Positions 1 to 64,000 of a DNA stretch of 64,000 bases are shown here, piece after piece. Position numbers and translations under genes: made by a program. The stretch lies in assembly GCA_945939115.1 (NCBI GenBank), contig CAMEVC010000001.1:124001-188000 (forward strand), in the 5' to 3' direction. Each line of letters begins with the position of its first letter. The first letter of the stretch is position 1. The DNA comes from an uncultured Eubacterium sp. (GTDB taxonomy: Bacteria; Bacillota; Clostridia; Lachnospirales; Lachnospiraceae). Under the pieces are notes generated by a model, which worked only from the letters and a program-made list of their open reading frames with translations, did not search any database and was not told where the DNA came from.

Positions 1-1
1 C

Positions 2-235
2 ATGATAAAGGTTGAATGTGGTCCGGAAAAAAGACAGCAGGTATCATCAATTGCAGATATTTTCCGCGCTAATATAGTAGATGTATCTAAGGAATCCATG
101 ATAATCGCTCTTACAGGAAGTCTTAGTAAGATGGATGCTTTTATTGGGCTACTTGAGGATTTCAACATAACAGAGGTTGCCAGAACAGGTATTACAGGAC
201 TTGCAAGAGGCAGCGCAGACATGAAAAAGATGTAA
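2..235 (+). CDS. ilvN: Acetolactate synthase small subunit, C-terminal part
   Basis: This is the 3' end of a gene that begins before the window; 77 codons are visible. The small regulatory subunit of acetohydroxyacid synthase binds the IlvB catalytic subunit and gives valine feedback control in the first shared step of branched-chain amino acid synthesis. The visible part matches the C-terminal domain of IlvN/IlvH: the IADIFRANIVDVS segment, the ALTGS segment and the closing GITGLARG motif. The ATG at the left edge is an internal methionine, not the start. It lies 65 bases before ilvC, the next enzyme in the pathway, so the two probably form an operon. The family call is firm; the N-terminal ACT domain cannot be seen. 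Confidence 0.9.
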   Translation: MIKVECGPEKRQQVSSIADIFRANIVDVSKESMIIALTGSLSKMDAFIGLLEDFNITEVARTGITGLARGSADMKKM

Positions 236-294
236 TATTTCATTGAGCACATCAATGAACTTTTACAATATAAAACACATTTATATGGAGGTAG

Positions 295-1326
<1,032 letters not shown>

Positions 1327-1346
1327 TCTTATCAGTGATATACTAA

Positions 1347-1376
1347 AGGCTGTCGCTTACGCGGCAGCCTTTTTTA
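1347..1376 (+). terminator. Rho-independent terminator after ilvC
   Basis: A 10-bp stem (AGGCTGTCGC with GCGGCAGCCT, one G-U pair) closes a 4-base loop and is followed by six T. It ends the ilvN-ilvC transcript. Read from the other strand the hairpin is intact but followed by a weak T tract, so it may also serve the minus-strand genes that converge on it. Confidence 0.85.
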
Positions 1377-1383
1377 CGCTCGA

Positions 1384-1530
1384 TTATTCATTTGTATTGT
1401 TGTTTTGTTTCTCTAATTCTTCCATATGTTCATCGTATTTCTTCTTGTATAAATACTGCGTTCTTTTGAACTGTAATCCTATTATTAAAGTTACAAGAAT
1501 AATAGCAACAATATTGATTAGCATTTTCAT
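1384..1530 (-). CDS. Small single-TM protein, 48 aa, downstream of the PIG-L gene
   Basis: A 48-codon frame begins with ATG at 1530, five bases after the stop of the upstream PIG-L deacetylase gene, and ends with TAA just before the ilvC terminator. A purine-rich AAGGAAGGG lies 10-15 bases before the start. The predicted protein starts with MKML and a hydrophobic stretch of about 17 residues (INIVAIILVTLIIGL), followed by a basic and then acidic, Asn-rich tail ending NNNTNE. That is the layout of a small single-pass membrane protein with a short cytoplasmic tail. I do not recognise a family. Tight coupling and good composition favour a real gene; the small size keeps confidence moderate. Confidence 0.5.
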   Translation of the reverse strand: MKMLINIVAIILVTLIIGLQFKRTQYLYKKKYDEHMEELEKQNNNTNE

Positions 1531-1534
1531 GGTA

Positions 1535-2980
1535 TTATTTTCCCTTCCTTCTATGTGAAGAGCGTCTCTTTCTTGATTGTATTAATGTGTAGTATCTGTT
1601 GATTAAAAATACTACAAGCAGAATAATGAATGCAATGGCTACAACTACAACTACTGATGACTTTTCGCGCTTCGAGCTTTTTTCTTTAGCGCTGCGGCTT
1701 TGCTCCTCAGCAATGCTCTGTTCCTCTGCAACAGAGGCAGCAATAGAACTCTCTATAGATTCCTTTTCAGCAGCTTCTCTTGCAAGTCGTTCCTGTTCTT
1801 CGTAGGTGGTAATATTTTCTAACATATCATTGCCTGTGTCATTGCCAACGAGGGTTCTGTACAGTCCGAAATCAGCACAACTGTATTCGTAATCATCAGA
1901 AACATAAAACCAGCACCACTGCTGAGAAACATGCTGCTTATAGGCTTCTGAGGCAATTTCAATAGCAGTACGGTTTCCCATATTTGCAAGGGGAACACGT
2001 AGATTTATGGTGATTTTGTTCTGGTCATACAGGTGGATGTAAGTCTTAGGAACATCCCATGTTCCATATTGAGATGCAGTTTCCGGATAAACAGAAGCAT
2101 CCTTGCTTGTGTCAACAGAATCTGCAACAGCATTAGATAAAATCATATGACCGCCATGTCCATACTCACCATTAAAGTCCTGCGTAACTACAACGAGCGG
2201 TTTAAATCTTCTTATTGTTCCTGTTATAAAGGATTTTAAATCCTCATAGTTATATTGTTTCTTGGCTGCTTCCAGAGTTGTGCTGTACAGGTCAGGAAAA
2301 TCACCGCATACAGGGTAGTTCTTTATTCCTGAAACCCATAATCCATCAAGCTTTTCATGCTCCCTGATTTTAGCTGTGGAGGTGAATTCACACATATATG
2401 CTACCTGAACAGCTAAATCCTGTCCACCTCCATAGGTTGCAAGTACGCCGCCGAGGAAAAGTATTTCATCGTCAGCATGAGTGGCAAAAACGAGTATGTC
2501 GGCTTTGTCACAAGGCTTCTTCCAGGTCTGTACCTGTGCCGGAGCCGTTCCGGAAGAATATGTATGAAGGTCGCATATAGCTTCTTTGGATGCAAATGTA
2601 ATAGTCATAGAGGTTGTTCCCTCAGGAATTTCAATATATTCATGAAGAAAACCATCTGTTCCGCAGTTGACAGTCTTATCATTGTAAGTGAGAGCCCACT
2701 GTGAAGGAACAAGATCCCATTTTATGTAGAGGGAATACATTGCCTCGGAACTTGTTATGACTATAGTGTCTCCGGATGAAAAGGATGTCCTCGTGTTGTA
2801 GGAACCATCTGTCATGCTGCTTACTCTGCCGCCATTGGACAGAGTTATATCCGGAGTGATTTCCGTGGCTTCTGATTCCTCAGCTCTTACCGGGATATTG
2901 AATAAAATGATTGCCAGAAATGTGGATGCGATTGTTAAAAACAGTCTGAGTATTCTGTTTTTTTTCTCAATTAAATACAT
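1535..2980 (-). CDS. Secreted/anchored PIG-L (LmbE-like) deacetylase
   Basis: PIG-L enzymes are Zn-dependent amidases that remove acetyl groups from N-acetylglucosamine derivatives. The central domain has the family motif ATHADDE (His168, Asp170-Asp171 with the start used here) and a later HGGH pair that would complete the zinc site. The N-terminus has a basic stretch and a hydrophobic segment ending VRAEESEA, a likely signal peptide. A beta-rich domain of about 110 residues precedes the catalytic domain. After it come an Arg/Glu/Ser-rich charged stretch, a strong transmembrane helix (VVVVVAIAFIILLVVFLI) and a basic tail, so the enzyme should face outward and be anchored at its C-terminus. 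I start it at 2980 because AAGGA lies upstream; the ATG at 3028 has no such site. The substrate is unknown; a cell-wall or surface glycan is plausible. Confidence 0.82.
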   Translation of the reverse strand: MYLIEKKNRILRLFLTIASTFLAIILFNIPVRAEESEATEITPDITLSNGGRVSSMTDGSYNTRTSFSSGDTIVITSSEAMYSLYIKWDLVPSQWALTYNDKTVNCGTDGFLHEYIEIPEGTTSMTITFASKEAICDLHTYSSGTAPAQVQTWKKPCDKADILVFATHADDEILFLGGVLATYGGGQDLAVQVAYMCEFTSTAKIREHEKLDGLWVSGIKNYPVCGDFPDLYSTTLEAAKKQYNYEDLKSFITGTIRRFKPLVVVTQDFNGEYGHGGHMILSNAVADSVDTSKDASVYPETASQYGTWDVPKTYIHLYDQNKITINLRVPLANMGNRTAIEIASEAYKQHVSQQWCWFYVSDDYEYSCADFGLYRTLVGNDTGNDMLENITTYEEQERLAREAAEKESIESSIAASVAEEQSIAEEQSRSAKEKSSKREKSSVVVVVAIAFIILLVVFLINRYYTLIQSRKRRSSHRRKGK

Positions 2981-3105
2981 AATTATATACCAGTCCTTGA
3001 ATAAAATATTTCTTATTATTATAAACATAACATGAAGATACTTTCAAGAACAACAAAGCATATGTTATAATAAAATTCAAATAAAACTTGGGAATATGAT
3101 TATTT

Positions 3106-4008
3106 ATGAAAAGACATGAAGATGCAAGACAGCGGCTTGGAATATATGGCCGTGGAATAGAGAGGATTAAACTTAAGAAAGCAGTTAATATTATAGAGAA
3201 AAGCTGTGACGGAATAATAGATGTGTTAGATGTGGGGCATGAGAAAGGATATGCTGAGAAGGGAAAATGCTCTGTAAGTGAAGGAGTTAATGCAGTATGC
3301 GATGCATTTGCACAGGGGCTTATTGATATGGCGGTGGTGGATATGCCATCTCTTGTAGAGATGTCCAAGACTGACGCAGAGCTGCCCTACGGTGTATGCA
3401 TATCGGGAATTCTTAAGCGTAATGACCCGAGATTCGTGATGGTAAGAAAGAAGAAAACAAGAGACCTTGTAAAGAATGCGAAAGTTGTGACAGATACTGA
3501 ACGCAATCACAGATGCATAAGCCGGTTGTATGACGGCGTGGAATGTGTGGTTGAACCGGATTTTGGGAAATGCTTTGATATGCTTGAAAATGACAAATGT
3601 GATGCTGTATTTGTACTGATGGATGACGTGAAGGCAGCCAGAAAGAATAAGAATTTTGGCTACAGGTATAATGTGATGGATTGTGGAGACTGTGTACCGG
3701 CACACGGAGAGGGAGTATATGCTGTTCTTACCAATGGCGTTGAGACTTGCGTACAATATGCCAGAGAGGTATCACATAAGGAGACTGCAGTCTGTTTTGA
3801 GATAGAGGAAGATGTAATAAGAAGAATTCTAATGAATGAGTTTGTGACAGATTGCGATGTGTATGCGCAGATTAAAGGAGACAGGCTGGAAGTATATGCC
3901 GAAGTTATGCATGTGAGGGGCGCTCTTAAGGTGAGTGAGAAGGACGAGCTTAAGAACCGGAATCTCATTGTGAGAAAAATAGTAGACAGAATTAGTAAAA
4001 GTATGTAA
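3106..4008 (+). CDS. Degenerate hydroxymethylbilane synthase (HemC) homologue
   Basis: HemC polymerises four porphobilinogens in tetrapyrrole synthesis. This 300-residue protein aligns with HemC along its whole length: LGIYGRG with the N-terminal TRxS region, IDMAV with the DLAVHS region, GILKRNDPRFVMV with the EREDPRDAFV segment, VPAHGEGVYAV with LPAVGQGAVGI, and HKETAVCFEIEEDVIRRIL with HHETALRVTAERAMNTRL. The catalytic parts are missing. The HSxKD segment with the essential Lys and Asp is replaced by VDMPS, the SSLRRQ double arginine by TERNHR, and the cofactor cysteine falls at Phe246 in an ungapped alignment (Cys250 is four residues on). It is probably not an active deaminase. It may bind a ligand, but the role is unknown. 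The mecA gene follows 47 bases later on the same strand. Confidence 0.65.
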   Translation: MKRHEDARQRLGIYGRGIERIKLKKAVNIIEKSCDGIIDVLDVGHEKGYAEKGKCSVSEGVNAVCDAFAQGLIDMAVVDMPSLVEMSKTDAELPYGVCISGILKRNDPRFVMVRKKKTRDLVKNAKVVTDTERNHRCISRLYDGVECVVEPDFGKCFDMLENDKCDAVFVLMDDVKAARKNKNFGYRYNVMDCGDCVPAHGEGVYAVLTNGVETCVQYAREVSHKETAVCFEIEEDVIRRILMNEFVTDCDVYAQIKGDRLEVYAEVMHVRGALKVSEKDELKNRNLIVRKIVDRISKSM

Positions 4009-4055
4009 TAATTATATTTTGAAATATATTTATTATTTATTTGAAAAGAGGATAT

Positions 4056-4817
4056 ATGGAATTTAGGAAAATTGATGACAGAAAGTTCCAGTGCCTTCTT
4101 GATGAGGAGGATTTGGAAGATAATAATATTTCACTGGATGATTTCTTTAAAAACGATACAGAGAAAATTCACAATCTGCTCGATGTTGTGATGGAGGAAG
4201 CGCAGAAGAGCATTGGCGTTACATTAAGCGGTGAGATTATGTCGCTTCAGTTAGCGCCTCAGCCGGACAGGTCTATTCTGCTTACTGTCTCATCAGGGAA
4301 GGATGATTTGAGCAATATGCTTAGAAAAGCCGGAGAGTCTATTTCTAAAGCTTTTTCTAAACCGGAGAAGAGCAATGTGATTAAGAATGGTGATGACAGA
4401 GTGAAGAATGCACCATTTGAGACATTTGGAGACAGTCTTGATAAGTTTGAGATTTCAGAAGATGAAGAGAAGGAACTTAAGAAGAGCAGAGAAGAGAAAA
4501 AGAGCAGTAATATTCTCAAGGCAGGTGTGGGCGTATTCAGATTGAAAAGTTTTGATGATTTCGAGGATATGTGTGCGCAGACAGGCAGAACATGGGGAAT
4601 TAACAATGCATTGTATCAGGATGAGAAGAGCGGAGAATACTATCTTGTACTTGAGAAGGGCAGATGCGCACAGGAAAAGTACAGGAGTCTGCTCAATCTA
4701 TTGATGGAATACAGTGAATTTGATTCTTCCAGGGAAGAGAGAACTGCATACATAAAAGAGCATTATAGGACTGTGATTTCAAGTAATGCAATAAACACTG
4801 TCAAGAAATATTTATAA
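4056..4817 (+). CDS. mecA: MecA-type adaptor for the ClpC protease
   Basis: MecA-family adaptors deliver substrates such as ComK to ClpCP. The 253-residue product begins MEFRKIDDRKFQCLL and has the N-terminal pattern of the family (EDLEDNNISLDDFFKN, then DVVMEEAQ). An acidic, Lys/Glu-rich linker at about residues 100-165 leads to a C-terminal alpha/beta domain (VFRLKSFDDFEDMC ... YYLVLEKG) that would contact ClpC. The start at 4056 is chosen because AGAGG lies six bases before it; an in-frame ATG at 4041 lacks this. The HemC-like gene lies just upstream on the same strand. The sequence is diverged from Bacillus MecA, but domain order and length fit. Confidence 0.8.
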   Translation: MEFRKIDDRKFQCLLDEEDLEDNNISLDDFFKNDTEKIHNLLDVVMEEAQKSIGVTLSGEIMSLQLAPQPDRSILLTVSSGKDDLSNMLRKAGESISKAFSKPEKSNVIKNGDDRVKNAPFETFGDSLDKFEISEDEEKELKKSREEKKSSNILKAGVGVFRLKSFDDFEDMCAQTGRTWGINNALYQDEKSGEYYLVLEKGRCAQEKYRSLLNLLMEYSEFDSSREERTAYIKEHYRTVISSNAINTVKKYL

Positions 4818-4839
4818 ATGTTGAATACAGGAGGGAATT

Positions 4840-5910
4840 ATGAGATATCCGGATTTTCTCTCCGAAGGCGGAACAATAGGCTTCGTTGCACCATCCTTTG
4901 GATGTGCAACGGAGCCTTATAAAACAGCTTTCGGAATGGCACTCGACAAATTTACACAACTGGGGTATGCGCTGGATTTAGGGCCAAACTGTTACGAGTC
5001 TAAAGGGATTGGAATCAGCAACACGCCACAGGCCTGCGCAGCAGAGCTTACACAGATGTACGAAAGCAGTGAAAGCGATGTGCTTATATCCTGCGGCGGT
5101 GGAGAACTGATGTGTGAAATACTGGAATATGTGGATTTTGATACAATAAAGAATGCAAAACCAAAGTGGTATCTTGGATATTCGGATAATACTAATTTCA
5201 CATTTTTGCAGAATACCATATGTGATACAGCAGCAGTTTATGGACCATGCGCAGGTGCATTTGCCATGAAGGAATGGCATGACAGCCTTAAGGACACATT
5301 TGATGTGCTGTGCGGGAATGGGTTTAAGGATTGCGGCAGAGGTATGGAAAAGACACTGCATGGGTATGACACATGGGAGAGGGAGTCTTTTAAGAATGAG
5401 GATAATCCTGCTCCCCAGTACAATCTTACAGAGAAGAAATTGTTAAGAAAATATATGGGAGACCGCAAGGTTAATGATACAGAAAATGTTTCATTTAAGG
5501 GAAGACTGATAGGTGGATGCATGGACTGTCTGGTCAACCTGACAGGGACAACCTTTGACGCCGTGGGCTCTTTTAACCGGAAATATGCCAAAGAGGGAAT
5601 AGTCTGGTTTCTGGAAAGCTGTGACCTGAATGTTTTTGCAATAAGAAGAGCGATGTGGCAGATGGATAATGCAGGATGGTTTGATAATGTAAAGGGATTT
5701 CTTATTGGAAGACCGCTTTGCTTTGGAGAGGAAATGATGGGACTTAACCAGTATGATGCTGTGCTTTCGGTGGCTGCCAAATACAATGTGCCTGTCATAA
5801 TGGATTGTGACTTTGGACATCTGTCTCCATCAATGCCAATAATAAGCGGTTCTTTTGCCGAAATTAATTCTAAGGATAATGACCTTTCTATCACATACAG
5901 ATTAATCTGA
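4840..5910 (+). CDS. LD-carboxypeptidase / MccF-like serine peptidase (family S66)
   Basis: Family S66 enzymes cleave the L-Lys/D-Ala bond of muropeptide tetrapeptides during wall recycling, or inactivate microcin C-type compounds (MccF). The protein starts with the typical IGFVAPSFG strand. The nucleophile elbow is GYSDNT (Ser115), with Glu259 in FLESCD and His327 in CDFGHLSP, so the Ser-Glu-His triad is complete. At 356 residues it is longer than LdcA (about 305) and close to the longer MccF-like branch; the insert at about residues 165-215 supports that. No signal peptide is seen, so it is probably cytoplasmic. The exact substrate is uncertain. Confidence 0.85.
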   Translation: MRYPDFLSEGGTIGFVAPSFGCATEPYKTAFGMALDKFTQLGYALDLGPNCYESKGIGISNTPQACAAELTQMYESSESDVLISCGGGELMCEILEYVDFDTIKNAKPKWYLGYSDNTNFTFLQNTICDTAAVYGPCAGAFAMKEWHDSLKDTFDVLCGNGFKDCGRGMEKTLHGYDTWERESFKNEDNPAPQYNLTEKKLLRKYMGDRKVNDTENVSFKGRLIGGCMDCLVNLTGTTFDAVGSFNRKYAKEGIVWFLESCDLNVFAIRRAMWQMDNAGWFDNVKGFLIGRPLCFGEEMMGLNQYDAVLSVAAKYNVPVIMDCDFGHLSPSMPIISGSFAEINSKDNDLSITYRLI

Positions 5911-5970
5911 TGTGCATATGAAGAAGAGAGGAACAGGAAAAGCAGCATAGGAAAAGCAGGGAATTAGCAA

Positions 5971-5999
5971 TTGAAAAACAGTGCACAATAAGATAAAAT
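5971..5999 (+). promoter_or_regulatory. Predicted SigA promoter for the leu dehydratase genes
   Basis: TTGAAA and TAAAAT are separated by 17 bases, about 60 bases before the fused dehydratase gene. No T-box or long leader fits in the short leader. A small hairpin (CCCTG/CAGGG) at about 6031-6045 precedes the ribosome site. This is pattern matching only. Confidence 0.45.
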
Positions 6000-6056
6000 A
6001 TATAATTAGCTGTAAATATTTCCCTGTCAGCAGGGATAAGTAAAGAGGAGAAAACT

Positions 6057-7823
6057 ATGGGTAAAATATTCAAATTTGACAAAGATGTTGATACAGACCA
6101 GATTATAGCGTCCCAGTATCTTTTATTTCCTACAATTGATGAGATGAAGAGCCATACATTTGAATCGCTGGATTCGGAGTTTGCATCTGAAGTAAAGCCT
6201 GGAGATTTCGTGGTTGCAGATGACAACTTTGGATGCGGTTCATCAAGGGAACAGGCTCCAAGCGTGCTTAAGGCACTGGGTGTCAAGGCTGTTATCGCTA
6301 AATCATTTGCCAGAATATTTTATCGGAATGCAATTAATATAGGACTTCCTGTTATAGTGTGTAAGGAGCTTCATGATGAGGTGTCTGCAGGAGATGAGTG
6401 TGAGCTCTCACTTGAAGAAGGTATTATTTCTGTTAAGGGAAAGACATATACCTGTACCAAGCTTCCTGCCAAGATGCAGGGAATATTGAATCAGGGTGGA
6501 CTTATCGCATCCTTAAATGATGCAGAGACACCTGATGATGGAGTGGCAGCACAGAAGAATAATACCTCAGAAAAGCATGGAATGACAATAGCTGAGAAAA
6601 TCATTGCAGGAGCAGCAGGGCTTGAGAGTGTAAAAGCAGGTGATATTGCCACAGTAACTTTGGACAGGCTGATGAGCAATGATGGAACAACACATCTTAC
6701 TATAGATATGTATAATAAGTTAAAGAACCCACATATTGCAGACACAAGCAAGCTGGTATGGATAGTTGACCACAATATTCCGTCAGACAGTCCCAAGACA
6801 GCAGCTTCCCAGAAGAAGATGAGAGACTTCGCCAGAGAGAATGGAATAACGTTCTATGAGGGTGAGGGAGTGTGTCACCAGGTTATGATGGAGAACCATG
6901 TAGTTCCGGGTGAACTTATATTCGGAGCTGACAGCCATACATGTGCTTACGGTGCGCTGGGAGCATTCGGTACAGGTGTAGGATGTACAGATTATCTCTA
7001 TGCAATGGTGACAGGAACATCATGGGTAATGGTTCCGGGAACAATCAGATTCAATCTTAAGGGCAGACTGAATGAGGGCGTTTATGCAAGAGACCTTATT
7101 CTTTCAATTATTGGAAAGATAGGAGCTAACGGTGCGAACTATAAGGCAATGGAGTTTGCAGGAGAAGGCTTACATAATCTTACTATGGCAGACAGAATAT
7201 CAATCTGTAATCTCTGTGTTGAGGCAGGTGCCAAGACAGCACTTATGGAAGTGGATGACATCGCTATGGATTACCTTAAGGAACATGGAAGAGAGCCGAA
7301 GGCCTGCTTTACTTCTGATGAGGATGCTGTTTTTGAGCAGGTATTTGATATTGATTTAAGCGAAATAGTTCCTATTGTTGCAAAGCCGCATTTTGTTGAT
7401 AATGTAGTTCCTGCTAAGGAATCCGCAGGAGTTAAGATAGACGAAGCATTTCTCGGTTCATGTAACAATGGACGAATTGAGGATTTGAGAGTGGGAGCTG
7501 CTATTATCAAGGGCAGAAAAGTTGCTCCAAAGGTGAGATTTCTTGTGGTTCCTGCCAGCAGAAGCGTATATCTTCAGGCAATGAAGGAAGGACTTCTGGA
7601 TATATTTATGGATGCAGGCGCAATTGTGATGAATCCTAACTGTTCAGTATGCTGGGGAAGCTGTCAGGGTGTTATCGGAGAGGGTGAGACTCTTATAAGC
7701 ACAGGAACAAGAAACTTCAAAGGACGTGCGGGACACAAGGATTCATATGTTTATCTTGCGTCAGCAGCTACAGTTACAGCGTCAGCCATAAAAGGTGAGA
7801 TTACTACAGCAGATATGCTTTAA
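6057..7823 (+). CDS. Fused aconitase-family hydro-lyase (LeuD-like + LeuC-like)
   Basis: The 588-residue protein joins a LeuD-type swivel domain (residues 1 to about 165, with DVDTDQIIASQYL and FGCGSSREQAP) to a LeuC-type catalytic region (about 175-588, with DHNIPSD and GADSHTCAYG). The three [4Fe-4S] ligands are present: Cys469 in GSCNNGR, Cys529 and Cys532 in NPNCSVC. The usual Thr of SCTNGR is Asn here. Swivel-first order is unlike classical aconitase A and recalls AcnB. A separate leuD and leuC follow directly, so a second, different substrate is likely: candidates are citramalate, homoaconitate or dimethylmalate-type acids. The swivel specificity loop reads YLLFPT here and YLALKT in the separate LeuD. 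AGAGGAG precedes the ATG. The substrate is not established. Confidence 0.85.
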   Translation: MGKIFKFDKDVDTDQIIASQYLLFPTIDEMKSHTFESLDSEFASEVKPGDFVVADDNFGCGSSREQAPSVLKALGVKAVIAKSFARIFYRNAINIGLPVIVCKELHDEVSAGDECELSLEEGIISVKGKTYTCTKLPAKMQGILNQGGLIASLNDAETPDDGVAAQKNNTSEKHGMTIAEKIIAGAAGLESVKAGDIATVTLDRLMSNDGTTHLTIDMYNKLKNPHIADTSKLVWIVDHNIPSDSPKTAASQKKMRDFARENGITFYEGEGVCHQVMMENHVVPGELIFGADSHTCAYGALGAFGTGVGCTDYLYAMVTGTSWVMVPGTIRFNLKGRLNEGVYARDLILSIIGKIGANGANYKAMEFAGEGLHNLTMADRISICNLCVEAGAKTALMEVDDIAMDYLKEHGREPKACFTSDEDAVFEQVFDIDLSEIVPIVAKPHFVDNVVPAKESAGVKIDEAFLGSCNNGRIEDLRVGAAIIKGRKVAPKVRFLVVPASRSVYLQAMKEGLLDIFMDAGAIVMNPNCSVCWGSCQGVIGEGETLISTGTRNFKGRAGHKDSYVYLASAATVTASAIKGEITTADML

Positions 7824-7834
7824 GGAGGATTATT

Positions 7835-8329
7835 ATGAACGAGAAATTTAGTGGTAAAGTATGGGTTCTCGGGGATGACATAGATACAGATATCATTATT
7901 CCTACAGAATATCTTGCCTTAAAGACAGTTGAAGATATGAAACCATACGCATTTTCACCATTAAGGCCTGAGCTTGCAGGTCAGATTAAGCCTGGGGACA
8001 TAATTGTTGCAGGAAAGAATTTCGGCTGCGGCTCTTCAAGAGAGCAGGCTCCGGAGGTAATCAAGGCACTTGGTATCAAATGTGTAATTGCTAAGTCATA
8101 TGCCAGAATATTCTTTAGAAATTCTATTAATAACGGACTTCTCCTTATAGAGAATGCTGATTTACACGATGCTGTCAAAGAAGGAGATACTATTGAGGTT
8201 GAGGTAAATGCACAGATTACCCACAATGGAAAAGGATATCCGATTGCATCACTTCCTGATAACCTTGTGGATATTCTTAATGCCGGTGGTCTGGTAAAGG
8301 CTATGAGAAAGCTTAACGGACTTGATTAG
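7835..8329 (+). CDS. leuD: 3-isopropylmalate dehydratase small subunit
   Basis: LeuD supplies the swivel domain of isopropylmalate isomerase, which moves the hydroxyl group of 2-isopropylmalate in leucine synthesis; it pairs with LeuC. The 164-residue product has the family motifs DDIDTDIIIPTEYL near the start and NFGCGSSREQAP at about residues 64-75, and ends with a short helical tail. It begins 11 bases after the fused dehydratase gene behind AAGGAGG, and leuC follows within 16 bases, so all three are co-transcribed. Length is typical of the short, archaeal/clostridial-type LeuD. Assignment to leucine synthesis rests on pairing with the canonical LeuC next door. Confidence 0.9.
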   Translation: MNEKFSGKVWVLGDDIDTDIIIPTEYLALKTVEDMKPYAFSPLRPELAGQIKPGDIIVAGKNFGCGSSREQAPEVIKALGIKCVIAKSYARIFFRNSINNGLLLIENADLHDAVKEGDTIEVEVNAQITHNGKGYPIASLPDNLVDILNAGGLVKAMRKLNGLD

Positions 8330-8344
8330 AAGATGGAGGATATG

Positions 8345-9586
8345 ATGGGACACACAATTATTGAGAAGATAATCGGAAGAAATATCGGAAAAGAAGTAAA
8401 ACCGGGAGATATTGTGACTGTCAATGTAGACAGAGTTATGATACATGATATATTTATTCCCTTTGTAAAGGAAAAGTTCGAGGAGATGGGTTTTACTAAA
8501 ATATGGGATCCGGACAAAGCGGTTCTTATATACGACCATCTTGTGCCTGCAAGCCAGGTTGACGATACAAGACATTTCCGCGTAGGCAATGAATTTGTTG
8601 AAAAATATGGTATGAAGAACATCCATCGTTCAGACGGAATCTGCCATCAGTTAATGACGGAAGCAGGATATGTAAAGCCGGGAGATATCGCATTCGGTAC
8701 AGACAGCCACACGACAACATATGGATGTGTAGGTGCATTTTCATCGGGAATCGGTTATACAGAGATGGCAAGTGTACTTGGAACAGGCACGATGTGGGTA
8801 AAGGTTCCTCAGACCATTAAGGTTACTGTTAATGGTAAACTGCCTGCCAATGTGCGTTCTAAGGATATTATATTAAGACTTATCGGCGACCTGGGAGCAG
8901 ACGGAGCTACATATCAGGCTCTTGAGTTTACTGGTTCAACAATAGATGATATGTCAATTGCCAGCCGTATGACAATGTCTAACATGGCAATCGAGGCTGG
9001 TGCCAAATGTGCTCTTTTCACGCCTGATGAGAAGACAGCAGAGTATTGTAATATTACTCTTACAGAGGACATGAAGAACTTGAAGTCAGATGCAGACGCA
9101 CAGTATGTAAGAGAAATAACATATAATGCAGAAGAACTTGTCCCTGTGCTTGCATGTCCTTCGCAGGTAGATAATATTAAGCCAGTGACAGAGCTTGCGG
9201 GAACAGCGGTTGATCAGGTGTTCATTGGTTCATGTACTAATGGAAGACTTGAAGACCTTCAGTGTGCAGCTGCAATTCTTAAAGGGAAAAAGGTTGCTCC
9301 ATTTGTGAAGCTTATAGTAACTCCGGCGAGCCGTAAGATATACAAGGAAGCTCTTGAGGATGGTACATTAGAGACGCTTGTGGAAGCAGGAGCAATAGTA
9401 ACGCATCCGGGATGTGGATTGTGCTGTGGACGTACAGGCGGAATTCTTACAGATGACGAGGTAGTGGTAGCAACAAACAACAGAAACTTCCTTGGAAGAA
9501 TGGGAACAAGCAAAGTTAAAATATTCCTTGCGTCACCGGCCACAGCTGCAGCCAGTGCTGTTGCAGGAAAGATAGTTGAGGCTTAA
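8345..9586 (+). CDS. leuC: 3-isopropylmalate dehydratase large subunit
   Basis: LeuC is the [4Fe-4S] catalytic subunit partnering LeuD. The protein (413 residues with this start) has DHLVPAS, FGTDSHTTTYG and the cluster ligands Cys297 (GSCTNGR), Cys357 and Cys360 (HPGCGLCCG), all canonical. The start at 8345 gives MGHTIIEK, like other LeuC N-termini, and places GGAGG five bases upstream; the in-frame ATG at 8333 would put that site inside the gene. It ends the three-gene dehydratase operon. Downstream lies a long palindrome rather than a simple terminator. Confidence 0.92.
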   Translation: MGHTIIEKIIGRNIGKEVKPGDIVTVNVDRVMIHDIFIPFVKEKFEEMGFTKIWDPDKAVLIYDHLVPASQVDDTRHFRVGNEFVEKYGMKNIHRSDGICHQLMTEAGYVKPGDIAFGTDSHTTTYGCVGAFSSGIGYTEMASVLGTGTMWVKVPQTIKVTVNGKLPANVRSKDIILRLIGDLGADGATYQALEFTGSTIDDMSIASRMTMSNMAIEAGAKCALFTPDEKTAEYCNITLTEDMKNLKSDADAQYVREITYNAEELVPVLACPSQVDNIKPVTELAGTAVDQVFIGSCTNGRLEDLQCAAAILKGKKVAPFVKLIVTPASRKIYKEALEDGTLETLVEAGAIVTHPGCGLCCGRTGGILTDDEVVVATNNRNFLGRMGTSKVKIFLASPATAAASAVAGKIVEA

Positions 9587-9621
9587 GAAATCGAATTGAA
9601 TAGATAATAGAGGTATAGACT

Positions 9622-9838
9622 ATTTTGCCGTAGTGTATACCAGCGGCACCCGCTCTCAGGTTTTCTGCGCTTAGCGGGAGTAAATGCCGCCATCTACATA
9701 GTTTATTACGGTGCTGGAAAACAAACGCGCTAAGCTTGAACGAGTTTTCCAGCACCGCCTTTATGCAGATAGCGGCATTAACTCCCGCACAGCTCGAAAA
9801 AGTCGAGTGGGTGCCACTGGTGTATACTACGGCAAAAT
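9622..9838. repeat. 217-bp near-perfect inverted repeat
   Basis: Two arms of about 95 bases (from 9622 rightward and from 9838 leftward) are reverse complements with few differences. The centre is a perfect 13-bp pairing, 9710-9722 with 9744-9756, around a 21-base loop. The outer ends, ATTTTGCCG and CGGCAAAAT, pair perfectly. In the outer 35 bases, three of four differences are G-U pairs if the plus strand is transcribed, which fits an RNA hairpin after leuC. There is no clear open reading frame inside and no obvious target-site duplication. It may be a MITE-like element or a structured RNA/terminator. Between 9839 and 10040 I see only AT-rich sequence with T tracts. Confidence 0.8.
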
Positions 9839-10040
9839 CATTCATACAGGGAATTGATATATAGTTAATATGAGAATATTAATTGATAAAACGCAAGTGT
9901 AGTGGCTTGATTAAGATAGTGATGTGAGAATGTATTAATTTTTTTTCTTTTTTTTAAAACCTTTTCTCCTTTTGAAGAACTATTACTATATAGACGAATT
10001 CATCTGAAAGGAGTATTGAAAAGTGTATACAGGAACACCT

Positions 10041-10856
10041 TTACCTGCCCATCAGTGACTTCACATATTTTCTGAAATTCCTAGACAATATAATATTGTG
10101 ATAGAGGGAGGCATATTCTACAGAGGATATGCCTTCTATGTAATTAGGGGTGTAAGTCACATTTATTAATCCGGATAGCATATCAATAGCCTTATTATAA
10201 GCTATAGCCGCTTCTGTTTCTGATGAGAATTCCCCTAGTATATAATCACCATTAATATGAATTCTGGATTTATATATAACACGTCCATTCTTAGTAAGTT
10301 GTGAAACACCGTTATACCTGTTAACTACCTGTATATTCTCATATCGGTAATCATGAATATCTCCATTCTTAAATATATAGTCTTTACCTTTCACAGAGTG
10401 GTTTCTAACGCCTAATCTTGAAAGAATACTTGTCTGCATTCCGTAGTCATTCACAAAGTAATATCCACCCCGGCTCATAATAGTATGATTAGAATAGTAA
10501 AAAAGGTCATCAGTAGAAAACTGCAAAACCTCATTTTCCTTAAGAAAATATAGAAAATACTTATGACACATGTAGATAGGTGTTTTGATATATATATTAT
10601 TGTCCCTAAAATTAATAAGCGAAATGTATTTGCCAAATGGAAGTACCATTGATTCGTTGTATGAAGAAGTTCTATGCTCAGTATCAATCCAGTGATTATC
10701 GGGATTGTTAATCACATCGCTGGCTTCATTATACATGGCATGGGAAACGGCCTCGTCAGAAGAACTTCCGAGGCTTATATGTTTATTCTTATATGTAAGA
10801 GATGCGCGGTAATATACTTCACCGCTTTTCTTTCGTGCCTCGTAAACTCCTGTCAT
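10041..10856 (-). CDS. AP2-domain protein with degenerate HNH-like segment
   Basis: The 271-residue protein has two AP2/ERF-like DNA-binding repeats, at about residues 2-48 (GVYEARKKSGEVYYRASL then ISLGSSSDEAVSHAMYNEA) and 182-228 (YKSRIHINGDYILGEF then AAIAYNKAIDML). Between them, at about 158-180, IFKNGDIHDYRYENIQVV resembles the HxDGDPxNNRxENL core of HNH homing endonucleases, but the first His of that core is absent. The middle third is unrecognised. Such AP2-HNH proteins are usually mobile endonucleases; this one may be a decayed or domesticated, DNA-binding form. I start it at 10856 because AAAGGAG lies six bases upstream; the earlier ATG at 10919 has no such site. It stands alone, with the 217-bp palindrome beyond its 3' end. 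Confidence 0.65.
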   Translation of the reverse strand: MTGVYEARKKSGEVYYRASLTYKNKHISLGSSSDEAVSHAMYNEASDVINNPDNHWIDTEHRTSSYNESMVLPFGKYISLINFRDNNIYIKTPIYMCHKYFLYFLKENEVLQFSTDDLFYYSNHTIMSRGGYYFVNDYGMQTSILSRLGVRNHSVKGKDYIFKNGDIHDYRYENIQVVNRYNGVSQLTKNGRVIYKSRIHINGDYILGEFSSETEAAIAYNKAIDMLSGLINVTYTPNYIEGISSVEYASLYHNIILSRNFRKYVKSLMGR

Positions 10857-10940
10857 GGCGTACTCCTTTCGATTGCTTATATGGTAATACAGATTGGGGG
10901 AGAAGTCAAAATTTTGCATTGAAACTAATACACAAAAGTA

Positions 10941-10970
10941 TTGTTTTTATCAACAGATATGTTGTATAAT
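10941..10970 (+). promoter_or_regulatory. Predicted promoter of thrC
   Basis: TTGTTT and a perfect TATAAT are 18 bases apart, ending 61 bases before the thrC ATG. It sits in the divergent gap between thrC and the AP2-like gene. Confidence 0.5.
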
Positions 10971-11031
10971 ATCAAAAGCTTGCAGACATTTGTCTGTGCA
11001 CACTATATTTAATTTATGAGGTGGATTAAAG

Positions 11032-12519
11032 ATGAGCTTATTCTACAGAAGTACCAGAGACGATAATGTTAAAGTAACTGCATCACAGGCTATATTGAAA
11101 GGGCTTGCAGCAGATGGTGGACTTTTTGTACCGGAAAGTATTCCAGCTTTAGATAAAAGTCTCGCAGAGCTTTCTAAGATGTCATATAAAGAAGTTGCAT
11201 ACGAAGTCATGAAGTTAATGCTTGATGACTTTACAGAGGAGGAACTTAAGAATTGTATAGAAAAAGCTTATGATTCTAAGTTCGATACAGAGGAGATGAC
11301 TCCGCTTGTCAAGGTTGAGGATGAGTATTTCCTTGAGCTTTTCCATGGAGCAACAATTGCATTTAAGGATATGGCTCTTTCAATCCTGCCACATCTTCTT
11401 ACAACTTCAGCTAAGAAGAATAATGTTAAGAATGATATTGTTATCCTTACAGCAACTTCAGGAGATACAGGAAAGGCTGCACTTGCCGGATTTGCTAATG
11501 TTCCGGGAACCAAGATTATCGTGTTCTATCCTAAGAATGGTGTAAGTCCTATTCAGGAGAAGCAGATGGTTACCCAGAAGGGTGATAATACATATGTAAT
11601 AGGAATCAAAGGTAACTTTGATGATGCACAGACTGGTGTCAAGAACATTTTCTCTGATAAGGAATTGGAGAAGGTTATGGATAAGGCTGGCTTCCAGTTC
11701 TCATCAGCCAATTCAATCAATATCGGAAGACTTGTTCCGCAGATTGTTTACTATGTATATGCATATGCAAAGCTTTTAGCTAACGGTGAGATTAAAGATG
11801 GTGAGAAAATCAATGTAGTTGTTCCTACAGGTAACTTCGGCAATATTCTTGCAGCATTCTATGCTAAGAACATGGGACTGCCAATTAATAAGTTTATCTG
11901 CGCATCTAACGAGAATAAGGTTCTCTATGATTTCTTCACAACAGGTGAATACAACAGAAACAGAGAGTTCGTACTTACAACTTCTCCATCTATGGACATC
12001 CTTATCTCAAGCAACCTTGAGAGACTTATCTACAGAATTGCCGGAAACAGTGCAGCTAAGAACGCAGAGCTTATGGCATCATTAAAGTCAGAAGGAAAGT
12101 ACAAGATTACAGACGAGATGAAGGCACAGCTTTCAGATTTCTATGGCAACTATGCTACAGAGGAAGAGGATGCTGCTACAATTAAGAAGATATATGAAGA
12201 TTGCGGATATGTAATCGATACACATACTTCAGTTGCTGCAACTGTATATGACAAGTACAGAGAGGAAACAGGCGATACAACTAAGACTGTCATTGCGTCA
12301 ACAGCAAGTCCATATAAGTTTACAAGAAGCGTTATGAATGCTATTGATTCTAAGTATGATTCAATGGGAGATTTCGAGCTTGTAGATGAACTTAGCAAGA
12401 TAAGCAATGTAAAGGTTCCTAATGCCATTGAAGAGATAAGGACAGCACCTGTTCTTCACGATACAGTATGTGAAGTTAATGAGATGTGCGACAGTGTTAA
12501 GAAGATTTTGGGAATATAA
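11032..12519 (+). CDS. thrC: Threonine synthase
   Basis: ThrC uses PLP to convert O-phosphohomoserine to threonine in the cytoplasm. The 495-residue product begins with the family signature FYRSTRDDN. Lys112 in ATIAFKDMAL is the PLP Schiff-base lysine, TATSGDTGKAAL is the phosphate-binding loop, and VVPTGNFGNILAA is the second conserved loop. Its length places it in the longer class with an extended C-terminal region. A GAGGTGG-like ribosome site precedes the ATG. The gene is monocistronic: promoter at about 10941-10970, terminator at about 12532-12575. Confidence 0.95.
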   Translation: MSLFYRSTRDDNVKVTASQAILKGLAADGGLFVPESIPALDKSLAELSKMSYKEVAYEVMKLMLDDFTEEELKNCIEKAYDSKFDTEEMTPLVKVEDEYFLELFHGATIAFKDMALSILPHLLTTSAKKNNVKNDIVILTATSGDTGKAALAGFANVPGTKIIVFYPKNGVSPIQEKQMVTQKGDNTYVIGIKGNFDDAQTGVKNIFSDKELEKVMDKAGFQFSSANSINIGRLVPQIVYYVYAYAKLLANGEIKDGEKINVVVPTGNFGNILAAFYAKNMGLPINKFICASNENKVLYDFFTTGEYNRNREFVLTTSPSMDILISSNLERLIYRIAGNSAAKNAELMASLKSEGKYKITDEMKAQLSDFYGNYATEEEDAATIKKIYEDCGYVIDTHTSVAATVYDKYREETGDTTKTVIASTASPYKFTRSVMNAIDSKYDSMGDFELVDELSKISNVKVPNAIEEIRTAPVLHDTVCEVNEMCDSVKKILGI

Positions 12520-12531
12520 TAGAGTTTAATA

Positions 12532-12575
12532 AAAAGCTCTGACCTATGTGTGGATAAAAGGTCAGAGCTTTTTTA
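12532..12575 (+). terminator. Terminator after thrC
   Basis: An 11-bp perfect stem (AAGCTCTGACC with GGTCAGAGCTT) and a T tract form a strong intrinsic terminator just after the thrC stop. Confidence 0.92.
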
Positions 12576-12683
12576 CTGTTTATTTTGTTATAAGTACAGC
12601 CTGACAATCCTGTTCAAGCCATCGTGCGTTAGATTCTGTTCACCAATTTTATAAATTCTTTATAGAAAAAAGAAATATTGTTG

Positions 12684-12712
12684 TTGACATCATGGGAGGG
12701 TAGTGATATCTT
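12684..12712 (+). promoter_or_regulatory. SigA promoter of the hrcA-dnaK operon
   Basis: TTGACA and TATCTT stand 17 bases apart. Transcription would start near 12719, so the CIRCE operator at 12726-12752 lies in the first transcribed bases, the classic arrangement for HrcA repression. Confidence 0.7.
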
Positions 12713-12725
12713 ATGTGTATCGGTA

Positions 12726-12752
12726 TTAGCACTCCAATCTAATGAGTGCTAA
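12726..12752. promoter_or_regulatory. CIRCE operator (HrcA site) of hrcA-grpE-dnaK-dnaJ
   Basis: TTAGCACTC, nine bases, GAGTGCTAA: both arms match the CIRCE consensus perfectly. HrcA, encoded just downstream, binds this repeat and is released on heat shock, so the operon represses itself. A second copy lies before htpG at 57596-57622. Confidence 0.97.
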
Positions 12753-12774
12753 CAAGATGAAAGGAGAGGATGCC

Positions 12775-13872
12775 ATGGAGATGGAACCAAGACTGGATGA
12801 TCGTAAGATTAAGATATTAAAAGCAATTATTCAGAATTATCTTGATACTGGAGAGCCGGTCGGATCAAGAACGATTTCCAAACTGACAGATTTGCAGCTT
12901 AGTTCTGCAACTATCAGAAATGAAATGGCGGACTTGGAAGAACTTGGCTACATTGTTCAGCCTCATACTTCTGCAGGAAGAATTCCTACAGATAAGGGAT
13001 ATCGTTTATATGTAGATGATATGATGTCTAAGAAAGAGGAAGAACTATCGGAGAGAGAGCAGAGGACCATAGATAAGGAGAAAGAACTTGATTCTATGAA
13101 GGATGCTTTGTCAGAGAAGGTTGACAGAGTTGAAGAACTTCTTCAGAATGTGGCGAAGGTTCTGGCGAATAACACTAATTACGCTACTATGATAACAACA
13201 CCTAAAGTGACAGGCAATAAGCTTAGATTCGTACAGCTTTCGCAGTTGGAACCGAATAAGCTGCTGGCAGTTATCGTTATGGAGGGTAACCTTATAAGGA
13301 ATAAGGTTATTACAATCAGTGAAGATATTTCACCGGAGCATCTTCTTAAGCTTAATCTTCTTCTTAATACTACACTTACCGGATTATCCTTACAAGAGAT
13401 GCATCTTGGACTGATTTCCAAGATGGAAAGTCAGGCAGGAGAGCATATTGGTATTGTTAAGGAAGTGCTGGATGCTATTGTAGAGACTATCACTAAGGCT
13501 GACGACCTTAAGATTTATACAAGTGGTGCAACCAACATTTTTAAGTATCCTGAACTTAGTGAGTCTGGTAAGGCAAGCGAGCTTATATATGCTTTGGAGG
13601 AAAAGCAGGGACTCAGCGGATTGGTCAAGTACAATGATGATGATTCGGATGGGGCTTCTGATGATAACCACGGCATTCAAGTATATATAGGAAATGAAAC
13701 TCCGGTGGAATCCATGAAGGACTGCAGTGTGGTTACTGCCACATATGAATTGCAGGATGGTATGAAGGGAACCATTGGTATTATTGGGCCAAAGCGTATG
13801 GATTATGAGAAGGTAGTTGATACTTTGAAAGAGATGCAGACGCATTTGGATGATGTATTTAAGAAAACTTAG
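12775..13872 (+). CDS. hrcA: Heat-inducible transcription repressor HrcA
   Basis: HrcA represses class I heat-shock genes by binding CIRCE; GroEL helps it fold. The 365-residue protein has an N-terminal winged helix (ILKAIIQNYLDTGEPVGSRT, then SSATIRNEMADLEELGY and PHTSAGRIPTDKGYR) at about residues 10-80, followed by the longer dimerisation/GAF-like region. I start it at 12775 because AAAGGAGAGG lies just upstream; a start at 12742 would fall inside the CIRCE operator. First gene of the hrcA-grpE-dnaK-dnaJ operon, with grpE 11 bases after its stop. Confidence 0.95.
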   Translation: MEMEPRLDDRKIKILKAIIQNYLDTGEPVGSRTISKLTDLQLSSATIRNEMADLEELGYIVQPHTSAGRIPTDKGYRLYVDDMMSKKEEELSEREQRTIDKEKELDSMKDALSEKVDRVEELLQNVAKVLANNTNYATMITTPKVTGNKLRFVQLSQLEPNKLLAVIVMEGNLIRNKVITISEDISPEHLLKLNLLLNTTLTGLSLQEMHLGLISKMESQAGEHIGIVKEVLDAIVETITKADDLKIYTSGATNIFKYPELSESGKASELIYALEEKQGLSGLVKYNDDDSDGASDDNHGIQVYIGNETPVESMKDCSVVTATYELQDGMKGTIGIIGPKRMDYEKVVDTLKEMQTHLDDVFKKT

Positions 13873-13883
13873 GAAAGGTTGGT

Positions 13884-14531
13884 ATGGAAGTGTCAAAGGA
13901 TGTATCAAAGAAAAATAAATCAGAAGAGGCAGTTCAGGAAGATGTAATGAATCAGGACATAGAGTCTGATACAGAGGAAGCCTGTGACAGCAGCTCAGAA
14001 TGCAATACTGATGCAGCTCAGAATGCATGTGAAGCTGATGAATCAGACGAGGCTGATGATACAGAGTTAAACACTGATGACTCTAAGAAGAAAGATCCTA
14101 AAGATGCGGTTATAGAAGAACTTCAGGACAGAGTTAAGAGACAGATGGCTGAGTTTGATAATTTCAGAAAGAGAACAGAGAAAGAGAAATCTACTATGTT
14201 CGAGATGGGTGCCTCAGATATCATTAAAAAGCTTTTACCTATTGTTGATAATTTTGACAGAGGATTTAAGAGCGTGACAGATGAGGAACTTGAAACTCCA
14301 TTCGCAAAGGGAATGGATATGGTTCATAAGCAGCTTTTAAAGATGCTTGAGGATGCAGATGTTAAGCCGATTGAAGCTTTAGGCGGCGAGTTTAATCCGG
14401 ATTATCATAATGCGGTAATGCATGTTGAGGATGATTCAGTTGGAGAGAACATCGTAGTTGAAGAGTTTGAGAAAGGCTACACATACAGGGATCAGGTTAT
14501 AAGACATAGCATGGTCAAGGTTGCTAACTAG
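13884..14531 (+). CDS. grpE: Nucleotide exchange factor GrpE
   Basis: GrpE releases ADP from DnaK. The 215-residue protein has an acidic, low-complexity N-terminal region of about 70 residues rich in Asp, Glu and Ser, then the coiled-coil and head domain: QMAEFDNFRKRTEKEK, LPIVDNFDRGF, and the closing GEFNPDYHNAVMHVED with YRDQVIRHSMVKV. These are the standard GrpE signatures. It lies between hrcA and dnaK, under the same CIRCE control. The long acidic leader is common in Gram-positive GrpE. Confidence 0.95.
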   Translation: MEVSKDVSKKNKSEEAVQEDVMNQDIESDTEEACDSSSECNTDAAQNACEADESDEADDTELNTDDSKKKDPKDAVIEELQDRVKRQMAEFDNFRKRTEKEKSTMFEMGASDIIKKLLPIVDNFDRGFKSVTDEELETPFAKGMDMVHKQLLKMLEDADVKPIEALGGEFNPDYHNAVMHVEDDSVGENIVVEEFEKGYTYRDQVIRHSMVKVAN

Positions 14532-14560
14532 CGTTAAGCTGGTAAGCATATGTAGCATAA

Positions 14561-16486
<1,926 letters not shown>

Positions 16487-16513
16487 TTGCCGTCATATGT
16501 ACGGTATGAAAAG

Positions 16514-16543
16514 GACTGCATGGGGCAAAAGCTCCATGCAGTC
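16514..16543 (+). other. Stem-loop between dnaK and dnaJ
   Basis: GACTGCATGG pairs with CCATGCAGTC around a short loop, without a T tract. It is more likely a transcript-processing, partial-attenuation or stability element than a terminator, and could lower DnaJ relative to DnaK. Confidence 0.55.
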
Positions 16544-16578
16544 TCTGTTGATTAAAAAAGAAAGAGGAAGAAGCAATC

Positions 16579-17703
16579 ATGGCAGATAAGAGAGATTATT
16601 ATGAAGTCCTTGGTATATCTAAGGATGCCGATGACGCTGCTATTAAGAAAGCATATAGACAACTTGCAAAGAAATATCATCCTGATATGAATCCGGGAGA
16701 TAAGGAAGCTGAGAAGAAATTCAAGGAGGCTTCTGAAGCTTATGCGGTGTTAAGCGATGCTGAGAAGAGAAGACAGTATGACCAGTTTGGCCATGCCGCA
16801 TTTGAAGGCGGAGCAGGTGGCGCTGGAGCAGGAGGCTTCGACTTCGATTTCGGTGATATGGGAGATATCTTCGGTGATCTCTTTGGTGGTATGTTTGGCG
16901 GCGGAAGCAGGAGAAACAGCAATGGACCAAGAAGGGGCGCCGATGTAAGAGTTAATGTCAGAATTACATTTGACGAATCGGTTAAGGGAACCAAGAAACA
17001 GATTGAGGTTACTTTGAAAGATGAATGTAGTAAGTGCCATGGGACAGGAGCTAAGGCGGGGACATCTCCGGAAACCTGTAGCAAATGTCATGGTACAGGA
17101 CAGGTGACTTTCACGCAGCAGTCATTTCTGGGAATGGTCAGAAGCCAGCAGCCATGTCCTGACTGTCAGGGAACAGGTAAGATAATTAAAGAAAAATGTC
17201 CTGACTGTTACGGCACAGGATATATCAGCACTAAGAAGACTATCGAAGTTAATATTCCGGCAGGTATTGATAACGGACAGTGCGTACGTATTCAGGGGAA
17301 AGGTGAACCGGGAACCAATGGAGGACCAAGAGGAGATCTTCTTGTGGCAGTTATGATTTCACAAAGCCCTGATTTTGAAAGAGATGGATATAACATATTC
17401 TCTAATGTAGTAATAAGCTATCCGACGGCAGTACTTGGTGGAGAGATTAAGGTTAAAACTGTTGATGGAGAGGTTCTGTATGAGGTTAAGCCGGGTACAC
17501 AATCTGGAACAAGGGTAAGACTTAAAGGAAAAGGTATGCCAACTGTAAGGAATTCCCAGGTGAGAGGAGACCATTATATGACGCTTATTGTAGATATTCC
17601 TACGAAGCTTAGTCAGGAACAGAAGGATGCCCTTCTTGCATACGATAAGACTCTTACAGGTTCGGACAGACATACTAAGAAAAAGGGCTTATTTGGCAAG
17701 TAA
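16579..17703 (+). CDS. dnaJ: Chaperone protein DnaJ (Hsp40)
   Basis: DnaJ delivers clients to DnaK and stimulates its ATPase. The 374-residue protein has the complete type I layout: J-domain with the HPD motif (YHPDMNPGD, about residues 34-42), a Gly/Phe-rich region, four CxxCxGxG zinc repeats ([32 protein letters not shown]), and the C-terminal peptide-binding domains. Last gene of the heat-shock operon; a strong terminator follows at about 17754-17795. Confidence 0.97.
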
Positions 17704-17753
17704 GAACAGAATACTACACAATATATACACATAGTATAATTAAGTTTACACTA

Positions 17754-17795
17754 ACCCTGCAATGTGGTAGAATTCTACATTGTAGGGTGTTTTTT
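17754..17795 (+). terminator. Terminator of the hrcA-dnaJ operon
   Basis: A long hairpin (ACCCTGCAATGTGGTAG with CTACATTGTAGGGT, near perfect) is followed by a run of six T. Confidence 0.92.
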
Positions 17796-17855
17796 AGTAA
17801 ATAATATGGGATGAAGATGCCCCCTTAAATGTAAAGATTGGAGATTTAACACGGT

Positions 17856-20813
17856 ATGGATTTAGGACTTAGATTCGACAGACTTAATAAGGCTTACAAT
17901 GCTTATGATCTTGTAAGTATTGAAAAACTGAAAGACCTTAATTCTGTAGGACTTTTATTAAAACATAAGAAGTCAGGAGCAAGAGTTGCAATTATTTCTA
18001 ATGATGATGATAATAAAGTGTTTTCAATCGGGTTTAAAACACCACCCGATAATGATACAGGAATGCAGCATATAATTGAACACTCAACTCTCTGCGGTTC
18101 AAGGAAATATCCGGTTAAGGACCCATTTGTTGAACTCTGTAAGGGTTCGCTTAATACATTCTTAAATGCCATGACTTATCCTGATAAGACAGTTTATCCG
18201 GTGGCAAGCTGTAATATGGCGGATTTCAAGAATATTATGGATGTATATATGGATGCAGTTTTCTATCCTGCAATGTATGAGCATGAGGAGATATTCAAAC
18301 AGGAAGGCTGGCATTATGAACTTGAAGATGTGGATGGAGAGCTTAAATATAACGGAGTAGTATTTAATGAGATGAAGGGTGTGTATTCGTCAGCAGATGA
18401 TGTGCTTTCGAGATATACATTTGTCTCACTTTTTCCGGATTCTGAATATAAGAATGAGTCAGGGGGAGAACCGGAATCTATTCCTGAACTTAAGTATGAG
18501 GATTTCCTCAAATATCACAGTGAGTATTATCATCCTGTAAACAGCTACATTTATCTATATGGAGATATTGATGTGGAGGAAAGACTTCAGTATCTTGACG
18601 AGGAATATCTGTCAGCTTTCGATAAAAATGATGTTGATATTAATGCAGATATAAGTTTTCAGAAACCATTCGATGCACCAAAGGTTGAGACGAGAGAGTA
18701 TGCGATTACTGATGATGAACAGGAAGAGGACAACACATACCTTTCTTATAATGTGGTTGTGGGAACTTCTACAGACCCGGTTTCTTACCTTGCATTACAA
18801 ATATTGGACTATGCACTTATCATGGCTCCGGGAGCACCACTTAAGCAGGCACTTATTGATGCCGGAATAGGAACGGATGTATACAGCGTTCTTGAGACTT
18901 CTGTATATCAGCCTGTATATTCAATTATAACTAAGAATGCCAATGAAAAAGACCGCGATACATTTGTTAAGATTATTGAGGATACACTTGAGGATATTGT
19001 TAAGAACGGTATAAGCCAGAGAATGTTGAAGGCCGGTATCAATTATTATGAATTCAAATACAGAGAAGCTGACTATGGACCATATCCAAAGGGTCTTATG
19101 TACTATCTTACAATGATGGATAGCTGGCTGTATGATGAGAATAAACCATTTGTCCATGTGGAAGCGGGAGATACATTTGAACTGATAAAGAAAGAAGCCG
19201 GCAATGGTTTCTTTGAGAAATTTATTCAGGAAAATATTCTTGATAATAATCATGAAGTAATATTAAGCCTTATTCCAAAGCATGGACTTGCTGAACAGAA
19301 GGAGGCAGAAGAGGCAGAAAAGCTTGCTGAGTTCAAAGCCACTCTTTCAAGGGAGGAACTTGAAAGCCTTGTGGCTCAGACAAAGGCTTTGAAGGAGTAT
19401 CAGGATACACCTTCAAGTCAGGAAGACCTGGAAAAGATACCGCAGCTCGAGTTAAAGGATATAAGCAGAGAGCCGGCAAAGCTATATATTGACCCTAAGA
19501 AAATAGGCGGTATAGATGTAATTCATCACAATATGTTTACTAATGGAATCGCTTATATCATGCTTTGCTTCGACTGCAGGAATGTTCCGGATGAGCTTTT
19601 GCCATATATAGGGCTTTTAAGTTCTGTACTCGGACTAATGGATACCGAGAATTACACATACACAGAATTGACTAATGAAATCAATATTAATTGCGGCGGT
19701 ATCTCAACAGATGCGGCTATCTATACTGATAATAATGATTTTGATAAATGTTCTATTATGTATGAAGTTAAGGGCAAGGTGCTTTATGATAATATTGATT
19801 TTGTCCTTAATATGATGAATGAAATCGTTTATAAGACAAGGTTTACGGATTACAAGAGGCTTAAGGAGATTATTGCCAAGCTTAAGTCAAGAATTGAGAG
19901 TACAATGATGAACTCAGGACATTCAACAGCTATGCTGGCGGGAATGTCACAGTTCTCCAAGAATGCATATTACTCTAATCTTATGAGAGGATATGGGTTC
20001 TATGAACTTATTCAGAGACTTGACAGCCACTTTGATGAACTTAAGGAAGATATAGCAGAAAAGCTAAATATGCTTGTAAAGTTTATATTCCATAAGGAGA
20101 ATATTATTGTGAGCTTCACAGCAGATGATGAGGGTTATGATGCATTTGTTAATCCATTTGAGAAATATGCGGATGGATTGAATAAATCGGACATGCCTGT
20201 TGCTGTAAGAAAGTATGAAGCTGCAAATATTAAGACAGGGTATACTTCTTCTTCACAGGTTCAATATGTTGCAAGGTGTGGTAACTTCAGGGATGGGGGG
20301 TATTCTTATACCGGAGCATTAAAGGTTCTGAAGGTTATATTCTCTTATGATTACCTGTGGATTAATGTCAGAGTTAAGGGTGGAGCATATGGATGTATGA
20401 GCGGATTCTACAGGAATGGCGATATGTATATGGTTTCTTACCGTGACCCTAATCTTGCCGGGACTAATGAAGTATATGAGAAGGCTGCGGATTATCTTGC
20501 ACACTTTGATGTGAGCGAGAGGGACATGGTGAAGTTTATTATAGGAACAATAGGAGATATGGATACACCTATGAATCCATCGGCAAAGGGTACCAGGTCT
20601 TTTGGCGCATATATATGCCATACGGATTATGAGTCCCTCAAGGCAGAGAGAGCGCAGGTTCTTGACTGTGATGTCAACAGTATAAAAGCACTTGCCCCTC
20701 TTGTAAAATATGCTATGGATGAGAATTATTTCTGTGTGGTTGGAAGTAATAGGGAAATCAATAAGGAAAAAGAGCTTTTTGATGAGATTAAACCGTTATT
20801 TATTCAGGGATAA
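17856..20813 (+). CDS. M16C-family zinc peptidase (presequence-protease type)
   Basis: The 985-residue protein is a double-length M16 metallopeptidase of the PreP/Cym1/HypA type, which degrades unfolded peptides inside a closed clamshell. The inverted zinc motif HIIEH is at residues 72-76, with the third ligand Glu172 in VVFNEMKGVYS. The second half (from about residue 500) is the inactive partner domain, with the conserved Arg/Tyr region (NVRVKGGAYGCMSGF) near residue 840. No signal peptide is seen, so it is probably cytoplasmic. GGAG lies 12 bases before the ATG. Its substrates here are unknown; a role in peptide turnover is inferred from the family. Confidence 0.92.
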   Translation: MDLGLRFDRLNKAYNAYDLVSIEKLKDLNSVGLLLKHKKSGARVAIISNDDDNKVFSIGFKTPPDNDTGMQHIIEHSTLCGSRKYPVKDPFVELCKGSLNTFLNAMTYPDKTVYPVASCNMADFKNIMDVYMDAVFYPAMYEHEEIFKQEGWHYELEDVDGELKYNGVVFNEMKGVYSSADDVLSRYTFVSLFPDSEYKNESGGEPESIPELKYEDFLKYHSEYYHPVNSYIYLYGDIDVEERLQYLDEEYLSAFDKNDVDINADISFQKPFDAPKVETREYAITDDEQEEDNTYLSYNVVVGTSTDPVSYLALQILDYALIMAPGAPLKQALIDAGIGTDVYSVLETSVYQPVYSIITKNANEKDRDTFVKIIEDTLEDIVKNGISQRMLKAGINYYEFKYREADYGPYPKGLMYYLTMMDSWLYDENKPFVHVEAGDTFELIKKEAGNGFFEKFIQENILDNNHEVILSLIPKHGLAEQKEAEEAEKLAEFKATLSREELESLVAQTKALKEYQDTPSSQEDLEKIPQLELKDISREPAKLYIDPKKIGGIDVIHHNMFTNGIAYIMLCFDCRNVPDELLPYIGLLSSVLGLMDTENYTYTELTNEININCGGISTDAAIYTDNNDFDKCSIMYEVKGKVLYDNIDFVLNMMNEIVYKTRFTDYKRLKEIIAKLKSRIESTMMNSGHSTAMLAGMSQFSKNAYYSNLMRGYGFYELIQRLDSHFDELKEDIAEKLNMLVKFIFHKENIIVSFTADDEGYDAFVNPFEKYADGLNKSDMPVAVRKYEAANIKTGYTSSSQVQYVARCGNFRDGGYSYTGALKVLKVIFSYDYLWINVRVKGGAYGCMSGFYRNGDMYMVSYRDPNLAGTNEVYEKAADYLAHFDVSERDMVKFIIGTIGDMDTPMNPSAKGTRSFGAYICHTDYESLKAERAQVLDCDVNSIKALAPLVKYAMDENYFCVVGSNREINKEKELFDEIKPLFIQG

Positions 20814-20861
20814 TTATTGTATTACGACAATGCAGGATTATGATTGAGATAAGGAGATAAT

Positions 20862-21830
20862 ATGAACTTAGACGAGATGCTTGCGGCCAGCGGAATTACC
20901 GGAGGCGCCAAGGCGGAGGAGACAAAAGCAAGAACAGGATTTGTCACATTTATCGGAAGACCTAATGTGGGAAAGTCGACTCTTATGAACCGTATAATCG
21001 GACAGAAGATTGCGATAACATCTAATAAGCCGCAGACTACACGCAACAGGATACAGACAGTGTACACAGATGAACGTGGACAGATTGTGTTTGTCGATAC
21101 ACCGGGGATTCATAAGGCAAAGAACAAGCTTGGAGAGTATATGGTGGGGGCTGCTGAGAAAACTATAAGCGAGGTTGACCTGATATGCTGGCTTGTGGAG
21201 CCGACTACACATCTTGGAACTGCCGAGGAGCATATTGTAGAGAAACTGAAAGACTGCAAAACGCCTGTTGTTCTTGTTATTAATAAGACAGATACGGTTA
21301 AGAAAGAGGATATTCTTCCGGTTATTGACTGCTATAGAAAAGAACTTGAATTTACAGATATTGTTCCTGTATGTGCAAGAGATGGGAAAAACGTGGATGA
21401 ACTTCTGAATGTTATATTTGACAATCTTGATTACGGACCTATGTTTTATGATGAAGATACAGTTACAGACCAGCCAATGAAGCAGATTGTTGCGGAGCTT
21501 ATAAGAGAAAAGGCGCTTCATGCATTAAATGATGAGATTCCACATGGAATTGCGGTGGTTATCGACAGCTTCAAAGAGAGGAGAAATGCGCGTGGTCCGA
21601 TAACAGATATAGATGCGACTATCATATGTGAGAGAGAATCACACAAGGGAATCATAATTGGCAAAGGTGGAGAAATGCTAAAGAAAATTGGCACCAACGC
21701 CCGTTTTGAAATAGAGAGACAGCTTGATATGAAGGTTAACTTAAAACTGTGGGTTAAGGTTAAGAAAGAGTGGAGAGACAGTGACATTCTCCTTAAGAAT
21801 TTCGGATATGACAAGAAGAAAGACAAATGA
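20862..21830 (+). CDS. era: GTPase Era
   Basis: Era is a GTPase that binds 16S rRNA and assists 30S subunit assembly. The 322-residue protein has the G1 loop GRPNVGKST at residues 32-40, DTPG (G3), NKTD (G4), and a C-terminal KH domain with GIIIGKGGEMLKKIG. It has about 25 extra N-terminal residues (MNLDEMLAASG onward) before the GTPase core, compared with the usual 300-residue Era. AAGGAG precedes the ATG. recO follows 36 bases later, a common pairing. Confidence 0.96.
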   Translation: MNLDEMLAASGITGGAKAEETKARTGFVTFIGRPNVGKSTLMNRIIGQKIAITSNKPQTTRNRIQTVYTDERGQIVFVDTPGIHKAKNKLGEYMVGAAEKTISEVDLICWLVEPTTHLGTAEEHIVEKLKDCKTPVVLVINKTDTVKKEDILPVIDCYRKELEFTDIVPVCARDGKNVDELLNVIFDNLDYGPMFYDEDTVTDQPMKQIVAELIREKALHALNDEIPHGIAVVIDSFKERRNARGPITDIDATIICERESHKGIIIGKGGEMLKKIGTNARFEIERQLDMKVNLKLWVKVKKEWRDSDILLKNFGYDKKKDK

Positions 21831-21866
21831 TTCTGAAACCCATATGTGACGGACAGGAGGGCAGGT

Positions 21867-22607
21867 ATGGCAGAGGTTACAACCGTGACAGGCATAATAC
21901 TATCCGCTATGCCTGTGGGGGAATATGACAGGAGACTGGTTATACTTACAAAGGAACTGGGAAAGATATCTGTATTCGCAAAGGGTGCAAGAAAACAGAA
22001 CAGCGCGCTTATAGGGGTTACCAGACCATTTATTCTGGGAACCTTCGAGGTGTACAGGGGACGAGACTCATATACGATGTACAAGGCCTCTGCACAGTAT
22101 TATTTTGAAGAAGTAGTGAATGATTTGAGCGCAGTATGTTATGCCTGTTACTTTGCTGAGATTGCTGATTATTATGGCAGAGAGAACCTTGATGCTTCGG
22201 ATATGATTAATCTTTTGTATGTAACACTGAAGGCGCTGGGAAATTCCCATATTGATAATGAACTGGTGCGATATATATATGAGATTCGTATTATAGCCAT
22301 CAATGGAGAATGTCCGGATTTTTTCACCTGTAATGGATGTGGCGGCGAAAAGGAACTGATACTCTATTCGCTCTCTATAAATGGTTTGTATTGCAGAAGC
22401 TGTTCCCAAGGGATATATGACGGTGTGAGTCTGTCAGGTTCCACTATATATACACTACAGTTTGTTGTGACAGCTCCTATAGGAAAGCTTTACACCTTTA
22501 CTGTCACGAAAGAAGTGGAAGAGGAGCTGAGGCTAGTGGTCAACAGGCTGGAAAGCACTGTTTTTGATAAGGAATTCAAGTCGAAGGAAATGCTTATGTT
22601 GTCGTGA
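21867..22607 (+). CDS. recO: DNA repair protein RecO
   Basis: RecO works with RecR (and RecF) to load RecA on SSB-coated DNA. The 246-residue protein starts with the OB-fold strand VTGIILSAMPVGEYDRRLVILTKELG (the ILS..GE.D pattern) and has a helical middle. The C-terminal part has a four-cysteine zinc site (CNGCG and CRSC). I start it at 21867 behind GGAGG rather than at 21846. It follows era in the same direction. Confidence 0.93.
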   Translation: MAEVTTVTGIILSAMPVGEYDRRLVILTKELGKISVFAKGARKQNSALIGVTRPFILGTFEVYRGRDSYTMYKASAQYYFEEVVNDLSAVCYACYFAEIADYYGRENLDASDMINLLYVTLKALGNSHIDNELVRYIYEIRIIAINGECPDFFTCNGCGGEKELILYSLSINGLYCRSCSQGIYDGVSLSGSTIYTLQFVVTAPIGKLYTFTVTKEVEEELRLVVNRLESTVFDKEFKSKEMLMLS

Positions 22608-22638
22608 CGGGTATATCTGACTATATAATAAATACCTG

Positions 22639-22665
22639 AACTGGCTATTTTATTAAATGCCAGTT
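22639..22665. other. Hairpin between recO and the pyridoxamine kinase gene
   Basis: AACTGGC pairs with GCCAGTT around an AT-rich 13-base loop. There is no T tract, so the role (weak terminator or processing site) is open. Confidence 0.35.
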
Positions 22666-22695
22666 TGAAGTATAAAAAACGGGGAGGAATTAGCA

Positions 22696-23523
22696 ATGTC
22701 ACACAATAATCAGAAGAAAATAGCTGTAATCAATGATTATTCCGGTTTTGGAAGATGCTCTATTGCAGTTGAACTGCCAATTATATCTGCGATGAAAATA
22801 CAGTGCTGTCCAATGCCTACATCAGTTTTTTCTAATCACACAGGGTTTGACAGCTTTTATTTTAAAGATTTTACAGAATATATGACAGCTTATATGGAGG
22901 AGTGGAAAAAGCTTGACCTTAAGTTTGACGGTATTGTTACGGGATTTCTGGGTTCACACAAGCAGATTGTTATTGTTGAGGAGTTTTTTAAGAATTTCAA
23001 AACAGAAAGTAATGTTGTCGTAATTGATCCGGTTATGGGAGACTATGGAAGTATGTATCCCACATATACTGATGAGACCTGCAGGGAGATGAAGAAACTC
23101 GTTAAATATGCTGATATTCTGACACCTAATCTGACAGAAGCATGCATAATAACAGATGAACCATATAAGCCGGATTATTCTAATGCTGATTTAAAAAGAA
23201 TTGCGGAAAAGCTCGTTGCAATGGGTCCGTCTAAGATTGTAATTACAGGTATTCAGAGAGGACAGTATATAGGTAATTACTGTTATGAGAAGAACAGGGA
23301 GGATTATCTGATAAAGACCATGAAAGTGGGAACACAGCGCTCAGGGACAGGAGATATATTCGCCGCTATAATAGCTGCGGATGCAGTGAATGGAGTTAAT
23401 TTCCACGAATCTGTCAGGAAGGCATCCTCATTTATCAAGAAATGTATTCTTAAGGCAATTGAGATGGATATACCGCTGACAGACGGTGTTCCCTTTGAGG
23501 AGTTGTTAACGACACTGAAATAA
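22696..23523 (+). CDS. pdxY: Pyridoxamine / pyridoxal kinase
   Basis: This 275-residue protein belongs to the ribokinase-fold PdxK/PdxY family, which phosphorylates B6 vitamers in the salvage of pyridoxal phosphate. It has the N-terminal substrate-side motif NDYSGFGRCSIA, the VIDPVMGD segment, TPNLTEA, and the GTGDIFAA anion hole with catalytic Asp near residue 220. GGGGAGG precedes the ATG. It is followed at 15 bases by a small radical SAM gene, so the two are co-transcribed. Salvage of pyridoxal or pyridoxamine is likely; which vitamer is preferred is not visible. Confidence 0.88.
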   Translation: MSHNNQKKIAVINDYSGFGRCSIAVELPIISAMKIQCCPMPTSVFSNHTGFDSFYFKDFTEYMTAYMEEWKKLDLKFDGIVTGFLGSHKQIVIVEEFFKNFKTESNVVVIDPVMGDYGSMYPTYTDETCREMKKLVKYADILTPNLTEACIITDEPYKPDYSNADLKRIAEKLVAMGPSKIVITGIQRGQYIGNYCYEKNREDYLIKTMKVGTQRSGTGDIFAAIIAADAVNGVNFHESVRKASSFIKKCILKAIEMDIPLTDGVPFEELLTTLK

Positions 23524-23537
23524 AAAAGGAGTTTATT

Positions 23538-24140
23538 ATGGAAATTTTATATAAGGTACACAATAATCTGTATGTTAATCTGACTAATAAATGTCCGTAT
23601 TCATGCACATTTTGTTTAAGACAGAAGATGGACAGAATTGGCGAGTCAGGAAGATTATGGCTTGAGAGGGAGCCTTCTTATGATGAGGTTGTAGCGGAAT
23701 TTGCCAGATTTAACATGGATGAGTATGAGGAGATTGTATTCTGTGGATTTGGTGAGCCTACTGAAGCATTTGATGTGCTTATAAAAGTAGCTGCTTATGT
23801 GAAGAAGACATTCAACAAGCCTATAAGAATTAATACTAATGGTGTCGGTAATCTTATCAACGGAAGAAATATAGTTCCGGAGATGGAGGGACTTATTGAT
23901 ACAGTTTCTATCAGTCTTAATAATCCGCACAGGGATGAGTACAATGCCCTTGTGAGAAGTAAATTTGGCGATAAGTCATTTGATGAGATGATAAGTTTTG
24001 CTAAGGAATGTACGAAGTATATACCTCATGTTGTACTTACAACTGTTGATACAACCATTTCCCATGAGGAAGAGGCAGAGTGCCAGAAGATATGTGACAG
24101 TATTGGGGCGAAGTATCGTATCAGACCGTGGGAAGATTGA
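23538..24140 (+). CDS. Small radical SAM protein (TatD-associated type)
   Basis: The 200-residue protein is a short radical SAM enzyme. It carries CPYSCTFC (Cys19, Cys23, Cys26), binding a [4Fe-4S] cluster for S-adenosylmethionine cleavage, then FCGFGEPTEA (the GE motif) and SISLNNP. I recall a family of this size annotated as radical SAM, TatD-associated, because it is often next to tatD nucleases; no tatD gene lies in this window. No auxiliary cluster domain is present. AAAGGAG precedes the ATG. It closes a likely two-gene operon with the pyridoxamine kinase. Substrate unknown. Confidence 0.8.
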   Translation: MEILYKVHNNLYVNLTNKCPYSCTFCLRQKMDRIGESGRLWLEREPSYDEVVAEFARFNMDEYEEIVFCGFGEPTEAFDVLIKVAAYVKKTFNKPIRINTNGVGNLINGRNIVPEMEGLIDTVSISLNNPHRDEYNALVRSKFGDKSFDEMISFAKECTKYIPHVVLTTVDTTISHEEEAECQKICDSIGAKYRIRPWED

Positions 24141-24166
24141 GAACAGGGATGAGGGGTGTAAACTGC

Positions 24167-24195
24167 TTGTCAATTCACGGCAAATGTTATAAAAT
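24167..24195 (+). promoter_or_regulatory. Predicted promoter of glyQS
   Basis: TTGTCA and TAAAAT are 17 bases apart, about 72 bases before the start of glyQS. The leader is too short for a T-box riboswitch, which often controls glyQS in Firmicutes. Confidence 0.4.
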
Positions 24196-24267
24196 AGTAT
24201 AGATTATGTGACAGTCGATGCAGTTCGATGTAGTCAGATTGCCACAATTAAGGAGGATATACTATCA

Positions 24268-25656
24268 ATGGAAAAGACAATGGAGAAAATCGTTTCTTTA
24301 GCTAAGGCAAGAGGATTTGTTTATCCGGGTTCAGAAATCTATGGAGGATTAGCTAATACATGGGATTATGGAAATCTTGGCGTCGAGCTTAAGAATAATG
24401 TTAAGAAGGCGTGGTGGCAGAAGTTTGTGCAGGAAAGCCCATATAATGTAGGTGTTGACTGTGCTATTCTTATGAATCCACAGACATGGGTTGCATCAGG
24501 CCATCTTGGTGGATTTTCTGATCCATTAATGGACTGCAAGGAATGTCATGAGAGATTCAGAGCAGATAAACTAATAGAAGACTGGGCAGACGAGAATTCG
24601 TATGATCTTGGCGGTTCAGTTGATGGATGGACACAGGAGCAGATGAAGAATTTTATTGATGAGAAGAATATCTGCTGCCCATCATGCGGAAAGCATAATT
24701 TTACAGATATCAGACAGTTTAACCTTATGTTCAAGACATTCCAGGGTGTAACTGAGGATGCCAAGAATACAGTATATTTAAGACCTGAGACAGCCCAGGG
24801 TATATTCGTTAATTTCAAGAATGTACAGAGAACTTCAAGAAAGAAGGTGCCATTCGGTATCGGTCAGATTGGTAAGTCGTTCCGTAATGAGATTACACCG
24901 GGTAACTTTACTTTCAGAACAAGAGAATTTGAACAGATGGAACTTGAATTCTTCTGTAAACCGGGAACAGACCTTGAATGGTTTACATACTGGAGACAGT
25001 TCTGTATTGACTGGCTTAAGTCATTAGGTATGAAGGATGAGGAGATGAGAGCAAGAGACCACTCTCCGGAGGAACTCTGCTTCTACTCTAAGGGAACAAC
25101 AGACATTGAGTTCCTCTTCCCATTTGGATGGGGTGAGCTTTGGGGAATTGCTGACAGAACAGATTATGACCTCACTCAGCATCAGACCGTATCAGGAGAA
25201 GATATGTCATATTTCGATGATGAGTCTAAGGAAAAGTATATTCCATATGTTATTGAGCCATCACTTGGAGCAGACCGTGTTACACTTGCATTCCTCTGTT
25301 CAGCATATGATGAGGAAGAACTTGAGGGTGGCGATGTGAGAACAGTACTCCATTTCCATCCGGCATTAGCACCTGTTAAGATTGGAATTCTTCCACTTTC
25401 TAAGAAACTTAATGAGGGTGCAGAAAAGATATATGCAGAGCTTTCTAAGTATTACAACTGTGAATTCGATGACAGAGGTAATATTGGTAAGAGATACAGA
25501 AGACAGGATGAAATAGGAACTCCATTCTGTATCACATACGATTTTGATTCAGAAGAGGATGGAGCTGTAACAGTAAGAGACAGAGATACTATGCAGCAGG
25601 AGAGAATAAAGATTGCAGATCTTAAAGCGTATTTTGAAGATAAATTCAGATTCTAA
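24268..25656 (+). CDS. glyQS: Glycyl-tRNA synthetase, homodimeric type
   Basis: The enzyme charges tRNA-Gly with glycine. The 462-residue protein is the eukaryote-like alpha2 class II form (not GlyQ/GlyS alpha2beta2): it has [11 protein letters not shown] at the start, the motif 2 region [20 protein letters not shown], motif 3 in [13 protein letters not shown], and a C-terminal anticodon-binding domain. Two CxxC pairs (CKECHERF and CCPSCG) suggest a zinc site. I start it at 24268 because AGGAGG lies just upstream; the longer in-frame extension to 24208 would run into the predicted promoter leader. First gene of a long same-strand run. Confidence 0.95.
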
Positions 25657-25690
25657 TTTATATGGTCAGAATTAGTTAAAGGAAAGAATT

Positions 25691-27319
25691 ATGCTGTGTA
25701 CAAAATGTGGTCAGGAATATGAGGGCAGTCAGTGCCCCAGATGTGATGGACCTGTCATATTAGTCAACAACAGTGATTATCTCGCTAGAAGAAAAGCATA
25801 TGAACAGAAGCAGGCTTTGAAAGAGAGGTCTGCTTCTTCTGATAGAAAAGAGGAATCACAGAGTGGATTAGAACAGGTGAGAAAGATTGCTGCCAGAAAG
25901 AAAGAAGAGCTGGCAAAAGCTTCTGAGAACAGAAAAAGAGTTAAACAAAGGAACCATAAACGGTGCAAATCCTACAGGAAACTGAAAATAATATGCGCAG
26001 CCGTCATTATTTTGGTTGTGACTGCCGCTGCAGCATTTGGAATATATAAGCTTGCGACAAAGAAGAATTATGCTCTTTATGTTAGTTATAACGGCAAGAT
26101 ATATGATATTGCAGGATTAGACAGCAATTATGTCTGCGATGAGAAAAGTGCAATATTTGCTTCCGATGATAAGACATTTTATACACCGGAATGGCCTGAG
26201 GTTATTGATAAGAGCCAGTGTATAGAAAGTATGGCAAGTGACAATGGTAAATATTATGTTTCAGTGACTTATGATGAGTCGAAAAACCATAATAAATTTG
26301 CAATGTATATCTGGAATAAGAACGGATGTGCTCTTGTCTGTGAGGATGATTACAGAAAAGAGATTATGTATATATCAGATGAAGGTCTTGTGGTTTATTC
26401 TAATTCAGATGTCATTAATGATGAGGGAAGTATTGCAGGAACAATTCTGGAGATAAGCAGCGTGAGGGATGATAAGAAAAATGGTCTCGCAGCGCAGACT
26501 ACTCACATAGAATATAATCTTAACAAGGTGTATGTATACAGCGACAGGAATATGTTAGTGTGCCTTACCAATTCAGGTTCTCTGTATACATATAATTATG
26601 AAAAGATGGGAAAACCGGTAGCAGTGGCAGAGGCAGTGTCTCAGGTATGGCCTGTTTCAGACAGAATGACAGGTGTGTATACCGGAGAGGCAGATTGTTT
26701 AAACACACTTAAGGATGCGGAAACATTTTTATATTCCACCTCAGAAGGGGTGTTCTATTATAATTGTTCAAACGCTTCACCGGTGAAGATTGACAATAAG
26801 GTGGATTCTAATGCTGATTATATCTATGATAAAGAGGAAATGATAATATACAAGATTACAGGAACCAGTCTGAAATCAGCATTGATTAAGGATAAGCATG
26901 TAAGTGAATATATTGAACTGGATTCTGTAAACAGTAAGAAAAATTTTCTGTTTTTTGCAGGCGACAGACAGATTGCGTATGTTAATGGCGACAATGTGCT
27001 TAGGATGGTAACAGACAATAAAGTCAGTGATATAGCAAGTAATGTATGTGCAGGCTCACTGTCTAAGGTGTATAATAAGAGCAGAGCGGTTACATATATT
27101 TCAGATGGAAAACAGTATTACATGGAGAATCTGAAATCAGATGCCGTTGATATTCTTGCTGCGGGCTCAGCTACAAGTACTGAGGGAACACATTTTTATA
27201 AGAACAGAATATATTCTTTTGGAGAAGATAATATTCTGTACTCCAATACATTAAAGGGAAATAACAGCAGTAAGATAGGCTATGTTGAGAGATTATGGCT
27301 GGGAACAGAACTTAAGTAA
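25691..27319 (+). CDS. Zinc-ribbon membrane protein with large outer domain
   Basis: I do not recognise a characterised family. The 542-residue protein starts with a zinc ribbon (Cys3, Cys6, Cys15, Cys18), then a highly charged Lys/Glu/Arg-rich helix of about 60 residues, one transmembrane helix at about 98-119, and an outer domain of more than 400 residues. That domain shows repeated short beta strands with Tyr/Asp turns (for example KIYDIAGLDSNYV, SLYTYNYEK, VFYYNCSN, NVLRMVTDNKVSDIA), suggesting a beta-propeller. The cytoplasmic ribbon plus outer propeller suggests a sensor or scaffold. It begins 34 bases after glyQS, with AAAGGAAAG before the ATG, and rarA follows 29 bases on. Confidence 0.65.
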   Translation: MLCTKCGQEYEGSQCPRCDGPVILVNNSDYLARRKAYEQKQALKERSASSDRKEESQSGLEQVRKIAARKKEELAKASENRKRVKQRNHKRCKSYRKLKIICAAVIILVVTAAAAFGIYKLATKKNYALYVSYNGKIYDIAGLDSNYVCDEKSAIFASDDKTFYTPEWPEVIDKSQCIESMASDNGKYYVSVTYDESKNHNKFAMYIWNKNGCALVCEDDYRKEIMYISDEGLVVYSNSDVINDEGSIAGTILEISSVRDDKKNGLAAQTTHIEYNLNKVYVYSDRNMLVCLTNSGSLYTYNYEKMGKPVAVAEAVSQVWPVSDRMTGVYTGEADCLNTLKDAETFLYSTSEGVFYYNCSNASPVKIDNKVDSNADYIYDKEEMIIYKITGTSLKSALIKDKHVSEYIELDSVNSKKNFLFFAGDRQIAYVNGDNVLRMVTDNKVSDIASNVCAGSLSKVYNKSRAVTYISDGKQYYMENLKSDAVDILAAGSATSTEGTHFYKNRIYSFGEDNILYSNTLKGNNSSKIGYVERLWLGTELK

Positions 27320-27348
27320 ATGTGGTTACAGGTAAAGGTTAGATAAAT

Positions 27349-28671
27349 ATGGATTTGTTTGAGTACATGAGACAGAACAATAAGAATACAGAATCTCCGC
27401 TTGCCATGAGACTGAGACCGGAAACACTAGAAGAGATGGTAGGTCAGTCTCACATAATAGGTAAGGGTAAGCTGCTTTACCGTGCAATCAAAGCAGATAA
27501 GCTAAGTTCAGTAATATTCTATGGCCCTCCGGGAACAGGAAAGACGACTCTGGCTAAAATAATAGCCAACACAACAAGTGCTGAGTTTTGTCAGGTGAAT
27601 GCCACGGTTGCCGGGAAGAAAGACATGGAGGAAGTGGTTTCCAAGGCAAAGGACAATCTCGGAATGTATGGTAAGAAAACAATCCTCTTTGTTGACGAGA
27701 TTCATAGATTTAATAAGGGACAGCAGGATTATCTTCTTCCATTTGTTGAGGACGGAACGATAATACTTATCGGAGCGACAACAGAGAATCCATATTTTGA
27801 GGTTAACAGCGCTTTGATATCCCGCTCAATCATATTTGAATTAAAGCCTCTTGAGAAGGAAGATATCAAGACGATTATACACAGGGCGGTGTATGACGAG
27901 AAGAAGGGAATGGGAAGCTACAAGGCATCTATTGATGAGGATGCTTTGGATTTTCTTGCCGATATATCTAATGGAGATGCAAGAAATGCTCTGAATGCTG
28001 TAGAACTGGGGATACTTACCACAGACAGGTCAGAGGATGGGATTATTCATATAGATATTGCGACTGCGCAGGAGTGTATTCAGAAAAGGTCAGTAAGATA
28101 TGATAAAGAGGGGGATAACCACTATGACACAATTTCCGCTTTTATCAAGAGTATGAGAGGGTCTGACCCGGATGCCGTAAGTTATTATCTGGCTAAGATG
28201 CTGTATGCAGGGGAAGATATCAAGTTTATTGCCAGAAGAATAATGATATGTGCAAGTGAGGATGTAGGAAATGCCGACCCTAATGCACTTCAGGTAGCAG
28301 TGTCGGCCGCTTTAGCAGTGGAACGTATCGGAATGCCGGAGGCAAGGATAATATTAAGTCAGGCAGCGCTGTATGTTGCTACAGCTCCTAAGAGTAATTC
28401 ATGTTATATGGCAATAGATAAGGCATTGGATGTTGTAAAGAATTCCAAGACGGCTCCGGTGCCGGCACATTTGCAGGATGCCCATTATAAGGGAAGTTCC
28501 GAGTTAGGACATGGCGTTGGCTATAAGTATGCCCATGACTATCCTAATCATTTTGTAAAACAGCAGTACCTTCCGGATGCTTATGTAAATGAGAAGTTTT
28601 ATGAGCCGTCAGATTCAGGGTACGAGAAAGATATTAAGAAACATTTGGAGAAGATAAATTCGGAGGCATAA
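27349..28671 (+). CDS. rarA: Replication-associated recombination protein A (RarA/MgsA AAA+ ATPase)
   Basis: RarA is a clamp-loader-like AAA+ ATPase acting at stalled forks. The 440-residue protein has the LRPETLEEMVGQ lead-in, Walker A GPPGTGKTT at residues 59-67, Walker B with FVDEIHRF, sensor 1 GATTENP, the C-terminal tetramerisation region (YLAKMLYAGEDIKFIARRI), and a final winged region ending near HYKGSSELGHG and KYAHDYPNHFVKQQYLP. All are typical of RarA. Its last bases carry the GGAGG used by the next gene, which starts six bases after its stop, so translation of the two is coupled. Confidence 0.94.
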   Translation: MDLFEYMRQNNKNTESPLAMRLRPETLEEMVGQSHIIGKGKLLYRAIKADKLSSVIFYGPPGTGKTTLAKIIANTTSAEFCQVNATVAGKKDMEEVVSKAKDNLGMYGKKTILFVDEIHRFNKGQQDYLLPFVEDGTIILIGATTENPYFEVNSALISRSIIFELKPLEKEDIKTIIHRAVYDEKKGMGSYKASIDEDALDFLADISNGDARNALNAVELGILTTDRSEDGIIHIDIATAQECIQKRSVRYDKEGDNHYDTISAFIKSMRGSDPDAVSYYLAKMLYAGEDIKFIARRIMICASEDVGNADPNALQVAVSAALAVERIGMPEARIILSQAALYVATAPKSNSCYMAIDKALDVVKNSKTAPVPAHLQDAHYKGSSELGHGVGYKYAHDYPNHFVKQQYLPDAYVNEKFYEPSDSGYEKDIKKHLEKINSEA

Positions 28672-28677
28672 TATCCA

Positions 28678-31600
28678 ATGAGAGATTATATTAACAGACT
28701 TTCAAGAGGTAAATCAATCATCGAAGTTCCAAAGCTGATATGCAGTGAGGAGCAGGTGACTATGAATATTGTTTGCGGCAGGGTGTCACAGGGAAGCTTT
28801 GCGTTTTCTTCGTCTCTTGAAACTGTTGGAATGGTATATGCCGATGATGATAGGGTTAATATTCTTACAAAGAACTTTTCAGGATGCAAAGTTACAATAG
28901 ATTACGTGGTGGATGCTGAAGGTCTTGAGGAAAATGATGAGATTGAGGGTAATTTCACAATTGTCTGTAATGCAGGTGAGAAAATTATTCCTTTTGTATT
29001 CTTATGTGTATCGGATAACGAGAAGAAAGATGCAGCACGCAGGATTGAAGAGCCTGTAATTATTAATACCAGCGGGGACAGTCTGAGTATTTCAGTTGGT
29101 ATGGAATCTGTGAAGTCAGAAGTTGAGCTGAATAAGACAGGTACGGAGAATCTTGTAATCAATGTCTCATCTGATGTGGAATTCATACAGTTGGAAAGAG
29201 ATAGTATTTCAACAGATGATTTTACGGGAGACAGATATGAACTGGGCTTCATTATTAATCCGGACAAGCTTCATGCCGGACATAACTGGGGATATGTGTA
29301 TCTTGACACTTACAGACAGCATATTAAGGTGGCTGTATGTGTAGACAGTAAGACACAGAAAAAGGATGAGGATTTCGAGGTAAGATACGAGAATAAAAAG
29401 GCACAGATGGGGCTTACCAAGCTGTATCTGGATTTCAGAATGAAGAAGATTAAGAAGGAAAAATGGGTAGCTTCATCTCTTCAGATTATTGACAGAATAA
29501 GGGGAATAAATGGTGCGGAGCCATTCTATGACCTTGTCCAGGTGCAGTTGTTTCAGCTTTCCGGCAGGGAAGAGGAAGCACGTACAATGCTGGATATGCT
29601 TAAAAGGGATATTATAGGCAGGATTGGCGATGATGTTGAACTGTACTGTTATTTTCTCTATGTATCAACTCTCGTAATGAAGTCGGATGAATACACAGCT
29701 GAGGTTAACAGGCAGGTAAGGAAATTCTTTGAAAACGGATATGATACATACAGAGTGTTGTGGATATTGTTTTATCTGAATACGGATACAGAGAGTAATA
29801 AGAGTATAAGGCTTATAAGAATAAAGGATATGGTTAATGACGGATGCAGCAGTCCGATTATGTATCTTGAGGCGATTAATATTATCAATTCCCAGCCGGT
29901 ACTTCTGCGCGTGTTAAACCAGTTTGAGATACGAGTGATTAATTTTGGCTGCAGGTATGATATTATCAGTGAAAAGCTTGCCATGCAGATTGCAGCGGTG
30001 GCAGCCAATGAGAAGAATATTGATATTAATATGCTTATTATTCTCAGGAAACTTTATGAGAAGTTTGACAAGGATGAGATTCTGACTGCCCTTGTAACAC
30101 ATATGGTACGGCTTGGCATGACGGGTGAGAATTGTTTTCCGGTATATGAAAAAGGAATCCTTAGGGGTTTAAGAATAACAAGGCTTTACGAGTTTTACAT
30201 TGCCAGTATGAAAAAGGACATTGACACACATCTTCCTAAGATTGTGCTTATGTATTTCGCATATGACAATACATTAGGAGATAGAGAAAAGGCATTTTTA
30301 TACGCCAATATTGTCCGTGGACGGGATTCATATTACAAGGATATATATGTCAATTACGAGAAGAATATAGAAATATTTGTTTATGAACAGTTAAAGGCAG
30401 GAAATATAAGTGATGAGCTTGTTGTGTTGTACAAAGCATTACTTGGTACAGAATTATTAAATAAGGAGACAGGTGAGTTCATCAGTGGTCTTGCATATGT
30501 ATACAGAGTTAAGATTTTCAGCGATGTTGTCCGCTCTGTTGAGGTAAGACATCCACAGTTTAAGAAAAGTACAATTTACGGGCTTTCAGATAATCAGGCA
30601 TATGTATATATGTACAGTACAGATGCAGATATTACATTTGAATGTACAGATGGAATAACAAGAAAAGATGTAATAGATTACGAGCTGGAGAGAGTGTTTC
30701 CGGAGGCTGAATTTAAAAGCTTGTGGGAGCAGAGCGAGGAGTATGGCATGGATAATGCCGGGATAATGATAAGCAAAGTCATTGATATGCGAAAGAAAGG
30801 TGTTTATACACCATCTATGCTGACACTGTGTAAGTCATTAAAGAATGAATCCTCTGTAAGTGATGATTTTAAGACAGATGTGAATTCGTGGATGATAAGT
30901 TACTACAGCGGTTATTATATTCTGGACGATTTCTGGCATGAATATCCATCGGTAGACACGGATAACTTAACCAAATGTGATGCGGGAAAGCTTATTGAGA
31001 CTCTGATAAGTTTCAATATGTATTCTCAGGCTTACGAGCTTACTAAGGAGTACGGATGCTGCAGGGCATCAGCTGCAAAACTGCTTAAAATGGCTGATTA
31101 TATACTTAAGAATGTTTCTGATATGCATGATGAAGTAATAGATGCTGTAACAGCTTATATATTCAGTGAACACATTTATAATGAGCCGGTTCTTATGTAT
31201 ATGGCTGAATATTTTAATGGAACTAATGAGGAAATGTACAATGTATGGAAAGCATGTATAAGCTTTGGTGTTAATGTAAAGCATCTCTCAGACAGACTTC
31301 TTGCGCAGATGATGTATACGGGAGTACATAGCGGAAGATTTACAGAGGTTTTCACAGACTATTATAATAAGACACCTGATATGCTTATTGTAAAAGCATA
31401 TCTATCATATAACTCTCAACTCTATCTTATTAGACAGAAAAAGGCTAATGATATTGTTTTCAGGGTTATAGAAGAGGCCATTGAGGATGGCTATGGGCTG
31501 CCGGAATGCTGTTATGTGGCGTGGATGAAGAATTTGTCAAGGAATCCGATAGTACTCAATGATAATCCGTCATTAAAGAAAATGGCGCAGGAAGTGTTAG

Positions 31601-32058
31601 ATGAACTGTGCGAACAGGACAGGATATACTGTTTCTACAGGAAATTCGATGGAATACTTAAGATGCCATATAACATAATCGGTATGACGGTTATTGAATA
31701 TATTGCCAATCCTGACAGTAAGGTTACAATTACTTATACATTAGGGGATGATGAACAGAAGAATTCACAGGTCATGAAATCTAATGAATGGGGTATATTT
31801 ACAAGCAGATTTAATCTGTTCTATGGTGACAGGATGGAGTATTTCTTTACTGAGAGCGGCAGTGGAACGGATAAAGTATCAGAGCCTGCTGTTCTGGAAT
31901 ATAAAGAGGTGAGCATGGATTCTGTAGATGGAAGATTTGATGCAATCAATGACTGCCTTGCGAGCAGACAGCTGCATGACCTTACGACACTTAGGAAGCT
32001 TATGCACAGCTACAGTGTGGAAGAGTACGTTACAAGACAAATGTTTGAGATAAAGTGA
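28678..32058 (+). CDS. Giant beta-sandwich / helical-repeat protein (DUF5717-like)
   Basis: The 1126-residue product resembles a protein I recall from Lachnospiraceae as DUF5717; this is from memory. The first 220 residues look like two tandem Ig-like beta domains (a ...GCKVTIDYVVDAEGLEENDE... type strand pattern, then LGFIINPDKLHAGHNWGYVYL). From about 235 to 1040 it is long and helical, rich in Leu/Tyr/Glu, with the spacing of a repeat solenoid. The last 90 residues return to beta strands. No signal peptide, membrane helix or enzyme motif is visible. It starts six bases after rarA and is followed by an actin/Hsp70-fold gene at 10 bases, so it is probably the scaffold of a shared complex. 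Function unknown. Confidence 0.7.
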   Translation: MRDYINRLSRGKSIIEVPKLICSEEQVTMNIVCGRVSQGSFAFSSSLETVGMVYADDDRVNILTKNFSGCKVTIDYVVDAEGLEENDEIEGNFTIVCNAGEKIIPFVFLCVSDNEKKDAARRIEEPVIINTSGDSLSISVGMESVKSEVELNKTGTENLVINVSSDVEFIQLERDSISTDDFTGDRYELGFIINPDKLHAGHNWGYVYLDTYRQHIKVAVCVDSKTQKKDEDFEVRYENKKAQMGLTKLYLDFRMKKIKKEKWVASSLQIIDRIRGINGAEPFYDLVQVQLFQLSGREEEARTMLDMLKRDIIGRIGDDVELYCYFLYVSTLVMKSDEYTAEVNRQVRKFFENGYDTYRVLWILFYLNTDTESNKSIRLIRIKDMVNDGCSSPIMYLEAINIINSQPVLLRVLNQFEIRVINFGCRYDIISEKLAMQIAAVAANEKNIDINMLIILRKLYEKFDKDEILTALVTHMVRLGMTGENCFPVYEKGILRGLRITRLYEFYIASMKKDIDTHLPKIVLMYFAYDNTLGDREKAFLYANIVRGRDSYYKDIYVNYEKNIEIFVYEQLKAGNISDELVVLYKALLGTELLNKETGEFISGLAYVYRVKIFSDVVRSVEVRHPQFKKSTIYGLSDNQAYVYMYSTDADITFECTDGITRKDVIDYELERVFPEAEFKSLWEQSEEYGMDNAGIMISKVIDMRKKGVYTPSMLTLCKSLKNESSVSDDFKTDVNSWMISYYSGYYILDDFWHEYPSVDTDNLTKCDAGKLIETLISFNMYSQAYELTKEYGCCRASAAKLLKMADYILKNVSDMHDEVIDAVTAYIFSEHIYNEPVLMYMAEYFNGTNEEMYNVWKACISFGVNVKHLSDRLLAQMMYTGVHSGRFTEVFTDYYNKTPDMLIVKAYLSYNSQLYLIRQKKANDIVFRVIEEAIEDGYGLPECCYVAWMKNLSRNPIVLNDNPSLKKMAQEVLDELCEQDRIYCFYRKFDGILKMPYNIIGMTVIEYIANPDSKVTITYTLGDDEQKNSQVMKSNEWGIFTSRFNLFYGDRMEYFFTESGSGTDKVSEPAVLEYKEVSMDSVDGRFDAINDCLASRQLHDLTTLRKLMHSYSVEEYVTRQMFEIK

Positions 32059-32068
32059 GGAGACAGGT

Positions 32069-33232
32069 ATGGAACAGGGGAAGGGTCTCATAGTTGGAAT
32101 TGATATAGAAAATACAACAACCCAGGCGGGAATTTTTGATTATAAGTCCCAAACTGTACAGTCAGTTAATCTTTTGCCGGATTCAAGAGAATACATTAAT
32201 CCGGTCAGTCTTGAAAAGATTATGGAAGGGCATGAGGATGGGCAGCCGGATGTAGACAGCCTGGTAAGGATTCTTACAAGTGTTATAGCGGAATGTATGA
32301 GAGTAACCGATACATCTGAACTGCTCAGCGTATGTATCACAATGCCTGTGTTCTATATGGATGCTCTGAATGCAGTGAGAAATGCACTGGAAAGACTGGG
32401 CGTTCCTGAGGGAAGATGGCAGATTATAAGCAAGGCAGAAAGCTTTGCGTATTACGCATACAGCCAGAAAAAGGAATTGCATTCATCAGGTGTTGTATTG
32501 TTAGATTATGGTACAGAGGGGATAAAATGTGATTATATGGCTGTAAGAAGGAGCGATAATACCAATTATCTTCTTCAGGAAAGTACGAGGTACTCTTCTG
32601 ACAGCATAAAGAATGCTGTGGAAGCTGGGGGAATTGCCGCTGTGGAAGAAGAAATGTGTACATTTGCGGAAGAGTACTTTTCCAAGAGGCCGGTATCTGC
32701 TGCATATCTTACAGGAAAGGGCTTCGATGTTGAAAAACTTCCGGACAGATTCGCCAAGCTTATGGTTACAAGGAGAAAAGCGTTTGTGGGGCAGAACCTG
32801 TTCGCAAAGGGAGCTTGTTATGCAGCATTGGAGATATTAAAGCCAGAGGTGTTTAAGGATGTGGTTCTTCTGCTTGACAACAGAGTGAAATATGGAATTG
32901 AGACCGATATATCTTCCTATGGAAAAACAATGCGTTTCAGAATTGTAAGAGCAGGAACGAACTGGTATACGGCTGACAGAACCATGGAATTCATACTTGA
33001 TGATTTAAGGACAGTCACACTCAAAATCACTACACCGGATAACAGATATTATGATGAGGTCATTGATATTAGTGATATTCCTTTCAGAGAGGGGAAAACG
33101 ACAAGAATATCAATGAATGTAAGATTTACTGATGTGGACAGATGCTATGTGCGTATTAGTGACATGGGATTTGGAGAGTTTGTAAAGAGCTCGGGAAAAG
33201 TTATTCTTAAAGAACTTGAATTCAGAGATTAA
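32069..33232 (+). CDS. Actin/Hsp70-fold ATPase-like protein (DUF5716-like)
   Basis: The 387-residue protein shows the three nucleotide motifs of the actin/Hsp70/sugar-kinase fold: phosphate-1 IVGIDIENTTTQAGIFD (residues 8-24), phosphate-2 VVLLDYGTEG (142-151, Asp146), and the adenosine loop AAYLTGKGFD (211-220) with KGACYAALE (247-255). It is shorter than DnaK and has no peptide-binding domain of the DnaK type; after about residue 265 comes a beta-rich domain. I recall the family label DUF5716 for such proteins in Lachnospiraceae, unverified. The phosphate-1 loop is altered (ENTTTQ rather than GTTNS), so ATP hydrolysis is not assured. It lies between the giant protein and the TPR-like gene. 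Confidence 0.72.
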   Translation: MEQGKGLIVGIDIENTTTQAGIFDYKSQTVQSVNLLPDSREYINPVSLEKIMEGHEDGQPDVDSLVRILTSVIAECMRVTDTSELLSVCITMPVFYMDALNAVRNALERLGVPEGRWQIISKAESFAYYAYSQKKELHSSGVVLLDYGTEGIKCDYMAVRRSDNTNYLLQESTRYSSDSIKNAVEAGGIAAVEEEMCTFAEEYFSKRPVSAAYLTGKGFDVEKLPDRFAKLMVTRRKAFVGQNLFAKGACYAALEILKPEVFKDVVLLLDNRVKYGIETDISSYGKTMRFRIVRAGTNWYTADRTMEFILDDLRTVTLKITTPDNRYYDEVIDISDIPFREGKTTRISMNVRFTDVDRCYVRISDMGFGEFVKSSGKVILKELEFRD

Positions 33233-33281
33233 CACAGAATTATTACATATTGTGGATAAGTACACAGGAACGGAGAGCACA

Positions 33282-34106
33282 ATGGGAAAAATGATATTGT
33301 GCAGAGGCAGACAGACTGACAGGCCACTCATAATCGAGGGGACAGGGATAAGGCTGTATACGGCTGAAGAACTCTGCTATTACATTTATAATAATATATA
33401 TCTTATCGGACAGGAGTTTGTAAACGGCAGGCTGGTTGAGTTTCTTGCACAGACGGGAGAAAATGAGCTGTCAGAGCGTGTCAGAAACCTTATTGACAGG
33501 AAAGCCGGTCTGGCAGAAATTCTTGTCACTATTCTTAAAACTGTGGATTATTATTCTGTCACAGAGATTGAGCAGATAAGAGAAATACTGAATACGCTGG
33601 GAAAACAGAATGTATGTGAGCGGTTGAAGGCGAGAGGCGACGGCTATCTGCATAATGACTGTTACTTTTCCGCTCTAAAATGCTATGAAAAGGTGGTTAA
33701 GGACTATAAGGGCAATGGGCTTTCCGGCTCAGATTATGCTAAAGTGTATCATAATCTTGGCGTTTCTTATGCAAGAATGTTTCTGTATGGGAAGGCGGCA
33801 GAATATTTCGATGAGGCATACAGGATTGGACAGCACGAGGATTCACTCAAATGCGCTGTTGCAGCAAGAATTATGGAAAAGAAGGACAGAGCGCCGGTAA
33901 ATGTTGATGCAACAGAGGAAGAATATGTTGTTGGAAGAGAGTTAGAGACTCTCATGGATAATGCAAGATACTGCGATGAATACATAGAGCTTGAGAATAT
34001 GGACAGAATGAAGAGTGAAGGCAGGCTTAATGAGTATAATGCAGCTGTAAACGAGAAGCTTACTGAATGGAAGAAAGAATACATGAAGTACTGTAAAACA
34101 TTTTAG
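33282..34106 (+). CDS. TPR-like protein of the actin-fold ATPase operon
   Basis: The 274-residue protein has tetratricopeptide-type helices at about residues 110-190 (RGDGYLHNDCYFSALKCYEK, then KVYHNLGVSYARMFLYGKAAEYFDEA), each with the W/L-x2-G-Y-x8-A-x3-Y-E spacing. The first 90 residues carry a beta-turn start (MILCRGRQ, PLIIEGTGIRLYT) and helices; the tail is a charged coiled coil. TPRs mediate protein contacts, so this is probably an adaptor between the ATPase upstream and the membrane protein downstream. I start it at 33282 behind GGAG; the longer frame begins with TTG at 33216 inside the previous gene. No enzyme motif is seen. Confidence 0.65.
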   Translation: MGKMILCRGRQTDRPLIIEGTGIRLYTAEELCYYIYNNIYLIGQEFVNGRLVEFLAQTGENELSERVRNLIDRKAGLAEILVTILKTVDYYSVTEIEQIREILNTLGKQNVCERLKARGDGYLHNDCYFSALKCYEKVVKDYKGNGLSGSDYAKVYHNLGVSYARMFLYGKAAEYFDEAYRIGQHEDSLKCAVAARIMEKKDRAPVNVDATEEEYVVGRELETLMDNARYCDEYIELENMDRMKSEGRLNEYNAAVNEKLTEWKKEYMKYCKTF

Positions 34107-34121
34107 AAATGCGGTGATGGT

Positions 34122-35624
34122 ATGGGTATATTTGGTAAAACAAAACGGTCAAGAATGTACGATCATGATACATTTGACAAGAATATCTATGATGAAGATG
34201 AAGATAATGATGAAGATGATGAATCTGACTCTGATAACCTGGAGAAAAATTCCAGAATCATGGAACTCTATGATGCATTTGAACGTGTTGAAGAGGAGAA
34301 ACAACGGAATAGGAAGGTTGAAGGAGAACCGGATTACGAGACGAGAAAGAAGCAGCAGCTAAGCAAGATGGAGGAGGAGAAATACGACCATCTCCTGAAT
34401 AGTATGCAGGCTCAGACGCTTATCCAGGCTGTTGAGAAGTACGGCAGCGAAGAAACTAATTCACAGAGTAATATAAAACCTAAGGTTGATGAGTTCAAGA
34501 GGGATAAGAAGCTTGATAAAGTCAATACCAGGATATTCGGAGCACATGATATTGAACTGTTTGTGAAGGAACAGTGCGATATTATGGAAGAAGCTGCTGT
34601 ACATGTAGAGAATGCCAAGGCTGAATATGAAGCTGTGACAGAAGAGTTTAATGATATACAACTTATAGAAGAAGCACCGGAGGATATCAGGAAAAGTATT
34701 ACTGCGGCGGCTGAGTTAATTGATAACACAATGGTTGACAGGCGTATTCTTAAGTCATCTGAACATAAGCTGTCGAATTCAGCTTATAGGAGGATGGAAG
34801 CCGTGGAGGATGAACTTCCAAGGGGGATTAAGTTTCTTAAAGCCCAGGAGGAGTATTACGATACTGTCAAGAGAGATATGCGTATACTTGAGGGCGAGAG
34901 GATGAATCTTCGCATGGAAGCTAATTCACTTGTGAAGAAGCAGCTCAAGATAAGGAAACTTGCCAAGACAGCTATAGTTGCACTGATAGCTGTGTTTGCC
35001 ATATTTCTTATATCAATTTCCATTACAGAAAATGATTCTGATATGGCACTGTTTATAGGAGTTTCACTGTTTGCTGCAATTCTTGCAGTTGGTATGTTTG
35101 CAGTGCTTAAGATTACGGAACGCAATGTTTTAGTTACCGAGATTAAGCTTAACAAGGCTATATCCCTTCTTAATAAAGTAAAGATTAAGTACATTAATGC
35201 TGCCAATACACTGGATTATGAATACACCAAATACGGAGTAAAGAGTGCTTATGAACTGGAGAATAAATATCAGTTATATAATGAGATGAAGAAAGAGCAG
35301 ATGCAGATGCTGGATATGACATCTGCACTCAATTCTGCTGAGTTCGAACTGGAAAATCAGCTTAAAAAGCTGGGAATGTATGACCCTCACATATGGATTG
35401 GAAGAGTTAAGGCACTTATCAATCCAAAGGAGATGGTGGAGGTAAGGCATGAGCTGAACACAAGGCGATATAAGCTGAGGCAGCAGATTGAATATAATGA
35501 GAACAGAATTGCAGAGGCAAAGAATACGATAAGAAATGTTACATTATCCAATCCCGAGTACAGCGAGGATGCCATGCGTGTTATTGAATTGTATGAGAAG
35601 AGACATTCCCGGGTTGCAAAATGA
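34122..35624 (+). CDS. Two-TM coiled-coil protein of the actin-fold ATPase operon
   Basis: This 500-residue protein has an acidic, Asp-rich start (residues 20-40), long predicted coiled coils at about 45-280, two adjacent transmembrane helices at about 282-301 and 307-330 joined by a short ITENDSDM loop, and a second helical region of 170 residues. Both long ends should therefore be cytoplasmic, held at the membrane by a hairpin. I recognise no family. It follows the TPR-like gene at 15 bases and ends the unit; pheS begins 124 bases further on. A membrane anchor for the complex is the most natural reading. Confidence 0.65.
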   Translation: MGIFGKTKRSRMYDHDTFDKNIYDEDEDNDEDDESDSDNLEKNSRIMELYDAFERVEEEKQRNRKVEGEPDYETRKKQQLSKMEEEKYDHLLNSMQAQTLIQAVEKYGSEETNSQSNIKPKVDEFKRDKKLDKVNTRIFGAHDIELFVKEQCDIMEEAAVHVENAKAEYEAVTEEFNDIQLIEEAPEDIRKSITAAAELIDNTMVDRRILKSSEHKLSNSAYRRMEAVEDELPRGIKFLKAQEEYYDTVKRDMRILEGERMNLRMEANSLVKKQLKIRKLAKTAIVALIAVFAIFLISISITENDSDMALFIGVSLFAAILAVGMFAVLKITERNVLVTEIKLNKAISLLNKVKIKYINAANTLDYEYTKYGVKSAYELENKYQLYNEMKKEQMQMLDMTSALNSAEFELENQLKKLGMYDPHIWIGRVKALINPKEMVEVRHELNTRRYKLRQQIEYNENRIAEAKNTIRNVTLSNPEYSEDAMRVIELYEKRHSRVAK

Positions 35625-35669
35625 AATTCATATGTTACAATAAACAGTGGCTTTTTACGCATACATACT

Positions 35670-35698
35670 TTGACACAGGGTGTATTGGATGATATTTC
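35670..35698 (+). promoter_or_regulatory. Possible promoter before pheS
   Basis: A perfect TTGACA is followed after 17 bases by a weak TATTTC, about 50 bases before the pheS ATG. There is no room for a T-box leader. Confidence 0.3.
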
Positions 35699-35748
35699 AA
35701 TATGAATATGATAGTAAAGAGTAAGATAGTTACGGAGGCTGTAAAGGA

Positions 35749-36768
35749 ATGAAAGAAAGACTTGAAGCAATTAAAGAGAGAGCTTTAGCACAGATTAAAG
35801 AAACTGATTCGCTTGATAAGCTGAATGATATCAGAGTTGCTTTCCTTGGAAAGAAGGGTGAGCTTACAGAAGTACTCAAGGGTATGAAGGATGTTGCTCC
35901 AGAGGACAGACCTAAGGTTGGACAGATTGTCAATGAGACCAGACAGGCAATTGAGAACGTATTGGAAAAGGCAAAGACAGAGCTTTCTGCCAAGAAGAGA
36001 GAACTTCAGTTAAAGAGCGAGGTTATAGATGTTACTCTTCCATCTAAGAGAGATGAGCTTGGACATAAGCATCCAAATACTCTTGCTCTGGAAGAGATTC
36101 AGAAGATATTTATCGGAATGGGTTATGAAGTAGTTGATGGCCCTGAAGTTGAGTATGATTATTATAACTTTGAGGCTCTTAACATACCTGCCAACCATCC
36201 TGCTAAGGATGAACAGGATACATTCTATATTAACGATAAGATAGTACTCCGTACGCAGACATCACCAGTTCAGGCCAGAGTTATGGAGAAGGGAAAGCTC
36301 CCAATCAGAATGATTTCACCTGGACGTGTATACAGAGCAGATGAAGTTGATGCAACACATTCGCCTTGTTTCCATCAGGTTGAAGGTCTTGTAATTGACA
36401 AGGGTATTACATTTGCAGACCTTAAGGGAACTTTGGCAGAGTTCGCCAAGGAACTTTTCGGACCTGACACCAAGGTTAAGTTTCGACCACATCACTTCCC
36501 ATTCACTGAGCCTAGTGCAGAGATGGATGTGAGTTGTTTCAAATGTGGTGGAAAGGGATGCCGTTTCTGTAAAGGCGAGGGATGGATTGAAATCCTCGGC
36601 TGTGGAATGGTTCATCCACATGTATTTGAGCTTTGCGGAATTGATAAGGAAGAATATACAGGATTTGCCTTTGGTGTAGGACTTGAGAGAGTTGCTCTTC
36701 TTAAGTACGAAATCGATGACATGAGACTTCTCTATGAGAACGATATAAGATTCATCAAGCAGTTTTAA
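35749..36768 (+). CDS. pheS: Phenylalanyl-tRNA synthetase alpha subunit
   Basis: PheS is the catalytic class II subunit that joins phenylalanine to tRNA-Phe; it pairs with PheT. The 339-residue protein has an N-terminal coiled coil, the HPLxxLxxI-like KHPNTLALEEI, DEQDTFY, motif 2 near GRVYRADEVDATHSP with FHQVEGLVID, and motif 3 in FGVGLERVALLKY. A Cys cluster (CFKCGGKGCRFCKG, then GCGMVHPHV) sits before motif 3, as in other Gram-positive PheS. GGAGGC lies before the ATG. pheT follows at 27 bases. Confidence 0.97.
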   Translation: MKERLEAIKERALAQIKETDSLDKLNDIRVAFLGKKGELTEVLKGMKDVAPEDRPKVGQIVNETRQAIENVLEKAKTELSAKKRELQLKSEVIDVTLPSKRDELGHKHPNTLALEEIQKIFIGMGYEVVDGPEVEYDYYNFEALNIPANHPAKDEQDTFYINDKIVLRTQTSPVQARVMEKGKLPIRMISPGRVYRADEVDATHSPCFHQVEGLVIDKGITFADLKGTLAEFAKELFGPDTKVKFRPHHFPFTEPSAEMDVSCFKCGGKGCRFCKGEGWIEILGCGMVHPHVFELCGIDKEEYTGFAFGVGLERVALLKYEIDDMRLLYENDIRFIKQF

Positions 36769-36795
36769 TAAGAGTTTTTTAAGGAGAATGACGAT

Positions 36796-39222
36796 ATGAA
36801 TACATCATTAAATTGGATAAAAGCCATGGTTCCGGGTCTTGAGTGTACAGACCAGGAATTCAGAGATGCAATGACACTTTCAGGAACTAAGGTTGAGTGT
36901 TTTAACGCATATGATAAGAATCTTGAGAAAGTAGTTGTAGGACAGATTCTTTCAGTAGAAAAGCATCCTGACGCAGAGAAGCTAGTTGTATGTCAGGTCA
37001 ATGTAGGAACAGAGACTGTACAGATTGTAACAGGAGCACCTAACATTAAAGTTGGAACAAGCGGACAGAAGGTTCCGGTAGTTCTTGACGGAGGAAAGGT
37101 TGCAGGAGGTCATGATGGCGGTCCGCTTCCGGAGGATGGAATAAAGATTAAGAAGGGCAAGTTAAGAGGGGTGGAATCATTTGGTATGATGTGCTCAATT
37201 GAGGAACTTGGCTCTTCAAGAGAATTCTTCCCGGATGCACCAGAGGGCGGAATATATATACTTGGGGATGATGCTGTTGTCGGTTCAAGTGCAGTGGAAT
37301 ATCTTGGACTTAATGATACAGTATTTGAATATGAGATTACGAACAACCGTGTTGACTGCTACAGCGTTATTGGTATTGCAAGAGAGGCAGCAGCTACATT
37401 TAGAAAGCCGTTTAATGCGCCTGTTGTAACTAAGACGGGCAATGATGAAGATGTTAACACAATGGTTAATGTTGAGATAGAGGCTAAGGATCTCTGCTCA
37501 AGATATGTTGCAAGAGTTGTCAAGAATATAAGACTTGCTCCGTCGCCAAAGTGGATGCAGCAGCGTCTTATGACAGCCGGAATCAGACCAATCAATAATA
37601 TTGTTGATATTACTAACTATGTTATGGAAGAGTATGGACAGCCGATGCATGCTTATGATTATGATACAATTGCCGGTCATAAGATTGTAGTAAGAACTGC
37701 ATCTGAGGGTGAGAAGTTTGTTACACTTGACGGACAGGAGAGAATACTGGATGCTCAGACACTCCTTATCTGTGATGGCGAGAAGGCTGTTGGTATTGCA
37801 GGAATCATGGGCGGAGAGAACTCAATGATTACAGATGATGTGAAGACAATGCTTTTTGAGGCAGCTACATTTGATGGAACCAATATAAGAAAGACAACTA
37901 AGAAGATTGGTCTTAGAACAGACGCTTCAGGAAAGTTCGAGAAGGGGCTTGACCCAGAGAATGCCATGGAGGCAATCAACAGAGCGTGCCAGCTTATTGA
38001 GGAGCTTGACGCAGGTGATGTTGTGGGTGGTGTAGTAGATGTTTATCCTAATCCTGTAACTAAGAAGAGACTTCCATTTGAACCGGCTAAGTATAATGCT
38101 TTACTTGGAACAAATGTATCTTCCGAAGAAATGCTTTCATACTTTGAAAGACTTGAGATTGAATATGATAAGAATACCAATGAACTTGTTATCCCTACAT
38201 TCAGACAGGATCTTAACAGAGATGCCGATATCGCAGAGGAAGTAGCTAGATTTTTCGGATATGATAATATTCCTACGACTCTTCCAAAGGGAGAGACTAC
38301 AATGGGTAAGATTTCATTCGAGCAGAGCATTGAGGAGGCTGCATCTGAGGTTGCACAGTTTACCGGCTTCTCTCAGGCTATGACATACTCTTTTGAGAGC
38401 CCTAAGGTATTTGATAAGTTAAAGCTTCCGGCAGATTCAATGTACAGAAAGACAGTAGTTATTTCTAATCCATTAGGAGAAGATTTCTCAATTATGAGAA
38501 CACTTCCAATCAATGGAATGCTCACATCGCTGTCAACTAACTATAACAGAAGAAACAAGAATGTTAAACTCTATGAGTTAGCAAAGGTTTATCTTGCAGC
38601 GGACAATGCTGATGAGCTTCCTGATGAGAGAGTAGAATTCACATTAGGAGCATTCGGAGATGTAGATTTCTATTCTATGAAGGGTGTTATTGAGGAGTTT
38701 CTTGAGAAGATTGGAATGAAGAAGAAGCCGGAATATGATCCTAAGGCAGGAATTCCATTCTTGCATCCTGGCCGTCAGGCAGATGTGTACTATGAAGGCA
38801 AGAAGATTGGATATATTGGAGAACTTCATCCTGATGTTGCAGATACTTACTCAATTGGAGAGAGGGCATATATTGTTGTTATTGATATTCCAACTGTTAC
38901 ACAGATGGCAAGTTTCGACAAGAAGTTCACAGGAATTGCTAAATTCCCAGCGGTAACAAGAGATATCAGTATGGTTATGCCTAAGGAGTTACCAGTGGGT
39001 GAAGTAGAGAAGATTATTGAGAAGCGTGGCGGTAAGATTCTTGAGAGCTATAATCTCTTTGATATATATGAGGGAGCCCAGATTAAGGAGGGCTTTAAGT
39101 CAGTTGCGTACTCAATCGCTTTCCGTGCCAAGGACAGAACTCTCGAGGATAAGGACATAACTCCGGTTATGGAAAAGATTTTTAAAGACCTTGAGGCTGA
39201 CGGAATTGAGCTTAGAAAGTAG
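36796..39222 (+). CDS. pheT: Phenylalanyl-tRNA synthetase beta subunit
   Basis: PheT is the large partner of PheS, with editing and tRNA-binding domains. The 808-residue protein has an N-terminal tRNA-binding OB domain (VVVGQILSVEKHPDAEKLVVCQVNVG, about residues 40-65), the B3/B4 editing domain (NRVDCYSVIGIAREAAA ... GIAGIMGGENS), the B5 domain, the catalytic-like core (YSFESPKVF, ISNPLGEDFSIMRTLP), and a C-terminal ferredoxin-like anticodon domain (FPAVTRDISMV). Length is standard. queA follows seven bases later with overlapping regulation. Confidence 0.97.
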   Translation: MNTSLNWIKAMVPGLECTDQEFRDAMTLSGTKVECFNAYDKNLEKVVVGQILSVEKHPDAEKLVVCQVNVGTETVQIVTGAPNIKVGTSGQKVPVVLDGGKVAGGHDGGPLPEDGIKIKKGKLRGVESFGMMCSIEELGSSREFFPDAPEGGIYILGDDAVVGSSAVEYLGLNDTVFEYEITNNRVDCYSVIGIAREAAATFRKPFNAPVVTKTGNDEDVNTMVNVEIEAKDLCSRYVARVVKNIRLAPSPKWMQQRLMTAGIRPINNIVDITNYVMEEYGQPMHAYDYDTIAGHKIVVRTASEGEKFVTLDGQERILDAQTLLICDGEKAVGIAGIMGGENSMITDDVKTMLFEAATFDGTNIRKTTKKIGLRTDASGKFEKGLDPENAMEAINRACQLIEELDAGDVVGGVVDVYPNPVTKKRLPFEPAKYNALLGTNVSSEEMLSYFERLEIEYDKNTNELVIPTFRQDLNRDADIAEEVARFFGYDNIPTTLPKGETTMGKISFEQSIEEAASEVAQFTGFSQAMTYSFESPKVFDKLKLPADSMYRKTVVISNPLGEDFSIMRTLPINGMLTSLSTNYNRRNKNVKLYELAKVYLAADNADELPDERVEFTLGAFGDVDFYSMKGVIEEFLEKIGMKKKPEYDPKAGIPFLHPGRQADVYYEGKKIGYIGELHPDVADTYSIGERAYIVVIDIPTVTQMASFDKKFTGIAKFPAVTRDISMVMPKELPVGEVEKIIEKRGGKILESYNLFDIYEGAQIKEGFKSVAYSIAFRAKDRTLEDKDITPVMEKIFKDLEADGIELRK

Positions 39223-39228
39223 GAAGTA

Positions 39229-40260
39229 ATGGATTTACATGATTTTTATTATGAGCTTCCTGAGGAGCTGATTGCGCAGGACCCGCTTTCTGACCGCTCC
39301 AGTTCAAGACTTATGGTACTTGACAGAGAAACAGGGAAGATTGAACATAAGATATTCAGAGATATAGTCGACTATCTTAATCCGGGGGACTGCCTTGTTA
39401 TCAACGATACCAAGGTTATTCCTGCCCGGCTTATCGGAACTAAGGTTGATACAGGGGCAGCAATTGAAGTGCTTCTTCTCAAGAGACTGGAGGACAGGCA
39501 GGATACATGGGAGGTTCTTGTAAAGCCTGGCAAGAAGGCTAAGGTTGGAGCAAGGATAAGCTTTGGTGAGGGAAAGCTTGTTGGAGAAGTTGTTGATATA
39601 GTTGAAGAGGGCAACAGACTGATTAAGTTTACATATAATGGAATCTTCGAGGAGATTCTTGATGAACTTGGACAGATGCCGCTTCCGCCATATATTACAC
39701 ACAAGCTGCAGGATAAGAACAGGTATCAGACAGTATATGCAAAGCATGAGGGGTCTGCTGCGGCACCAACCGCAGGACTTCATTTTACCAATGAATTGCT
39801 GGATAAGATACAGGCAATGGGTGTTAAGATTGCCAGAGTCACTCTGCATGTAGGACTGGGAACTTTCAGACCTGTCAAAGTGGAGAACATACAGGAACAT
39901 CATATGCACTCAGAATTCTATGTGGTTACACAGGAAGCTGCTGATATTATTAATAATACAAGAAAGAATGGCGGACGGGTTATAGCTGTGGGAACTACAA
40001 GTACAAGAACTCTTGAATCTGTGGCACTTGAGGATGGTACTATACCGGCTAAGAGTGGATGGACTGAGATATTCATATATCCGGGTTATAAGTTCAAGGC
40101 AATAGATTGTCTTATTACTAATTTCCATCTTCCTGAATCAACACTTGTAATGCTTGTTTCAGCATTAGCCGGAAGAGAAAATGTTCTTCATGCATATGAA
40201 GTGGCAGTGCAGGAGAAGTACAGGTTTTTCAGCTTTGGGGATGCTATGTTTATTAAGTGA
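39229..40260 (+). CDS. queA: S-adenosylmethionine:tRNA ribosyltransferase-isomerase
   Basis: QueA transfers and rearranges the ribose of SAM onto preQ1-modified tRNA to make epoxyqueuosine. The 343-residue protein has the family signatures: [15 protein letters not shown] at the start, [29 protein letters not shown], the [15 protein letters not shown] segment, [10 protein letters not shown], and the closing [15 protein letters not shown] with [10 protein letters not shown]. It starts six bases after pheT. A separate promoter for the PilZ gene lies just after its stop. Confidence 0.97.
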
Positions 40261-40280
40261 GAGTATTGAAAGTTTTTTAT

Positions 40281-40309
40281 TTGACGCATAATAAACTTAA
40301 TGTTATGAT
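40281..40309 (+). promoter_or_regulatory. SigA promoter of the PilZ gene
   Basis: TTGACG and TATGAT are 17 bases apart, right after queA. Transcription would start near 40316, which excludes the longest possible PilZ frame (from 40257) and supports the start at 40335. Confidence 0.65.
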
Positions 40310-40334
40310 TATCTTGATTAATAGGGGAAAGAAT

Positions 40335-40733
40335 ATGTGGACAGCATATTCAGAAAAGAAGGTAATCATGGGTATTGAAAAAAGAAAATCAAGAAGAACT
40401 GATGTCAGTGTGGTGATATCATTAAGACAGCTTGGTGACAATTATGTATCGGGGATATCAGGAAAGAAAGTTGATGTCAATGTAATCAATATTTCTAAGC
40501 ATGGAATAGCTTTTAAGTCGGATTATGAATTTAAGCTTAATACTTATTATGATACTTACATAACTCTTGCTAATAAGGAATCGTTTGAGACAATTATTGA
40601 GATAATAAGGATGGAGAATCTCGGCGAGACAGAAACTACTTATGGATGTCGTTTTGTAGGGATCAATTCAGAGGATCAGTTTAAGATAGAAGTATATCAG
40701 CTTCTATATGAAAGTAATCTGAATCATGAGTGA
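40335..40733 (+). CDS. PilZ-domain protein (cyclic-di-GMP receptor candidate)
   Basis: PilZ domains bind cyclic di-GMP through an RxxxR and a (D/N)xSxxG motif. Both are visible: RKSRR, and NISKHG preceded by VNVI. The rest of the 132-residue protein is one PilZ barrel with strands ending near FEVGINSEDQF-like CRFVGINS. I place the start at 40335 because AGGGG lies seven bases upstream and the promoter leaves only a short leader; ATG at 40368 (behind GAAGG) is an alternative. It stands alone between queA and rnpB. In a flagellated cell, a role in motility control is possible, but no partner lies here. Confidence 0.8.
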   Translation: MWTAYSEKKVIMGIEKRKSRRTDVSVVISLRQLGDNYVSGISGKKVDVNVINISKHGIAFKSDYEFKLNTYYDTYITLANKESFETIIEIIRMENLGETETTYGCRFVGINSEDQFKIEVYQLLYESNLNHE

Positions 40734-40780
40734 TTCTCTAACAGATATATGAGTGAGTCTGTATTAAATTTTACAATTTA

Positions 40781-41150
40781 ATATTGTGAGTAGCACAGAT
40801 GATCGCGGCTGTATTCGTGCAGGTGAGGAAAGTCCGGGCTTCATAGGGCAGGATGCCGGATAACGTCCGGTGGAGGCGACTCCAAGGCCAGTGCAACAGA
40901 AATAAACCGCCGTCTGAAGATGGCTTCAGACTGGTAAGGGTGGAAAGGCAGTGTAAGAGACTACCGCGTTGCTGGTAACAGCAGTGGCACATGTAAACCC
41001 CATCCGAAGCAAGACCAAACAAAAGCGTTATAAAGGCTGCCCGCCAAGCTTTAGGTAGGTCGCTTGAGCCTGCTGGTAACAGCAGGACTAGATAGATGAT
41101 CATCACAGCATTTTGCTGACATAACCCGGCTTATAGTGCTGCTCGCATTG
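40781..41150 (+). ncRNA. rnpB: RNase P RNA
   Basis: This is the catalytic RNA that trims the 5' ends of precursor tRNAs. The conserved CR-I segment GAGGAAAGTCCGGGCTTC is at about 40824-40841, the CAACAGAAATAAACCGCC segment at about 40892-40909, and the 3' conserved ATAACCCGGCTTATAG at about 41121-41136. Stem P1 pairs GAGTAGCAC (40788-40796) with GTGCTGCTC (41136-41144). The layout suggests the common (A-type) bacterial form. The exact ends are uncertain by about 10 bases. A terminator follows at 41181-41215. Confidence 0.95.
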
Positions 41151-41180
41151 TTAAATATAATATTATTATGAACTTTGAGA

Positions 41181-41215
41181 AGGATGCTGTGTTTATTACA
41201 TAGCATTCTGTTTTT
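41181..41215 (+). terminator. Terminator after rnpB
   Basis: AGGATGCTGTG pairs with CATAGCATTCT (with G-U pairs) around a 7-base loop; five T follow shortly after. Confidence 0.75.
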
Positions 41216-41279
41216 ATGTTAGTCAGTTTTAATATAATTATATCAACCAATTAATTGAATAAATAAATGGAGTGACAAT

Positions 41280-41765
41280 ATGACTGGTAAAATATCAATA
41301 CGCAGAAAGGTATATTTAATATTAACTGTTGTGTGGATGGTTGTTATTTTTTCATTTTCGGCTAAGCCGGGGGAAGAATCTGAGATCCAGAGTCTCAGGG
41401 CAGGAAAGATAGTGTGTAGTATTTTCGTACCGGGATACGAAAATATGAGTGAGCAGGAGCAGATATCAATGGCAGAAAATATTGATTATCCTGTAAGAAA
41501 GGCAGCACATGCAACTGAATATGCAATTCTTGCAGGGTTTATACTGGGGGTAGTAGTTACGTCATTAATTAATTGGAAACATCTGCTTGCAGCGGTGCTT
41601 GTTGCGGTTATTTATGCGTCTACAGATGAGTTGCACCAGCTCTTTGTGCCGGGAAGAAACGGACAGTTTATGGATGTGCTTATTGATGGGACTGGAGCGC
41701 TTGCAGGAGTGATTTTCATTTTTATTATCTACAGATTAAATAATAAAGTGAAAAGTAAAAAATAA
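41280..41765 (+). CDS. VanZ-family membrane protein
   Basis: The 161-residue protein has the VanZ-like layout: an N-terminal transmembrane helix (residues 10-27), the RKAAHATEYAILAG motif, two further hydrophobic segments, the STDELHQLFVPGR motif (DExxQ) and a last membrane helix before a basic tail. The family is named for VanZ of Enterococcus, linked to teicoplanin tolerance, but most members have no tested role. It stands alone; GGAGTG lies before the ATG. No resistance genes are nearby, so a glycopeptide role should not be assumed. Confidence 0.85.
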   Translation: MTGKISIRRKVYLILTVVWMVVIFSFSAKPGEESEIQSLRAGKIVCSIFVPGYENMSEQEQISMAENIDYPVRKAAHATEYAILAGFILGVVVTSLINWKHLLAAVLVAVIYASTDELHQLFVPGRNGQFMDVLIDGTGALAGVIFIFIIYRLNNKVKSKK

Positions 41766-41796
41766 AATATAAAAGTAAAAAATACATATAACTAGT

Positions 41797-41823
41797 TAAA
41801 TGTCAATCTTTTATATCCGATAT
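41797..41823 (+). promoter_or_regulatory. SigD (sigma-28) flagellar promoter
   Basis: TAAA, 15 bases, TCCGATAT. This matches the SigD consensus TAAA-N15-GCCGATAT in all but one base and lies 70 bases before the flagellin start. Confidence 0.85.
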
Positions 41824-41893
41824 AAATTAAGATTAGTTGTTAAGAACATATTATCAGAATTATATTTATGGATATACGGATGAGGAGACTGGC

Positions 41894-44278
41894 ATGGTTA
41901 TACAACATAATATAAATTCCCTAAATACATATAATTGTTTGAAAACTACCAATAAAAATTTTTTGAAATCCACAGAAAAACTGTCTTCAGGTTATAGAAT
42001 CAACAGAGCTGCTGATGATGCTGCGGGACTTACCATTTCAGAAAAAATGAGATGGCAGATAAGAGGGCTTAATAGGGCTGCCAGAAATATTACAGATGGT
42101 ATTTCTTTCTGTAATGTAGCTGAGGGAGCACTTTCTGAGGTTAATTCTATGTTGGGCAGAATGAAAGAATTATCTGTACAGGCAGCAAATGACACTAATA
42201 CAGATAGTGACAGAGCTGCACTTGATGCTGAGGTACAGCAGCTTACAGATGAATTAGATAATATATTTAAGACTACAAGTTTTAATACAAAGAAAGTATG
42301 GTGTGCTACATATATTCCGGCTGTAACAGGTGAAGCAACAGATTTTTCTTTTTATAATACAACGGATTCAATTGGAACATATGTGGGTGGTATCCAGTAT
42401 ATGAATCATAGATATTCATGGGAAGACCTTGGGATAGATTATGATAGAGCAACGCAAACATTTACCGATACAGTTTCAAAAAGAATAGATAGTCGTATAT
42501 TAAAGGATGATTCGGCAACTTTAATTGACGATAAGGGACAGGGTGCTTTTTTTGATATAAAAACTGTTAAGGGAGAAGCACTTAATACTGCACAGAAAAC
42601 ATATAGCTGGAAAGCAGATAATACTGGAATTATTATTGATGGTGTAAGAACTGATGGTACTAATGCTGATGAGGGAAATACTTCATGGGCAGCTATGGGA
42701 ATAACTCCGGGAGCAGATGTGTCAGCCGGAACATATACATTTAAGTATTACGGTTTGGAGATATCATTTGATGTTCCAGATGGAGGAGCGGACTGGACAA
42801 CATTTATTGATGGTATAAATAATCAATTTGTTCATATTGATTGGCATAGTGTTAATGTAGGAGCAACTTCTAATCAGAGCGCAGACATAACATCGTTTGA
42901 TAGCACTAAAGTCACTGTTACAGCTGCCAATAAAGATAAAATATCTACATCAGGGTATAAAGTGGTCGCTAACAAGAATGACGGGCTCAGTGTAAAGTAT
43001 GATGATGGTGTATTATCGTCTACAAGTTGGAACAATATACCGGATATATCAGGAAATAACAGCAAAGTTAATTCATGGGGAGACGGAGCTGGAGGTTCTG
43101 CATATGTCACGGTTAACGATAAATCAGTGTATAAATATGATGATAGTACCAAAGGTGGGTTTATAAGTTATGAGTATAAGCTTGATGAAGACGGAAGTCC
43201 TGAAAGTATAATAAATGATATTGGAAATACAACAATTTCTGCTGATACACATTCACCGACAGCAATAACTGTTGGTAATAATAGTAATATAAATAGCAAA
43301 GTAACAGTAACTGGAACATCTGATATAGGGTTCGATACCCAGAGAGATGATTTTAGCAGGGCTTTTGCACAGAATTACGAGATAATCAGCAATTCAGGAA
43401 TTGTATCTGAGAAAGAAACTGCACCGGGAATTATTAACCATATAATTAGCTTTGGAACAGATGAGACTACTTTTACATGTGATTACAATATTAATGCTCA
43501 TCTGGCAGAACAACTTATAAATGCCAGAGAAAATTTACTGTCAAGATATAATTCAAATATTCCTCCTGATGTTCCTCCTGATAATGAATCACTTAAGTTA
43601 GGAACGGTGTCGTATACATTTACCAATAGAAGTAATACAGCAGGTGAATTTAACAAGATTAAATTAGTATATGATCTCAGCAGGCTTACATATGGTGACG
43701 TTAAGAATTTGAGTAAGTATAGCAATATTAATAATAATTTCTGGGATTATGCGGATAGTATTATATATGCTAATAAGTCAGTGACACTTAAAGGCAATGG
43801 GGAGACATACCAGAATCTTAGTTGTAATGAAGTTAGTGTTACAGAACAGTCAACAAAGAATTCAGCAGGAGTATTTGGATTTAAACAGGAAGTCCTTATT
43901 CAGGCTGGAGCGCTTAATGAACAGACAATAGGTATATCTTATGATTTTCTCCGAACAGGAAATATAGGTCTGGGGGGAATTAGTCTGCTTACATATTCTG
44001 ATTCGGAATCGGCAATATCCCAGATTGATAAAGCCATTGAAAAAGTGTCAGAACAGAGGGCAGTATTTGGAGCATATACTAACAGGCTTGAGCGGGCTTA
44101 TAATGTCAATATGAATAATAGCGAGAATACGCAGGCGGCAGAATCAAGAATAAGAGATACTGATTTTTCTGAAGAATTAATTGATTATTCTAAGCAGAAT
44201 ATATTATCACAGGTTGGACAGAGCATGCTGGCACAGGCTAATCAGCAGGATAAACAAGTGTTAAGTCTTATTGAATGA
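41894..44278 (+). CDS. Flagellin, unusually long
   Basis: Flagellin is the filament subunit. The N-terminal D0/D1 region is classical (MVIQHNINSLNTYN, SSGYRINRAADDAAGL, SVQAANDTNTDSDRAALDAEVQQL), and the C-terminal 90 residues are too (ISQIDKAIEKVSEQRAVFGAYTNRLE to LAQANQQDKQVLSLIE). Between them lies a variable central part of about 560 residues rich in Asn, Asp, Ser, Thr and Gly, which should form outer D2/D3 domains. At 794 residues it is about twice the size of common flagellins. GGAGAC precedes the ATG at 41894. It is controlled by its own SigD promoter. No other flagellar gene is in the window, so it is a free-standing filament gene; others may exist elsewhere. Confidence 0.92.
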   Translation: MVIQHNINSLNTYNCLKTTNKNFLKSTEKLSSGYRINRAADDAAGLTISEKMRWQIRGLNRAARNITDGISFCNVAEGALSEVNSMLGRMKELSVQAANDTNTDSDRAALDAEVQQLTDELDNIFKTTSFNTKKVWCATYIPAVTGEATDFSFYNTTDSIGTYVGGIQYMNHRYSWEDLGIDYDRATQTFTDTVSKRIDSRILKDDSATLIDDKGQGAFFDIKTVKGEALNTAQKTYSWKADNTGIIIDGVRTDGTNADEGNTSWAAMGITPGADVSAGTYTFKYYGLEISFDVPDGGADWTTFIDGINNQFVHIDWHSVNVGATSNQSADITSFDSTKVTVTAANKDKISTSGYKVVANKNDGLSVKYDDGVLSSTSWNNIPDISGNNSKVNSWGDGAGGSAYVTVNDKSVYKYDDSTKGGFISYEYKLDEDGSPESIINDIGNTTISADTHSPTAITVGNNSNINSKVTVTGTSDIGFDTQRDDFSRAFAQNYEIISNSGIVSEKETAPGIINHIISFGTDETTFTCDYNINAHLAEQLINARENLLSRYNSNIPPDVPPDNESLKLGTVSYTFTNRSNTAGEFNKIKLVYDLSRLTYGDVKNLSKYSNINNNFWDYADSIIYANKSVTLKGNGETYQNLSCNEVSVTEQSTKNSAGVFGFKQEVLIQAGALNEQTIGISYDFLRTGNIGLGGISLLTYSDSESAISQIDKAIEKVSEQRAVFGAYTNRLERAYNVNMNNSENTQAAESRIRDTDFSEELIDYSKQNILSQVGQSMLAQANQQDKQVLSLIE

Positions 44279-44302
44279 AGTACATAATATAATCGTTTTC
44301 CC

Positions 44303-44330
44303 TTGCAAATTCTTGTGACAGGTCTATAAT
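44303..44330 (+). promoter_or_regulatory. Promoter of the MATE transporter gene
   Basis: TTGCAA and a perfect TATAAT stand 16 bases apart. The -10 ends right before an in-frame ATG at 44331, so that ATG cannot be in the transcript as a usable start; the real start is 44364. Confidence 0.6.
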
Positions 44331-44363
44331 ATGGATAATATATTTATCAATGGGAGAATTGCA

Positions 44364-45725
44364 ATGGATAAGACTGCTGCTATGGACAATGCTAAGATGA
44401 CCTCGGGACCGATAACAAGGATACTGCTTTCTTTTGCAGGTCCGGTACTTTTAGGACAGTTATTGCAGCAGTTGTATAATATAGCGGATGCTGCCATTGT
44501 TGGCCAGTTCTTAAGCTCAAAGGCTCTGGCTGCTGTTGGTGCAACCTCTTCTCTTACATATATTGTATGTTATTTCTGCATAGGCTCGTGTATAGGAATA
44601 AGTGTGCCTGTTTCGCAAGCCTATGGTGCAGGAAAAGAGGAAGATTTAAGAAAATATTTTATTAACGGAGTCTACTTTGCGCTTGCGATTGCAGTAATTA
44701 TGACGACTGTAACCGCTGCTATGAGTGGATTTTTTCTGACTTGGTTAAAGACGCCTGAGAGTATTTTCAGACAGGCACATATATATTTGGTCATAATATT
44801 TATGGGGCTTCCCTTAACAGTTCTGTATAATTTCTGTTTTGGTATACTTATGGCCTTTGGCGACAGTAAGAAGTCTACGATGTTCATGGCTGTTTCAACA
44901 GTGATGAATATTTTTCTGGATTTGTTTCTGGTTGTAGTTGTAAAGTGGGGTGTTGCAGGTGCGGCTGTTGCAACTGTTTTCTCACAGGGAGTTGCCGGAG
45001 TGCTGAGTGCAGTATATATTTTCAGAAAATATAAGCTGCTGTTTCCTATTAATAAGGAGGAGCGCACTTTTCATCCGTATTATATGAAGAATATTATACG
45101 AATGTGTATGCCTATGGGACTTCAGTATTCTATTACTGCCATTGGTGCAATTATTCTACAGTTTTATGTTAATAATCTTGGCGAGGAAGCTATTGCTGGA
45201 TTTACTTCCGGATATAAGATTAAGAATCTTATACTCTGTCCTCTTAATTCTTTGGGAACAGCTCTTTCGTCTTTCGTAGGACAGAACTTTGGGGCTAAGA
45301 GATTTGACCGCATAAGTGAGGGATTCAGAAAGACGCTTACCATTGGTCTTATATATTCTTTGATTATGATTTTTGTCTGCTTCGTCACGGGAAGATATCT
45401 GGCACTAATATTTGTTGATGCGGCTGACACACTGGTGGTTGAATATACAGTTAAGTTTATAAAATATATCAGCATATTTAATATGGAACTGGCTCTTTTA
45501 TTCACAGCAAGATATTCTGTTCAGGGAATGGGGTATGGCAAATATTCTATTCTTTCCGGTCTGGCTGAGATGGCGGCAAGAGCGGCAGTTGCGATTGCGT
45601 TGATACCGCATTTTGGCTTTGATGCTGTGTGCTGGAATGAAGGTCTTACATTTCTTGCAGGTATCATTGTAATTCTGCCTATTTATATTAAACTTTTTTG
45701 CCATTTACATAAAAGTATGATATAA
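44364..45725 (+). CDS. MATE-family multidrug/metabolite efflux transporter
   Basis: MATE proteins exchange Na+ or H+ for organic cations across the membrane. The 453-residue protein has 12 predicted membrane helices in two similar halves and MATE-like signatures ([64 protein letters not shown]). It resembles the DinF/NorM-like clostridial branch. The start at 44364 is fixed by GGGAG seven bases upstream and by the promoter, which overlaps the earlier ATG at 44331. The substrate is unknown. The gene's last bases contain the trpS promoter. Confidence 0.92.
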
Positions 45726-45726
45726 T
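45698..45726 (+). promoter_or_regulatory. Promoter of trpS
   Basis: TTGCCA and TATAAT are 17 bases apart, inside the 3' end of the MATE gene and overlapping its stop codon. Confidence 0.6.
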
Positions 45727-45759
45727 TTTTACAATTTTGGGATGAAGGAAGGGTTGCTT

Positions 45760-46851
45760 ATGTCTAAGATTATTTTAACAGGTGACAGACCAACAGGAAA
45801 GCTTCACTTAGGGCATTATGTTGGGTCGTTAAAGCGCAGAGTTGAATTACAGAATTCAGGAGAATTTGATAAGATTTTTATTATGATTGCGGATGCACAG
45901 GCATTGACAGATAATGCTGATAATCCGGAGAAAGTCAGACAGAACATTATCGAGGTAGCACTCGATTATCTTTCGGTTGGTATTGACCCAGCTAAGTCTA
46001 ATATATTTATTCAGTCACAGATTCCACAGCTTACAGAGCTTACATTTTATTATATGAACCTCGTTACGGTATCACGACTTCAGAGAAATCCAACGGTAAA
46101 GTCTGAAATCCAGATGCGTAATTTCGAGGCAAGCATCCCGGTAGGATTCTTCTGTTATCCTATAAGTCAGGCTGCGGATATCACAGCATTTAAAGCGACA
46201 ACAGTTCCCGTTGGAGAGGATCAGGAGCCTATGCTGGAACAGTGCAGAGAGATTGTAAGAAAGTTTAACTCTGTATACGGAGATACATTGGTGGAGCCTG
46301 ATATTCTCCTTCCTGACAATAAAGCGTGCTTAAGACTTCCGGGTACTGATGGAAAGGCTAAGATGAGTAAGTCTTTAGGAAACTGCATTTATCTTTCAGA
46401 TAATCCGGATGAAGTTAAGAAGAAAGTCATGAGCATGTACACAGACCCTGATCACATTCAGGTTTCTGACCCGGGTAAGGTTGAGGGTAACTGTGTGTTC
46501 ACATATCTTGATGCTTTCAGCTCTGATGAGGATTTTGGATTATTCCTTCCTGAGTATAACAATCTTGATGAGTTGAAGGATCATTACAGAAGAGGCGGAC
46601 TTGGGGATGTTAAGGTTAAGAAATTCCTCCTTAATGTTCTCAACAAGGAGCTTGAGCCAATTAGAGCCAGAAGACATGAATATGAGAAGAACATCCCTGA
46701 GGTTTATAATATTCTCAAGAAGGGAACAGAGGCGGCTTATGCTGTAGCTCAGGAAACTCTCAATGATGTTAAGGCATCTATGAAGATTAACTATTTCGAC
46801 GACGCAGAACTTATAAAAGTCCAGTCAGAGAAATACAGCAGTGTGCAGTAA
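45760..46851 (+). CDS. trpS: Tryptophanyl-tRNA synthetase
   Basis: TrpRS charges tRNA-Trp. The 363-residue class I enzyme has [17 protein letters not shown], with the HIGH-like HLGH at about residues 16-19, PVGEDQ, and the AKMSKSLGN (KMSKS) loop at about residues 203-211. I start it at 45760 because AAGGAAGGG lies six bases upstream; the ATG at 45742 would swallow that site. Length is slightly above the 330-residue Bacillus form, with an insertion in the C-terminal half. pyrB follows after 34 bases. Confidence 0.95.
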
Positions 46852-46885
46852 TAATTTAACTAAATATACACGGAGGCTTTCAATT

Positions 46886-47848
46886 ATGAGACATTTACTT
46901 AGTCCGCTTGATTTAAGCGTAGATGAACTGACAAGATTATTGAATCTTGCAAGCGATATTTCAAAGGATCCATCAAGGTACGGTCATGTATGTGATGGAA
47001 AGAAGATAGCCACATTGTTCTATGAGCCAAGTACAAGGACACGACTCAGCTTCGAAGCAGCTATGATTAATCTTGGCGGGCAGGTGTTAGGATTTTCTGA
47101 GGCATCTTCAAGCTCGGCATCTAAGGGTGAGAGTGTAGCAGATACTATAAGAGTAATCTCATGTTATGCCGATATATGTGCCATGCGCCATCCTAAGGAG
47201 GGTGCGCCAATGGTTGCTGCAGGCAAGTCAGGAATTCCGGTTATTAATGCAGGAGATGGTGGACATCAGCATCCGACACAGACACTTACTGATCTTATGA
47301 CAATAAGAGAACTCCGTGGTTCACTTGACAATTTCACCGTAGGATTGTGTGGAGATCTCAAGTTCGGAAGAACAGTACACTCACTTATTAATTCACTGGT
47401 AAGATATAAGAATGTCAGATTCATACTTATATCTCCTAAAGAGTTAAGAGTTCCTGATTATATAAGAGACGATGTGTTAAAGGCTAACAACTGTGATTAT
47501 GTTGAGGTTGAGAGTCTGGAGGAGGCTATGCCTGAGCTGGATATTCTCTATATGACAAGAGTACAGAGAGAGAGATTCTTCAGTGAGGATGAGTACTTGA
47601 GAATGAAGGACTTTTATATATTAGACAGGGAAAAGATGGAATTAGGTAAGAAGGATATGTATGTTCTCCACCCGCTTCCAAGAGTTAACGAGATTGCAGT
47701 GGATGTTGACGATGATCCGCGTGCTGCCTATTTTAAACAGGCTCAGTTTGGTGTTTATGTAAGAATGGCGCTTATTCTGGCACTTCTTGGTCTTGATGAA
47801 AAGGTTAATCCACAGTTAGGACATGTGCTTGATTCATCGGAGGCCTAG
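46886..47848 (+). CDS. pyrB: Aspartate carbamoyltransferase catalytic subunit
   Basis: PyrB joins carbamoyl phosphate to aspartate at the start of pyrimidine synthesis. The 320-residue protein has the carbamoyl phosphate loop [13 protein letters not shown], the HPTQTLTDL loop and [10 protein letters not shown], all catalytic signatures. The start at 46886 follows CGGAGG; a TGT/TTG-rich extension to 46841 overlaps trpS and is unlikely. pyrI follows at 37 bases, giving the classic pyrBI pair. No attenuator with a long UTP-sensitive leader is visible before it. Confidence 0.96.
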
Positions 47849-47885
47849 CCTGCATAGATAGAAGATAACTTCAAGGAGGATTATT

Positions 47886-48308
47886 ATGTTAAATGTCGGA
47901 CAACTTAACGAGGGCTTTGTACTTGACCATATCGAGGCTGGTAAAGCCATGATGATATACAACAACCTGGGACTTGATAAGCTTGATTGTCAGGTGGCTA
48001 TTATCAAGAATGCCAGAAGTAATAAGATGGGTAAAAAGGATATTATTAAGATTGAGGGTGGTCTTGATCTTGTTGACCTGGATGTATTAGGGTTTATTGA
48101 CCACAATATCACAGTCAATATAATCAAGAATGGAGAGATTGTTGAGAAGAAGAGACTTTCTCTTCCTTCAGAGATTGTCAATATAATAAAGTGCAAGAAT
48201 CCAAGATGCATAACATCTATTGAGCAGGGATTAAAGCATGTATTTGTTCTCTCAGATGAGACAAAGCAGGTTTACAGATGTAAGTATTGTGAAGAGAAAT
48301 ATTCATAA
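47886..48308 (+). CDS. pyrI: Aspartate carbamoyltransferase regulatory subunit
   Basis: PyrI binds CTP/ATP and a structural zinc and gives allosteric control to PyrB. The 140-residue protein has an N-terminal nucleotide-binding domain (GFVLDHIEAGKAMMIY) and a C-terminal zinc domain with four cysteines (CKNPRC and CKYC). It is slightly shorter than the E. coli form (153). AAGGAGG precedes the ATG. It ends at a strong, symmetrical terminator. Presence of pyrBI makes pyrimidine synthesis CTP-sensitive here. Confidence 0.95.
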   Translation: MLNVGQLNEGFVLDHIEAGKAMMIYNNLGLDKLDCQVAIIKNARSNKMGKKDIIKIEGGLDLVDLDVLGFIDHNITVNIIKNGEIVEKKRLSLPSEIVNIIKCKNPRCITSIEQGLKHVFVLSDETKQVYRCKYCEEKYS

Positions 48309-48320
48309 TTATATTAAATT

Positions 48321-48375
48321 AATAAGAAGCCCCGAAGCAAATTGCCAATGGCATTTTGCTTCGGGGCTTCTTATT
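48321..48375. terminator. Bidirectional terminator between pyrI and the lactonase gene
   Basis: AATAAGAAGCCCCGAAGCAA pairs almost perfectly with its mirror copy ending TTCTTATT, with AT-rich flanks on both sides. It should end both the pyrBI transcript and the converging minus-strand gene. Confidence 0.88.
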
Positions 48376-48418
48376 GCGCAGGTCAGAGGGTATTCCCTAT
48401 TGTAATCCATAAAATGTA

Positions 48419-49471
48419 TTAGCTGTCCAGTTCCTTTATTATCATATTGTTAGGCTTTGAAATCTTAAGCTCAGGACCGTTCATAACGATGAGCCCTCTG
48501 TCATAGTTCACTGTAAATATGGTAATTGAATTGCCTTCGTTATTCATTGACATGACATGCTTGTCGTCAGGAAAAAGCTTTATGTACTTAGGATAATCAC
48601 CGCTTATAGGAAGTGAATTAAGGCTTGAAAGCTTTCCTGTCTCAGTGTCAACCTTATAGACAGTGACAGTGTTATCACCTGCGTTAGAGCAGAGCAGATG
48701 ATTTCCGGTGCTGTCAAATGTGATGTTAGCAGCAGCGCTGTTAGTCTTATGATCTTTTCTCACTGTAAAAATATTCTGGATGAGATCAAAGCGGTTCTTG
48801 TCGGAATTCTTATCATAAGAATACACATTAATATAATTCTTCATCTCACAGACTACATATGCATACTTTCCATCATGACTAAACTCAATCTGTCTTGGAG
48901 CTGACTCCTGCTGTGAACGTATTATGTCGTACAGTTTAAGCTTTCCGGTAGTGTGATTGAATTCATAAAGCTTAATCTGGTCAATTCCAGGGTCACATAC
49001 ACATAACAGTTCTTCATCAGGAGTGAAAGTACTCCAGCTTATATGTGGCCGGAAATTTCGTTCAGCTACACTACCAATTCCTTTATGGAATACCTCATCT
49101 GCGATAAATCCAACTGAACCGTCAGCATTGATGCGCATGACAGTAATCTTGCCATCATGATATCCGGAAACAATCAGAAATCTGTTATCACTTGTTACAC
49201 ATATATGACATCCGCGCATACCATTAATGGAAGCTACATTCATCAGTTCAAGATCTCCATTATCCAGTATGGCATAAGCTGATACACCCTGGTCACATAT
49301 AGCATATAAGAAATTCCTGTCGCTTGAAAATGCTATAAAAGAAGGATTATCAATAGAAACCTCTGCTCTTTCAGTGATGCGGCCTTTAGCCACATCACAG
49401 TCATATATATGAATACCCTTACTGTTCTCATGGGTATAACTGCCCACGTATGCTACATATTTCTTATCCAT
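48419..49471 (-). CDS. Lactonase-type seven-bladed beta-propeller (Pgl-like)
   Basis: This 350-residue protein belongs to the YkgB/Pgl-like lactonase family, which includes 6-phosphogluconolactonase. It opens with YVAYVGSYTHENSKGIHIYD, the strand that starts the first blade, and has repeated blade segments (IAFSSDRNFLYAI, ICVTSDNRFLIVSG, IEFSHDGKYAYVVCE, ITFDSTGNHLLCSN, IKLFPDDKHVMSMN). There is no signal peptide. I start it at 49471 behind AAGGAGG; a longer frame to 49525 lacks such a site. The family also holds proteins with other roles, so the lactonase function is likely but not certain. Confidence 0.82.
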   Translation of the reverse strand: MDKKYVAYVGSYTHENSKGIHIYDCDVAKGRITERAEVSIDNPSFIAFSSDRNFLYAICDQGVSAYAILDNGDLELMNVASINGMRGCHICVTSDNRFLIVSGYHDGKITVMRINADGSVGFIADEVFHKGIGSVAERNFRPHISWSTFTPDEELLCVCDPGIDQIKLYEFNHTTGKLKLYDIIRSQQESAPRQIEFSHDGKYAYVVCEMKNYINVYSYDKNSDKNRFDLIQNIFTVRKDHKTNSAAANITFDSTGNHLLCSNAGDNTVTVYKVDTETGKLSSLNSLPISGDYPKYIKLFPDDKHVMSMNNEGNSITIFTVNYDRGLIVMNGPELKISKPNNMIIKELDS

Positions 49472-49531
49472 AGTGCCTCCTTGTCTATTTATTATCATTG
49501 TAAAGCAACAGGTCTGTTTTTTCAATACTGC

Positions 49532-49789
49532 TCATATACATTTTTGTTTTACTTTATCTGCACATACACTGACAAGAATTATATCAGGACCGATTGAACG
49601 TATACATTTAAATGGAATAACATACTCAAAATCTCTGCCTAGTATTCCGCATAATCTTGCAGGCCCAGGAACAATTATTGCAATAATGCATCCTGTGGCA
49701 GGGTCGAATTCTATATCGACCACAAAGCCAAGAATGCAGCAGTCAGTATCATTAATTACTGTTTTACCTTTAAATTCGCATAGCCTCAT
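49532..49789 (-). CDS. YlmC/YmxH-family PRC-barrel sporulation-associated protein
   Basis: The 85-residue protein is a single PRC-barrel of the YlmC/YmxH family: MRLCEFKGKTVIN, GFVVDIEFDPATGCI, AIIVPGP, then a C-terminal IPFKCIRSIGPDIILV strand. These proteins are common in spore-forming Firmicutes and often lie next to sigG, as here (45 bases from the sigG stop). The function is not known. AGGG lies before the ATG. Confidence 0.85.
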   Translation of the reverse strand: MRLCEFKGKTVINDTDCCILGFVVDIEFDPATGCIIAIIVPGPARLCGILGRDFEYVIPFKCIRSIGPDIILVSVCADKVKQKCI

Positions 49790-49834
49790 ATATTAGCCCT
49801 TAAGGGATGTTTACATTTATTATATTAAAGTGGA

Positions 49835-50611
49835 CTAGCAGAGGTGCTTTTTCATTCCCTTTAATGCACATTTTTCGAGACGGCTTACCTGTGCCTGGGA
49901 TATGCCAAGCTCTTCGGCAACCTCAGTCTGTGTCCGGCAGTTGAAGAAGCGAAGCATGATTATCTGTTGTTCTCTCGGAGTGAGTCTGTTTATAGCATCT
50001 CTTAATGCAATGTTACGAACCCAGCGTTCTTCAGTATTCTTTTTGTCTCTTACCTGGTCTATTACATACAGAGTATCGCCACCGTCGTTAAATACCGGCT
50101 CATACAGAGATATGGAAGGAGTGACAGCTTCAAGGGCAATTACAATATCTGCTTTGGATATGCCGATTTCTTCTGCAATTTCTGTGATTGAGGGCTCTTT
50201 CTGATTTTTTTTCATAAGCTGTTCCCTGGTGTTGATTGCTTTATAGGCAGTATCTTTCAGCGAGCGGCTCACTCTTATTGTACTGTTATCTCTAAGGAAA
50301 CGTTTGATTTCACCGATTATCATTGGGACGGCATAGGTTGAAAACTGCACATTTAATGTTGTGTCGAAATTATCTATTGCTTTTATCATGCCTATACAGC
50401 CTATCTGAAACAGGTCATCGAGATTTTCGCCACTCTGGTTAAAACGCTGTACGATACTTAAAACCAGCCTCAGATTTCCCTTTATAAATGTTTCTCTTGC
50501 CTGTTCATCGCCTGCCTTTATCTTAGTTAAAAGTTCTTTAGCCTGCTTTGGTTTTAGAAGAGGGAGGTCTTTGGTATTGACTCCGCATATTTCAACTTTA
50601 TAACCAGACAT
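49835..50611 (-). CDS. sigG: Sporulation sigma factor SigG
   Basis: SigG directs late forespore gene expression in spore formers. The 258-residue protein begins with the SigG-typical KVEICGVNTKDLPLL, followed by sigma region 2 (NLRLVLSIVQRFNQSGENLDDLFQIGCIGMIKAIDNFD), region 3, and region 4 with the helix-turn-helix (RTQTEVAEELGISQAQVSRLEK). The VEICGVNT start separates SigG from SigF and SigE. Its neighbour is the ylmC/ymxH-type gene and, divergently, nrdR. The gene looks intact; the other sporulation genes cannot be judged from this window. Confidence 0.93.
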   Translation of the reverse strand: MSGYKVEICGVNTKDLPLLKPKQAKELLTKIKAGDEQARETFIKGNLRLVLSIVQRFNQSGENLDDLFQIGCIGMIKAIDNFDTTLNVQFSTYAVPMIIGEIKRFLRDNSTIRVSRSLKDTAYKAINTREQLMKKNQKEPSITEIAEEIGISKADIVIALEAVTPSISLYEPVFNDGGDTLYVIDQVRDKKNTEERWVRNIALRDAINRLTPREQQIIMLRFFNCRTQTEVAEELGISQAQVSRLEKCALKGMKKHLC

Positions 50612-50661
50612 TTAATCCTCCATTCCGCATTGTTTTTTGCAATTTGCTGACATTAAAAGCA

Positions 50662-50690
50662 TTGACATTTTGGCTGGGCTTATTCATAAT
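50662..50690 (+). promoter_or_regulatory. Promoter of nrdR
   Basis: TTGACA and CATAAT are 17 bases apart in the gap between sigG and nrdR. The start point near 50697 leaves a short leader to the GTG at 50724. Confidence 0.6.
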
Positions 50691-50723
50691 TAATCTATGT
50701 ATTTAACTATGGAGGTATATATC

Positions 50724-51170
50724 GTGAAGTGTCCATTTTGTGGTAAAGATAATACGAAGGTTATTGATTCAAGACCAACTGACGACAGCTCAATAAGAAG
50801 AAGACGCCAGTGCGACGAGTGCGGCAAGAGATTTACAACCTATGAGAAGGTCGAGTCTATGCCTCTTATTGTTATCAAGAAGGATAACAACAGGGAACCA
50901 TATGACAGAGAGAAGATTACAGCAGGAATTGTAAGGTCATGCCATAAGAGACCTGTTTCTATCACACAGATTAATGCTATGGTGGATGAGATTGAGACAC
51001 AGATTTTTAATATTGGCGAGAAAGAAATCCCTACTAACACCATTGGAGAGATTGTAATGAGCAAGCTCAAGGCTGTTGATGAGGTTGCTTATGTAAGATT
51101 TGCATCTGTTTACAGAGAGTTTAAGGATGTTGATTCTTTCATGGAAGAGATTAAGAAGATTCTTAAATGA
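50724..51170 (+). CDS. nrdR: Transcriptional repressor NrdR
   Basis: NrdR represses ribonucleotide reductase genes in response to ATP/dATP. The 148-residue protein has an N-terminal zinc ribbon ([16 protein letters not shown], then [17 protein letters not shown]) and the ATP-cone domain ([19 protein letters not shown]). I start it at the GTG at 50724 because GGAGG lies eight bases upstream and homologues begin (V/M)KCPFC; an upstream ATG at 50697 falls at the predicted transcription start. No nrd genes are in the window. Confidence 0.95.
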
Positions 51171-51192
51171 TTTCGAAAGGCAGAATTATTTT

Positions 51193-51696
51193 ATGTTTAA
51201 GAGATTTTATCCTGATATGTATATTGATTCTGCATATGATATAGATTTTCAGGGATTATTCGATAAAGGATACAGAGGCATAATATTTGATATCGACAAT
51301 ACTCTTGTAGAGCATGGCGCACCTGTCACAGATCGTTGCAGACAGTTATTTGACAGGCTGAGGAATATAGGCTTTGACACATGCATTATTTCTAACAATA
51401 AGGAGGCAAGAGTTAAGCCTTTAGCAGATGCGGTTGATTCCAATTATGTGAGTAAGGCAGGAAAACCTTCTCCTGTGAATTATATCAAGGCTATGGAGAT
51501 TATGGGGACGAGCCGGTCTGATACGTTCTTTGTTGGCGACCAGCTTTTTACTGATGTGTGGGGAGCTAACAGAGCCGGTATTATGTCAATTCTGGTTAAG
51601 CCTATAGACAAGCATGAGGAAATCCAGATTGTTCTTAAGAGACGTCTGGAATGGATTGTGCTGTTTTTCTACAGAAGATTTATAAACAGGCATTGA
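51193..51696 (+). CDS. YqeG-family HAD phosphatase
   Basis: The 167-residue protein is a HAD-superfamily IIIA phosphatase of the YqeG type. It has motif I FDIDNTLVEHG (Asp nucleophile at about residue 35), motif II SNN, the Lys of KPSP, and motif III FVGDQLFTDVWGANRAG. The family is widespread in Firmicutes; its substrate is not settled (a phosphatidylglycerophosphate phosphatase role has been proposed for related proteins). It starts 22 bases after nrdR; AAAGG is 12 bases before the ATG. aroE follows within 20 bases. Confidence 0.85.
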   Translation: MFKRFYPDMYIDSAYDIDFQGLFDKGYRGIIFDIDNTLVEHGAPVTDRCRQLFDRLRNIGFDTCIISNNKEARVKPLADAVDSNYVSKAGKPSPVNYIKAMEIMGTSRSDTFFVGDQLFTDVWGANRAGIMSILVKPIDKHEEIQIVLKRRLEWIVLFFYRRFINRH

Positions 51697-51715
51697 TGTG
51701 CAGAGAAGAGGATTT

Positions 51716-52591
51716 ATGACAGAGATTAAAGGAACAACAAGAGTTTGTGGGCTTATCGGGAATCCGGTGGGTCATTCTGTCTCTCCGGCGATCCATAATA
51801 ATCTTGCCAGACTGACAGAACGCAATCTTGTATATACTACATTTAAGGTTGAGAAGGGTGACGTGGCGACTGCTGTTAAAGGTGCATACAGTCTTAATAT
51901 ATTAGGGCTTAATGTGACCGTTCCACACAAGTCTGAGGTTATTGATTCGCTGGTGGACATTGACCCTCTTGCTAAGGCAATAGGCGCAGTTAATACACTT
52001 GTAAGAGTTGAGGGAGGATATAAGGGATATAATACTGATATTCTGGGTCTTGCCAGAGAATTAGAGGATGAGGGTATCGAACTGGCGTCCTCTGAAGTAA
52101 TTATTCTCGGTGCCGGCGGTGCTGCGCGTGCCATAACATTTTTATGTGCAGGCAGGAAAGCAAAGCGTGTCTATATTCTTAACAGGACAGTGGATAAAGC
52201 GCAGAATATTGCCAATGCGGTGAATGAATATTTTCATAACGAATGTGTCATACCAATGAACATTAATGATTATGAAAGTATCCCGGGTGGCGGATATATT
52301 GTAATCCAGACTACAAGTGTGGGACTGTATCCGAACAATGATGAGGCTGTGATTGAGGATGAAGCCTTTTACAGAAAAGTGGCTGTGGGTGTAGATATTA
52401 TCTATAACCCGGCACAGACAAGGTTTATGAGGCTTGTAAAGGCACAGGGGAAAAAGGCTTATAATGGACTTAAAATGCTTCTATATCAAGGAATAAGTGC
52501 ATATGAGCTTTGGAACGAATGTACTGTATCGAGGCAGGACGCAGAGGAAGTATATAATATCCTTTTGAAGGAGACTGGTACAGATGAATAA
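51716..52591 (+). CDS. aroE: Shikimate dehydrogenase
   Basis: AroE reduces 3-dehydroshikimate to shikimate with NADPH in the aromatic amino acid pathway. The 291-residue protein has VCGLIGNPVGHSVSPAIHN at the start, the catalytic Lys/Asp region NVTVPHKSEV and NTDILG, and the NADP loop LGAGGAARA. I start it at 51716 because AGAGG lies upstream; a GTG at 51698 is less likely. Its last eight bases overlap aroK, so the two are translationally coupled. Confidence 0.94.
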   Translation: MTEIKGTTRVCGLIGNPVGHSVSPAIHNNLARLTERNLVYTTFKVEKGDVATAVKGAYSLNILGLNVTVPHKSEVIDSLVDIDPLAKAIGAVNTLVRVEGGYKGYNTDILGLARELEDEGIELASSEVIILGAGGAARAITFLCAGRKAKRVYILNRTVDKAQNIANAVNEYFHNECVIPMNINDYESIPGGGYIVIQTTSVGLYPNNDEAVIEDEAFYRKVAVGVDIIYNPAQTRFMRLVKAQGKKAYNGLKMLLYQGISAYELWNECTVSRQDAEEVYNILLKETGTDE

Positions 52592-53123
52592 GGAACATGG
52601 CAATATTATACTTATTGGGTTTATGGGGAGTGGTAAGACCACCTTTGGCAAATGGATTGCCAGAGAACACGGCATGAGCTTTCTTGACACAGATGAGTAT
52701 ATTGAGAAACAACAGAATAAGTGCATAAAAGATATTTTCAGGGATTCAGGGGAAGAGGCTTTCAGGGATATGGAGACGGCTGCAGTCAAGAAGCTTACTG
52801 ACAATGTCGAGAATACTGTTATTTCTGTTGGTGGAGGTCTTCCGGTAAGAGATATTAACAGGAAATTACTCAAAGAGCTTGGTTGTGTTGTATATCTTGA
52901 AACTTCAGTTGAAGAATTGATGAAAAGACTTAAAAAGGACAGTTCAAGACCGCTTCTTGATGGTGGTGATCTTAGGGAACGCATTGAAAGCCTTATGGCA
53001 GCAAGAGAAGATTTGTATAAGGATGCGGCAGATATGATTGTTGTTACGGATAAGGCTGATTTTTCAGATATGTATGGCAAGATTGTTGCAGCAGTCAATA
53101 TGAATATAGCAGGGGAGGACTAA
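52584..53123 (+). CDS. aroK: Shikimate kinase
   Basis: AroK phosphorylates shikimate at the 3-hydroxyl. The 179-residue protein has the Walker A GFMGSGKTT at about residues 12-20, DTDEYIE (the substrate Asp), the FRDMET segment and SVGGGLP, with the LID Arg in SSRPLLDG. It overlaps aroE by eight bases and is followed by aroQ at six. A single-domain enzyme, not fused to other Aro domains. Confidence 0.94.
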   Translation: MNKEHGNIILIGFMGSGKTTFGKWIAREHGMSFLDTDEYIEKQQNKCIKDIFRDSGEEAFRDMETAAVKKLTDNVENTVISVGGGLPVRDINRKLLKELGCVVYLETSVEELMKRLKKDSSRPLLDGGDLRERIESLMAAREDLYKDAADMIVVTDKADFSDMYGKIVAAVNMNIAGED

Positions 53124-53129
53124 AATAAT

Positions 53130-53573
53130 ATGAAGATACTTGTAATTAACGGACCTAACATTAATTTTCTTGGCATAAGGGAGCCGGGCATATATGGAGA
53201 GCAGAACTACGATATGCTTGTTTCCATGATACAGGATAAGTCAAATCAATTAGGTGTGGAAGTAGAAGTGTTCCAGAGCAATCATGAGGGAGCTATAATA
53301 GATAAGATTCAGGAAGCATATTATAATGACGTTGCGGGTATTGTTATTAATCCTGGTGCATTTACTCATTACAGCTATGCGGTAAGAGATGCTCTTGCTT
53401 CGGTTTCATCTATTCCTAAGATTGAGGTACACATTTCCAATGTGCATACGAGAGAGGAGTTCAGGCATACTTCTGTGACTGTTCCTGTGTGCAATGGACA
53501 GGTTGTAGGTCTTGGCCTTAAGGGCTATCTGTATGCTTTAGAGGCAGTTAAAGACCTTGCTGACAAAAAGTAG
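53130..53573 (+). CDS. aroQ: 3-dehydroquinate dehydratase, type II
   Basis: AroQ removes water from 3-dehydroquinate to give 3-dehydroshikimate. The 147-residue protein is the short, dodecameric type II form: it begins KILVINGPNINFLGIREPGIYG, has the catalytic Tyr (GEQNYD), NPGAFTHYSYAVRDAL and the EVHISNVHTREEFRH segment with the catalytic His. GGGGAGG precedes the ATG and overlaps the aroK stop. Completes an aroE-aroK-aroQ run. Confidence 0.96.
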   Translation: MKILVINGPNINFLGIREPGIYGEQNYDMLVSMIQDKSNQLGVEVEVFQSNHEGAIIDKIQEAYYNDVAGIVINPGAFTHYSYAVRDALASVSSIPKIEVHISNVHTREEFRHTSVTVPVCNGQVVGLGLKGYLYALEAVKDLADKK

Positions 53574-53600
53574 TTGCCAAATGTTTATATTTATTATAAT
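53574..53600 (+). promoter_or_regulatory. Possible promoter of efp
   Basis: TTGCCA overlaps the end of aroQ, and a perfect TATAAT lies 15 bases further on. The spacing is short, so this is weak evidence; efp may simply share the aro transcript. Confidence 0.3.
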
Positions 53601-53640
53601 ATAGTAGAAGTTATTGATTATTTAGGAGGTATACCAAAGA

Positions 53641-54198
53641 ATGGTAGATGCAGGTAGTTTTAAGAACGGTATTACAATTCAGTATGAGAACGGAATATGG
53701 CAGGTAATCGAATTCCAGCATGTTAAGCCTGGTAAAGGATCACCTTTCGTTAGAGCTAAGTTAAAGAATATTATTTCAGGTGGTGTTATTGAGAACTCTT
53801 TCAGACCAACTGAGAAGTTTGATCTTGCACATATCGAGAGAGCTGAGTATCAGTATCTTTATGCTGATGGAGACCTTTACAATTTCATGAATACAGAGAC
53901 ATATGACCAGATAGCATTAAGTGCTGATCAGGTTGGAGATTCTCTTAAGTTCGTTAAAGAGAACGAGATGGTTAAGCTCTGTTCACATGAGGGCAATGTA
54001 TTTGCTATCGAGCCACCAATTTCAGTTGAGCTTGAAGTAACAGAGACAGAGCCAGGTATCAAGGGTAACACAGCTACAGGTGCTACTAAGCCTGCTATCG
54101 TTGAGACAGGAGCTAAGATTATGGTTCCATTGTTCATCAATCAGGGAGACAAAATCAAGATTGATACTCGTACAGGTGAGTATACTTCAAGAGCATAA
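53641..54198 (+). CDS. efp: Elongation factor P
   Basis: EF-P relieves ribosome stalling at polyproline. The 185-residue protein has the three-domain length and signatures: [34 protein letters not shown], with the modifiable Lys at about residue 32 in the PGKGSPF loop, and the C-terminal [14 protein letters not shown] and KIDTRTGEY. The loop has Lys in the usual place. AGGAGG precedes the ATG. A strong terminator follows at about 54214-54263. Confidence 0.97.
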
Positions 54199-54212
54199 TA
54201 TTTGTATTATAT

Positions 54213-54263
54213 AAGGGGATGACTTTTCACGGATTGATTTCGTGAAGAGTCATCCCCTTTTCT
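54213..54263 (+). terminator. Terminator after efp
   Basis: AAGGGGATGAC pairs with GTCATCCCC, extended by TTCACG/CGTGAA inside, followed by TTTTC. It also lies close to the converging DUF1540 gene and could serve both. Confidence 0.9.
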
Positions 54264-54288
54264 TGCTGCAGTGTATTTTTCTGCAGTA

Positions 54289-54603
54289 TTATTTCTGTGC
54301 CTGGAATGTAGCACAGACAGTATCTTTCTCTGTAGTAGCTTTGATTCCTGATATATCTACATGGTCAGCATCGCATTTCTTATTAAAGTTATAAATGCAG
54401 TTTGTGGCTTCACATGAGATAGAAAGTGAATCCTTTGGCATGTGGAACATATTAGTGGAAGAATCCTTCTTGTGCTGATAATCACTACAGCATGTATCAT
54501 CGCATTCACATGCAGAACTTCCGTCTACACATATTGAATTAAGACAGCAGTGATCGTCGCAGTTGTTTACGCAGGATGCTGCGTTGCAATTAAGATTACC
54601 CAT
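54289..54603 (-). CDS. DUF1540-type cysteine-rich protein
   Basis: The 104-residue protein has two copies of the DUF1540 pattern of conserved cysteines: the first at about residues 6-40 (CNAASCVNNCDDHCCLNSIC ... CECDDTC), the second at 64-101 (CEATNCIYNFNKKCDADHVDISG then CATF). The arrangement CxxxxCxYNxxxxCxAxxIxIxG followed by TxCxTF is diagnostic. Such proteins are common in Firmicutes and are probably metal- or redox-responsive, but the function is unknown. AAGGAGG precedes the ATG. A 28-bp dyad lies in its leader. Confidence 0.85.
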   Translation of the reverse strand: MGNLNCNAASCVNNCDDHCCLNSICVDGSSACECDDTCCSDYQHKKDSSTNMFHMPKDSLSISCEATNCIYNFNKKCDADHVDISGIKATTEKDTVCATFQAQK

Positions 54604-54622
54604 ATTTCCTCCTTATTTTGCC

Positions 54623-54650
54623 TTTTGTCCAGCACAGTGTGCAGACAAAA
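54623..54650. promoter_or_regulatory. 28-bp dyad in the DUF1540 gene leader
   Basis: TTTTGTC and GACAAAA flank a second inner pair GCACA/TGTGC with a single central base, so the symmetry is almost perfect over 28 bases. With a one-base loop an RNA hairpin is awkward at the tip, so a protein operator is at least as likely. It ends 20 bases before the DUF1540 start. Confidence 0.5.
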
Positions 54651-54708
54651 ATAATGACCGTTAGTTTATTTAACTAACGGCCATATTATTGTCCCCGGAA
54701 TAATATGG
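54647..54708 (-). terminator. Tandem hairpins after lepB
   Basis: On the minus strand, CCATATTATT pairs with AATAATATGG (54681-54708), then CCGTTAGTT pairs with AACTAACGG (54658-54680) followed by a T-rich run. The second is a good intrinsic terminator for lepB. Confidence 0.75.
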
Positions 54709-54719
54709 ATTATTCGGTT

Positions 54720-55469
54720 TTATTTAATAATTGCAAATGAGAGCTTCTTCTTTATGACATTGCAGTATCTGAAAGAAACTTTTGCGATAATCTTATCTCT
54801 TGATACAAATGTGTGTGTCCAATATCTGGAATCCTTGGAATTATTCCTGTTGTCACCCAGCATGAAATAGGAATCTTCAGGTACCACATAGGTGAGTTCC
54901 TCACCATCATCATTCATAGGCTCGCGGATGTAGCTTTCCTCAAGCATATCTCCATTCACATACACATGTCCGCCAGTAATCTGGATTACATCACCGGGAA
55001 CTCCAATTACCCTTTTGACAAAATTCTGAGATTCATCATCAGGGTATTTGAAGATTACTATATCACCGCGTTCCGGTTCACTAAACAGATAGGCAAGCCT
55101 GAAACCAATAAGTCTGTCTCCGGTAAGGATGGTGTTTTCCATTGAGCCGGACGGAACCTGTGCATTCACTATAATGAATCTGGTAAATAAGAAAGCGACA
55201 ACAATAGCTACTGTAAGAATCTTAACATAGCTTAATATTTCTTCACCTATAGATGTCTTCTGCTTTTTCTTGCATTTATAATTCGGGTCATCATGATAAT
55301 CGTCACTGTATTGTGGAATATCTGTATCTTCCGGATAAGTGAATTCATCATCAACCTCGTAATCGTAATCCTCGTGAGAGTAATCATCTTCTATAAATTC
55401 GATTCCATCATCGCTGTCATATTTAACTTTAGTATCATCGTCATATTCTTTGTTATTGAAATCAGTCAT
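54720..55469 (-). CDS. lepB: Signal peptidase I with long acidic N-terminal extension
   Basis: LepB cleaves signal peptides from exported proteins. The 249-residue protein has the catalytic Ser109 in PSGSMENT, the general-base Lys152 in VKRVIGVPGD, and GDNRNNSKDSRYW near the end. The membrane helix at about 82-102 is the single N-terminal anchor. What is unusual is the first 65 residues, almost wholly Asp, Glu, Tyr and Ser (for example DDYSHEDYDYEVDDEF), which would form a long acidic cytoplasmic tail absent from most Gram-positive SipS proteins. It is a single-copy gene here, reading away from htpG. Confidence 0.93.
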   Translation of the reverse strand: MTDFNNKEYDDDTKVKYDSDDGIEFIEDDYSHEDYDYEVDDEFTYPEDTDIPQYSDDYHDDPNYKCKKKQKTSIGEEILSYVKILTVAIVVAFLFTRFIIVNAQVPSGSMENTILTGDRLIGFRLAYLFSEPERGDIVIFKYPDDESQNFVKRVIGVPGDVIQITGGHVYVNGDMLEESYIREPMNDDGEELTYVVPEDSYFMLGDNRNNSKDSRYWTHTFVSRDKIIAKVSFRYCNVIKKKLSFAIIK

Positions 55470-55520
55470 ATTATTAATTGTTCCTTATCGTTATATAAGA
55501 CAATGATAGTTGAAATAAGA

Positions 55521-57515
55521 TTATTTTGCAAGTAATTCCATGATTTTATTACTTCTTGCAATAAATCCTGTCATCTGTTCAGGTGAAAGCGGAGCATGAC
55601 TTAACATTGCCAAATCATAGAGTTGTTCACATATAAGCTTAGTATTTTCTCCATCACCGTGTTCAGCAACATATTTAACAAGCTCATTATTAGCATTTAG
55701 TATAAGTGTCTGGCCTTCGGCACCGAACATATTCGGATCCATACCGCCCATACCATACATTTTCATCATATCCTGCATACGTCTGCTCTCCTCGGAGAGA
55801 GTAATCATAGAAGATATAGAAGTATCCTTTAATTTCTCCACTTTAACTGAGAGCTTATCGTTGCCAAGAGCATCCTTAAATGTCTTATCAAGCTTTTCAG
55901 ACATATCCTTCAACTCGTCTTCTGAAGTTTCTTCTTTAAAGCTGTCTGAAAGGTCTGCATCAATTCTTAAGAACTTGAGATTTTCATTCTTAGATTCGAG
56001 GTTAGTGATAAATGGCTGGTCAATGTTGTGTGTCAGGATAACAGCATCAATACCTTCATTCCTGAACATATTGATGTACTGGCTCTGTTCTGTCTCATCA
56101 GTCACATAGAATATAGTATTCTCGTGCTTGTCCTTATTCTCCTCAAGACATTCCTTAAGAGTAAGATACTTGCCATCAATATTCTTAAATATGATATAAT
56201 CATTCATCTTCTCAGCGAATTTATCATCCTTTAAGCAGCCAAACTTGATGAATGGATTAATATCATCCCAGTATTTCTCATAGCTTTCTTTATCAGTCTT
56301 GCACATACCTGAAAGCTTGTCGGCAACCTTCTTAGTAATATAATCAGAAATCTTCTTGACAAATCCATCATTCTGAAGAGCAGAACGTGAGACATTGAGA
56401 GGAAGGTCAGGGCAGTCAATAACACCTTTAAGAAGAAGCAAGAATTCAGGGATAACCTCCTTGATATTATCAGCAACAAATACCTGATTATTATATAATT
56501 TTATAGTTCCCTCAATTGATTCATATTCTGTGTTAATCTTAGGGAAGTAGAGTATACCTTTAAGATTAAACGGATAATCCATGTTGAGATGTATCCAGAA
56601 AAGAGGTTCCTTGTAATCGTGGAATACCTTGCGGTAGAAGTCCTTGTAATCCTCATCTGTGCACTCATTAGGATGCTTTGTCCAGAGAGGGTGTATTTCA
56701 TTGATAGCAACAGGTCTCTTAACAATTTTGGCCATCTTCTTGGCAGGAACTTTCTCCACGGTTTCCTTAGTGCCATCTTCCCTGGTAACTTCCTCAGTAA
56801 CGGCATCTTTAACAAATGTTTCAAGAACAGTATCCTTATCATTAACCTCATCCTCAGGAATTTCCTCAGTCTGCTGACCCTCGTCTTCATTAGTTACATA
56901 AATTGGAACCGGCATGAAAGAGCAGTATTTGTCAAGGACTTCCTTTGCTTTATATTCGTTGGCAAACTCATAGCTGTCCTCATTCAGATAAAGAGTAATC
57001 TCAGTACCCGGAGTTGTTTTATTACCATCACTTATATCGTACTCAGTGCCGCCATCACAAGACCAGTGTACAGCCTGGGCATCTTCCTTGAAAGATAGTG
57101 TGTCGATAGTAACCTGATCAGACACCATAAATGCTGAATAGAAACCTAATCCAAAATGTCCGATAATCTGATCATCATTGGCTTTATCCTTGTATTTCTC
57201 AAGGAATGCTTCTGCTCCGGAGAATGCAATCTGGTTGATATATTCATCAACTTCGTCCTTAGTCATACCAATACCGTTATCAATGATTTTGATAGTCTTA
57301 TTCTTGGCAGAGAGTTTAATGTCCACCTTATATTCGATATCATCGGGAGCTTCGTATTCTCCAATCATGTCGAGCTTTTTTAACTTAGTGATTGCGTCGC
57401 ATGCATTTGAAACTAATTCTCTATAGAAGATATCGTGGTCAGAATACATCCATTTCTTGATTATAGGAAAAATATTCTGGCTGTTAATTGATAAATTGCC
57501 ATGTTCTTTTGACAT
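55521..57515 (-). CDS. htpG: Molecular chaperone HtpG (Hsp90)
   Basis: HtpG is bacterial Hsp90. The 664-residue protein has the N-terminal ATPase motifs ELVSNACDAITK, DNGIGMT, and GHFGLGFYSAFMV, then a charged linker at about residues 210-255 that is longer than in E. coli (acidic, with EDEVNDKDT and REDGTKETVEK), the middle domain beginning NEIHPLWTKHP and LPLNVSRSALQND, and the C-terminal dimer domain. AAGGAGG precedes the ATG. A CIRCE operator lies 81 bases upstream. Confidence 0.96.
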   Translation of the reverse strand: MSKEHGNLSINSQNIFPIIKKWMYSDHDIFYRELVSNACDAITKLKKLDMIGEYEAPDDIEYKVDIKLSAKNKTIKIIDNGIGMTKDEVDEYINQIAFSGAEAFLEKYKDKANDDQIIGHFGLGFYSAFMVSDQVTIDTLSFKEDAQAVHWSCDGGTEYDISDGNKTTPGTEITLYLNEDSYEFANEYKAKEVLDKYCSFMPVPIYVTNEDEGQQTEEIPEDEVNDKDTVLETFVKDAVTEEVTREDGTKETVEKVPAKKMAKIVKRPVAINEIHPLWTKHPNECTDEDYKDFYRKVFHDYKEPLFWIHLNMDYPFNLKGILYFPKINTEYESIEGTIKLYNNQVFVADNIKEVIPEFLLLLKGVIDCPDLPLNVSRSALQNDGFVKKISDYITKKVADKLSGMCKTDKESYEKYWDDINPFIKFGCLKDDKFAEKMNDYIIFKNIDGKYLTLKECLEENKDKHENTIFYVTDETEQSQYINMFRNEGIDAVILTHNIDQPFITNLESKNENLKFLRIDADLSDSFKEETSEDELKDMSEKLDKTFKDALGNDKLSVKVEKLKDTSISSMITLSEESRRMQDMMKMYGMGGMDPNMFGAEGQTLILNANNELVKYVAEHGDGENTKLICEQLYDLAMLSHAPLSPEQMTGFIARSNKIMELLAK

Positions 57516-57559
57516 AGTATATAGCCTCCTTTTTCAATGAAAATATTGAACATAAGCAT

Positions 57560-57588
57560 AATTTAATACTGTTATGACCAATAGTCAA
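57560..57588 (-). promoter_or_regulatory. Predicted htpG promoter
   Basis: On the minus strand TTGACT and TAAATT are 17 bases apart, with the start of transcription near 57553. The CIRCE repeat ends seven bases upstream of the -35, so the operator would flank the promoter rather than lie in the leader. Confidence 0.5.
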
Positions 57589-57595
57589 GTGAAAA

Positions 57596-57622
57596 TTAGC
57601 ACTCATATAGAGTGAGTGCTAA
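57596..57622. promoter_or_regulatory. Second CIRCE operator, upstream of htpG
   Basis: TTAGCACTC, nine bases, GAGTGCTAA: both arms match the consensus perfectly and equal the one before hrcA. HrcA should therefore control htpG too. The upstream gene's terminator lies beside it, so the repeat belongs to htpG. Confidence 0.93.
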
Positions 57623-57656
57623 CAAAAAACCGCCCGAGCGTGAAGACAGGCGGTTT
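57623..57656 (-). terminator. Terminator of the minus-strand gene at 57.7-58.2 kb
   Basis: On the minus strand ACCGCC pairs with GGCGGT around a 14-base loop, followed by a T run. It separates the ABC-transporter side from htpG. Confidence 0.7.
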
Positions 57657-57684
57657 TGAGGGGATTATTAAATATTTCTAAACT

Positions 57685-58179
57685 TTATTCTTCATAAGAA
57701 ATACCGGATTCAGACAGAAATTCGAAGATATACCTTTCAAATGCTTCATCCAGAGAACGGTCGAGTGTGAATACACTGAGAGAGGATGCGGTAGTCATTG
57801 TGGCTGAGCCATCCTGATATCTGATATTTAGGAAAAGGCCATTAACTGTTTCCGGTTCATAATCAAGAGAATTCTTTTCTATGATTTCTGCTGTTTTGCT
57901 TTCCGGAAGAACCATTGTTATTCTTAAGTGTTTTGGAACACGGCTCCCCTTTACAAAACTGAAAGCAAAGGGACGTATATTCTTCCATGTTGTATATCTT
58001 GATGAAGGCATGGCATCTATCTCCTCCTGGGAATAGAATGCGCTGTTGATTCTGCCGTCAATGGTGTAAGTGCAGCCGGTTGCTATATCAGCCTCGGACA
58101 TGCAGAAACCGTCAAATGTGTCGCTGATCAGAAGTTTATTCATGAATTGAGGTATGTCTTTAATAGTAATAGAAATCAT
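57685..58179 (-). CDS. Lachnospiraceae-type hypothetical protein (possibly DUF5721)
   Basis: I do not recognise a characterised function. The 164-residue protein is soluble, with mixed alpha/beta composition: MISITIKDIPQFMNKLLISDTFDGF at the start, a polar middle with KHLRITMVLPES, and a C-terminal FERYIFEFLSESGI helix. From memory it resembles a short family labelled DUF5721 in Lachnospiraceae; this is unverified. GGAG lies 10 bases before the ATG. It follows the ABC permease in the same direction with a 48-base gap and ends at its own terminator. Confidence 0.55.
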   Translation of the reverse strand: MISITIKDIPQFMNKLLISDTFDGFCMSEADIATGCTYTIDGRINSAFYSQEEIDAMPSSRYTTWKNIRPFAFSFVKGSRVPKHLRITMVLPESKTAEIIEKNSLDYEPETVNGLFLNIRYQDGSATMTTASSLSVFTLDRSLDEAFERYIFEFLSESGISYEE

Positions 58180-58227
58180 CTACAGTATACTCCTTTAATC
58201 TTTAAGTATATTAAGTATAATATAAAA

Positions 58228-59019
58228 TCAGTCTTTAAGAAATAGCTTTTGAATTATATTTATTACAGCAAAAAGCAGAGTAGAGATAATGCATAGAATA
58301 ACAATTCCCAAAACCACATAACTCATCTTAAATACCTGGCTTCCGTAGATTATAAGGTAACCAAGTCCCTTTTTGGCAGCTAAGAATTCGCCTATAATAA
58401 CACCTACAAGACATAAGCCGATATTGACCTTCATGTTACTTATGATAATCCGTTTTGAACCCGGGAGGATAAGTCTGGTGAGGATATGCCATTTGCTGCC
58501 TCCAAGAGTTTTGATAAGTATGATTTTTTCTTTGTCAATACTTAAAAATCCGGTGTACAGGTTAATAATCATTCCAAATATAGCAACAGAGACAGCAGTG
58601 ATTATGATTGCCTTGGTGTTGGTGCCAAGCCATACTATAAGCATTGGAGCCAGTGCTGACTTGGGAAGACTGTTAAGAACAACCATGAAGGGTTCAAGAC
58701 AGTCTGATAATCCCTTAAAACACCATAAAAGAATTGCAAACAGCATTCCTATACCTGTTATTATTCCAAATGCAATCAGTGTTTCATAGAGAGTGACCCA
58801 TATGTGCATGAAAATAACTCCATCTTTAGCAAGTTCAAGAAATGTTTTGTAAACCCGCATGGGTGAGCTGAAAATAAATGCATTGATGATACCTTTATCG
58901 GCTGTATATTCCCATAACAGGAGAAATCCAAAGAACAGTATGAGCCGGGATATTATAACACTGGTTTTATATATCCGCATTTTTATAATGAATTTTCGTT
59001 GAGCCGGACTAGTGTTCAT
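58228..59019 (-). CDS. ABC importer permease, nitrate/taurine/sulfonate (NitT/TauT) type
   Basis: The 263-residue membrane protein is the permease of a SsuC/TauC/ThiX-type importer. It has about six membrane helices and the EAA-type loop that contacts the ATPase (KTLGGSKWHILTRLILPGSK). It starts with ATG inside the stop of the upstream ATPase gene (ATGA overlap), so translation is coupled. No substrate-binding protein gene lies next to it, so the substrate cannot be told: sulfonates, nitrate-like anions, or thiamine precursors (HMP) are all used by this family. Confidence 0.85.
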   Translation of the reverse strand: MNTSPAQRKFIIKMRIYKTSVIISRLILFFGFLLLWEYTADKGIINAFIFSSPMRVYKTFLELAKDGVIFMHIWVTLYETLIAFGIITGIGMLFAILLWCFKGLSDCLEPFMVVLNSLPKSALAPMLIVWLGTNTKAIIITAVSVAIFGMIINLYTGFLSIDKEKIILIKTLGGSKWHILTRLILPGSKRIIISNMKVNIGLCLVGVIIGEFLAAKKGLGYLIIYGSQVFKMSYVVLGIVILCIISTLLFAVINIIQKLFLKD

Positions 59020-59741
59020 TCTAACGCCTCCCTGATTTCATTAATATATTTTTCAGAAGAAAGAGTGTCTTTAGCTTTAATATCTATGACTTTAAGAAGC
59101 TTTGCAGGGCGGTTAGTAAGTACTAATACCCGGTCTGTCATTGCGACTGCTTCCGGTATGTCATGAGTGACAAGAATGACAGTTTTCTTCTCTCTGTGAA
59201 GAATATTGCAGATGTCTTCTCTCACTTCCAGCCTTGTCTGATAATCAAGAGCAGAAAAAGGTTCATCTAAAAGAAGAATATCCGGTTTTAAAGCCAGTGT
59301 GCGTATCAGTGCAGCACGCTGTCTCATACCACCGGATAACTGTGATGGACGTGATGACTTGAATTCGGCCAGGTCATACTGCTCTAAAAGCCGGTTGACA
59401 TATGCTATATTTTCGGGGGATTTCCTGTTATTTATTTCAAGTCCTAAAAGGACATTTTTATAAATGCTTCTCCATTCGAAGAGGTTATCCTTTTGCAGCA
59501 TATATCCCATTCGGGAGGTTTTATCAGAGGAATCATGTTTTATGCTGATACTGCCGGATTCCGGTTTTATCAGACCGCATAACAGGGAAAGAATTGTTGA
59601 TTTTCCACAGCCTGAGGGACCCACAATTGCAGTGAAACTGCCGGGCTCAATGCTGAAGGAGAGATCATCTATTACAGGTGTTTCTCCATTCTTATCGTGA
59701 TAGGAATAATATATGTGATTCATAGAAAGAATTGGTTCCAA
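59016..59741 (-). CDS. ABC importer ATP-binding protein, NitT/TauT type
   Basis: The 241-residue ATPase has Walker A GPSGCGKST, the Q-loop, the signature LSGGMRQRAALIRTL, Walker B LLLDEPFSALD and the H-loop VTHD, like SsuB/TauB. I start it at the TTG at 59741 because GGGAG lies seven bases upstream; ATG at 59723 is the alternative. It is the first gene of a two-gene operon with the permease. It is divergent from the DHH phosphoesterase gene. Confidence 0.9.
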   Translation of the reverse strand: MEPILSMNHIYYSYHDKNGETPVIDDLSFSIEPGSFTAIVGPSGCGKSTILSLLCGLIKPESGSISIKHDSSDKTSRMGYMLQKDNLFEWRSIYKNVLLGLEINNRKSPENIAYVNRLLEQYDLAEFKSSRPSQLSGGMRQRAALIRTLALKPDILLLDEPFSALDYQTRLEVREDICNILHREKKTVILVTHDIPEAVAMTDRVLVLTNRPAKLLKVIDIKAKDTLSSEKYINEIREALE

Positions 59742-59805
59742 TATTTTACTCCCATAATATGGTTATTATAATTTATGAAAAAGATAGGAAAAAGTGATAT
59801 TTACA

Positions 59806-59834
59806 TTGAATAAAACCATAATAAAGAATATAAT
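59806..59834 (+). promoter_or_regulatory. Promoter of the DHH gene
   Basis: TTGAAT and TATAAT are 17 bases apart, about 30 bases before the DHH gene start. Confidence 0.5.
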
Positions 59835-59865
59835 ATTATAATTAAAGGCAAATGAGGGGCACTTT

Positions 59866-60876
59866 ATGAACTGTTTAGAGGAAATCATAGCCAGCATAAG
59901 CGGAAACAGGGTGTATATACAGACACACAACTTCCCGGATCCGGATGCAATAGCGTGTGCATACGGATTGTCAGAGCTTTTGATGGCAAAAGGGGTAGAA
60001 GCACAGATATGCTATAAGGGAAATATTGAGCGTACGGTCACAGCCAAGATGGTAAGAATGCTCAATATAGAAGTGAAAGAATATATAAAACCGGAAGAGT
60101 TTCATGAGGATGATGAGATAATACTTGTGGATGCACAGAAAGGGAATTCTAATATTATAAACATGAATGGGCAGGAGATAATATGCATTGACCACCATCC
60201 TGTCTATGAGCAGGTTGATTACAGATTTTCGGATATAAGACCGGAGATAGGTGCTTGTGCGTCAATTATTGCATCATACTATTTTGATAATAATATCGAT
60301 ATGTCAAGAAGTGTGGCAACAGCACTGCTTTATGGTATTAAGATGGATACAGCAGATATGAGACGTGGCGTTGCCCAGTTAGACCTTGATATGTACTACA
60401 AGCTCTTCATGATGGCAGACCGGGAGATTCTTTCAGAACTTGACAGCAGTGTAATGCATTATGATGATATTAAGGCATATAAGGATGCATTTGACACTAT
60501 CGACATAAGAAAGGATATATGCTTTGCCTGTGCCGGATATGGGCGTAAGGAGTCGCTTATCGCGGCTATATGCGACTTTACCCAGACTCTGGACGGAGTG
60601 AACCTCTCAGTGGTATATTCACTTAAGAAAGAAGGAATCAAACTCTCAATACGAAGTAATGATAAGTATTCGTCTGGAGCGATAGTAATGAAAGCACTTA
60701 ATGGAATCGGCACAGGCGGAGGTCATGATAATATGGCTGGAGGATATGTATCCTATAACAAGGCAATAGCAGAAGATAATCTACAACGAAATATTAGTCA
60801 GGCTGATATTGTAAGACTGGAGCAGGACATAAAGAATAGATTTCTTAGAGCAGCAGGGATTGAAACTAATTCTTAA
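59866..60876 (+). CDS. DHH/DHHA1 phosphoesterase (NrnA-like)
   Basis: The 336-residue protein is a bifunctional-type DHH phosphoesterase. It has the N-terminal NFPDPDAIACAYGL (metal Asps), DHHP at about residue 108, and the DHHA1 substrate motif GGGHDNMAGG near residue 285. NrnA-like enzymes degrade short oligoribonucleotides and pAp, and some degrade cyclic dinucleotide products (pApA). It has no membrane segments, so it is not GdpP. GGGG lies before the ATG. Its terminator at about 60963-61005 is shared with the tRNA gene. Confidence 0.87.
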   Translation: MNCLEEIIASISGNRVYIQTHNFPDPDAIACAYGLSELLMAKGVEAQICYKGNIERTVTAKMVRMLNIEVKEYIKPEEFHEDDEIILVDAQKGNSNIINMNGQEIICIDHHPVYEQVDYRFSDIRPEIGACASIIASYYFDNNIDMSRSVATALLYGIKMDTADMRRGVAQLDLDMYYKLFMMADREILSELDSSVMHYDDIKAYKDAFDTIDIRKDICFACAGYGRKESLIAAICDFTQTLDGVNLSVVYSLKKEGIKLSIRSNDKYSSGAIVMKALNGIGTGGGHDNMAGGYVSYNKAIAEDNLQRNISQADIVRLEQDIKNRFLRAAGIETNS

Positions 60877-60962
60877 TCATTACTGTCACTGTATTGTGTT
60901 GAACTTTTAATTATATTATACATAAATAAGATAATTTATGTGTTTATTTACATATGAACCAG

Positions 60963-61005
60963 AAATCCCGCGAAAGCCTTTACATATTGACTTTCGCGGG
61001 ATTTT
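60963..61005. terminator. Bidirectional terminator between the DHH gene and tRNA-Thr
   Basis: AAATCCCGCGAAAG pairs perfectly with CTTTCGCGGGATTT around a 14-base loop. It can end the DHH transcript and the minus-strand tRNA transcript. Confidence 0.85.
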
Positions 61006-61012
61006 CAAATTA

Positions 61013-61085
61013 AGCCACCTGCCGGAATCGAACCGGCGACCTTCTCATTACGAGTGAGATGCTCTACCGACTGAGCCAAGGTGGC
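61013..61085 (-). tRNA. tRNA-Thr (anticodon CGT)
   Basis: On the minus strand the sequence folds into a full cloverleaf: acceptor GCCACCT/AGGTGGC, D arm GCTC/GAGC, anticodon stem TCTCA/TGAGA with loop CTCGTAA (anticodon CGT, reading ACG), and T arm GCCGG-TTCGATT-CCGGC. The CCA end is not encoded. The discriminator base is T. It is a lone tRNA gene. Confidence 0.95.
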
Positions 61086-61228
61086 ATATGTGTTGCAATA
61101 AGACAACCGAATTGTATTATATATTTTAAATGTTTTTTTGTAAAGACGTTATTTTATCATTTCATATGTGCATAATTACAGCATTTCAGGTCATCCTATA
61201 ATAACTACAACAATCAGGAGGCAGGGAA

Positions 61229-61897
61229 ATGTCAGAATCAACAGAAAAGAATGATGGACAGGATAATGATACAAAGGATGGGGCACTTATTAAAAATGAT
61301 ATTCAGGTTATAACTATAATAGGGGAGATAGAGGGACATGATAATCTTCCGGCAGCGAGTAAGGCGACTAAATACGAGCATATGCTGCCCAGGCTTACAC
61401 AGATAGAGATGGATGACAATGTGAAAGGCGTTCTTTTTGTAATTAATACTGTGGGAGGAGACGTGAGTGCAGGACTTGCTTTGGCAGAGATGATTGCATC
61501 TATGAGCAAACCTACAGTATCTCTTATTATTGGTGATTCTCACAGTATAGGTGTTCCCCTTGCTGTAAGCACGAAGTATTCCTTTATTGTTCCTACCGCC
61601 ACGATGATAATCCATCCGGTAAGGATGAACGGAACTTTACTTGGTGTCAGGCAGACTTATGATTATTTTGAGCGTATTTCTGACAGAATTACATCTTTTA
61701 TTGCCAAACACAGTAAAGTCAGCAAAGACAGGGTTGAACAGATGATGGTGGATACAACGCAGCTATCTAAAGACCTTGGTACGGTGCTTGTGGGTAGACA
61801 GGCAGTTGAAGAAGGGTTAATATGTGAAGTGGGTGGAATCAGCAAAGCGCTGGAAAAGCTGAGAACAATGATTAATGACAAGAAGGATAATATATAA
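61229..61897 (+). CDS. ClpP/TepA-family serine protease-like protein
   Basis: The 222-residue protein resembles TepA/YmfB, a ClpP-fold protein linked to protein export in Bacillus. The nucleophile is Ser106 in GDSHSIG, and His129 in IIHPVRMNG is the next triad member; the Asp lies later (near DLGT). The N-terminal 22 residues are disordered and acidic. The GGDVSAGLALAEMIA motif before the Ser is that of ClpP. It lacks a ClpX-docking context here. AGGAGG precedes the ATG, and the next gene overlaps its stop, so they are co-transcribed. The function in this organism is inferred from the family. Confidence 0.82.
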   Translation: MSESTEKNDGQDNDTKDGALIKNDIQVITIIGEIEGHDNLPAASKATKYEHMLPRLTQIEMDDNVKGVLFVINTVGGDVSAGLALAEMIASMSKPTVSLIIGDSHSIGVPLAVSTKYSFIVPTATMIIHPVRMNGTLLGVRQTYDYFERISDRITSFIAKHSKVSKDRVEQMMVDTTQLSKDLGTVLVGRQAVEEGLICEVGGISKALEKLRTMINDKKDNI

Positions 61898-62814
61898 TGA
61901 ACTGTAATCTGTGTCCAAGAGCATGTAATATCGACAGGGATATTTCTAATGGCTTCTGTGGAATGACTAATGATATATATGCGGCGAGAGCTGCATTACA
62001 TAAGTGGGAGGAACCGTGCATATCAGGCGAAAGAGGAAGCGGAGCGGTGTTTTTTTCCGGATGTACATTAAGATGTATATTCTGTCAGAATTATGATATA
62101 GCGAGGGCTTTTGCCGGGAAGAGGATAACTGTCGAGAGACTTGCACATATTTTTCTGGAATTACAGGAAAAGGGTGCTAATAATATTAACCTTGTCACAG
62201 CCTCGCACTATGTTCCCCAGGTAGCGAAAGCGCTGGTATCAGCCAAGGATAATGGCCTTAAGATTCCGGTTGTATATAATTCAAGTGCCTATGAAAATGT
62301 GGAGACAGTTCATATGCTGGACGGGCTGGTTGATGTGTATCTTCCCGATATGAAGTATATGGACAGCAGGATTTCTGAGGAATACTCAAAGGCACCGGAT
62401 TATTTTACTGTGGCATCAAAAGCACTTGAAGAAATGGTAAGGCAGACAGGGAGACCGCAGTTTTTTGGGCAGGAGGATGAGCTTGTCAGAACAGGCGTGG
62501 TTGAGGCTGGAATAATGAAGACGGGTGTTATTGTCAGACATCTTGTGCTTCCGGGTTCAACCAATGATTCGAAAAATGTAATGAAATATCTTATTGAAAC
62601 TTATGGCGATGATATATATATAAGCATTATGAGCCAGTATACTCCCTTTGACAGGCTTAAAGGGCACCCTTTGTTATCGAGGAAGGTAACGGCAGAAGAG
62701 TATAATTCAGTGGTGGATTATGCAATTGGGCTGGGAATTAACAATGGTTTTATACAGGAAGAAGATGTGGCTGACGAAAGCTTTATCCCCGAGTTTGACT
62801 ATGAGGGGATATGA
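61897..62814 (+). CDS. PflX-like radical SAM protein (COG1313 type)
   Basis: The 305-residue protein has an N-terminal cysteine set (CNLCPRAC then GFCG, Cys3, 6, 10, 21), then the radical SAM motif CTLRCIFC (Cys56, 60, 63). The family is called PflX or putative pyruvate formate-lyase activating enzyme, but its target is not proven. NLVTASHYVPQV is the conserved strand after the cluster. The ATG overlaps the stop of the TepA-like gene. A glycyl-radical partner is not in the window. Function as a PFL activase should not be assumed. Confidence 0.85.
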   Translation: MNCNLCPRACNIDRDISNGFCGMTNDIYAARAALHKWEEPCISGERGSGAVFFSGCTLRCIFCQNYDIARAFAGKRITVERLAHIFLELQEKGANNINLVTASHYVPQVAKALVSAKDNGLKIPVVYNSSAYENVETVHMLDGLVDVYLPDMKYMDSRISEEYSKAPDYFTVASKALEEMVRQTGRPQFFGQEDELVRTGVVEAGIMKTGVIVRHLVLPGSTNDSKNVMKYLIETYGDDIYISIMSQYTPFDRLKGHPLLSRKVTAEEYNSVVDYAIGLGINNGFIQEEDVADESFIPEFDYEGI

Positions 62815-62884
62815 TTATATAATCGTGATAGAATTTTTTATAAGAGCCTGAATGGATTATTATTAATGTACGGGGATATAATGT

Positions 62885-64000
62885 ATGGAGGGACAACACA
62901 ATCATATTGAGCAGAATAGTGCCAGAATATGGCAGATAGGTCTGTTTTCTCTCAATAATACTTCAACCAATCTGTTTCTTGCCATGATGGGGTATGTCTC
63001 ATATTATGCCAATGGAATTGCGGGACTTGGAGTAGTGATGATTTCTGTAATTCTTACAGGAATGAGGATATTTGACGGTTTTACGGACCCGGTCATAGGT
63101 TTTTTTATAGATAAGACTAATGGGAAATATGGCAAATTCAGGCCATATATTGTGATTGGATATATACTTATGGCAGTAAGTTCCATGGTTCTCTTTTTTA
63201 CAACAAGTCTCATTCCCACAGTCTTAAGACCACTGTATTTCATAATTGTTTATTCGGTTTATATTATCGGATATACATTTCAGACCGCCGTTGTGAAATC
63301 AGGGCAGTCCGTAATTACTAATGATATGAGACAGAGACCTATGATAACATTTTTTGACTCGATATTTATTATGCTTGCCCATGGTCTTGTCGCATTCTAT
63401 GTCTCTGTATACTTAATCGGAAAATATGGCACATTTCAGTCACAGGCACTGTTTTCTGAGTTCGTAATAACTGTGGTAATTGTTGCCGGGATATGTTCTG
63501 CACTGGCGGTTGTCGGGATATGGAGCAAAGATAATGCAAGATATTTTAAGATTGATGCATCCAGAAAACAGCAGATACATTTCAGGGATTATTTCACGAT
63601 AATCAGGCATAATAAGCCGATAAGGATGCTTGTAATCGCAGCGGCTTCCAACAAATTTGCACAGATGGTATATGGCAATTCCACGGTTATTGTCATGCTC
63701 TACGGAATTATGATGCAGAATTATCCCTTAGCTGGTATAATTGGAATAATTGTGGGTCTGCCCAATTTAGGAATAATATATCTAGGAATTAATAATGCCA
63801 GGAAAGTAGGACAGAAGATTACGCTGGTGAGGTCAACATGGCTGGCAATCTTATTTCAGACTATTATTATGTTTATGATGATTTTCTGTGATCTTACCAA
63901 GGTGTCACTAACCCACATCAATGTAATAACAATAGCGTTTTTAGTAGTGTTTACCCTGCTAAATGGCTTTAAGTCTATATCTAATAATATTGTTGTTCCT
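62885..64000 (+). CDS. MFS transporter, GPH (MelB/XynP-like) sugar symporter, truncated by window end
   Basis: The visible 372 codons run to the window edge without a stop. The protein belongs to the glycoside-pentoside-hexuronide symporters: residues FDGFTDPVIGFFIDKTNGKYGKFRPYI are the GPH cation-site and loop motif, and about nine membrane helices are visible. Members import melibiose, xylosides or glucuronides with Na+ or H+. The true start is taken at 62885, with GGGG about nine bases upstream; the ATG at 62881 is out of frame and soon stops. No sugar-hydrolase neighbour is in view, so the sugar is unknown. Confidence 0.88.
   Translation, partial: MEGQHNHIEQNSARIWQIGLFSLNNTSTNLFLAMMGYVSYYANGIAGLGVVMISVILTGMRIFDGFTDPVIGFFIDKTNGKYGKFRPYIVIGYILMAVSSMVLFFTTSLIPTVLRPLYFIIVYSVYIIGYTFQTAVVKSGQSVITNDMRQRPMITFFDSIFIMLAHGLVAFYVSVYLIGKYGTFQSQALFSEFVITVVIVAGICSALAVVGIWSKDNARYFKIDASRKQQIHFRDYFTIIRHNKPIRMLVIAAASNKFAQMVYGNSTVIVMLYGIMMQNYPLAGIIGIIVGLPNLGIIYLGINNARKVGQKITLVRSTWLAILFQTIIMFMMIFCDLTKVSLTHINVITIAFLVVFTLLNGFKSISNNIVVP

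Follow-up and report, generated by a model that had tools for sequence, protein, structure and literature searches.

A predicted pseudo-Hsp70 encoded with a giant DUF5717 protein and a TPR protein in a conserved Lachnospiraceae gene row

Organisation of the locus

The window, a stretch of 64,000 nucleotides from an uncultured Eubacterium sp. of the family Lachnospiraceae, carries four genes, P1, P2, P3 and P4, on one strand (+) between positions 28678 and 35624. The open reading frames agree with the four-gene row proposed in a first-pass annotation, and the genes are separated by 10, 49 and 15 bases. The DUF5716 and DUF5717_N families are represented by one gene each in the genome.

P1 (28678..32058, +) codes for a 1126-amino acid DUF5717 protein with matches to DUF5717_N (PF18984, E 3.8e-214, 713.6 bits) and DUF5717 (PF18983, E 2.4e-76, 257.3 bits), both passing the cut-off of 25 bits. 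The N-terminal Ig-like and long helical regions suspected earlier are both seen in its AlphaFold2 (AF2) model (pLDDT 85.3, pTM 0.56), in which two tandem strand-rich Ig-like domains (residues 20-111 and 128-224), ASH/SPD-2-like by fold, are followed by a mostly helical repeat solenoid, interrupted by a strand-rich insert at 608-672, and by a C-terminal part made of a strand-rich domain (1004-1074) and helices. Foldseek returned only partial, domain-level matches for P1 (TM-scores normalised to the query of 0.06-0.12), among them ciliary central-apparatus proteins, CEP192 SPD-2, titin Ig pairs and solenoids such as SKI3.

P2 (32069..33232, +) codes for a DUF5716 protein of 387 amino acids. P3 (33282..34106, +) codes for a protein that matches TPR models (TPR_2, 1e-07); its start may be the ATG at 33282, which yields 274 amino acids and the 49-base gap, or an upstream TTG at 33216, which yields 296.

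P4 (34122..35624, +) codes for a coiled-coil-like protein of 500 amino acids that is conserved among relatives (31-row alignment) and matches no family above cut-off. It is the only one of the four proteins with a two-segment hydrophobic hairpin, at about residues 277-334 (hydropathy windows beginning at 277-287 and 305-316), in agreement with the two-helix membrane hairpin of the first-pass annotation. In 21 of the 24 genomes tested no P4 was detected, with positive controls found in 3/3, and in 20 of those 21 genomes P1-P2-P3 is present with no P4 adjoining. P4 is an optional, accessory component, and the description of the assembly as membrane-linked holds only for the lineages that possess it.

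A canonical dnaK lies outside the operon (14600..16486, +; HSP70, 7.2e-247), together with hrcA, grpE and dnaJ at 12742-17703 (HrcA, GrpE and DnaJ matches). The row is flanked by GlyS, ZnR and RarA genes upstream and by PheS and PheT genes downstream. This set recurs in L064-L066, which belong to the same genus, and in L081 and L103; it is partly present in L078, a locus that breaks off and in which no GlyS was seen, and in L095 and L096 it is limited to a RarA gene immediately upstream. Flanking genes differ between genera; among those that recur are ValS, in 11 loci, and PurB, in 14, each cluster identified from one representative. PADLOC gave no match for P1-P4, and searches of phage and defence libraries with these proteins yielded only one weak PHROG match, of unknown function, for P3.

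Probable Hsp70 ancestry of P2

Membership of DUF5716 is general among the P2 proteins, as 68 of the 68 aligned match PF18980 (DUF5716_C), the window protein at E 1.3e-81 and 274.3 bits (cut-off 34.7). The AF2 model of P2 is predicted with high confidence (pLDDT 93.2, pTM 0.90). A Foldseek search with it against the PDB gave 372 matches at E<=0.001, and the best 50 of these 372 are all Hsp70 entries, headed by a lid-deleted DnaK (E 1.2e-15); the TM-scores normalised to P2 are moderate (0.37-0.55). A search of the PDB with the P2 profile gave six matches at E<=1, all of them DnaK (E 0.006-0.07), collinear over the N-terminal and SBD-beta parts. None of the 68 P2 proteins matches Pfam HSP70 (PF00012) at E<=0.01, and a direct comparison with H560, an Hsp70 of the expanded operon described below, gave only a weak match by hhalign (probability 24%, E 8.5e-4); the link to Hsp70 therefore runs through the fold and through P2L, the DUF5716 protein of that operon, to which P2 aligns at E 2.1e-54 over 423 columns. 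By its predicted fold, P2 is a member of the Hsp70 superfamily, with an NBD core and a beta substrate-binding region. The actin/Hsp70 core noticed from the sequence can thus be narrowed to Hsp70, both by the fold matches and by the P2-P2L profile comparison.

Missing ATP-site residues, subdomain IIB and lid

Ten ATP-site columns were checked against the canonical DnaK of the same genome. The motif table comprised 113 P2 rows, of which 109 differ once aligned, 19 P2L rows and the operon Hsp70s H560 (13), H546 (15) and HVWA (14), and left out P2 ORFs above 600 amino acids (fusions) or below 350 as well as operon Hsp70s below 480. A quick tree covered the window protein and 18 randomly drawn P2 rows (19 of 113) and comes with a warning of long-branch joins. 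Of the 42 operon Hsp70s, 41 keep all ten columns and only a split ORF of L044 does not; the number kept is 2-7 in 19/19 P2L and 0-4 in 113/113 P2, and the window protein keeps three (D8, D194 and G196). Residues T11, K70 and E171 are each kept in 0/113 P2 rows, G342 in one (Asp or Glu stands there in 75), G196 in six and T199 in ten. The D8 column holds Asp in 99 rows, the D194 column, to which Asp146 of P2 aligns, Asp or Glu in 101, and G341 is kept in all 113. Since these last three columns are largely kept, P2 may have some residual metal or nucleotide binding. The phosphate-1, phosphate-2 and adenosine segments named in the first-pass annotation can still be located along the alignment, but few of their functional residues survive.

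P2 is also shorter by about 70 residues at the position of Hsp70 subdomain IIB: the span from T199 to G341 measures 138 residues in DnaK, a median of 138 in P2L and a median of 68 (54-82) in P2. Subdomain IIB is the docking site of GrpE in DnaK. The helical lid (SBD-alpha) is likewise absent, the protein stopping where the SBD-beta alignment to DnaK ends and its AF2 model ending in strands. With three of ten ATP-site positions kept, no IIB and no lid, the earlier description of the assembly as nucleotide-driven is unsupported, and a functional Hsp70 chaperone was rejected as an identity for P2. It is best read as a pseudo-Hsp70, presumably devoid of ATPase activity.

Distribution and gene order

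DUF5716 was found in 130 of the 131 sampled genomes of Lachnospiraceae, with one match each, and hardly occurs in the class and phylum samples from beyond the order, as would be expected of a core gene set. Searches outside the order with DUF5716, DUF5717 and solenoid profiles gave nothing firm, only two weak matches below the family cut-offs (G695 and G789).

Gene order is kept across the family, P1-P2-P3 being contiguous in 42/42 short-form loci from whole genomes: P1 and P2 are adjacent in every one, and P3 comes next in 37, is fused in four and overlaps P2 in one. The plain order was missing at first in 10 of 80 named loci, which were rechecked with profiles on six frames. Such profiles place P3 after P2 in L114, L122, L135, L137 and L168, where there is an overlap or an antisense ORF. 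P2 is split over two overlapping frames in L172 and partial at a contig end in L164, while the locus ends before P2 in L111 (P1 in three frames), L121 and L177, and before P3 in L107, L109 and L131. Fusions of the P2 and P3 genes, confirmed by both profiles, occur in five loci (L081, L088, L089, L103 and L160) and, together with the TPR matches, speak for the TPR partner that had been proposed. On gene order and on fold, the refuting conditions named in the first-pass annotation turned out in favour of its proposal.

An expanded operon in sister families

Nineteen loci from six sister families carry an expanded operon that codes for a split DUF5717, three Hsp70s, one of which is fused to VWA, a GrpE-domain protein, P2L and a TPR protein. 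The ATP motifs are intact in all three Hsp70s, and the GrpE domain was detected in 14/14 proteins tested out of 17 members. P2L still has subdomain IIB and matches DUF5716_C in 18/18 cases and Pfam HSP70 in 14/18. The TPR protein shares its N-terminal domain with P3 (P3 profile of 104 rows against P3L of 10 rows, E 8e-30, 178 columns). Extra genes lie between the Hsp70 genes in L048-L050, partly common to these three genomes of one genus; read by eye, they look unrelated (clusters c20, c21, c23, c24, c47 and c48).

The expanded operon looks ancestor-like, so that the P1-P2-P3 row of Lachnospiraceae looks like a reduced Hsp70 machine, in which P2 seems to have arisen from the larger operon's DUF5716 protein. 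Living relatives suggest a stepwise series: partial ATP-site loss in P2L; near-complete loss in L044, which still has IIB and, next to it, intact Hsp70s and a gene for a GrpE-domain protein; and finally the disappearance of IIB and of the partners. The losses of IIB and of the GrpE-domain protein are in effect one evolutionary event and do not count as independent evidence.

A proposed role for P1-P2-P3

Homology, fold, motif loss, the IIB deletion, gene order, fusions and distribution, all of them computed, lead us to regard P1-P2-P3, on balance, as a reduced Hsp70-derived module in which the pseudo-Hsp70 P2 would be part of an ATP-independent client platform. We infer, beside the lack of ATPase activity, the formation of a complex, the platform function and a partnership with DnaK. 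P2 would dock on the TPR protein P3, and the P1 solenoid, tipped with Ig-like domains, would carry both, giving a constitutive platform that could hold or assemble protein clients independently of ATP. P4 would tie this platform to the membrane in the lineages that bear it, and any ATP-driven step would be supplied by the ordinary DnaK-DnaJ-GrpE machine. An ATP-independent assembly or holding platform is, by inference, the most likely role. A fuller version of this reading, plausible though tentative, is that of a core, probably housekeeping, motor-less Hsp70-derived machine: from an ancestral operon that also encoded a VWA part, an exchange factor with a GrpE domain and three Hsp70s without a lid, the family would have kept only the pseudo-Hsp70, the Ig/solenoid scaffold and the TPR adaptor, as a platform that needs no ATP and matters for growth.

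The first-pass annotation knew of no characterised function, and the accessible text of the literature searched likewise holds no description of a DUF5716/DUF5717 module, only a single mention of DUF5716 in one unrelated paper. The Pfam entries (PF18980, PF18983 and PF18984) list the function as unknown, even though DUF5716 occurs in nearly all sampled genomes of a major gut family. Once DUF5716 is recognised as a degenerate Hsp70 from an operon with several Hsp70s, two orphan families become a chaperone problem that can be put to the test. Moreover, the relatives offer a natural series in which an Hsp70 sheds its ATP site, its exchange-factor subdomain and its partners with its gene neighbourhood remaining in place, a series relevant to the tasks that an Hsp70 fold can perform in the absence of ATP.

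Comparison with known systems

P2 resembles Hsp70/DnaK (PF00012) in its NBD core and in the region aligned to the beta substrate-binding domain, and differs in lacking most ATP-site residues, IIB and the lid. Ssz1 and Hsp110/Sse1 are atypical Hsp70s whose structures (Ssz1 and Sse1) are among the best 50 of the 372 fold matches of P2. In the part of the paper available, Ssz1 is described as lacking an efficient ATP-regulated substrate cycle and as having a J-domain partner, and Sse1 as an exchange factor (PMC8476630). P2 could be a slow or non-hydrolysing nucleotide switch of this type that regulates a partner Hsp70, for example the canonical DnaK encoded in the same window, and the conserved D8, D194 and G341 columns would fit. 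The columns that are lost, the replacement of G342 by an acidic residue in most rows, the missing IIB and the absence of a J-domain match in P1-P4 argue against such a switch, which we consider unlikely. A complex of the Ssz1-Zuo1 type was rejected, as no DnaJ-domain match was found in P1, P3 or P4 and, among the proteins scanned, DnaJ occurs only in the canonical operon.

It is less probable still that P2 serves as an RNA- or ribosome-binding adaptor. CnuD of the CoCoNuT Type III systems, which are McrBC-type restriction systems, is likewise a degenerate Hsp70 NBD/SBD, and such units are proposed as RNA binders in the accessible part of that work (PMC11090510); Zuo1 tethers Ssz1 at the ribosome, according to the portion available (PMC8476630). 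However, nuclease, OB-fold and McrB GTPase matches are absent from P1-P4, as is the J-domain, and a scan of P1-P4 and six flanking genes gave no match to McrBC-type restriction.

A defence or conflict system akin to the GAP1-N2 GTPase systems, in which HSP70, GrpE and FNIII/TPR proteins occur together (PMC7159879, as far as its accessible text goes), is very improbable. The expanded operon echoes these themes with its Hsp70, GrpE, VWA, TPR and Ig-like parts, and proteins of the L053 operon have weak PADLOC matches to Csa3 and to the candidate PDC-M61B, the latter from its three Hsp70s (E 3.5e-07 to 6.9e-05). Against this stand the core rather than patchy distribution of DUF5716, the empty PADLOC result for P1-P4, the absence of a GTPase match among the eight L053 operon proteins and P1-P4, and a Lachnospiraceae operon without an active Hsp70 or GrpE, as compared with the available description of GAP1-N2 systems.

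The actin-like, nucleotide-driven cytoskeletal or membrane assembly motor first suggested, for which the shared superfamily fold and the P4 hairpin could be cited, has equally little to commend it, and an MreB/ParM-type ATPase was rejected, given that the ATP-site motifs are degenerate, the best 50 of 372 fold matches are Hsp70s rather than actins, the C-terminal region aligns to the Hsp70 substrate-binding domain and P4 was not detected in most of the genomes tested.

The DUF5716 and DUF5717 families themselves are also close known counterparts, P2 and P1 being members far above the cut-offs.

Gene order and the core of the module

The locus at 28678-35624 carries four forward-strand genes, separated by 10, 49 and 15 bases as stated in the first-pass annotation, which code for P1 (1126 aa, DUF5717), P2 (387 aa, DUF5716), the TPR protein P3 (274 aa) and, last, P4, for which the family search gave no match above the cut-off. 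The length of P3 and the 49-base gap are those of an ATG start at 33282; a TTG start overlaps P2. A family search of the window's genome found a single gene each for DUF5716 and DUF5717_N. Among the best 80 of 537 confirmed stretches, the closest named relative of P1 belongs to a Eubacteriales MAG (64% identity), and the P1 of Eubacterium sp. AF22-9 has 62% identity.

Examination of 42 whole-genome loci of this short form (the window and L063-L103) revealed that in every locus P2 comes directly after P1, in the same orientation. P3 comes after P2 in 37 of them, is fused to it in 4 and overlaps it in 1 (L085), and P4 comes next in 21. In the 80 named loci, the gene picker placed P2 after P1 in 75; a profile recheck added L172 (two frames) and L164 (partial, at a contig end), and the three remaining loci stop before P2. 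Upon recheck P3 follows P2 in 73 of the 80, one as a fusion, and four loci stop before P3. The five P2-P3 fusions (L081, L088, L089, L103 and L160) are each matched by both the P2 and the P3 profiles. A genome-wide search that detected P4 in 3/3 positive controls did not find it in any of 21 further genomes; in 20 of these, P1-P2-P3 is present and has no adjoining P4. Based on these counts and this search, P1-P2-P3 is the core of the module and P4 is optional.

Two other genes of the window were noted. A 542-aa protein (25691-27319) opens with a CxxC at its N-terminus, contains a single hydrophobic segment at about residue 100 and gave a weak WD-repeat-like match; its relatives lie near rarA in L064-L066, L078, L081 and L103. 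An 813-aa flagellin (41837-44278) has a large stretch between its N- and C-terminal flagellin domains.

An expanded operon in sister families

The best DUF5716 matches in the other families of the order provided 19 loci from six families (L044-L062) with a larger operon. As a rule, the Ig part of DUF5717 (~400 aa) and its solenoid part (~900 aa) are encoded separately and followed by H560 (Hsp70, ~560 aa), a ~630-aa protein whose C-terminal domain is GrpE, P2L (DUF5716, ~515 aa), H546 (Hsp70, ~546 aa), HVWA (Hsp70 fused to a VWA domain, ~690 aa) and the TPR protein P3L, which shares its N-terminal part with P3 (E 8e-30, 178 columns). P2L is present in 19 loci, the GrpE-domain protein in 17, H546 in 16, and H560 and HVWA in 15 each, some loci being incomplete because contig ends cut them. 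Pfam GrpE matched 14/14 of the GrpE-domain proteins tested, and the short form of L044 was also matched by NCBIfam. A P4 relative comes after the operon in two loci, L044 and L056. The operon Hsp70s can be read as lidless, since in L053 their matches reach no further than positions 477-496 of the 599-position profile. Three genomes that share a genus (L048, L049, L050) have extra genes between the Hsp70 genes; by eye these resemble metallo-beta-lactamase-fold hydrolases, acetyltransferases, a DNA methyltransferase and others.

P2 as a Hsp70 relative

P2L matches Pfam HSP70 in 14/18 proteins and DUF5716_C in 18/18; P2 gave 0/68 matches to Pfam HSP70, and it aligns end to end with P2L (E 2.1e-54, 423 columns). 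The P2 profile returned six PDB chain sequences at E<=1, all of them DnaK. The AlphaFold2 model of the window's P2 (mean pLDDT 93.2, pTM 0.90) produced 372 PDB fold matches at E<=0.001, of which the best 50 are all Hsp70-containing entries (DnaK, BiP, Hsc70, mortalin, Sse1/Hsp110 and Ssz1), with P2-normalised TM-scores of 0.37-0.55. The actin/Hsp70-superfamily core first assigned to P2 is upheld, and is of the Hsp70 kind. A quick tree built from 87 rows puts its 19 P2 rows together (SH-aLRT 99) and joins them to the P2L of L044 (99), a result used as support only because the program warns of long branches. Profiles and model together mark P2 as an Hsp70.

Loss of ATP-site residues

Ten ATP-site columns (D8, G10, T11, K70, E171, D194, G196, G197, T199 and G342, in E. 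coli DnaK numbering) were placed by motif with the window's DnaK as reference. All ten are intact in H560 (13/13), H546 (15/15) and HVWA (13/14, the exception being the split ORF of L044). P2L retains 2-7 of the ten (19 rows) and P2 0-4 (113 rows), the window's P2 keeping D8, D194 and G196. Among the 113 P2 rows none keeps T11, K70 or E171, the last column being alignment-dependent, with many rows carrying a Glu a few residues later; G342 is kept in 1, G196 in 6, T199 in 10, G197 in 37 and G10 in 53. Asp stands at position D8 in 99 rows; position D194 has Asp in 52 and Glu in 49, and G341 is kept in 113/113. From T199 to G341, the stretch that contains subdomain IIB of the nucleotide-binding domain, DnaK has 138 residues; the median length is likewise 138 for P2L, and 68 (54-82) for P2.

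To judge from these residues, P2 is probably not an ATPase. As D8, D194, G10 and G341 are often retained, it may still bind metal or nucleotide to some extent. An intermediate is seen in L044, whose P2L has D8 and T11 alone of the ten, yet a full-length span, and is accompanied by intact Hsp70s and a gene with a GrpE domain. This one lineage suggests that decay of the ATP site preceded the loss of IIB and of the partners.

Distribution

DUF5716 is present in 225/392 genomes of the order, 130 of them being the window's genome or members of its family and 95 belonging to other families. Within the window's family the figure is 130/131, as read from those non-matching genomes that were listed, in order of kinship, among which G364 is the sole family member; its P1 gene reaches a contig end, so the absence of P2 may be an assembly gap. 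Samples of the class (17/391 genomes; 16 in the family, 1 weak match below cut-off) and of the phylum (6/398; 5 in the family, 1 weak), as well as the expanded-operon solenoid profile (15/381, all within the family), indicate that the system is nearly absent beyond the order in the samples searched. The short Lachnospiraceae form in L063 (family f8) and the Lachnospiraceae-type modules in L151 (labelled Muribaculaceae) and L130 (labelled Bacteroides) may reflect transfer or contamination by misbinned contigs. Among order genomes listed, G006 has no DUF5716 match and encodes a 568-aa Hsp70 of H560-like length (C132:11381-13006); G172 and G249 are unusually large (7.7 and 8.8 Mb), and G172 has 19 PF00012 match stretches.

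Proposed role

The P1 AlphaFold2 model (pLDDT 85.3, pTM 0.56) begins with two strand-rich domains. A solenoid broken by a strand-rich insert spans 231 to ~990, and a further strand-rich domain at 1004-1074 precedes the C-terminal helices. Partial fold matches link the Ig-type domains to ciliary central-apparatus entries, CEP192 SPD-2 and titin, and the solenoid to helical solenoids such as SKI3; in this model they represent domain-level resemblance, not family membership.

A cytosolic platform that would hold or assemble clients without ATP fits these parts: P2 retains a part that aligns with the peptide-binding beta domain of Hsp70 and has no lid, fusions tie it to the TPR protein, and P1 offers a long solenoid with Ig-like tips. 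ATP-driven folding, if needed, could come from the canonical heat-shock set (hrcA, grpE, dnaK, dnaJ) at 12742-17703, ~11 kb upstream of the four-gene locus. A PF00012 search of the window's genome gave two proteins of DnaK type, with open frames of 641 and 587 aa. It also matched two 343-aa frames, whose length is MreB-like, and detected no Hsp70-VWA protein of ~700 aa. The gene of the 587-aa frame lies outside the canonical operon (contig C5:30950-32677).

Alternatively, P2 could be a nucleotide-binding switch resembling Ssz1 or Hsp110, both of which are represented among its fold matches; the depleted ATP site speaks against this. An RNA- or ribosome-binding adaptor and a conflict system are further rival readings of the module. 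The ATP-site losses in P2 and its shortened T199-G341 span speak against the nucleotide-driven assembly of the first-pass annotation.

Comparison with known systems

The literature searched for DUF5716/DUF5717 names and Pfam accessions contained no dedicated paper, DUF5716 appearing in one unrelated passing mention. Excerpts of two papers describe related themes, namely the HSP70-GrpE-FNIII/TPR neighbourhoods of GAP1-N2 GTPase systems (PMC7159879) and the degenerate Hsp70 units of CoCoNuT systems (PMC11090510); in both, the gene set as given in those excerpts is unlike the present one. The module, whose DUF families were already in Pfam, is a new variant among Hsp70-derived systems.
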